From the NCBI GenBank assembly GCA_903896675.1, contig CAITYU010000055.1:1-32642 (forward strand): 32,642 nucleotides of DNA, given 5' to 3'. The DNA is from an uncultured Planctomycetaceae bacterium (GTDB lineage Bacteria; Planctomycetota; Planctomycetia; Planctomycetales; Planctomycetaceae). The number at the start of each line of letters is the position of its first letter. Within the stretch, counting starts at the first letter, position 1. The notes under the pieces are model-generated. The model worked only from the letters and a program-made list of their open reading frames with translations, did no database searches and had not been told where the DNA came from. Below are positions 1-32,642 of the stretch, in pieces. Position numbers and translations under genes: made by a program.

Positions 1-2426
1 GCCTGAGCGGGTGTGTTGGACGCCTCACGCTGCCCAATCACCATGCTGGGTTCCGCAAAATCGAAGACTTCGAGAGCTCGAGGCAGCAGCCCGCGAGCCA
101 CCGGCAGATACACGGAACGATACGCCACACTGGCATCGAAAGGGTTCCCCTGCACCTGTCCGGGACGAAACCTGCCATTGCCACCACCCAGTTGCTGCAG
201 GCGTCGGGCGAGTGGACCAACAGCATTGTTTTCGTTATTGCCCGTCACCGACATGCCCGAAGCACCGGCCGGACGCGGAACACCAGGAGCCACCACCGTT
301 CCCACCGGTCCGTTCGGCCCCAGAATGGCCGAGGGATACTGAGCCAGCATGGACCCGCGGGGTCGCTGCAGATCCAGCCGACCACTGGCCGCCAGCATGC
401 AGTCACGCAGCACTTCCGCCTGCAGCCTGCGCGGCTGAGCGCGAGCAAAGTACAGGTTGTCCGGATCCTGCTCAAAACGCTGCCGATCCCAGGTACTGCT
501 CATGCGGTAGGCTCGGCTGACAACAATTTCGCGAATGATTGTCTTGATCGACCAGCCGCGTTCCATGAACTGCACGGCGAGGTAATCCAGCAGTTGCTGA
601 TCGGAGGGCCCTGGCCCGGACGCTCCGAAGTTTTCTGTTTCCCTGACAATCGCTTCGCCAAACAGATGCAGCCAGATGCGATTGACCATGACACGTGCTG
701 TCAGGGGATTGGATTCAGCACCAATCCAGCGAGCCAACTGCAGTCGCCCGGAACCGTTCCCGGGCATGGCGGCGGTGTCTCCGCCCAGCACCTGCACAAA
801 TCCTCTCGGGACAGCCTGAGCCAGTTGATCAATTTCACCTCGAATCAGCAACCGGGCATCCTGCGGCTGAGGGCGATCCTGCACGCCCATGCAGACCGTC
901 AGGGGCTGGCCATTTTCGTCGACACTATTAATACGTGTCGTCAACTGGGTCGCCTGCTGGTCAAGAATGAACTGGTTTGCGAGGTTGGGCTGAGGGGTTG
1001 TGCCGGCGGGCTGCGGTCTGAATGCGGCACGACGAGCTTCCGCGGCCTGCTGCTGTACCTCATCGCGTCGCCTGCGCAGTTCTGCCAGTTCGTCCTCGGA
1101 CAGCGGAGTATCCAGCGGATTGGGGTCATCGATGGGCAGGATCAGCAGATTCGAGGGATGTCGATTTCGCTGACTGCGAACACCGCCAAAACACGTCTCG
1201 GTGCTTTGAAAAATGCCCGCAAGGGCGTAGTAGTCAGACTGCGGAATGGGGTCAAACTTGTGATCATGGCAGCGGGCACAGGCAACGGACACACCAAGAA
1301 AGACTCGCGTCGTCACGTCGATCTGCTCGTCAATCAGGTCAGCCTGAAACTGCCGCGGATTCTGTTCGATCAGCGCCTTGGGCCCCAGCGCCAGAAAGCC
1401 GGTGGCAATCAGTTGCGTGGCCCACTGCTCATCGGTCTTTGCCGGCAGCAGATCCCCGGCCAATTGCTCGCGGATAAAACGGTCGTACGGTTTGTCGTCG
1501 TTGAACGCATCAATCACGTAATCCCGATAGCGCCACGCATTGGGTGACGATACGTCAATTTCCTTGCCTGTGGATTCAGCGTAACGCACGACATCCAGCC
1601 AGTGGCGTCCCCAGCGTTCACCGAACTGCGGGCGAGCCAGCAGTTCATCGGCTGTGGTTGCCACAGCCTGCCGGGGATCATGCTGCCACGCCGCCGTGAA
1701 CTGCTGCTGCTGATCAGGATTCGGTGGCAGTCCGATCAGGTCCAGGTACAGCCGCCGCAGGAGCGTCAGAGGTTCAGCATCCGGAGCCGGCTGCAGATTG
1801 TGCGCTGCATGCTGCCGTGCCAGCAGTCGATCAATGGGCGTTTCTGACCACTGCGTCGCCGGAGGCAGTTCCGGCCGCTGCGGTACCTGAAACGCCCAGA
1901 AACTGCGACCTTCGACGATCTTCTGCGGCGTCACCTTCGACTGCACGACCTGTTCCGTGGGCACTCGCGGATCCGGCGCCCCCATTTCGATCCATTGCCT
2001 GAAATCAGCAATCACTTCCGGAGGCAGCTGCTGATTGGGCGGCATCCGCAGGCCGCGGTAATTGATGGCTTCCCACAGCATGCTGGCATCAAGGTCACCC
2101 GGCACCACGGCCGGCCCCGATTCACCACCAACACGCAGTGATTCACGGCTGGAAACTGACAAGCCGCCGCGAATTCCCTGCCCGCCCTCCGTGGAATGGC
2201 AACGCCCGCAACTGTCCATCAGCACCGGCCGAATCCGGGCTTCAAAAAACCGCGTCTGCTCAGGAGAGATCTGCTGCTCTGCGGCACCTGAATCCGCAGC
2301 CCTTGACGGAACGGGTTCGTCACCACCGACAGCACTGCCCATGCCGCCAGTCTGCAGCAGCAGTGCCAGCCCGAGGAACGCATGCGGCAGGCGACGGATC
2401 GAGCAGTATCGAAGTTGCAGCAGCAT
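1..2426 (-). CDS. PSCyt1-PSCyt2-PSD1 (DUF1549/DUF1553) domain protein, 3' end cut by window edge
   Basis: An open frame of 808 codons runs from an ATG at 2426 to the left edge without a stop. The N-terminus looks like a signal peptide (Arg-rich start, hydrophobic stretch at about residues 16-26). A c-type haem motif CGRCH lies at residues 73-77 in a PSCyt1-like domain. PSCyt2 (DUF1549) follows at about 195-410 and carries a second CxxCH, CARCH, near residues 383-387. PSD1 (DUF1553) starts near residue 557 (LARWIGAESNPLTARVMVNR). The last visible residues, QREASNTPAQ, match the conserved QRExSNTPLQ block near the family C-terminus, so probably fewer than about 100 residues are missing. The family is abundant in Planctomycetes and is presumed periplasmic and redox-linked; its biochemical role is unknown. 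Such genes often precede a DUF1501 gene, which here could lie beyond the edge. The start has only a weak ribosome binding site. Confidence 0.93.
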   Translation of the reverse strand, partial: MLLQLRYCSIRRLPHAFLGLALLLQTGGMGSAVGGDEPVPSRAADSGAAEQQISPEQTRFFEARIRPVLMDSCGRCHSTEGGQGIRGGLSVSSRESLRVGGESGPAVVPGDLDASMLWEAINYRGLRMPPNQQLPPEVIADFRQWIEMGAPDPRVPTEQVVQSKVTPQKIVEGRSFWAFQVPQRPELPPATQWSETPIDRLLARQHAAHNLQPAPDAEPLTLLRRLYLDLIGLPPNPDQQQQFTAAWQHDPRQAVATTADELLARPQFGERWGRHWLDVVRYAESTGKEIDVSSPNAWRYRDYVIDAFNDDKPYDRFIREQLAGDLLPAKTDEQWATQLIATGFLALGPKALIEQNPRQFQADLIDEQIDVTTRVFLGVSVACARCHDHKFDPIPQSDYYALAGIFQSTETCFGGVRSQRNRHPSNLLILPIDDPNPLDTPLSEDELAELRRRRDEVQQQAAEARRAAFRPQPAGTTPQPNLANQFILDQQATQLTTRINSVDENGQPLTVCMGVQDRPQPQDARLLIRGEIDQLAQAVPRGFVQVLGGDTAAMPGNGSGRLQLARWIGAESNPLTARVMVNRIWLHLFGEAIVRETENFGASGPGPSDQQLLDYLAVQFMERGWSIKTIIREIVVSRAYRMSSTWDRQRFEQDPDNLYFARAQPRRLQAEVLRDCMLAASGRLDLQRPRGSMLAQYPSAILGPNGPVGTVVAPGVPRPAGASGMSVTGNNENNAVGPLARRLQQLGGGNGRFRPGQVQGNPFDASVAYRSVYLPVARGLLPRALEVFDFAEPSMVIGQREASNTPAQ

Positions 2427-2449
2427 GGGCGGGATCCCTGACAGCAGAG

Positions 2450-2507
2450 TAAAAATGGAAAGACCGGCCGGCGTCCGGAGCAGGCATCCGGACGCAACCT
2501 GCCGGTC
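2450..2507 (-). terminator. Rho-independent terminator of the EF-hand gene
   Basis: A compound hairpin lies just after the EF-hand gene stop. The outer arms GACCGGC (2462-2468) and GCCGGTC (2501-2507) pair perfectly, and the inner arms GCGTCCGG (2471-2478) and CCGGACGC (2488-2495) pair perfectly around a 9-nt loop. On the minus strand the stem is followed by a T-rich tract (TCTTTCCATTTTTAC). It sits between two minus-strand genes, so it should separate their transcripts. Confidence 0.65.
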
Positions 2508-2530
2508 AATTACCGCGAAAGCGTTCGCAC

Positions 2531-3181
2531 TCATTCGACCTCAGGACGTCCCGGACGTACGCCTTCGCCACCGCCCTGCCCACGACGGCCACCTTCGGGG
2601 CGACCACCTTCGGGGCGACCACCTTCGGGGCGGCCACCTTCGGGGCGACCACCCGGGTTGCGACCGGCGGCTTCGGCCATGCGAGACATCGCCTGCTGCA
2701 GTTCGGTCTTATCGATGCCACCGTCCTTGTTGGCGTCGACGCGTTCGAGATTCTGGCGCATGCGTTCGGGAATTTCCTCACCGGTGAGTTTTCCGTCTTT
2801 GTCAGCATCGCGAGTTTCGAACATGCGTGTCAGCATTTCGCCGGTCATCGCTCCGCCGGCCTGTCCGGGTCGTCCGGGGGCACCGGGCTGCCCGGGGGGG
2901 CGTCCAGCGGCTCCGGGTCCACCCTGTGCGGGCCGCAGCTCGTCGGTGCTGAGGGTCCCGTCACCGTTCCTGTCGAGTTTGGCCAGTGCTTTGGCGGCAT
3001 TTTCGATTTCTGCGGGCGACAGAGCCCCATCCTGATCAGCGTCCAGAGCCTGCATCAGGGGTGCCGCCCCCATGCGCTGGCGGCCACCGCCACGTCCATT
3101 TTCCGGGGCATCCTGCGCAAAAGCGGGAGCGGCAAGAGCTGCAAAGGCCAGACAGGCCGGCAAACCAACAGAGATACGCAT
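2531..3181 (-). CDS. Exported four-EF-hand calcium-binding protein
   Basis: A 216-residue precursor. The chosen ATG at 3181 follows AAAGGAA at good spacing and begins a clear signal peptide (residues 1-22, ending AAPAFA before QDAPENG). Four canonical 12-residue EF-hand loops are visible: DADQDGALSPAE (47-58), DRNGDGTLSTDE (70-81), DADKDGKLTGEE (125-136) and DANKDGGIDKTE (149-160). They form two pairs separated by a Gly/Pro-rich linker (about 85-112). The C-terminus is a low-complexity tail of GGRPE units. Extracytoplasmic EF-hand proteins of this kind are common in Planctomycetes; the specific partner is unknown. Calcium binding is well supported by the acidic loop residues; structural or signalling roles are inference. 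A terminator follows at 2450-2507. Confidence 0.93.
   Translation of the reverse strand: MRISVGLPACLAFAALAAPAFAQDAPENGRGGGRQRMGAAPLMQALDADQDGALSPAEIENAAKALAKLDRNGDGTLSTDELRPAQGGPGAAGRPPGQPGAPGRPGQAGGAMTGEMLTRMFETRDADKDGKLTGEEIPERMRQNLERVDANKDGGIDKTELQQAMSRMAEAAGRNPGGRPEGGRPEGGRPEGGRPEGGRRGQGGGEGVRPGRPEVE
2591..2650. repeat. Tandem 15-bp repeat, four copies, encoding GGRPE units
   Basis: Four head-to-tail copies of a 15-bp unit (ACCTTCGGGGCGACC on the plus strand) occupy 2591-2605, 2606-2620, 2621-2635 and 2636-2650; the third differs at one base. They encode the Gly-Arg-Pro-Glu tail of the EF-hand protein. Near-identity at nucleotide level suggests recent slippage and possible copy-number variation. 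Confidence 0.95.
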
Positions 3182-3425
3182 GTGACAGAATTCCTTTGAT
3201 GGAGATGCGACTGGTAACAGGCGTGGAAAGCCGCGGCAAGTTGAAGAACCGGCTGCACTTTCCACCTTCTACAGGGAATTCCGGCACCTGCAGGATGGAA
3301 TCCACACAACTTTTGATAATTTTCCGGCAGTCGAGGCGAATTGTCGATACCAGACGGCGGGGGTTGGGTGTTTGGCCGATTCAGGGTGATTGAATTGGCA
3401 TTTCTGGTGCCGAGAGGGCACAGGT

Positions 3426-4049
3426 ATGACAGCAACAGACTCTCAGAACGACCTGCAGCGATTGCAGCAGTTCGGTCAGGTGGCACTGGCCGAGCTGTAT
3501 GCGGGCAGCCAGCCGCGGCTGGAGCGGATCCTGAGATTCCGAATTGATCCGCGAATTCGTCGCCGAATTGAATCGGCGGATGTGCTGCAGGAGACGTGGC
3601 TGACAGCGTCGCGGCGTTTGTCCGAATATCTGCAGCAGCCGACGGTGTCGCCCTTTGTCTGGTTGCGGCAACTGGTACTGCAGACTCTGGTGGACATGCA
3701 TCGGCACGAGTTTCGGCAGCGGCGTGATGCGGGGCGGGAGCTGCATCTGGCGGTCGCTGGTCCGGTGGGCGACACCAGTTTGTCGATGGCTGAGCTGCTG
3801 CTGGCTCAGCAGACATCTCCCAGTGGCCGGCTGGTACGGGAGGAGGAGGTTCAGCAACTGCAGAAGGCCCTGAATACGCTGTCTGAACTGGACCGTGAAG
3901 TGCTGGCGCTGCGGCATTTCGAGCAACTGAGCAATCAACAGACTGCGGAGGTGCTGGAACTGACGCCGACCGCGGCCAGTAATCGGTACGTCCGCGCAGC
4001 AGCGCGGCTGGCGGAGATCCTGCAGAGCTGCAAGTCCGGGGACGGCTGA
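3426..4049 (+). CDS. ECF-family RNA polymerase sigma factor (planctomycete type)
   Basis: A 207-residue sigma-70-like protein. Region 2 is seen in the stretch around FRIDPRIRRRIESADVLQE and WLTASRRLSEYL. Region 4 is seen at LSELDREVLALRHFEQLSNQ followed by a helix-turn-helix (AEVLELTPTAASNRYVRA). The linker SPSGRLVREEEV is typical of planctomycete ECF factors that are encoded beside Ser/Thr kinases. ATG 3426 is preferred over a TTG at 3390 because GAGAGG precedes it and homologues start close to region 2. The kinase gene begins 35 bp downstream, so the two are probably co-transcribed. No anti-sigma factor is encoded nearby; control by the kinase is therefore a reasonable inference. Confidence 0.93.
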   Translation: MTATDSQNDLQRLQQFGQVALAELYAGSQPRLERILRFRIDPRIRRRIESADVLQETWLTASRRLSEYLQQPTVSPFVWLRQLVLQTLVDMHRHEFRQRRDAGRELHLAVAGPVGDTSLSMAELLLAQQTSPSGRLVREEEVQQLQKALNTLSELDREVLALRHFEQLSNQQTAEVLELTPTAASNRYVRAAARLAEILQSCKSGDG

Positions 4050-4084
4050 CAGACAGTGAATGAGAACGCCACGGGGTGATTCCG

Positions 4085-7000
4085 ATGAGCACTGCCGATG
4101 AACAGTCCGCTGAGCAGCGACACCCGGTTGAGGTGCTGGCGGAGGAATTTGCGGAGCGACTGCGCGGCGGCGAGTTACCGCAGGTGGAGGACTACTGTCA
4201 GCGTCTGCCGGAACATGCCGAGCTGCTGCGAGCGGTTCTGTCCACGGTGCTGGCGACGGAGCGTGTCAGCGGGCAGCCGTCTGAGGCAGCGACCTGCGGT
4301 CGGACCGACGTGCCCCTGACCGTACCTGCAACAGCGGGTGACTTTCAGTTGCTGCGGGAGATTGGTCGCGGTGGCATGGGTGTGGTGTATGAGGCGTTGC
4401 AGAAGTCATTGAAACGCCGCGTGGCGCTGAAGGTGGTGAATCAGCTCATCGCGGGTTCAGAGAAGCAGTTGCGACGATTTCGGCGGGAGGCTGAGTCGGC
4501 AGCGCGTCTGCATCACAGCAACATCGTACCGGTGTATGGCTTTGGGGAGGATCAGGGGCTGCAATTCTATGCGATGCAGCTGATTGAAGGGGCGACCCTG
4601 TCAGAGGTGCTGGAGAGTCTGCGGGATCCGGGACCGTCGGCTGTGCGGACGTCTGGGTCGAGCGACGTTCGTACCCTGCGTGCAGCAGCCGCTGCTCGGC
4701 GTTTGTTGAGCTCCGGGGACGGTCCTTGTCATGGCCGCGCGTCACTGGCTGATCGCACCAGAGAACTGTCAGCAGAGGCAGCGGAGTCGACCGATCCGGA
4801 ACGCACTATCGTGGCCGCTGCATCGGCGTCTGCGAATGGTGACTTTCAGCTGACCCAGTCGGTGCCTGTCAGGGCAGTTTCCGACGACCGCGTGACGGTG
4901 TTCGGGGAGGTGGCTGGCGATCGAAAAACGCCATTGCCATCAGAGTATTTTCGGAACGTGGCGAGGTTGACGGCGGCGGCGGCGAGCGGCCTGCATTATG
5001 CTCATGGTCAGGGCATTCTGCATCGTGATATCAAGCCGGCCAATCTGCTGCTGGATGCAGATGGGACGATTCGGATTGCAGATTTTGGTTTAGCGCGCGC
5101 GGTGGAGCCTGAGGGGCAGACGCAGACAGGCGACATCGTCGGGACGCTGCGGTATATGGCTCCGGAGCAATTGCGGGGGCAGGCGGATCCGCGGACGGAT
5201 GTGTACGCGCTGGGACTGACACTGCAGGAGTTACTGACACTGGAGCCACCGGCGATTCCGCTGATATCGCGGAGTGGGCAGCGTGAGGTGGTGCAATTGC
5301 GTCTGTTGCGACCGGAAATACCGCGGGATCTTGAGACGATTGCGCTGAAGGCCTGCAGTGCGGAACCGGAGCTGCGGTATCAGACGGCCGCAGAATTTGA
5401 AGCAGACCTGCAGCGATTTCTTGAGGATCGGCCCATCATGGCGCGACCGGCCGGGATTCCGGAACGCTTGTGGCGCTGGTCACGTCGCAATCCGCAGCTG
5501 GCGGCACTGTCGGCAGCGACACTGTTACTGATGCTGTCGGTAGTGTTGATTCTGGGGGTCAGCAATCGCCGGATCCAGCGGCTGCTGACAGCGCGGGACA
5601 GTCAATACATTCGGGCCGAGCAGTCGTTGCAGCAGAAGGCGGAAGCATTGCAGACGGCAGATCGGGAGCGGGATCGTGCGGAGAAGAATCTGCAGTTGGC
5701 AGTGACGGCGTTTGAGGAGGTGTTTGCAAACATTGCCGCTCGCGGTCGTGCGGAAGTGCTGCTGGAGGAGTTCAGCGGCGAGGAGTCGATTGGGGAGTCG
5801 GCGGGGGTCCTTAGTGCAGCCGACGTGACTCTGCTGGAAACCCTGCTGGGATTCTTTGACCGGCTGGCCGCAGAGAACTCGCGTAATCTTGGGTTGACAG
5901 CGGCCGAGGCGCGACGTCGCGTCGGCGACATACAGCGACAACTGGGACGCCTGGAGGATGCCGCCACGTCGTATCAGCAGGCCCTGGAGGTGTGTCGCGG
6001 AGCAGAGGTTTCAGGTGCCGGGGCGCTGGAGGCTGGCAGCGCGGTGCCGGTATCGCAGGCGCTGGTGGAGTCTCGAATTCTGCACGAGCTGCAGCAACTG
6101 GAAGTTCGGCGGGGCAACTTGCCGGCTGCCCTGCAGGCGCTGCAGCAGTTGCGAACAGTACTGGGGCCGACAACCGCGGCCGGAAAATCGGCAGCCGGTC
6201 GTCACCTGCTGGCGGCATCACTGAACGGATTGACGGCGATGGGGTTGCGAGCGGGGCTGGATCCGCGAGTCCGCTTTCGCGGGTTGATGGGTGGAGCACC
6301 CGGAGCGACGTTGGGAGTTCCGGGTGGCTTTCCGGGTGCAGCCGGTTCAGCCGGCCCTGTTGGCGGGGGTGCGGGAGCAATCGAGGCGGCGCAGGAGCAG
6401 CGATTGCGAAGGGCGTCGGACACGAATTCCGAGGCGCTGCGGATTCTGCGGCAGCTCACGTCGGAGGACCCGCAGAATCCTGCGTGGCAACTGGACCTGG
6501 CGCGTGCCTTGCGCGACAGTGCGCGAATTGCTCAACTGCGGCAGGACTGGGAGGCAGCAGAAGCTGCGGCGCAGGAGTCTGTGGGAATCCTTGAGACGCT
6601 GCATGCAGGGCATCCGGAAACAGCATTGTTTCAGTTCGAGCTGGCGGATGTGCTGGGCACATTATCCGGAGGGCGTCCAGGTGACATGCCGGAACTGCAG
6701 CGTTCACTGACACTCAGTCGGCAACTGTATCAGCGATTTCCGGGTGTACCGGAATATCGCAGTCTGCTGGCGGCCACACTGGCTCGCATTGCCGGACTGT
6801 CCGCCGTGCAGGGGCAGTTTTCACGGGCTGAGAGTGGTCTGCTGGAATCACAGGAGATTCTGCGTGGTCTGACGACGGAGTATCCGGAGTCGGTAACGTA
6901 TCATGTGGCACTGGGACGCACGCAACAGCAGCTGGCAGGACTGTATCTGCGAAATAACCGTCCGCAGCAGGCGAGGACGGTACTGCAGGGTGCATTGACG

Positions 7001-7102
7001 GAGCTGGAGCGAGTGGTGCAGACAGCAGAACTGAATGGCCGGCAGCGACCGGCATTGACGGCCCTGCTGAAACGGCTGCGTGAGATGCAGCCAGACGAGT
7101 GA
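4085..7102 (+). CDS. Ser/Thr protein kinase with transmembrane segment and TPR-like C-terminal region
   Basis: A 1005-residue protein. An N-terminal helical domain (10-60) is followed by a Hanks-type kinase domain. Visible elements are the Gly-rich loop GRGGMG (94-99), VALK lysine (K116), a likely alpha-C glutamate in RREAES (E135), HRDIKPAN (catalytic D315), DFG (D333) and MAPEQ. A low-complexity insertion of about 110 residues (about 178-287) separates the N-lobe from the HRD segment. After the kinase comes DRPIMARPAGIPERLWRW, a juxtamembrane motif common in planctomycete kinases, one transmembrane helix (about 472-493), a coiled coil (508-547) and TPR-like helices, interrupted by a Gly-rich linker near 732-765. 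The topology suggests a cytoplasmic kinase with an extracytoplasmic sensor or scaffold part. ATG 4085 is preceded by GGGGTGA. It follows the ECF sigma gene, suggesting one signalling pathway. Confidence 0.95.
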   Translation: MSTADEQSAEQRHPVEVLAEEFAERLRGGELPQVEDYCQRLPEHAELLRAVLSTVLATERVSGQPSEAATCGRTDVPLTVPATAGDFQLLREIGRGGMGVVYEALQKSLKRRVALKVVNQLIAGSEKQLRRFRREAESAARLHHSNIVPVYGFGEDQGLQFYAMQLIEGATLSEVLESLRDPGPSAVRTSGSSDVRTLRAAAAARRLLSSGDGPCHGRASLADRTRELSAEAAESTDPERTIVAAASASANGDFQLTQSVPVRAVSDDRVTVFGEVAGDRKTPLPSEYFRNVARLTAAAASGLHYAHGQGILHRDIKPANLLLDADGTIRIADFGLARAVEPEGQTQTGDIVGTLRYMAPEQLRGQADPRTDVYALGLTLQELLTLEPPAIPLISRSGQREVVQLRLLRPEIPRDLETIALKACSAEPELRYQTAAEFEADLQRFLEDRPIMARPAGIPERLWRWSRRNPQLAALSAATLLLMLSVVLILGVSNRRIQRLLTARDSQYIRAEQSLQQKAEALQTADRERDRAEKNLQLAVTAFEEVFANIAARGRAEVLLEEFSGEESIGESAGVLSAADVTLLETLLGFFDRLAAENSRNLGLTAAEARRRVGDIQRQLGRLEDAATSYQQALEVCRGAEVSGAGALEAGSAVPVSQALVESRILHELQQLEVRRGNLPAALQALQQLRTVLGPTTAAGKSAAGRHLLAASLNGLTAMGLRAGLDPRVRFRGLMGGAPGATLGVPGGFPGAAGSAGPVGGGAGAIEAAQEQRLRRASDTNSEALRILRQLTSEDPQNPAWQLDLARALRDSARIAQLRQDWEAAEAAAQESVGILETLHAGHPETALFQFELADVLGTLSGGRPGDMPELQRSLTLSRQLYQRFPGVPEYRSLLAATLARIAGLSAVQGQFSRAESGLLESQEILRGLTTEYPESVTYHVALGRTQQQLAGLYLRNNRPQQARTVLQGALTELERVVQTAELNGRQRPALTALLKRLREMQPDE

Positions 7103-7232
7103 TGCAGTGCGGCGTTGCGGTGGATGATCCCTCCCGCGGGGCTGTTTTCGTCCCAAATCTTGCGTTTTCCCGATTTGCGGCTTAGGATTGGACTTCTGGT
7201 GACAGTCCTGACCTGCCGGGGAGAGCTCTGGA

Positions 7233-8678
7233 ATGCCGACGAAGCTGGGATCACCGCGTCAGGGCTGCAACGGCCGGACTCGCAGGCAGACGCTGCAGGC
7301 GGGGCTGCTGGGGGGGCTTGGTGGCCTGCCTGGTTTGGGTCTGACGCAGTTGTTGTCGGCCGAGGGTGACGGTCAGATTCGCGACGCGAAGGCAAAGAAT
7401 GTCATCTTCATTTTTCTGCTGGGTGGCGCGGCCACTCAGGACATGTACGACCTGAAACCCGGGGCCCCCGCAGAGATTCGCGGGGAATTTCAGCCGATTG
7501 CGACGACGGTTCCGGGCCTTCAGGTCTGTGAACATCTGCCGCGACTGGCGCGGATGGCCGACCAGTTTGCCTTCATTCGGTCGGTGACCCATGCCGCCGG
7601 CTGTCACAACTGCCTGCCCTGTTATACCGGTTATGATCTGATGCCTCCTGACCAGCATCCGCGCCCCACGGATGCTCCCAGCATCGGATCCGTCCTGCAG
7701 TATCTGCAGGGGTCGCCAGCGGGAGCGCCGCAGTACGTGTACATGCCGAACTGGCTGGGCTGGGGCCAGTCCTTTCGTCGAGCGGGGCCGTATGGTGGCT
7801 TTCTGGGGCGTCGCTTTGATGCGCTGACTACGGAGTGTTCGCCGTACTACGACAGGGAATCCTTCGCCCCGTCACCCGGTAATCCGCAGATTGTCCGCGG
7901 CATGCCGCAGCTGCCCAGCACAGCGCTGGAGGACGGGATGACGATTGACCGCCTGAACAGCCGTCGGACCCTGCTGGCCCGGATCGATGATGAACGGCGA
8001 CGACTGGATGTCGCGGCAGTCGCTGGCCTCGCCTCCTACGACCGGCAGCAGCAGCAGGCTTTTGATCTGCTGACCTCATCCAGGCTGCGGCGGGCTTTTG
8101 ACCTGTCACAGGAGACACCGCAGATGGTGCAGCGTTACGGCAATACGCTGTTCGGGAATTCGACGCTGATCGCCCGTCGGCTGATTGAGGCGGGAGTGCG
8201 TTTTGTGAATGTGACATGGGATCTGTTCTGGGGACCAGTCAACGTTGACTACGACGCGTGGGATACTCATACGAATAACTTCCGCATACTGAAGAACAAC
8301 AAGCTGCCGGGTTTTGATCAGACCATGGAAGCGCTGATGACAGACCTGTCTGAACGAGGCCTGCTGTCTGAGACGCTGATTGTGGTGACCAGTGAAATGG
8401 GGCGGACTCCGAAGATCAATGCCAACGCCGGTCGCGATCACTGGACCAACTGTTATGGGTCGCTGCTGGCTGGCGCAGGAATCCGGGGGGGCACGGTCTA
8501 CGGCGCATCGGACGCCCAGGCTGCCTGGGTAGCCGACAATCCCGTGCGTCCGGCGGATCTGCTGGCGACGGTGTATCGTTCACTGGGAATTGACCCGGCG
8601 ACCAGGGTTCCGGATCACACCGGACGCCCCGTGGAGATCGCTCAGGGCGGTCATGAGATTCGGGACGTGATGGTATAG
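7233..8678 (+). CDS. DUF1501 domain protein, Tat-exported
   Basis: A 481-residue protein of the DUF1501 family, distantly related to the alkaline phosphatase/sulfatase fold. The N-terminus has a twin-arginine signal (RTRRQTLQAG, residues 15-24, then a Gly/Leu hydrophobic run ending LLSAEG). Family motifs include the LGGAATQDMYDLKP block, the WDTHTNNF block and SEMGRTPKIN followed by GRDHW. The C-terminal part has DLLATVYRSLGIDP, also conserved. The start ATG 7233 follows GGGGAGA. In Planctomycetes DUF1501 genes usually follow a DUF1553 gene; here the upstream neighbour is the kinase, so pairing with the DUF1553 gene at the left edge is doubtful. Enzymatic activity is not established. Confidence 0.94.
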   Translation: MPTKLGSPRQGCNGRTRRQTLQAGLLGGLGGLPGLGLTQLLSAEGDGQIRDAKAKNVIFIFLLGGAATQDMYDLKPGAPAEIRGEFQPIATTVPGLQVCEHLPRLARMADQFAFIRSVTHAAGCHNCLPCYTGYDLMPPDQHPRPTDAPSIGSVLQYLQGSPAGAPQYVYMPNWLGWGQSFRRAGPYGGFLGRRFDALTTECSPYYDRESFAPSPGNPQIVRGMPQLPSTALEDGMTIDRLNSRRTLLARIDDERRRLDVAAVAGLASYDRQQQQAFDLLTSSRLRRAFDLSQETPQMVQRYGNTLFGNSTLIARRLIEAGVRFVNVTWDLFWGPVNVDYDAWDTHTNNFRILKNNKLPGFDQTMEALMTDLSERGLLSETLIVVTSEMGRTPKINANAGRDHWTNCYGSLLAGAGIRGGTVYGASDAQAAWVADNPVRPADLLATVYRSLGIDPATRVPDHTGRPVEIAQGGHEIRDVMV

Positions 8679-8982
8679 TCGATCCTGTTGCATCAGAGCC
8701 TGCCCCGGCAGGCGCGGGAATGGTTCCCGGCAGAAACACCGGAAGGCAGATTGTTCCCAGCCGGATTCTGCCTGCAGAGGCAACTGTCACCGGCTGCACA
8801 TGGCCACGATGTGCTCATTTCCGAAGTGCGAGGTATCCGTGGTGTGCTGACGGCATCGATTGATGGATTTGGCAGCACAGACCCGCTGAAGATGTATTCT
8901 CTGAGCTGGTCGCTGCCGCTGCCGATCCATCGAAAAAAGCGACGGTGACTTGACCAGAGAATGTCTCTGATGATTGCCGCGG
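8679..8982. other. Convergent intergenic region with several short inverted repeats
   Basis: Between the 3' ends of the DUF1501 and SulP-carbonic anhydrase genes. It contains GCCTGCC/GGCAGGC (about 8699-8714), GGGAA/TTCCC with a 3-nt loop just after it, and AGGCAGA/TCTGCCT further right. None is followed by a clear T-run, so no terminator is assigned. I see no convincing gene. Confidence 0.5.
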
Positions 8983-11262
8983 TCAGACAATGCCCTGCCT
9001 GTGGAGGATTTCGATGCTGCCGTTTTCCAGATTGTACAAGGCGGCAACAATCAGAATTCTTCCAGTATCAGCAAGGTTTCGCAGGGTGCTGCTGCCCTCA
9101 TAAATCCTTTGAGCAGACTGGATGGTATTTCGGCGAGCCACATCGTCGACAAACTGCTGCCGTCTGACTTCGGACCAGTGTGTCCAGCCGCTCAGTTCGC
9201 TGGCACTGACATTCTGCTGAATATCCTCAATCACTATATCCAGATGCTGACAGCCAACATCTGAACAGCTGTGGCGTCCGTGAACAGCGAGGCCTACGGC
9301 AGTGGAGACAGCCCCACAGCGTGTGTGTCCCATCACCAGAATCACCCTTGCCCCCGCCACTGCGCAGGCATATTCGAGACTTCCAAGAACCTTGCTGCGA
9401 ACAACATTGCCGGCAATACGAGTACTGAATACTTCCCCCAGTCCCACATCAAACACAATTTCCGCCGGTGCCCGTGAATCGATGCAGCCGAGTATGATTG
9501 CCAGTGGATGCTGACCAGCAGCCGTTTCTCCCATTTGTCGATGCAGATCCCGCACCAACTGCTGACCAGCCCGAAACCTTGCATTCCCCGCCAGCAGCAC
9601 CTGCATGATCTCGTCAGGGCTCAATCGCTGCTGCAGTTCCTGAGTTGAGTACTGAGTGTACAGAATCTGATTGGCAAGCCCGGAATACTCACGAAAACCG
9701 ACGGTGCTGACCCGAATGTCGCGTGCGGGCCCCGTTGTCTGCTGGAAATCCCGCAACATTGCGACAATGTCCGGATCGATAAAATTGGTGGCCGTGGCAT
9801 CAAAGGCAAGATGTGCTCCGGAAGGTGTCGCATCCAGCAGTCGTTGCAGGCTGCCCCGATTCAGAAAACTGACCTGATTGGCCAGTTGCACATGGGTGAT
9901 CTCTTCACCAAATCTCTGCTCCTTAATGACCGCCACCGGACGCTGCATGTTGCTCATGAGGATAAACGTAATGCTGATCGCCAATCCACACGCGACTCCC
10001 GTCAGCAGATCCGTCAGGACAATGCTGAGCAGTGTACCGACAAAGGGCGCGAACTGATAAAGGCCATCCGCATACATTCGCCGCATCAGTCCCGGGTTGA
10101 ACAGCTTCATTCCGGTGTGCAGAAGAATGGCAGCCAGAGCGGAGAGCGGGATCTGGTTGAGCCATTCCGGAATCAGAATGACACACGCTGCCAGCAGCAC
10201 ACCGTGAAAGACAGCGGAAAGTCGGCTGGCAGCACCAGCCTGAATATTGACGGACGACCGCACAATCACAGATGTAATGGGCAATCCCCCCAATAATCCA
10301 CACAGAATATTACCGGTACCCTGAGCAATCAGTTCGCGGTTCGGTGGAGACACGCGTCGACGCGGATCCAGTTTGTCAATAGCCTCGAGATTCAGTAGTG
10401 TCTCAAGCGAAGCAACAATGCAAACCGTCAATCCAACTCCCCAGACGGCAGGATCCAGCACCCGGGACCAGTCCGGATGCTGCAACAGCAGCCTCAGAGC
10501 TCCGACGCTGCCTGCTGAAGGGACCTGAACAAGATGTGTTGATTCAATCAGCCATATGCCACCCATGTAATCCATCACGACCTTGAGGGCACAGCCAAGC
10601 AGAACGGCAAGCAGGGGCGCCGGCACCGCAAGCCGCCTGCACAGCGAAAAACGATCCCACACCACCAAAACCAGCAAAGCCGCCACACCAACAACGACCG
10701 CCCCCGGATGAATTTCACCATTGAACAGCCTGAGGATCTCTGAGAACGTGTTTTCGTGGTCCGGCTGAGAAAACGACATTTCCCCCTCCGGATCAGTATC
10801 GTGACCGAGCAGATGCGGCACTTGCTTCAGAATCAGGATCATTCCGATTGCCGCCAGCAGTCCCTGAATCACGCTGGTGGGAAAGAATGATGACAGCACT
10901 CCTGCTTTCAGCAGTCCGAGTGCAATCTGCATTGCCCCGGCAATGACCACTGCAAGCAGGAAAGCATCGAAACTTCCCAGTCCCTCGACCTGTGCTGCAA
11001 CGACGGCAGTCAGACCAGCAGCAGGTCCGCTCACACTGGTCGATGATCCACTGAGCAGACCCACAACAACGCCACCGATAATCCCGGATACAAGACCGGA
11101 AACAAGGGGTGTCCCTGAAGCGAGGGCGATTCCCAGACACAGTGGCAGGGCAATCAGAAATACCACAAGTCCGGCGACGAGGTCGCCTCCCACCGCCTGT
11201 CGATCCTGCTGCACCTCACGCCTTCGCGTAGTCTTTTGGGGTGATTCGGGATCTTGTTTCAT
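8983..11262 (-). CDS. SulP-family anion (bicarbonate) transporter fused to beta-carbonic anhydrase
   Basis: A 759-residue fusion. Residues about 25-440 form a SulP/SLC26-type transporter with many hydrophobic helices, beginning DLVAGLVVFLIALPLCLGIA and including the conserved SGPAAGL segment. A short STAS-like region (about 450-530) follows. The C-terminal part (about 550-759) is a beta-class carbonic anhydrase: the zinc ligands are Cys593 in CIDSR and His646/Cys649 in GHTRC, with the Asp595-Arg597 dyad present. Fusions of SulP carriers with carbonic anhydrase are known and have been proposed to move bicarbonate, hydrating CO2 or dehydrating HCO3- at the membrane. ATG 11262 is chosen because homologues start about 25-30 residues before the first helix; a TTG at 11340 or ATG at 11322 would add an unconserved leader. 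The upstream epimerase gene is 154 bp away on the same strand. Confidence 0.95.
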   Translation of the reverse strand: MKQDPESPQKTTRRREVQQDRQAVGGDLVAGLVVFLIALPLCLGIALASGTPLVSGLVSGIIGGVVVGLLSGSSTSVSGPAAGLTAVVAAQVEGLGSFDAFLLAVVIAGAMQIALGLLKAGVLSSFFPTSVIQGLLAAIGMILILKQVPHLLGHDTDPEGEMSFSQPDHENTFSEILRLFNGEIHPGAVVVGVAALLVLVVWDRFSLCRRLAVPAPLLAVLLGCALKVVMDYMGGIWLIESTHLVQVPSAGSVGALRLLLQHPDWSRVLDPAVWGVGLTVCIVASLETLLNLEAIDKLDPRRRVSPPNRELIAQGTGNILCGLLGGLPITSVIVRSSVNIQAGAASRLSAVFHGVLLAACVILIPEWLNQIPLSALAAILLHTGMKLFNPGLMRRMYADGLYQFAPFVGTLLSIVLTDLLTGVACGLAISITFILMSNMQRPVAVIKEQRFGEEITHVQLANQVSFLNRGSLQRLLDATPSGAHLAFDATATNFIDPDIVAMLRDFQQTTGPARDIRVSTVGFREYSGLANQILYTQYSTQELQQRLSPDEIMQVLLAGNARFRAGQQLVRDLHRQMGETAAGQHPLAIILGCIDSRAPAEIVFDVGLGEVFSTRIAGNVVRSKVLGSLEYACAVAGARVILVMGHTRCGAVSTAVGLAVHGRHSCSDVGCQHLDIVIEDIQQNVSASELSGWTHWSEVRRQQFVDDVARRNTIQSAQRIYEGSSTLRNLADTGRILIVAALYNLENGSIEILHRQGIV

Positions 11263-11354
11263 GGTCTGATTCCGGACAGGGGGTGCGATGGAACGCAAGG
11301 ACCCGAGCCTGAACGGAAGCATCGTCCGGAAACAGAACAAATCCCTCAGATGAT

Positions 11355-11366
11355 CGCAGGCCTGCG
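11355..11366. other. 12-bp perfect palindrome upstream of the SulP-carbonic anhydrase gene
   Basis: CGCAGGCCTGCG is a perfect palindrome lying about 90 bp upstream of the transporter start, in the gap after the epimerase gene. It could be an operator half-site pair or a chance GC-rich palindrome; nothing else in the sequence decides. Confidence 0.35.
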
Positions 11367-11416
11367 TATCCTACCGTTCGCTGTGGACGGCGAAAAGCTA
11401 TGCACGGGACTCAGCA

Positions 11417-12388
11417 TTACCCGTACAGATGAGTCAGGGCCTGCGGCAGGTGCGGGAACTGAAATTCGAACCCGCACTCGGCAAGTCGCCGTGATCTGAC
11501 AAATCGACCGTACAATGCCAGTTCGGGATCAGTCCGCAGCAACCAGCGGGCTGCCAGTCGCACCATCCATGCAGTGGCTGGCAGGCCCACGGGCATACCC
11601 ACAACGCGACGCAGCTCCCGCATAAATTCGGATTGCGTCACCGGGTGAGGGGCAGAAGCCACGTAGACACCCTGCATGGCGCTATCGCCTGCAGCAAGCG
11701 TCAGCAGTCGACACATGTCCGCTTCGTGGATCCAGCTTAAGCCCTGCTTTCCGGAACCGACCCGGCCACCCAGACCGCATCGCGCCAGCGGCAGCAGCTT
11801 ATTCATGGCACTGGCACCAGCACCCCGATCACGCCCCAAGACGAAACTGGTTCTCAGGACCACCTGCCTTTGTGCCGGCAATACGCTCTCGCGATAAGCC
11901 TGCTCCCACTCCCTCCCGACAAATGGGGCCAGACCATAACCCGTTGCGGAATCTTCATCACACCACACATTCGGAGGGTCCCCGTAGATATGGGCAGTAC
12001 TCATCTGCACCCAGACCGGCGGTGGAGATGCCACAGTTCTGAGGGCTGCACCGAGCGCCCGCGTCGACTCAATGCGTGACCGCAGGATCTCATCCTGATG
12101 ATCCGGTGTTTTGATGCAGTCCACGCTCCGACCGGCCAGATTCATCAGACACGCTGCTCCGTCGAGACATTGCCTCCAGTCACCGACCGTGCGACCGTCC
12201 CAGCCTGCATGACTCCATGGACCGACGGGTGGCGTGCCACGGGACAGAATCACGACCTCGGCCCCCAGACTGTTCAGATGGGTTGCGATGGCCAGACCAA
12301 GGAAACCACTGCCGCCAGCAATCACGACACGACGATTGCAGACGGCGGCGGCAGCAGCATTTTCATTCAACAACACGGGATTCGACAT
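11417..12388 (-). CDS. TIGR01777 family NAD(P)-dependent epimerase (SDR superfamily)
   Basis: A 323-residue atypical short-chain dehydrogenase/epimerase. The Rossmann motif GGSGFLG is at 25-31 after a VVIA strand. Further family blocks are [20 protein letters not shown], the RTSFVLG strand, [20 protein letters not shown] and the C-terminal DUF1731-like part ([16 protein letters not shown]). The substrate of this family (YfcH/SDR39U1 group) is unknown. The ATG at 12388 has a poor ribosome binding site, and the first 19 residues before the Rossmann strand are low-complexity (NENAAAAAV), so the start is less certain than the fold. The SulP-carbonic anhydrase gene follows on the same strand after 154 bp. 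Confidence 0.92.
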
Positions 12389-12789
12389 GGCAGGACACCA
12401 TCAGAGTTTTCCGGATCGGCATTCTGGTTCCAACCGTCTTCAGGAGCAGGATATTAACGGTGCCGGATGGGCACCGCGCACACAATTTGTCGCCGCGCAC
12501 CCTGTTGAGTCGGGTACCAGTACCACTCACAGAACGACTTTCAATGCTGCGATACCCGATCAAAGCGGGTCCGGTACTGATTCCAGAAACCCGTCGCCGG
12601 CTCCTGAAAACAGGTGACTTGCGAACGGACTCGTGTTACCGCTGACAATCCGACGAATTGCAGAGATTTCGTCAGGTTCCAGGTCGCCCCTGTGCTAACA
12701 TGTGGCAGCTACCGCGTTCAAAGATGTTCGTGTCCTGCCTCGCTCCGCCCAGCCTGATCACCGCTCATCACTCCACACAGCCCAGCCCG
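12389..12789. other. Divergent intergenic region; one 7-bp hairpin, no gene seen
   Basis: It separates the divergently transcribed epimerase and HlyD-like genes, so it should hold both promoters, but I cannot assign -35/-10 boxes with confidence. The only clear structure is CGGTGCC (12458-12464) and GGCACCG (12470-12476) around a 5-nt loop. Open frames here overlap one another on the same strand and resemble no family I know. Confidence 0.5.
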
Positions 12790-14352
12790 ATGTCATTGAC
12801 AGCCCAGCCTGACAGCTCCGCCAGCGATATCGCTGAACAGTCAGCGGTTCAGCCGCGAGCGTCCGTTTTGCGGTTTGTACCGGTTGCACTTTTGGGCGTG
12901 CTGTTTGGGGGTCTGTGGCTGCAAAGCCACCCAACGGACGCCCAAATGCAGGGGGCTCGGGTCCAACAGACGGTTGAAGCCAACGGATTCCGCAGTGAGG
13001 TTGTGCGGCGGGCCCGACTGTTGCGAACGGTGCCCGTGCGCGGGGAAATCGCCACTCTTCAGCCCGGCATCGTCTACAACGACTGCCGATACTGGCCGCG
13101 GAAAATCGTGGAACTGCTGCCCGAAGGGACTCAAGTGCAGCCCGGTGACATTGTCTGCGAACTTGATTCTGCCGAAATTCGCTCGAAGCTGCGGGATCAG
13201 ACCCTGCTGCTGATCCGCGCCAAGGCAGGCTGGCAAACAGCCCTCGCCGGGGAAACGCTGCAGCAACTGAAGAACGATCGGCGGCTCAGCAGCAATCGAC
13301 TGCAGGCCCAGTTGACTCAGGATCTGTCCACGTCGTTCATCGAAGCGGAAGCCGATCAGGAGTTACTGCAGCTTGAGGGTGATGTGACCATGCGACGGGA
13401 AGCCGCGACGATGGCCCAGGAATCCTGGGAGCGGACTCGTGAACTGACGGCACTGGGAATCAACAGTGTGGCCGAGCTGGACATTCGCGAAGTGGAAAAA
13501 CAGAACGCACATCGCTCGGTGGTGCGGGCTGCAGGTCAATTGAATCTGACCGAGACCTTTCATCACCGGAAAAAATCGTCGGAATTGCGTTTCAATGCCC
13601 AACTGGCTGCCGACGAGTTGCGGCGCACGGGACCGCAGAATGAGCTGGCTTCAGCAGTGCAGCGAGTGAAGACGCTGGAGATGCAGCAGTCAGTAGCTGG
13701 CCTGCAACTGCATGTGGATTACCTCGAGCGGGCACTCAGTGCCTGCACCATCAGAGCGGCTCGCGGCGGGGAACTGATCTACTGCCACAACCGCGATGAG
13801 GGCAAATACATCGAAATCGGTGGCACGGCCCATTACAGTCAGGAACTGTTCCGAATCGTCGATCGTTCCCGCATGATTGTCACGGGACGGGTCAGCCAGT
13901 CGCAGGTGTTTGAATTATCCGTGGGGCTTCCGGCTGTTGTACGGATTCCGACGCTGCCATCCGTGGAACTGTCAGCAGAACTGCGGTGGATCGCCCCCAT
14001 CTCATCACCCATCTCGTGGTTTGCCCCGAACGACCTGTTTAATGCAGTACAGCTCGAACTGCCGGGCTCAGACGAATCCGTGGCGAGCATCGCATTCGGT
14101 ACAACAGCCACGTGTGAGATTGTGGTGGTGGATCGCCCTGACGTGCTGCAGATCCCGGTTCAGGCCGTGTTTCGAAATGGTCAGCAGACAAAAGTCCTGC
14201 TGGCAGGATCGACCGGCGTGCTGCAAAGAACCGTGGTGACCGGAATATGCAACGAATCGCGAGTGGAGATTGTGGAGGGGCTGGCCGAAGGCGAAACGGT
14301 GCTGGTCGGCGAGCAGCACAGACTGCGGCGGTTGGCGGACAGCCTGCCCTGA
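12790..14352 (+). CDS. HlyD/RND-type periplasmic adaptor (membrane-fusion protein)
   Basis: A 520-residue protein with one N-terminal membrane anchor (about 26-45: VLRFVPVALLGVLFGGLWLQ). A split lipoyl/barrel-sandwich half follows (about 94-136, including IVELLPEGTQVQPGDIVCEL), then a long alpha-helical hairpin (about 140-310), the second lipoyl half (CTIRAARGGELIY) and a beta-barrel region ending VEIVEGLAEGETVLVGE, typical of RND adaptor C-termini. Adaptors bridge an inner-membrane pump and an outer-membrane channel, but no pump, ABC permease or TolC gene is adjacent, so its partner must be elsewhere. ATG 12790 was chosen for its position about 25 residues before the anchor; it has no good ribosome binding site, and ATG 12724 or 12700 are alternatives. 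Confidence 0.85.
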   Translation: MSLTAQPDSSASDIAEQSAVQPRASVLRFVPVALLGVLFGGLWLQSHPTDAQMQGARVQQTVEANGFRSEVVRRARLLRTVPVRGEIATLQPGIVYNDCRYWPRKIVELLPEGTQVQPGDIVCELDSAEIRSKLRDQTLLLIRAKAGWQTALAGETLQQLKNDRRLSSNRLQAQLTQDLSTSFIEAEADQELLQLEGDVTMRREAATMAQESWERTRELTALGINSVAELDIREVEKQNAHRSVVRAAGQLNLTETFHHRKKSSELRFNAQLAADELRRTGPQNELASAVQRVKTLEMQQSVAGLQLHVDYLERALSACTIRAARGGELIYCHNRDEGKYIEIGGTAHYSQELFRIVDRSRMIVTGRVSQSQVFELSVGLPAVVRIPTLPSVELSAELRWIAPISSPISWFAPNDLFNAVQLELPGSDESVASIAFGTTATCEIVVVDRPDVLQIPVQAVFRNGQQTKVLLAGSTGVLQRTVVTGICNESRVEIVEGLAEGETVLVGEQHRLRRLADSLP

Positions 14353-14367
14353 ACGCCCCGAACGCCT

Positions 14368-15144
14368 TCAGCGACCGTCCCGCAGACGGTCACCAAGAAA
14401 ATTGTCCAGCTCCGGGATGTCGTAAATCTTCGAGATTGTCGTCTCGACATCGTACGGCACCCGATGGAACTCGATCATGTCATCGTGCACAGTGACATAG
14501 GAGGATCGCGGGTCGTTGTTGCGGGGCTGACCGACGGACCCGACGTTGACCATGATTTTCCCGCTGCCGATGCGATACCTGAAGCCGATCTCTTCGGGCA
14601 CCAGGAAATCCAGTGTATCGGTGAAAACACCGGGTATGTGCGTGTGCCCCTGAAAACAGATCTTCTCGATCAGAGCGAAGATCTTCTCCATCTTCACTTT
14701 GTTGTAGATGTCGTCAGGGAACACGTATTCGTTGAGCGGATTGCGTGCTGAGCCGTGCACGTACATCGTCTGGGACGCTTCATCACGATACCGACGATTC
14801 AGTTCTCCGAGGAAGTCCCAGCGTTTTTCAGCCTTCGGTCCCACACCGCGTTCCAGCACATTACGCGTCCAGAAGATGGAACGTTCGGCAGCCGCGTTGA
14901 AACCTTCCGGGTCAAACAATGCCGCCTGATCATGATTGCCCAGCAGGCAGAGGTCGAGGTCCATCACCAAATCAATGCACTCGGCCGGATTGGGACCATA
15001 GCCGACAACATCACCCAGACAGTAGATTTCCGTAATCCCTTTGCTGCGAATATCGGCCAGCACTGCATTGAGTGCTTCGAGATTGCCGTGAATGTCGCTG
15101 ATCAACGCTCTCAAGGGGCTGGTCCTGATATCACGGGAAACCAT
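14368..15144 (-). CDS. Calcineurin-like metallophosphoesterase
   Basis: A 258-residue protein with the full set of metallophosphoesterase motifs: SDIHGN (D17, H19), [10 protein letters not shown] (D45), GNHD (N70, H71), a YVHGS motif (H130) and GHTH (H167, H169). These bind two metal ions and hydrolyse phosphate mono- or diesters. The GYGPNP block is characteristic of the small Metallophos_2 group that includes diadenosine-tetraphosphatase-like enzymes; the real substrate cannot be told from sequence. ATG 15144 lies 12 residues before the first motif strand and is preferred over a much longer N-terminal extension that is not conserved. The 3' end nearly abuts the convergent HlyD-like gene (15 bp). 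Confidence 0.92.
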
Positions 15145-15260
15145 GGACAGATGTGCTTCGGGAATCTGTCGAAAAAACGGACTGTCGGAATGCGGTTGAT
15201 TCAGCCAGATTCCACGGTGTAAGGCCGAATGAGGGGCTGCAACCCGCAAAGATCCGAGGA

Positions 15261-15276
15261 TTCCGAAGCTTCGGAA
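15261..15276. promoter_or_regulatory. 16-bp perfect palindrome, candidate operator upstream of the metallophosphoesterase gene
   Basis: TTCCGAAGCTTCGGAA is a perfect 16-bp inverted repeat centred about 125 bp upstream of the metallophosphoesterase start and downstream of the OleA-like stop. With no loop and no following T-run it fits a dimeric repressor site better than a terminator. Function is inferred only from symmetry and position. Confidence 0.4.
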
Positions 15277-15310
15277 ACCCAGAGCACGGCCGGAACACAG
15301 TGTACGCGGT

Positions 15311-15341
15311 GGAAAAGTCGCGGACAAGCGCCAAAGTCCGC
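15311..15341 (-). terminator. Possible terminator of the OleA-like gene
   Basis: GCGGAC (15320-15325) and GTCCGC (15336-15341) pair perfectly around a 10-nt loop, about 47 nt past the OleA-like stop. On the minus strand the stem is followed by GACTTTTCC. The T-run is short, so this is a weak call. Confidence 0.4.
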
Positions 15342-15387
15342 CTGAATCGCCCGGACTACCTGGCTCTCAGAGTCGACTCTACCGGAG

Positions 15388-16434
15388 TCAGTTGAAAGCA
15401 GTCCCCAGCATGATGGAATTCAGTCCGCTGCCGATCCCCAGCATCGCGAACCGCTCACCCGCCCGCGGCGGTTCCGCCTGCAGTCCCAGCGACAGGGCCA
15501 TGGGCAGAGCGGCGGCCCCGGTATTTCCAAGGAACTCGACTGTTGGAAAATCAAGTGCGGGATCGAGTTGCAGACGCTGCATCAGGGCCGTGCGATGCTG
15601 GCGACCGACCTGGTGAGTGAAGACGCGGCTGACGTCGGAGTTGCGCCAACCCAGCACCTGCTGGGTCTTCTGCCAGGTTCTGCAGGCCAGCGCGATACCC
15701 GCGTGCAACAGGGCTTCGGAATCCGTCTCCATCCGGGGACGCCCGTCCCCGCCCCCCGCCTCAACGCCCCCGGCACACAGCTGATGAGCCGACGAATCAG
15801 ACAGCCACGCGCCACCAAGCAGGCGATGGCCCGTGCGACTGAGCCGCCGATCACACAGCACAATCGCCGCAGAACCGGAACCAATGGTCAGCGAAGCAAA
15901 GGCCGACTTGATTGACTGGCGTGTCAGTGTCGTGTCCTGCAACAGACTGTCGATCGTGCCTTCAACCAGATCTCGACCGGTCTCCGTACCGACAACGAGA
16001 CCCGCACGAATCCGCCCCAGTTCAATCTGATCGGCGATCAGCAGCAGACCGTTGAGCAGCCCGAGGCAGGCGTTGCTGACATCCAGCACCAGACAGTCCG
16101 AGGGCAGACCAGCACCGTGATGGACCCCCGCCGCGGTGGCAGGCTCCATACGGTCACGACAGACGGAGCCGTGGACGAGTGCACCGATCGCATCCACCGG
16201 CAGACCGGACTGCTGCAGCGCCAGTCGTGCCGTCTGCACACTGACAGTACCGGGCAGCACCCCCGGGTCCCACCAGCGACGCTCGCGAATCCCGGTCATC
16301 AGTTCCAGTCGACCGGCCGGCAGTCCCAGTCTTTCGTAGACCGGTGCCAGCCTGCTTTCAATCTGGTCAGAGGTAATGACGTGAGGTGGCAGCAGGTGAG
16401 CCGCCGCCTCGATGCACACGTTATGGTATCTCAT
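15388..16434 (-). CDS. 3-oxoacyl-ACP synthase III family condensing enzyme, OleA-like
   Basis: A 348-residue thiolase-fold enzyme. The FabH/OleA catalytic set is present: nucleophile Cys123 (SNACLG), His274 (THQVGRQH) and Asn304 (GNTGAA). A glutamate in RMEPATA (E97) matches the one OleA supplies across the dimer for its acyl-CoA condensation. N-terminal spacing and blocks (NVCIEAAAHLLPPHVITS, GIRERRWWD, the ALLHAGIALA segment, QVLGW, LGIGSGLNSIM) resemble OleA, which makes beta-keto acids for long-chain olefin synthesis, more than FabH. No OleB, OleC or OleD gene is visible in the window. The gene starts 17 bp after the peroxiredoxin stop, so the two form a likely operon. Fatty-acid initiation remains an alternative role. 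Confidence 0.9.
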   Translation of the reverse strand: MRYHNVCIEAAAHLLPPHVITSDQIESRLAPVYERLGLPAGRLELMTGIRERRWWDPGVLPGTVSVQTARLALQQSGLPVDAIGALVHGSVCRDRMEPATAAGVHHGAGLPSDCLVLDVSNACLGLLNGLLLIADQIELGRIRAGLVVGTETGRDLVEGTIDSLLQDTTLTRQSIKSAFASLTIGSGSAAIVLCDRRLSRTGHRLLGGAWLSDSSAHQLCAGGVEAGGGDGRPRMETDSEALLHAGIALACRTWQKTQQVLGWRNSDVSRVFTHQVGRQHRTALMQRLQLDPALDFPTVEFLGNTGAAALPMALSLGLQAEPPRAGERFAMLGIGSGLNSIMLGTAFN

Positions 16435-16451
16435 CTCGCTGCTCGAAATTA

Positions 16452-17072
16452 CTACTGCTGCTTTGCCAGCTTTGCCACGACTTCGGCGATTGCCCGGCTG
16501 TCCTCAGCCGCTGCCACCATGGTATTTTTTGCGACGACTCGCCCGTCCCGATCGATCACAAAGGTCCAGCGTCTGGCAGTGATGCTGCGGACCAGAATCT
16601 CATCCTTTCCGTCGATCACAGCCTTCACGGACTTCTCTTCCTTCGTCACCGGAACACCGAAAGCTTCAGCCACGCGCCCCTCGGTGTCCGCCAGCAGGGT
16701 GAAGTTCAGGCTGTGCGCCTTGCGGAAGAGCTGGTGGTTGCGAACGGAATCTCCACTGACGCCGACCACTTCAACCCCCTTCAGCTTCAGCTGCGCCAGA
16801 TCATCACGAAAGGCACAGGCCTGCTTCGTGCAACCACCGGTCATGTCCGCGGGGTAGAAGTAGACAACCACGATGCTGTTGCCCACATGGTCCTGGGATT
16901 TCCACTGTTTGCCATCCTGGTCCAGCGCTGTAAAGGCAGGTGCCCTGTCGCCGACATTGACTTCACCCGCATCCACCCCGGCTGTCAAAATGCCGCTGAC
17001 GACACCGCAGAACAGCAGCAGCAAATGCCCTGATCGCGACGGAAAAATGCATCTGCAGTTCCGAAATTTCAT
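16452..17072 (-). CDS. Exported peroxiredoxin, BCP/PrxQ type
   Basis: A 206-residue protein with an N-terminal signal sequence (hydrophobic stretch HLLLLFCGVVSGILTAG, about 16-32) followed by an AhpC/TSA thioredoxin-fold domain. The peroxidatic cysteine is C81 in YPADMTGGCTKQAC, preceded by Thr78; C86 five residues on is the resolving cysteine typical of atypical 2-Cys BCP/PrxQ enzymes. The distal Arg is likely in ITARRWTFVID. It reduces hydroperoxides, probably outside the cytoplasm. Start ATG 17072 is well supported by AGGGGG seven bases upstream. It heads a two-gene unit with the OleA-like gene (17-bp gap). Confidence 0.94.
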   Translation of the reverse strand: MKFRNCRCIFPSRSGHLLLLFCGVVSGILTAGVDAGEVNVGDRAPAFTALDQDGKQWKSQDHVGNSIVVVYFYPADMTGGCTKQACAFRDDLAQLKLKGVEVVGVSGDSVRNHQLFRKAHSLNFTLLADTEGRVAEAFGVPVTKEEKSVKAVIDGKDEILVRSITARRWTFVIDRDGRVVAKNTMVAAAEDSRAIAEVVAKLAKQQ

Positions 17073-17122
17073 CGCTAATCCCCCTGTTTTGACCAGTTTC
17101 CGACCGTCACACGACAGAGCGC

Positions 17123-17155
17123 AAAAAAAAACGGCTGACAGAGAACTGTCAGCCG
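17123..17155 (-). terminator. Strong Rho-independent terminator of the small Lys/Ala gene
   Basis: CGGCTGACAG (17132-17141) and CTGTCAGCCG (17146-17155) form a perfect 10-bp stem with an AGAA tetraloop. On the minus strand it is followed at once by nine T residues (17123-17131). It lies 29 nt past the stop of the 30-residue gene. Confidence 0.96.
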
Positions 17156-17183
17156 CCGGAAGAGATCCGAAGGAGTGATCAGA

Positions 17184-17276
17184 TCACTTCTTCTTAGCAG
17201 CCTTCTTTGCAGCCTTCTTTGCAGGTGCAGCAGTAGCAGCCTTCTTCGCGGCCTTCTTTGCAGCTTTCTTTGCCAC
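17184..17276 (-). CDS. Small lysine/alanine-rich, histone H1-like protein (30 aa)
   Basis: A 31-codon gene with a GTG start. The product is 13 Lys, 14 Ala, one Thr, one Pro and the initiator Met, arranged as repeated AAKK units on both sides of an ATAAPA centre. Such Lys/Ala repeats resemble histone H1 and chlamydial Hc1/Hc2 tails that bind DNA, so a nucleoid- or RNA-binding role is likely (inference from composition only). It is real rather than chance: GGAGG lies eight bases before the GTG, and an ideal terminator follows 29 nt after the TGA. In-frame reading upstream to a TTG would add about 16 residues (ending RFLEERT), but the ribosome binding site would then lie inside the gene. Confidence 0.82.
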   Translation of the reverse strand: MAKKAAKKAAKKAATAAPAKKAAKKAAKKK

Positions 17277-17284
17277 AGTACGTT

Positions 17285-17289
17285 CCTCC
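17285..17289 (-). promoter_or_regulatory. Ribosome binding site fixing the GTG start of the 30-aa gene
   Basis: GGAGG on the minus strand with an 8-nt spacer to the GTG at 17276. It is a full anti-SD match and the main support for this very short gene. Confidence 0.85.
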
Positions 17290-17773
17290 AGAAAACGTTG
17301 AACTTGTTGTGGCAGTCCTGCCAAGGCTTACCGGGCTTTGAACACTCAGGACAACCACGGACCAAAACATCACTCGCTGCTGTCCCAGTGACAACAGCGA
17401 CGCAGATTCCATTCTTGCCTGATGAACGCTTTGAAGTCCGCTTTGAGAGGCGATGTCCTTCGCCACGTGCATCCAGCACTTGTGCAACAGAATCTGCTGT
17501 TGGTGATCAGAATGTTAGGTGAATATATGGATAACGCAAGACTGTTCGACATTTTTCTGACACTGATCTCAGGATTTTTTTGACATCAATGACAAGGTCA
17601 CATCAGCCTGCTCCATGCTCACCATTCGTCGCACGTTCATCGACCGTGTGATCATCATTGCTGCACTCTGTTGTCGAGCACTGCAGCATCTCTCATACGA
17701 CTCAGCATCTCAGCACCACACAGATGTCCTGCTTCTGCAATTGCTGCTCAGTGCATCCCACTCTCCTGCAGCA
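17290..17773. other. Long intergenic region upstream of the 30-aa gene
   Basis: Nearly 500 bp without a recognisable protein gene. The middle (about 17510-17590) is clearly AT-richer than its surroundings, with two short A/T runs, and contains a possible minus-strand promoter. Short inverted repeats include CAACAG/CTGTTG (17485-17502) and GGCAG/CTGCC near 17315. If the promoter is right, the small gene has a leader of about 230 nt, long enough to hold a structured RNA or a separate small RNA. Confidence 0.5.
17512..17539 (-). promoter_or_regulatory. Candidate sigma-70-type promoter for the 30-aa gene
   Basis: On the minus strand TTGCGT (17534-17539) and TAACAT (17512-17517) are separated by 16 bp in an AT-rich stretch. 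Matches to consensus are only partial, and the implied leader is long. Confidence 0.3.
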
Positions 17774-18607
17774 TCAGCCGGAATTTCGCAACTCATCCAG
17801 CACTCGCTGCATGTATCGAATGCTGCTTTCAGCAATGAACTGCGCGCCTGGTGAGTAGTCGAAGACTTCCACTGACACCCAGCCGGAGTATCCGCTGGAC
17901 TGCAGCGCAGCAAGAATGGGATGATAGTCTGTTGAACCCATGCCTGGCCCCAGCAGGTTCGTGTCGTTGACATGAAAGTGTCGACACAGACCGCGCCAGC
18001 GTTCAATCAGATTCGGTATCGAATCCGTCTCACCGCCCAGCATCGCCTTCACGTCCTGATGCAGCATGACCGCAGGATGCCCCACGCGTTCAATCACCCG
18101 CACCGCATCAGCACAGGTGTTGATGAAGTCCGTCTCCTTCGGTGTCAGAGGCTCCAGACACAGCGTCACACCGGCCGCCGCAAATGCCGGCGCCGCTGCT
18201 GAGAAAACTTCCGCAGCATATTCCACCGCCTGCTCATGACTGACTCCGGGCAGCAGATTGCGCTGCTGTGGCGACCCGAATACCATCACCGTGCCACCCA
18301 GCTGCCCACACACATCCGCCAGAAACGACAGATAGTCTGCCGTTGCCTGACGCACTGCAGCATCCGGGCTGGTCAGATAAAAGCCACTGGTTTTCGCCAG
18401 CAACCAGTGCAGACCGATGATCTCCAGACCATGCTCGGCTGCCTGCTGACGCATGCGGGAAAACACCCCCGACGAAACAGATCGCAGGTCAGCGGCGATC
18501 GAAAATGGAGCCACCTCAATTCCGCCATAGCCAGCCTCGGCAATCAGCCGACACTGCTCAGCCCACGAAACATTCTCATACAGTTCCTGGCATATCGCAA
18601 ACTTCAC
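17774..18607 (-). CDS. Sugar phosphate isomerase/epimerase (xylose isomerase-like TIM barrel)
   Basis: A 277-residue protein of the AP-endonuclease-2/xylose-isomerase-like superfamily. Blocks GYGGIEVAPF, HGLEIIGLHWLL, LCLEPLTPKETDF, MLHQDVKAM, FHVNDTN and VSVEVFDY are in order along the barrel. The likely metal ligands are Glu152, Asp185, His212 and Glu247, as in ketose 3-epimerases and related enzymes. Substrate cannot be deduced. The GTG at 18607 is chosen over the GTG two codons upstream because GGAGG lies seven bases before it, whereas it would almost touch the upstream codon. The gene stands alone between a noncoding region and the divergent AAA+ gene. Confidence 0.92.
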   Translation of the reverse strand: MKFAICQELYENVSWAEQCRLIAEAGYGGIEVAPFSIAADLRSVSSGVFSRMRQQAAEHGLEIIGLHWLLAKTSGFYLTSPDAAVRQATADYLSFLADVCGQLGGTVMVFGSPQQRNLLPGVSHEQAVEYAAEVFSAAAPAFAAAGVTLCLEPLTPKETDFINTCADAVRVIERVGHPAVMLHQDVKAMLGGETDSIPNLIERWRGLCRHFHVNDTNLLGPGMGSTDYHPILAALQSSGYSGWVSVEVFDYSPGAQFIAESSIRYMQRVLDELRNSG

Positions 18608-18614
18608 CGTCACA

Positions 18615-18619
18615 CCTCC
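18615..18619 (-). promoter_or_regulatory. Ribosome binding site deciding the start of the sugar isomerase gene
   Basis: GGAGG on the minus strand has a 7-nt spacer to the GTG at 18607 but only 1 nt to the in-frame GTG at 18613, which argues for the shorter product beginning MKFAICQE. Confidence 0.75.
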
Positions 18620-18820
18620 ACAACTGTACGACCGACTTCAGGCCGCGTCGCCAGATTCGTCAGGACCCCACCAGCTGCTGCAACCTGCATCAACCGCCCT
18701 CGCATTCTCCCGATTTGTCGCACCGTTGCAACAGCGTTTGACCAGCCGCGATTTCTGACCTAGTGGTTTCCGGTTGATACTATTTTCTGTCGCCGACGGT
18801 GTCACAATCGACACATTCGG

Positions 18821-20257
18821 ATGGAGACTGAGAGCGTGTCCGCTTCCCACATTTCGCCCAACGGCACTTCCACTGAGTCATTCGAAGACCTGTTCGAACG
18901 GGTCAACATGATCCTGGGTGATGCTGCACCCACTCGACAGGAATCCTCGGATACCGACGCGTTCATTCCTCGCCAGCCCCTGACCCTGAAGGACGCAGGC
19001 GTCACCTACGCTGTTCTCGAACGCATCATCCTGCGATTCATGTTCAGCAATTCTGCCGTGACCGGACGTCGCATCGCCGCACAACTGCGGCTGCCATGGA
19101 AACTGACCGAACCTCTGCTGAAGCAGCTGCGACAGGAAAAACACATCGACCTGTCCGGCACAACCGCCGCCGGCGACTCAGAATTCATCCTGACCCCCAC
19201 CGGCCGCGAACGCGCACGCCAGTACATACTCGAATCCAGCTACTTCGGAGCTGCCCCGGTACCGCTTGAAGACTACGCCACAGCCGTATCCCTGCAAAGC
19301 CCCTCCAGACTGCAGATTCGCATGCCGGACCTCCGCCGTGCATTTCGCAGCCTCGTACTCAGCGATCAGATCCTCGAAAGACTGGGCCCCGCCATCAAAG
19401 CCGGACGCGGACTGTTCCTGTACGGAAATTCCGGCAATGGCAAGACCAGCATCGCCGAACGCATCTCCGAAGCCTTCGGATCCACCATCTGGATTCCACG
19501 ATCCGTCGCCGTCGAAGGTGACATCATCCGCATCTTTGACCCGCGCGTGCACACCGAAATCGACGACAGCACCGTCGGCAGCGGACTGCTCGATTCACAG
19601 GATATCGATCGTCGCTGGGTCCGTATCCGACGACCCACCATCGTTGCCGGTGGTGAACTGACCATGAACGAACTGGAACTGCAGCTCAATCCGACCTCGC
19701 GAGTCTGCGAGGCTCCCCTGCAGGTCAAAAGCAACTGCGGAACCCTTGTCATCGACGACTTCGGCCGGCAGCGAATGCCCATCGATGAACTCCTCAACCG
19801 CTGGATCATTCCACTGGAACGTCGCTACGACTTCCTCAATACGCCCTCCGGCAAGAAAGTCAGATTCCCCTTCGACCTGCTGATGGTGTTCTCGACCAAC
19901 ATCGAGCCACACGAACTGGTGGACGGAGCATTCCTGCGACGCATTCCCTACAAGATCGAAATCTCAGACCCCTCGGAAGCTGAATTCCGACAACTGTTCG
20001 AATCCGTCTCGCGGTCCATGAATGTCCCCATCGACGATGGCGCCATGGACTACCTGCTGGGACGACACTACCGCGAAGCCGGACGACCACTGCGCTGCTG
20101 CCACGCGCGGGACCTGCTGCTGCAGGTGCAGAACTACTGCCAGTTCCACGACACTCCCATCCGTGCCACCCGGGAAGCCATCGACGCAGCAGTCGTCAAT
20201 TACTTCGCGATCACTGCACCAGCCAGAAACGGACGATTGAACGGCAACCGTCACTGA
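18821..20257 (+). CDS. AAA+ ATPase with N-terminal winged-helix-like domain
   Basis: A 478-residue protein. Residues about 60-140 look like a helical or winged-helix domain (SAVTGRRIAAQLRLPWKL, then LTPTGRERA). The AAA+ module carries Walker A GNSGNGKTS (202-210), Walker B LVIDDFG (309-315), a sensor-1-like FSTNIEP and an arginine in AFLRRIPYKIEI. A C-terminal helical lid follows (residues about 400-470). Related stand-alone ATPases are common in Planctomycetes but I know of no assigned function; remodelling or a DNA-associated role are both open. ATG 18821 lacks a ribosome binding site; a GTG at 18836, nine bases after GGAG, is a credible alternative start (begins SASHISPNG after the initiator). 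Confidence 0.88.
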   Translation: METESVSASHISPNGTSTESFEDLFERVNMILGDAAPTRQESSDTDAFIPRQPLTLKDAGVTYAVLERIILRFMFSNSAVTGRRIAAQLRLPWKLTEPLLKQLRQEKHIDLSGTTAAGDSEFILTPTGRERARQYILESSYFGAAPVPLEDYATAVSLQSPSRLQIRMPDLRRAFRSLVLSDQILERLGPAIKAGRGLFLYGNSGNGKTSIAERISEAFGSTIWIPRSVAVEGDIIRIFDPRVHTEIDDSTVGSGLLDSQDIDRRWVRIRRPTIVAGGELTMNELELQLNPTSRVCEAPLQVKSNCGTLVIDDFGRQRMPIDELLNRWIIPLERRYDFLNTPSGKKVRFPFDLLMVFSTNIEPHELVDGAFLRRIPYKIEISDPSEAEFRQLFESVSRSMNVPIDDGAMDYLLGRHYREAGRPLRCCHARDLLLQVQNYCQFHDTPIRATREAIDAAVVNYFAITAPARNGRLNGNRH

Positions 20258-20271
20258 TTGTTCGCAGGCAT

Positions 20272-21756
20272 TCAGTCCCCAGCCCCTTTGCCCGCAGCCG
20301 CGTTCTGCCCCTTCGCAGCACTCTGCAGATCCAGACAAACCAGCCAGTTTTCACTCCGCAGGTACAGCCTGCCGTCCGAAACCACCGGCGCAACCCACGC
20401 CGGATTGCCAATCTCATCCAGAGAAAAACGACCGCGCTCAACGAAACGTTCCCGGTTCACATCCACCACCGCCAGCGTCCCACGCTCACCCAGAACGATA
20501 AAGCGGTCTCCCACACGAGTCAGCGAGCCACGACCAAAAAATGGATAGGGGATTTCCTTCCCCGTCTCGGAATCCACAACCTTCCCATTGGCCCTGTTCA
20601 CCCGCAGATTCGTCAGATCGCCATCAAACCCGGATGTACTCCACTGCACAGCCCCGTCCTGCAGCCGCACACACCGCAGCTCACCCTCATTCTCGTGCCT
20701 TCCCGAAAACCCATACACAAAGCCGTCCACGTGGATCGGAGTCGACCAGTGCGCCAGCAGATTGCTGCGGTCCGACCACACCTCACTCACCGCACGACCG
20801 TCGCTGCCGACTTTCAGCAGGACTGATCCCACCTGATAGGCAGCAGACAGAAAGATCTGATCCCCCACAACAATCGGGCGGGCCGCATTAACTGACTCAT
20901 GCACTCGTGAACGAAACCACCAGTGAAAATTCGTGGCTCCGGTTGCCGGATCAAGGGACACCAGTCCCTGACGCACAAGACACAGCAGATGGCGTCGCCC
21001 ATGAATCTCGGCAATGATCGGGGACGAGTAGCTGACAACCATCTCCTCACCAGTCCACACATACCTGTTGCCCTCCGGAGTCTCAGTACCATCCCAGGTC
21101 TGCTTCCCCACGGCTTCCCACAGCACCCTGCCCGTTGCGGTATCAAATGCCACGACACCCGAATTCGGCTGACCTCCCACAAGGACAATCAGACGATCCC
21201 CGTCCAGCAGCGGTGAACACCCCATCCCAAAAAACCACTCCGGCAACTGAAAAGTCGCTCTCAAGTCGTTCTTCCAGACCAGGCTGCCGTCCTGCAAAGA
21301 CACGCAGCACAGCATGCCTTCCGCTCCCAGCGTGAAACAGAATCGCTCCGTCAGCACCGGCGAACAGCGCGGACCGTTGTTATAGCCGTAGGGATCCTCG
21401 AACGCCGACTCATACGTGTACTGCCAGATTTCTTCCCCCGAACTGCGGCGTCGGCAGGAAATGATCTCCTGCTTCCCCTGGCGGTGATGCACAACCAGCC
21501 GATCTCCGAGCAGAGACGGAGCACTGTAACCGGTGCCAATCGCCTGCTTCCAGAGTACCGGTGGAGGCCCTGCGGTCCAGTCAGGCACAATCCCCGTTTC
21601 TCCGGATTCACCAGTGTGTCGGGGCCCCAGAAACCAGGGCCAGTCCTCGCCGCACACAGAGCCTGTGCCACAGCACAGAGCACCGGTCAGCAGACCCGTC
21701 AGAAGCAGCCCGCGCAGGGATGGCAGGAGGACGCTTCCACTCAATTGCACGCTCAC
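20272..21756 (-). CDS. Secreted PQQ-binding-like beta-propeller repeat protein
   Basis: A 494-residue protein with an N-terminal signal peptide (LRGLLLTGLLTGALCCG, about 15-31) and then repeated beta-propeller blades. Visible blade motifs include VVAFDTATGRVLWEA, LVSLDPATGATNFHW, LRCVRLQDGAVQWS and LYLRSENWLVCLD. The opening WPWFLGPRHTGESGE is the W-P-x-F-x-G-P-x-x-x-G motif often found at the mature N-terminus of this planctomycete family. The fold is that of PQQ dehydrogenases and BamB, but cofactor-binding or catalytic residues are not evident, so it may be structural or a binding protein. The GTG start at 21756 is supported by GGAG seven bases upstream. It converges with the AAA+ gene, leaving 14 bp. 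Confidence 0.92.
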   Translation of the reverse strand: MSVQLSGSVLLPSLRGLLLTGLLTGALCCGTGSVCGEDWPWFLGPRHTGESGETGIVPDWTAGPPPVLWKQAIGTGYSAPSLLGDRLVVHHRQGKQEIISCRRRSSGEEIWQYTYESAFEDPYGYNNGPRCSPVLTERFCFTLGAEGMLCCVSLQDGSLVWKNDLRATFQLPEWFFGMGCSPLLDGDRLIVLVGGQPNSGVVAFDTATGRVLWEAVGKQTWDGTETPEGNRYVWTGEEMVVSYSSPIIAEIHGRRHLLCLVRQGLVSLDPATGATNFHWWFRSRVHESVNAARPIVVGDQIFLSAAYQVGSVLLKVGSDGRAVSEVWSDRSNLLAHWSTPIHVDGFVYGFSGRHENEGELRCVRLQDGAVQWSTSGFDGDLTNLRVNRANGKVVDSETGKEIPYPFFGRGSLTRVGDRFIVLGERGTLAVVDVNRERFVERGRFSLDEIGNPAWVAPVVSDGRLYLRSENWLVCLDLQSAAKGQNAAAGKGAGD

Positions 21757-21812
21757 AGCTGAGCTCCGTTTCTTGCACTATTCCTTCGTGATGCCGGTCA
21801 GTCGACCACGAC

Positions 21813-21843
21813 GTGACAGGCAGTTGGTCTGTAAGAGTAGAAT
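21813..21843 (+). promoter_or_regulatory. Candidate promoter of the methyltransferase-UvrA-SprT-DUF218 operon
   Basis: GTGACA (21813-21818) and TAGAAT (21838-21843) are separated by 19 bp, in the gap between the divergent beta-propeller and methyltransferase genes. The -10 is a good match, the -35 and spacing are weaker. Confidence 0.3.
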
Positions 21844-21951
21844 TTTCCTGCGGAAAAGTCACCCGTCGACTTGCGATTCACCAGCACAACCGTCAACTTC
21901 TCGCCGCCGCAGGGCTGCCACCTGCAGCACTGCTGTCGCTGGGAGACGATC

Positions 21952-22719
21952 ATGGAGTGTTACGACCGCCCGGACCTGTGGGACTTTGCGTTTTCCGATG
22001 AGACCGATTTCGAGGCCGATTTCATCCAGCAGCTGGCAGCCCGATGGCTGGGGACAAACCGTCCGTCGGTGCTGGAAATTGGCTGCGGTGGTGGCCGTCA
22101 GACAGTCAACCTGACTCAGTTGGGACTGGCTGTCACCGCATTCGACCTGAACCCTCACTGCGTGCGGGAAACACAGCGTCAACTGAAACGACGGCGGCTG
22201 GCAGCCAGTGTTTTCACCGCTGATATGCGGGATTTTCAGACCACGGGAAACTTTGATCTGGCCCACTGCCTCGTCAACACCTTCCGACACCTGCCGGATG
22301 AACAATCAGCACGATGCCACCTGCTGTCCGTCGCGAGGGCACTCAGACCAGGCGGACTGTATCTGCTGGGATTTCATCTGCTGCCACCGGACGCAGCGGA
22401 GGAAGACTGTGAGCGCTGGACGCTGCGTCGGGGAAGAAAGTCCGTTACAGTCACAGTCCGAGTGCTGCAATTCTGTCGCCGGACACGCCTCGAAACAGTG
22501 CGGTTCAGCCTGAAGGCCACCCTGCCCTCCGGAGTCATCCGACTGCGCAGCGATCATCAGTTGCGGATCTATCGAGCCGATCAGTTTCGCAGACTGCTGC
22601 AGACCGTACCGGAATTTGAACTGCTGAGTGTCCACGATTTCTGCTATGACCCGGAAAACTCGCTGCCGCTCGACGATCAACTGGGCGATGCGGTCTTCGT
22701 GCTGCGACGGCGCAGCTGA
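21952..22719 (+). CDS. Class I SAM-dependent methyltransferase
   Basis: A 255-residue protein with the Rossmann-fold SAM site: motif I VLEIGCGGGRQT, an acidic residue ending strand 2 (VTAFDLN), motif III-like TADMRDF and motif IV FDLAHCLVNTFRHL, then ARALRPGGLYLLGF. This is the methyltransferase-11/25 type. The substrate is not identifiable; the C-terminal half forms an antiparallel sheet region (TVTVRVLQFCRR, SLKATLPSGVIRLRSDH) common in small-molecule methyltransferases. ATG 21952 follows GGGAGA at good spacing; an in-frame ATG at 21871 would add 27 unconserved residues. The UvrA-like gene follows after 80 bp on the same strand, so co-transcription is likely. Confidence 0.92.
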   Translation: MECYDRPDLWDFAFSDETDFEADFIQQLAARWLGTNRPSVLEIGCGGGRQTVNLTQLGLAVTAFDLNPHCVRETQRQLKRRRLAASVFTADMRDFQTTGNFDLAHCLVNTFRHLPDEQSARCHLLSVARALRPGGLYLLGFHLLPPDAAEEDCERWTLRRGRKSVTVTVRVLQFCRRTRLETVRFSLKATLPSGVIRLRSDHQLRIYRADQFRRLLQTVPEFELLSVHDFCYDPENSLPLDDQLGDAVFVLRRRS

Positions 22720-22799
22720 GGCGGTTCTCGTTACTTTCCTGTACAACATCTTTTTCTGCCGGAATCCCCGGACTTGTGCCGAACGCTGGAGTCCTGACC

Positions 22800-25373
22800 A
22801 TGAGTTCCTCGCTGACAGCCTCTGAAGCCTGCATCGAACTGGAGGGTGTCAGGGTCAACAATCTCCGGCATGTATCGCTGCGAATCCGCCATGAGTCGCT
22901 GACGGTCATCTGCGGTCTCAGCGGCTCCGGCAAGAGCAGCCTCGCATTCGACACTCTCTACGCTGAAGGGCAGCGAAGATATGTCGAGACATTTTCTCCG
23001 GCAGCGCGACAGTTTCTGGAACGGATTGAACGCCCGGCCGCCGATCGTATCACAGGGCTGCCGCCCGCCGTGGCCATTCATCAGTCAGCCCGAGGCGATG
23101 GACCGCGCAGCACCGTGGGCAGTCGCACTGAAATTCTCGATGCACTGCAGACTCTGTTTTCCCACTGCAGCACGCCGTACTGTCCTGCCTGTGGTATCCC
23201 GGTCTGCCGACATTCGCCCGCAACAGCCGCTGCAGCGCTGCTCAGGGATGCCCCCGGAGCACGGCTGCTGCTGGGATTTACGCTGGCAAAAGCGAGGGGC
23301 GGACCACCGGCCACCGCTGAATTCTGGTTGCAGCGAGGCATCACACGCTGCCTTGTGAATTCCCGGGTGACAGCGCTGGATCAGTGGCCGCAGGGCAGCC
23401 CACTGCCGTCCGAGACGATATTCATTGCCGATCGCCTGAAAGCCGAACCGGGGCAGGCCTCCCGACTGGAGGATGCCGCTGCCACCGCAATGCAGCTGGC
23501 TGACACTCTGGTGGCGCTCAGCAGTGTGCTGCCTTCAGCGTCTGCGGTCAGCGTCACAGTGGACGACGGCCTGTGGCACAAACTGGTCTACCCGTTTCGA
23601 CTTGAATGTGCCGACTGCGGCACGGAATTCAGTGACATCACCCCACAGAATTTCAGTTTCAATTCCCCGCTGGGGGCCTGTCCGGACTGTGGCGGTACCG
23701 GTTGTTCCGGTGATGATTCTGCACCGCAGGTGTGTGCGGGCTGCAGCGGAACACGGCTGGGAGCATTTCCCGCCGCTGCGCGGTGGTGCAACGCAACGCT
23801 TCCTGAAGTCTGTCGTCTGGAAGCCGGTGCTCTGCTGGCCTGGCTGCAGACTGCGCAGCAGGAACTTTCCGAGTCTGACCGCCACGCAGTTGCTCCCGCA
23901 TTTCGCCATGCCCTGCGGCGACTGGATCTGCTGTGTCGCTGCGGTCTGGAGTACCTTGCACTGGAACGCAGCATGAAGTCGCTGTCGGGTGGCGAAGCTC
24001 GACGCACTCTGCTGGTCGCCGCCCTCAGCGCCGGACTGACAGGCACGCTGTATGTGCTGGACGAACCGACACAGGGTCTGCACCCTGCCGATACGGCCCG
24101 CGTACTGACCGTCATTCGTGAACTGCAGCAGGCGGGCAACACCGTGGTTGTGGTCGAGCATGATCCAACGGTGATCCTCGCGGCCGACGAGGTCATCGAA
24201 ACCGGACCTGGTGCCGGCGACGATGGAGGTCGCATTGTCTTTCAGGGCTCACCCGAGTTGCTGCTGCAGCAGGACACCGCAACGGGGAAGCTGCTGGCAG
24301 GTCGCAGCACACAAGCCGGGCCGGGATCCGGCATACCGCGTCTGCGAGACCTGCGCACACCTCAGCACTGGTTGCAACTGACCGGTATTCACTGTCGCAA
24401 TCTGGTCGGCACGGATGTGGAGTTTCCGCTGGGAGTGCTGTGCGGAATCTGCGGAGTCAGCGGCAGTGGCAAAAGCTCACTGATGACAGAGACTCTGTAC
24501 CCGCACCTGCTGTCCCGCCTGCAGCCCGGGGTTCGTCAGCAGCCCGCATGTTCCACAGTTGTCGGCATCAGTGGAGCTGAACATCTGGAAAGTATACTGC
24601 TGATGGATCAGCAGCCGGTGCGACGCAGCAGTCGCAGCATCCCCGCCACTTGGCTGGGGATCTTCGATGAAATCCGGGCTCTCCTCGCTGACACACATGA
24701 AGCGCGCCGTCGCAACTTCACTCGCGGCATGTTCAGTTTCAATTCGTCGCGCGGTGGTCGCTGTCCGGCCTGCGAGGGTCGCGGGCAGATCACCGTACCC
24801 ATGCAGTTTCTGGCCGATATCGAAACGGTCTGTGAAGCCTGCGGAGGTCGTCGTTTCCGGCCGGATGTGCTGGAGATTCGCTACCGGGGACGCAGCATCG
24901 ACGAGATTCTGCAGATGTCGGCGGACGAAGCCTTTCGCTTCTTTCACGCCAATTATCGGATTCAGACAAAACTCAATGCGCTCCGACAGGCTGGCCTGTC
25001 CTACCTCCGTCTGGGACAGCCACTGACCGTGCTGTCGGGCGGTGAAGCACAGCGGCTCCGCATTGCTGCCATGCTGGCTGGTGTTCCGCAGGACCTCGCG
25101 GACTCATCCGGCGGGGAAACGACGGCCGCCCAGCTGACAAATTCGGGACGCACTCTGTTTCTGTTCGATGAACCATCCGGAGGTCTGCACGGGAGTGACG
25201 TACGGAATCTTGTCGCGTGCCTCGACTTTCTGGTGCAGACCGGTCATTCGGTGATTATCATTGATCATGACCAGGAACTGCTGTCACAGACAGACTGGCT
25301 GATTGAACTGGGGCCCGGTCCCGGCACCAGGGGTGGTCGCGTGCTGCGCTCGGGCCCCCCGTCGGCAGAATGA
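22800..25373 (+). CDS. UvrA-family excision-repair ATPase lacking the insertion domain
   Basis: An 857-residue UvrA homologue (canonical UvrA is about 940-950). First ABC module: Walker A GLSGSGKSS (39-47), signature LSGGEARR (395-402), Walker B LDEPTQGLH (from 420). Second: Walker A GVSGSGKSS (552-560), signature LSGGEAQR (745-752), Walker B FDEPSGGLH (from 789). Zinc module 1 is C270/C273/C294/C297; the C-terminal zinc finger is CPAC (655) with CEAC (678). A segment where UvrB-binding residues lie in canonical UvrA is present (about 120-250). Between CPDC and CAGC only about 15 residues remain, where the roughly 110-120-residue insertion domain normally sits. The start follows GGAG by eight bases. 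Its stop overlaps the next start as ATGA, indicating translational coupling. Likely a paralogue of a canonical UvrA encoded elsewhere. Confidence 0.94.
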   Translation: MSSSLTASEACIELEGVRVNNLRHVSLRIRHESLTVICGLSGSGKSSLAFDTLYAEGQRRYVETFSPAARQFLERIERPAADRITGLPPAVAIHQSARGDGPRSTVGSRTEILDALQTLFSHCSTPYCPACGIPVCRHSPATAAAALLRDAPGARLLLGFTLAKARGGPPATAEFWLQRGITRCLVNSRVTALDQWPQGSPLPSETIFIADRLKAEPGQASRLEDAAATAMQLADTLVALSSVLPSASAVSVTVDDGLWHKLVYPFRLECADCGTEFSDITPQNFSFNSPLGACPDCGGTGCSGDDSAPQVCAGCSGTRLGAFPAAARWCNATLPEVCRLEAGALLAWLQTAQQELSESDRHAVAPAFRHALRRLDLLCRCGLEYLALERSMKSLSGGEARRTLLVAALSAGLTGTLYVLDEPTQGLHPADTARVLTVIRELQQAGNTVVVVEHDPTVILAADEVIETGPGAGDDGGRIVFQGSPELLLQQDTATGKLLAGRSTQAGPGSGIPRLRDLRTPQHWLQLTGIHCRNLVGTDVEFPLGVLCGICGVSGSGKSSLMTETLYPHLLSRLQPGVRQQPACSTVVGISGAEHLESILLMDQQPVRRSSRSIPATWLGIFDEIRALLADTHEARRRNFTRGMFSFNSSRGGRCPACEGRGQITVPMQFLADIETVCEACGGRRFRPDVLEIRYRGRSIDEILQMSADEAFRFFHANYRIQTKLNALRQAGLSYLRLGQPLTVLSGGEAQRLRIAAMLAGVPQDLADSSGGETTAAQLTNSGRTLFLFDEPSGGLHGSDVRNLVACLDFLVQTGHSVIIIDHDQELLSQTDWLIELGPGPGTRGGRVLRSGPPSAE

Positions 25374-25888
25374 AAGAAAGTCGAATCATGGCGGATGTCG
25401 CAGAAGCAATAATCTGTTGCGACCAGTTGCTGCAGCAGCACGGTCTGTGGGAACAGGGCTGGCGTACCCGAATTGACCGGGCCAAAATGCGCGCGGGCTG
25501 CTGTCGCTACACTCGTCGCACCATCAGTCTCAGTGCACCGATCATTGAACTGAACTCATGGCAGGAGACACTGGACACAATTCGGCACGAAGTGGCACAC
25601 GCGCTGGTCGGCCCCGGACATGCACATGACCACGTCTGGCAGGAAATGGCAGTCAGGCTCGGTGCAGTGCCGAAGGCATGCTGCACCAGCCGGACACCCG
25701 AGGCACGTTATCTGCTGTTCTGCAGGCGCTGCGGGGCCCTGATACGCAAATACCATCGCCTCCCACGAATCGATTTTTCCAACAGATATGCATCCTGCTG
25801 CGGGCGGGTCGCAACCGGCGAACTGCAGCTGTTCGAATCTTCGATGGTCAGACCGGGATCGTCGGATATGCGTCAGGATCAGCAATGA
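25370..25888 (+). CDS. SprT-like zinc metalloprotease
   Basis: A 172-residue protein with an HExxH motif, HEVAH (H73, E74, H77), and a third likely ligand at H88 in HAHDHVW, the SprT/Spartan arrangement. A C-terminal zinc-ribbon-like part carries CRRC (118-121) and CC at 143-144. SprT-family proteins are zinc proteases; eukaryotic Spartan cleaves DNA-protein crosslinks, while the bacterial SprT role is less defined. The ATG at 25370 overlaps the UvrA-like stop (ATGA), arguing for coupled expression; an ATG at 25388 after AAAGAAAG is an alternative that removes six residues. Its stop in turn overlaps the next start. Confidence 0.88.
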   Translation: MKESRIMADVAEAIICCDQLLQQHGLWEQGWRTRIDRAKMRAGCCRYTRRTISLSAPIIELNSWQETLDTIRHEVAHALVGPGHAHDHVWQEMAVRLGAVPKACCTSRTPEARYLLFCRRCGALIRKYHRLPRIDFSNRYASCCGRVATGELQLFESSMVRPGSSDMRQDQQ

Positions 25889-26439
25889 GCCTTCTGCCCA
25901 AAGATCTGTTCTGCGCAGACGAAGCACCGCAGGCCGATGCAGCCATCGTCTGCGGATCATCCGACGCCGAAGAACTGCAGCAACGAACCACAGCAGCCGT
26001 GCAACTGCTGCTGGCAGGTAAAACCAGCCTGCTGCTGCTGTGTGCCGGCAGCCGTGCAGGCTCCCCGTCCGGTACCGACGAAGCCACACGCATGTTTGGT
26101 ATTGCTGAAAAGGCGGGGGCCCGTGCGCAGCAGATGATCAGCGTATCTGCCACCGGAGAACTCTCGGAAATCGCGCGCGAATGCGGCAGAATCCTGAAGC
26201 AGGACAGTCGCCTGAGCAGCATCCGCACCCTCTGGCTCGTCTCCTCTGCATGGCACATGCTGCGATTGCGGATTGTTATGAAACATCATCTGCCACGACA
26301 GTTCAGGCTGTTCTGTCACCCCACTGCAGCCGGAATCACAGCGGCGAACTGGATGAAACAACCACGTGGCCGAGCTCTGGCAGAAAACGAAATTCGATTG
26401 ATCGAAAAACTGCTGAAAAACGGGTACTCGATCAAATAG
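25885..26439 (+). CDS. DUF218 (YdcF/ElyC-like) domain protein
   Basis: A 184-residue protein. The DUF218 pattern is recognisable: ADAAIVCGSS, a TTAAVQLLLAG helix, LLLLCAG with an acidic DEATRMF helix, the ISVSATGELSEIAREC segment and TLWLVSSAWHMLRL, which matches the family's VTSxxHMxRA block. The usual GG and ENT residues are altered (CGSS, TGELSEIA), so it is a divergent member. No signal peptide or membrane helix is apparent, unlike SanA/ElyC. Function of the family is poorly known; some members are linked to the cell envelope. ATG 25885 overlaps the SprT-like stop (ATGA) and is preceded by AGGAT, so this is the third coupled gene. It ends 2 bp from the convergent TPR lipoprotein gene. Confidence 0.8.
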   Translation: MSLLPKDLFCADEAPQADAAIVCGSSDAEELQQRTTAAVQLLLAGKTSLLLLCAGSRAGSPSGTDEATRMFGIAEKAGARAQQMISVSATGELSEIARECGRILKQDSRLSSIRTLWLVSSAWHMLRLRIVMKHHLPRQFRLFCHPTAAGITAANWMKQPRGRALAENEIRLIEKLLKNGYSIK

Positions 26440-26441
26440 GC

Positions 26442-29111
26442 TCAGCGCCGCGTCAGGGTCTGAACCGGCAGCATGGACAGGGCCGTGCGTGCTGCCTGCT
26501 GGATCGTAGGGTCCGCAGACTCGGCAGCCTTCGACAGCAGGCGATCAGCCAGTGCCTGCTCCTCAAATACCGCCAGCATCGTAATCGCGGCTTCGATCTG
26601 AGCCAGACCGACTGATGACTCTGCCAGCTCGCGGTACACAGCCTTTTCCGCCGCACTCCCACCGCGCATCTGTCGCAGGTCCCGCCAGAAGAGTGCCTGT
26701 TGCTCAAGCGACATCTGAGCATAGAACGAACGCAGGAAGGCCAGTGGCAGACCACCAACCGATGCAGTGGAGCCCGGCATTTGAGCGCCGGTCGAAACGA
26801 CCGGCAGCGCTGACGACGACTGAGGTGTGGTACCGGCCGCAGCGGCCGGTGTCACGACATGCTGCGTGGCAGCAGACGGTTGGGATATGGGAATCGCCGG
26901 AGCAGACGCTCCTCGCGGTGACAACGAAGTCACGTGTGCCACCCTGGCTGCAGGTGACATCGCAGGCAGCCCCGACTCCGCAGGCCCTGATGACAGTGCT
27001 CTGTTGCTGTTCTGCTGCTGCTCCTGCTGCTGCATGCCAGTCACAGGCTGCATTCCGTCCAACGCTGTTGTCGATTGCGCGAAATTTGAGGCCGGGTACT
27101 GAGGTGGCATTGCGGGCTGTGGCCCCGGCGCGTACTGTTTTCCCGGTGAATACTGTGGCCCCGGAGGATACTGTGGCGCACTACCGTACGGCTGCAATTG
27201 TGGCGGTGTTGCCACTGGCTGGTACTGAGCATCCATCGGATACTGCGGCCCCTGCAGATTCTGCGGAACTGCGGTATACTGCGGAGGTGCGGTATACTGC
27301 GGGGCAGTCGGTGCCTGGAACCCCGCCGCATTGATCGGCTGACCATTTGCGTAGATTTGCGGAAGTGCAGGCGCCGGTCCGGGCTGCATATACCCAGGTG
27401 CCAATTCGCCGGCGGGGCGGTAGGCAATCTGCTGCACAGGCTGAGCATATGATCCAGGCGGCACCTGCTGCCCCATCGGCGACAACGGCATCTGCGGCAT
27501 CTGGGTAAACACAGGCACTGGCTGCGGATTGAACTGTGCCGCTGCCGGTGCCGGCATTGCAGGCATCACCAGCGGCATCTGGAAGAATTGTCCCGAGGCA
27601 TCGCGGACCAGCACCATCTGAGTTCCGGGGACTGCGGCTCCTGCCTGAGCAATCGCGGGGACTGCCTGCGGAGCTACTGTTGGCAGGTTCGTGACCGGAG
27701 TTTTCACGGCATCTGCCGTCTGTGCCGCCTCTTCGACCTCTGGTTCCTGCACCGCAGTGGCGTTTTCCGCACCTCCCCTGCGTTTGCTGGCTGCCAGTCG
27801 GCGAGGCCCATGCTCCACTGACTCGGTCACCGGCGGCAGGCTGCGTTCCGCCTCCGCCTCCGTCGCCGCCTCCGTCGCCGCTTCCGACCGCCGCGCCCGC
27901 GCGCTGCTACCCAGCATCGGTTCAATCAAACCGCCACTGCGGCGCCGCTCGTCCAGACTTCTGATCCCCTGCACCGGACTGCTGGCTGGACTCGATTCAA
28001 CGAATTCGCCGAGATCTTCGAGGCCATCAGACACATCCGCGGAGAGCCTGGCGCTCGCTGCGGATTCGTCAGCGCGGAGTGATGTATGACTCAGTTGAAC
28101 CTTTGAAGAATTATTTGAATGACCGACTGTGGTCTGCTCACGCCGCTGAACGCTCTCGATCGGAGGCAGCGCAACTCCCGCGTCTGCATCCGGAGATGCA
28201 CGAAAATTTTCCACCACCGCATGCCCCGAAGCACTCAGTGGCACTGTATTTTCAACCGCAGCAGCGGCGGCCGGTATCGTCTGAGTCCCGGACTTCACAG
28301 GCTGCTCAATTTTCTGCGAATACAGGGACTCAAAATTCACCGTCTCGGGCCTTGACGCGGGGGCCCCGGAAGGGGCCTCGCTTTGCGTCGCAGTTCCGAT
28401 ATTACCAGCCGGATTCTGCGCCGCCGGAAGTCCCTGTGCCACGTTGTGCTCGGCCGCCAGCAGTTCGCCCAGTTGCACAAGCGCCTCCGCAGCCTTCTGG
28501 CTGGTGGGATCGGAGTCAATTGCCCGCGTGAAGTATTCACGTGCCTGCAACAGGTCGCCCTTCTGCACCAGTGCGAACCCGACAGTCGAAGCGGCATCAG
28601 ACTCACTCATCGATTGCCGCAGTGTCGTCATTGCCGTCGAGATTTCTCCGATGTCAATGAGAGCTATGCCGAGGTTCGTCTGAGTCCGCGGATGGGACGG
28701 ATTGATCTGCTGTGCTCTGCGGTAAACCTCAACGGCTTCCTGGGTTTTCCCCTGCAGGTACTGCGAGTAACCCAGATCGCAGAGCACCTCCACATTGGTT
28801 GGCGAAAGCTCGTGCGCCCGGCTCAGATAGCTGATGGCAGCCTGCTCGTCCCCGGATTTCTGACACAGCACGCCGAGCCGATGGTGCAGATCCACCTTGT
28901 CCGGATGTCGCTTCAGCAATTCTTCGTAGCTTTTACGAGCACGCAGCAGTTCCCCGCTCTGCTCCGCCATACGTGCTGCCAGCAGTTGTTCGCTGTACCG
29001 ATCACGTCCCATCTTCGGCAGCCTGTCCGTCAGACTCTGACTGACAGCACAGCCGGAGAGAACCATCGGCAGCAGGGCCTTCAGAACCCAGCGATGCGAC
29101 CGACTAAGCAT
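26442..29111 (-). CDS. TPR lipoprotein with Pro/Gln-rich middle region (TadD-like position)
   Basis: An 889-residue protein. A lipoprotein signal ends at Cys21 (VLSGC). Residues about 38-215 hold four to five TPR units (for example ARKSYEELLKRHPDKVDLHH, AISYLSRAHELSPTNVEV, AVEVYRRAQQINPSHP, AREYFTRAIDSDP). An acidic, low-complexity stretch follows, then a Pro/Gln/Tyr-rich region (about 505-685) with repeats such as PQY and QYxPGPQY. A helical C-terminal domain (about 780-889) resembles HEAT/ARM-like packing. ATG 29111 follows GAGGGTTC. It is third in the order secretin, OmpA-like lipoprotein, TPR lipoprotein on the minus strand, which mirrors RcpA-RcpB-TadD of Tad pilus loci; the middle low-complexity part is unusual for TadD and points to a planctomycete-specific variant. 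Confidence 0.88.
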   Translation of the reverse strand: MLSRSHRWVLKALLPMVLSGCAVSQSLTDRLPKMGRDRYSEQLLAARMAEQSGELLRARKSYEELLKRHPDKVDLHHRLGVLCQKSGDEQAAISYLSRAHELSPTNVEVLCDLGYSQYLQGKTQEAVEVYRRAQQINPSHPRTQTNLGIALIDIGEISTAMTTLRQSMSESDAASTVGFALVQKGDLLQAREYFTRAIDSDPTSQKAAEALVQLGELLAAEHNVAQGLPAAQNPAGNIGTATQSEAPSGAPASRPETVNFESLYSQKIEQPVKSGTQTIPAAAAAVENTVPLSASGHAVVENFRASPDADAGVALPPIESVQRREQTTVGHSNNSSKVQLSHTSLRADESAASARLSADVSDGLEDLGEFVESSPASSPVQGIRSLDERRRSGGLIEPMLGSSARARRSEAATEAATEAEAERSLPPVTESVEHGPRRLAASKRRGGAENATAVQEPEVEEAAQTADAVKTPVTNLPTVAPQAVPAIAQAGAAVPGTQMVLVRDASGQFFQMPLVMPAMPAPAAAQFNPQPVPVFTQMPQMPLSPMGQQVPPGSYAQPVQQIAYRPAGELAPGYMQPGPAPALPQIYANGQPINAAGFQAPTAPQYTAPPQYTAVPQNLQGPQYPMDAQYQPVATPPQLQPYGSAPQYPPGPQYSPGKQYAPGPQPAMPPQYPASNFAQSTTALDGMQPVTGMQQQEQQQNSNRALSSGPAESGLPAMSPAARVAHVTSLSPRGASAPAIPISQPSAATQHVVTPAAAAGTTPQSSSALPVVSTGAQMPGSTASVGGLPLAFLRSFYAQMSLEQQALFWRDLRQMRGGSAAEKAVYRELAESSVGLAQIEAAITMLAVFEEQALADRLLSKAAESADPTIQQAARTALSMLPVQTLTRR

Positions 29112-29170
29112 ATCTGAACCCTCAGAAGGCTGATAACACTCTGCACTCAACACACCAGAATCAGACGACT

Positions 29171-29737
29171 TCAGCGGAAGCCGCCTCCACCACCCGCACC
29201 GCCTGCCCCGGAGGCTCCCCAACCACCGCCGGATCCGCCGCCCTGTACGGCACCGCCAAAGGCCCGCTCAGCTTCCACCGAAGTCAACCCCGCGGACAAC
29301 GCTGGTGATGTCAGCACCCTCTGAGACGCCGCTGGGACTCCCATCATGGTCAGAGCCGCCACAACGACGTTCCGCCGCTGCGTATCCAGCTCAGCACAGG
29401 GCGGACAGTTTTCCACCATGGCGGCAATTTCCTCAGACGAGTTCTCCACAAGAATCGGGAATGGCACCAGCGCGGCCCGGGCACCGATCTGTCGCAGATG
29501 GGCCTCACCGGCCGGATTCAGTCTCGCTGTCCCCGCCACAAACTCATGCTCGTAGATCACAAAGTCCGTGGCCTCACCCTGAGCTTCCTGCAGATCCAGC
29601 ATCGGACGAACACTGGTACCAAGGGCTGCCGGCGGCTCCGGGAGGGGTGCTGGCACGGTGATCTTGTCCCGCATACACCCAGGTATCGACAGCACGCATC
29701 CCGCCAGAACCATCCGCAATGAAATTGATGTATTCAC
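29171..29737 (-). CDS. OmpA-like lipoprotein (RcpB/CpaD position)
   Basis: A 188-residue protein with an N-terminal export signal containing two possible lipobox cysteines, C14 (VLAGC) and C21 (SIPGC); C21 leaves a better hydrophobic core. Residues about 58-150 resemble a divergent OmpA C-terminal domain: VIYEHEFVAGTARLNPAGEAHL, a PFPILVENS strand and QRRNVVVAALTMMGVPAAS, but the peptidoglycan-binding Asp/Arg pair is not clear. The tail is Gly-rich. In Tad systems the RcpB/CpaD lipoprotein follows the secretin; position and order fit, sequence alone does not prove it. The GTG start at 29737 is preceded by GGGAG six bases upstream; 33 bp separate it from the secretin stop. Confidence 0.75.
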   Translation of the reverse strand: MNTSISLRMVLAGCVLSIPGCMRDKITVPAPLPEPPAALGTSVRPMLDLQEAQGEATDFVIYEHEFVAGTARLNPAGEAHLRQIGARAALVPFPILVENSSEEIAAMVENCPPCAELDTQRRNVVVAALTMMGVPAASQRVLTSPALSAGLTSVEAERAFGGAVQGGGSGGGWGASGAGGAGGGGGFR

Positions 29738-29770
29738 TGTTTTCTCCCATGTCCGGAATCGCAGGAACGA

Positions 29771-31333
29771 TCACTGTGAGAAGCCAACCTTGCCCGTGGA
29801 AAAGTAGCGGGCACTGTTCTCATAGCTGTTGAAGTAGAGGTTCGGGTGCAGCAGCTGATCGCGATAGTTCGGCCAGACCGTGGCCCGATGGTAGTGGCCG
29901 GGACGACCCTCAATTCGATTACGCAGAAAGAAGTCCACCTCTGTCGGCTCAGTCACATTCACTCCCGGAAGCAACTGTGGCACCTCGCTGGCATCCACGC
30001 CATGCACAATCTCCGGACTCACAATCACCAGCAGCTCCACCTCGTCTGAACTGGCAGAATTCGACGCCCCGAGAGCCCCCAGAATCGGAATATTTCCGAG
30101 CCCGGGCAGCCGACTGGTGCCACCGTTCTGCTGCGACTGTGTCAGGCCGGCAATCGCCAGAACCTGCCCCTCTCGCAACTCCACCGTCGTGCTCGCAGAA
30201 CGCGTGTCCATCCCGAAGATCCCGTTCACAGTCGTGGCGGAATTCAGAGTGCTGAACTGAGGATTCACCTGCAGACGAATCCGGTCCTTGTCGAGTACAG
30301 TGGGCGTGAATGTCAGCAAAGTGCCGTAGCCCTTGAAGGATGTTGATGCCGCCTGCACCCCGTCAACACCAACCACAGTTGGGACAGCAAACTCGCCGCC
30401 CGACATGAATGTCGCCGACCGACCACTGATCGTGACCAGTGTTGGCTCCGCCAGAATCTTTGCCACCTTGTGCTGCTCAAGGGCCTCCAGAGACAGCTTG
30501 AAACTGTTCTCAGAAAATGTGCCACTGATCACAGCATTTCCTGCAGCTCCACCCGTCCCGAAAATGAAATCACTGACTTCCGCATCCAGACTGGCACCAA
30601 ATTTTCTCACCGCAGATCGCTTCAGTTCAGCAATCCGCACCTTCAACATGACCTGATGCTCACCCGGCACCCGAATCAGATTGATGATGGTCATGGAATT
30701 GGCCACCGAATCCAGATTGATCTCCTCCATATTCGCAAGAGCAGCATCCGACGTCCCTGTTCCAAACGCACCGCTGGTTGCCTGCCCCTGCGACTGACCA
30801 CCGCGACGCAGGAATGACATGATCTGAGATGCCTCTTCAGCATCCTTCGCCTGCCCCTTGACGATGATCTTATCCGCCACCGGGATCAGCCGAATGAAAC
30901 TGTTCGGGAACAGACGCGATACCTGCTGCTCCAGCTTTTTGATTTCCGTGTCTCGCACTGACAAATCGCGAGCCTGCGGGGTCACATGCACAACAAAACT
31001 GAACAACTCTTCCGCATTCTCATCGCCCAGCCACACAGATACCGTCGTTCTGCCGGGTGCCTTCCCGATCAACTCCAGCTCACGTGTTGTGAACGGAGTC
31101 GTCTCGATAATATTGGGATCCGCTATGGAAGCTCGCGAGACATTCTGTTTGAACAACACAACCTTGGAATGCCCCTGCTCAAGACGCAGCTCCGCAGTCG
31201 GCTCACTGATGTGCGAAATCGCACGATTGATACCCTCAACCGCTGCCGGATCAACAGCCGCTTCCTGCCCCTGAACCGCCGCACCCAACGCTATCGGCAG
31301 CACAGCCACCATCGCTCGCAGAAGTCGCCTCAT
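29771..31333 (-). CDS. Secretin of the type II/III secretion and Tad pilus family (CpaC/RcpA-like)
   Basis: A 520-residue outer-membrane channel protein with a signal peptide (MRRLLRAMVAVLPIALGAAV). The N-terminal pilus-assembly domain (about 46-118) shows LRLEQGHSKVVLFKQNVSRA and IADPNIIE; a periplasmic ring/BON-like segment (about 130-180) follows. The secretin core (about 225-440) has QVMLKVRIAELKRS, KILAEPTLVTISGRSATFMSGGE and the RLPGLGNIPILGALG motif, ending ELLVIVSPEIV. The C-terminal extension of about 70 residues (HYHRATVWPNYRDQLLHPN) is not part of the core. ATG 31333 is chosen over GTG 31342 because AAGGA is ten bases before the ATG but only about two before the GTG. No secretion ATPase is encoded in the window. 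Confidence 0.92.
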   Translation of the reverse strand: MRRLLRAMVAVLPIALGAAVQGQEAAVDPAAVEGINRAISHISEPTAELRLEQGHSKVVLFKQNVSRASIADPNIIETTPFTTRELELIGKAPGRTTVSVWLGDENAEELFSFVVHVTPQARDLSVRDTEIKKLEQQVSRLFPNSFIRLIPVADKIIVKGQAKDAEEASQIMSFLRRGGQSQGQATSGAFGTGTSDAALANMEEINLDSVANSMTIINLIRVPGEHQVMLKVRIAELKRSAVRKFGASLDAEVSDFIFGTGGAAGNAVISGTFSENSFKLSLEALEQHKVAKILAEPTLVTISGRSATFMSGGEFAVPTVVGVDGVQAASTSFKGYGTLLTFTPTVLDKDRIRLQVNPQFSTLNSATTVNGIFGMDTRSASTTVELREGQVLAIAGLTQSQQNGGTSRLPGLGNIPILGALGASNSASSDEVELLVIVSPEIVHGVDASEVPQLLPGVNVTEPTEVDFFLRNRIEGRPGHYHRATVWPNYRDQLLHPNLYFNSYENSARYFSTGKVGFSQ

Positions 31334-32105
31334 CGCTGTCACATCCTTGGCAAAGCTTTACCATGGCCGGTCAAGCCAGCCACGATCGAGGGTCACCGCG
31401 GATCAGCCTTGACACCGCAGCACATACCCATCCACTCCTACAATCGGCATTTTCCTCCATCCACTCGACGGGATTCCAATCCACTTCAATGTTTCTGAGG
31501 GATTTTCCCCCTTGGTTGTTTCTTTTTCGGCAGATGCCTGCCGTCAAAGGAGTTTTCGATACAACCGATTCACGGATGCAGAGACACGAAAAGACTAGGC
31601 GAACTCAGCAGGTCCGCAGAGCAGAACCGCGGAAACACACCACCCAGCCATCGCAAACCCCGCAAGCCCCCTGAAGTACAACAGATCCTTCCTTGCAATC
31701 GCGGGAAAATCACAACTCTGCAACCTGCACTTAACGCGTCTTCCAGCCTGCCACGGGACACGGAAAGTACGCACCCTGCCGTGTGAAAGCGAGCCGTGGC
31801 GAAAGCAGATCTGAACTCGTACCTGCAGGGATAGTTCCCTTCAGCATCGCGGACACCCCTCGCCCCGATTGTGCTGATCGCTCGGGTTCTGGCGGTTAAT
31901 CGCAATTGAGGCAGCATGCCTACGGCAGCGATTTCAACGGGAGGCGGGACGGAACTTCTCGTTTTTCCCATCCCTGCGCTGGCCACTTCTACCTGTCAGA
32001 CACGCGTCCTGACGATCCAGAACACACCCGCATGGAAGCTTTGGGAGCAGAAGCACTTCAGCAGCGGCCAACCAACCCCGACCTGTCCGCAGAAACGGAT
32101 TTCTC
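31334..32105. other. 770-bp intergenic region, divergent promoters, structured segment, no clear gene
   Basis: It separates the minus-strand secretin from the plus-strand proline-rich gene. It has short open frames on both strands but none with a recognisable family, good start signal or conserved motif. A nested inverted repeat at 31750-31800 and a 5-bp hairpin at 31827-31840 are the only clear structures. Confidence 0.55.
31750..31800 (+). ncRNA. Candidate structured RNA or leader element with nested stems
   Basis: Outer arms GCCACGG (31750-31756) and CCGTGGC (31794-31800) pair perfectly, and inner arms ACACGG (31758-31763) and CCGTGT (31779-31784) pair perfectly. They leave a 15-nt apical loop and an asymmetric internal loop GAAAGCGAG. 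A second GAAAGC directly follows the outer stem, and a hairpin AGGGA/TCCCT lies just downstream. It precedes the proline-rich gene start by about 305 nt. The strand is assigned only from this downstream gene. I do not recognise it as a known riboswitch family. Confidence 0.3.
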
Positions 32106-32642
32106 ATGAAACTGCAACTCTGCAGCCTGCTGGCTGCTGCCGCCGTGGCATCCTCTCCGGCAGTCCTGATCAGCCAGGAATCGCCCGCAGTTCCTCCGGT
32201 GCCGACGGCAGAAGTGCCCCCCGAACTTCCGCCTGAAGTGCCGGGCCTGCCCATGGAACAACCTGAGGGAGAACCCATCTATGTCCCTTCGGAACCAATG
32301 CCTGCGGGTCCCTCGTGCCCGCCGGGGATGCCGGCACCCGCAATCTTCCCGCCAGTGCCCATGTACCTCTCACAGTATGCTCCGCAGCAACCGCTGTGCA
32401 ACGGGATGATGCCCCTGGCCCCGTCGTCACCCATGTGCTGCATGACCCCCATCTCCCCCATGACCCCCTATTGCCCGCCGCCCGCTGCACCCGCCAACAC
32501 GTGGTGCCCGCCTGGTCAGGCAGTTGCTCCGCTGGATCTGATCTACACTCCTGGAATTGTCGGATACCCCTTCCACCGGGCCCCGATTTACACCAATAGT
32601 CCTGCCACTCGGTTCCACGTGCATCCTCTCAGAAAAGATGCC
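32106..32642 (+). CDS. Proline-rich secreted protein, 3' end cut by window edge
   Basis: An open frame of 179 codons from ATG 32106 to the right edge without a stop. The first about 20 residues form a signal peptide (MKLQLCSLLAAAAVASSPA). The mature part is rich in Pro, Met and Cys (PPELPPEVPGLP, PSEPMPAGPSCPPGMP, SPMCCMTPISPMTPYCPPP) and has no catalytic motif I recognise. Several spaced cysteines suggest disulfide-linked or wall-associated protein. Planctomycete cell walls are rich in unusual secreted proteins, so a surface role is an inference. The ribosome binding site is weak (GGA seven bases before the ATG). Low complexity makes homology calls unreliable, and the C-terminal domain is not visible. 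Confidence 0.7.
   Translation, partial: MKLQLCSLLAAAAVASSPAVLISQESPAVPPVPTAEVPPELPPEVPGLPMEQPEGEPIYVPSEPMPAGPSCPPGMPAPAIFPPVPMYLSQYAPQQPLCNGMMPLAPSSPMCCMTPISPMTPYCPPPAAPANTWCPPGQAVAPLDLIYTPGIVGYPFHRAPIYTNSPATRFHVHPLRKDA

Follow-up and report, generated by a model that had tools for sequence, protein, structure and literature searches.

The window analysed here is one whole contig of 32,642 nucleotides from a 5.9-Mb draft genome of an uncultured Planctomycetaceae bacterium. Its minus strand carries a very small gene, in which a Shine-Dalgarno sequence GGAGG (17285..17289, read from 17289 to 17285) is followed by an 8-nt spacer, a GTG start codon (17276-17274) and an open reading frame of 30 codons closed by TGA at 17186-17184 (17184..17276). 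The codons comprise 13 Lys, 14 Ala, one Thr, one Pro and the start, and the translation is VAKKAAKKAAKKAATAAPAKKAAKKAAKKK. Behind the frame lies an intrinsic terminator (17123..17155, minus strand), classed as terminator-like in the scan, with a 10-bp stem (17155-17146 with 17141-17132), a 4-nt loop and nine T residues (17131-17123). The original prediction had described all of these elements and every detail is borne out by the sequence; the interval that it gave, 17184-17289, covers the gene and leaves the terminator outside. The pattern GGAGG-N8-GTGGCNAARAA has a single match in the window and none across 100 shuffles. Upstream on the same strand and outside the unit, Pfam and the comparison of neighbours place a gene for a xylose-isomerase-like TIM barrel (PF01261, 17774..18613), used here as an orthology anchor. 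Elsewhere on the minus strand, positions 15388-16434 match the NCBIfam model for 3-oxoacyl-ACP synthase III (NF006720, 410 bits, above the cut-off of 285).

With the region as a DNA query, the Lys/Ala locus was found in 17 of 18 genus genomes, including that of the window; the exception (G009, without a match) is 87% complete. GGAGG is invariant in the 17 loci, the start codon is GTG in 16 and ATG in one, and all length changes amount to whole codons. Fourteen loci encode proteins of 26-35 amino acids and the other three encode proteins of 68, 69 and 98. Among the 14 short forms, five of the first 12 codons differ only synonymously and two differ otherwise (one of them the start codon); the variable sites number 1, 1 and 6 by codon position. 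The last nine codons include two with synonymous-only differences and one other. Both sides of the terminator stem change together within the genus. The frame 5' of the GTG is not kept and shifts between relatives; GTG was therefore taken as the start, and a longer protein from an upstream start (a 46-amino-acid ORF from TTG) was rejected. Conservation of frame and signals likewise rules out a chance ORF. The original prediction had staked itself on a translation signal and on a frame conserved in close relatives, and had proposed to check other planctomycetes for the peptide and the terminator; frame, GGAGG and terminator are kept in the 17 genus loci, so the prediction withstands its own refuting condition.

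A promoter-like site lies about 235 nt upstream of the window's GTG. It consists of a -35-like element TTGCGT (17534..17539, minus strand), where TTGCGTTAT is invariant in all 17 genus loci, and, after a 16-nt spacer, a -10-like element TAACAT (17512..17517, minus strand), which conforms to TANNAT in 16 of the 17 loci (L019 has TACATT). Across the family, TTGNNN-N15..19-TANNAT occurs in 65 of 75 loci versus 7 on average (maximum 13) over 50 mononucleotide shuffles, and the distance from the end of the motif to the start codon has a median of 234 nt (range 177-354). A simple E. coli-consensus scan reported no promoter in the 17512-17539 region, so the promoter call rests on conservation. Between this site and the gene, we assign a structured 5' leader RNA to 17277..17505 (minus strand) from genus conservation and the models R1 and R2 described below, the transcription start being estimated. 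The original prediction had caught the signals next to the gene and had missed both the promoter-like site and the leader.

Detection beyond the genus relied on two models, whose E-values are approximate. R1 is a covariance model of 90 positions covering the leader's 3' hairpin (P3), the ribosome site and the first codons, and was made from 17 sequences. It matches 137 of the 170 family genomes and 48 of 58 genera, and in each of the 137 genomes a Lys/Ala-rich ORF directly follows the best match (two of these ORFs run off the end of the stretch). All 137 loci were inspected: the 17 of the genus with four others, 54 taken at one to three per genus, and the remaining 62. Sixteen of the 137 are themselves in the model (L123 is model row L066), as is L201 if it equals model row L077. 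Because R1 includes the start of the coding part, R2 was built from 27 sequences of two leader hairpins alone, with no coding part. R2 matches 122 of the 170 genomes and has 16 matches away from any R1 match. One of these (G090) is truncated by a contig end, its genome having an R1 match at the end of a different contig. A Lys/Ala ORF follows 13 of the remaining 15; the other two (L196 and L197, the latter a second match in its genome) lack one and look like chance. The Lys/Ala unit is thus present in 150 of 170 family genomes (137 by R1 and 13 by R2), nearly always with the matches at one place per genome. Two genomes have a second, weak R1 match (L260 and L261), neither before a Lys/Ala ORF, and both are taken as chance. 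Frame, ribosome site, promoter-like site and terminator are kept in close and distant relatives, and by this comparison of sequences the micro-gene is real and conserved across one planctomycete family.

In a class-wide draw of 397 genomes, 124 match R1; 21 of these are outside the family, and all 21 are weak (E 2e-4 to 9e-3). Six were inspected: three stand before Lys/Ala ORFs, two before an HU-type gene and one before an unrelated gene. As R1 contains the ribosome site and first codons, such matches do not show that the leader occurs there. The two before an HU-type gene (L173 and L175, in G426 and G350 of another family of the class) precede a product that starts MAKKSGSK (at L173, PF00216, E 2.6e-13), and a GCCGGGCTCC-type stretch lies before the gene at both loci; the shared start may make them match by chance, or a second nucleoid gene may carry a related leader. 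The exact P3 motif was found in 17 stretches from named genomes, 16 of them before a Lys/Ala ORF (in one case truncated where the stretch ends). Nine of these 16 are labelled Planctomycetaceae and the rest Planctomyces, Planctomycetales, Planctomycetota, one Fuerstiella and one Kuenenia. In L071 (Thermoguttaceae) the exact motif is followed by no Lys/Ala ORF. The motif had no match in viral contigs, and a mobile-element origin was set aside.

The Lys/Ala proteins cannot be aligned, and orthology was judged by place. The isomerase-like gene lies upstream on the same strand in every one of the 17 loci of the genus and, elsewhere in the family, in 41 of 54; of the 13 misses, two have too little upstream sequence. 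Since it is found in 58 of the 71 loci, we regard the place of the Lys/Ala gene as orthologous. Four further loci with 1.5 kb of flank gave the isomerase-like gene at L021 and L030, and it was not seen at L024 and L027. Downstream, no gene is common to most loci: the largest same-strand cluster accounts for 15 of 70 loci, and a peroxiredoxin follows in 9 of the 17 genus loci within the sequence stretch examined.

Over 75 loci, the proteins are 18-125 amino acids long (median 47) and consist of Lys (49%), Ala (33%), Thr (5.5%), Pro (3.9%) and Val (3.8%), with a remainder that includes Ser, Arg and Gly. Asp, Glu, His, Trp, Tyr, Phe and Cys are absent in 74 of the 75 (L027 ends in Phe). The start codons are 63 GTG and 12 ATG, and a terminator-like site occurs within 200 nt after 61 of the 75 stops versus 1 of 75 after one mononucleotide shuffle. 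The 62 loci inspected later have the same appearance. Pfam returned no family for any of five proteins, namely the window's, scanned as the 46-residue frame from the upstream TTG (E up to 0.01), and four longer members (E up to 1). In NCBIfam, one of three proteins (L138, 125 amino acids) matched hist_H1_lk_Burk (NF038053; E 1e-4, 22.6 bits versus a cut-off of 80), and the window frame had no match. This H1-like match is far below the cut-off, and such matches follow composition.

The likeness to histone H1 tails suggested by the original prediction does fit the composition, and the closest parallels are bacterial. According to the available part of PMC2848022, Hc2 (hctB) of Chlamydia and the BpH1-type proteins of Bordetella and Burkholderia are built from short repeats, in Hc2 Lys-rich pentamers, that combine Lys with Ala, Val, Thr and Pro, and the number of repeats sets protein size. 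Lys-rich short repeats of this kind and repeat-driven size variation, both marks of the Hc1/Hc2 type, are found in the 75 loci and the further 62. The Lys/Ala proteins differ in that they are shorter (18-125 versus 165-237 amino acids for Hc2), have no Pfam match and an NCBIfam match only below cut-off, and are encoded behind a conserved structured RNA leader, although Hc2 was compared by protein only. A second parallel is the C-terminal domain of AlgP and PhaF of Pseudomonas, an H1-like chain of Lys/Ala/Pro repeats thought, in the portion of PMC9239181 available, to bind DNA. There the chain is the tail of a larger protein, whereas here it is the whole protein.

P3 lies just 5' of the ribosome site (in the window 17309..17358, minus strand; GTGG..GTCCTG / CAGGAC..CCAC in the consensus fold) and has GCCCGGT in its loop. 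In an alignment of 69 of 76 loci (A5, seven genus loci left out), six of its six outer pairs show double changes, with 94 double-change cells versus 25.3 in shuffles and at most 26 with the partner slid. Upstream of it, P2 has a 10-bp stem whose C-G and A-U pairs close around NGGU. In 27 of 39 inspected loci picked for a clear hairpin (A6), 97.4% of cells are paired, with 39 double-change cells versus 8.4. The count was repeated on all 58 non-genus loci, where 95.5% of cells are paired, nine of ten pairs have double changes and the double-change cells number 128 versus 22.3 shuffled and at most 27 slid. The two larger alignments, A5 and A7, were each fitted to a model, a procedure that leans towards the structure. 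On these counts, the two leader hairpins covary strongly. A further element, CUC[UC]-N3..6-GGAG, stands directly before the start in 37 of the 58 non-genus loci and could pair with the ribosome site. It occurs in none of 637 other windows, which have no ribosome site and so make a weak control. The remaining arrangements of two C and two T before the same sites are seen in 0 to 2 loci, except TCTC (18, versus 36 for CTCT).

In the window's own genus, the leader has diverged, given that the CUCU element is found in 0 of 17 loci and R2 matches only 4 of 18 genomes, the window's own not among them. Another hairpin stands in place of P2 (17375..17399, minus strand; stem CGCTGTTGTC / GACAGCAGCG), with compensatory changes in the 11-sequence alignment A2; from its position, it is taken as the counterpart of the family P2 (UCA-NGGU-UGA). 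The 17-sequence alignment A1 gives this stretch a different fold. Besides this local hairpin, the consensus fold of the 11 sequences contains a long-range helix with almost no variation. Of the last 215 columns of the leader, start codon included, 71 are invariant in the genus. R1 matches the window at 17263..17352 (minus strand, E 9.4e-20, the sequence itself being in the model). Folded as a single sequence, the window's leader shows no unusual stability (z -1.28; 22 of 200 shuffles did as well). Because of this, and because the genus alignments fold differently, the evidence for leader structure rests on family-wide covariation.

Riboswitches and ribosomal-protein-type leaders in Rfam likewise have covarying hairpins between promoter and ribosome site, each before a single kind of gene. 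The Lys/Ala leader differs in belonging to no Rfam family at threshold: Rfam 15 gave no match reaching its gathering score in the window and ten related loci, and a relaxed threshold gave eight matches, all far below gathering scores. No known RNA, tRNA or tmRNA was matched at the locus. The P3 loops of many family members (for example L168) carry GUGCCAGC, which we take to equal part of the 530-loop of 16S rRNA; this likeness is not kept in all members, and is for that reason probably chance.

We propose that the gene encodes a minimal polycation of the histone H1/Hc2 kind in a single-gene unit, and that the leader most likely controls its translation, a reading to which we give an even chance of being right as a whole. 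The transcription unit would consist of a promoter, a structured leader of about 230 nt, the small ORF and a terminator. The product, a Lys/Ala chain, would surely be disordered in solution and most likely acts by coating and compacting nucleic acid, chiefly DNA; it is probably nucleoid- or RNA-binding. Repeat units would be gained and lost, so that length varies and composition is kept. P2 and P3 may form a binding platform near the ribosome site, which the adjacent CUCU could hide in most genera outside the window's own. As the simplest trigger, and here we speculate, product not bound to DNA would itself bind the leader. A fuller version, in which a new, family-specific class of leader lets an H1-like polycation sense its own free level, and with it how polycation and nucleic acid are balanced, set its translation and so keep nucleoid compaction constant, is offered tentatively and is doubtful. 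The original prediction had read the strong signals as abundant expression. The strong ribosome site follows a folded leader that is conserved, with CUCU beside the site in 37 of 58 non-genus loci, and this points instead to expression that is regulated rather than simply strong.

The peptide might act on something other than the nucleoid. Polycations bind any polyanion, so RNA, ribosomes or polyphosphate could be the target, and the proteins compared above offer examples: Hc2 binds RNA as well as DNA and represses translation (available part of PMC2848022), and AlgP, which acts with DNA through its H1-like tail, organises polyphosphate granules (available portion of PMC9239181). We consider such a target possible, if clearly the lesser prospect. 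It is unlikely that the locus serves chiefly to make a small RNA, regulatory or structural, expressed from a promoter and terminator of its own and with the peptide as a secondary product (a dual-function RNA). The strict conservation of the genus leader (71 of 215 columns) and the detection of the leader alone in 122 of 170 genomes, nearly always at one place each, would suit such an RNA. Against it, in all 137 R1 genomes the match leads into a Lys/Ala ORF that has a start codon and runs over 18-125 residues, codon changes in the genus are mostly synonymous, and no convincing leader without an ORF was found, as the two such cases among the 15 R2-only matches and L260 and L261 look like chance.

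Control of the leader by a CsrA-type RNA-binding protein is suggested by the P2 loop UCA-NGGU-UGA, which presumably resembles the RsmE/CsrA site consensus, by CANGGTTG, present in 47 of 66 leaders versus 1.6 expected from shuffles, and by the many CsrA genes (PF02599 in 170 of 170 family genomes, with about 3 to 17 matches each and 7 in the window's genome). The co-occurrence is uninformative, since CsrA occurs in every genome. GGA is the core of CsrA sites, whereas the P2 loop has GGU, and in the 66 leaders, with the last 25 nt and hence the ribosome site left out, neither GGA (148 versus 176.2 shuffled) nor A-N-GGA (46 versus 41.0) is enriched. The GGA counts thus do not support a CsrA trigger, which we regard as quite improbable. 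Attenuation, with a Lys-codon leader peptide and a terminator that controls a downstream operon, would account for a short Lys-rich ORF followed by a terminator. It is hardly credible for ORFs of up to 125 codons and with no conserved biosynthetic gene directly downstream, where neither the peroxiredoxin (9 of 17 genus loci in the stretch examined) nor the largest same-strand cluster (15 of 70 loci) is general.

For the preferred H1/Hc2-like polycation, the interest lies in planctomycete nucleoid condensation, for which a gene in 150 of 170 genomes of one family is a concrete candidate. The available part of a 2012 tomography paper on Gemmata gives no histone homologues and two HU-like candidates (PMC3440768), and among the literature matches listed, no paper title names a planctomycete H1-like micro-protein or such a leader. 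The protein is too small and repetitive for the protein families searched; the leader, itself absent from Rfam, is what makes the gene findable. What stands out is the family-wide micro-gene with an RNA leader that matches no Rfam family. A transposon survey of P. limnophila has been published (PMC10632474, seen in part), and tools thus exist if the family includes Planctopirus.

Three minor observations were made alongside. CsrA-family genes are multiplied across the 170 family genomes (for example G081 and G025), and among the literature matches listed, none concerns such multiplication by its title. No ACAACGAG-like stretch was seen after the stop codon in the genus loci; ACAACGAG or a close variant lies between the stop codon and the terminator at L020, L022, L024, L025, L029 and L030, from several other genera and families. 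Finally, other planctomycete proteins, at L003 (G000:C38; MSGPIVRTGTTPEFWKNYDRIFG in the window's genome) and L023, consist of a short N-terminal segment followed by a tail rich in Lys/Ala or Lys/Thr.
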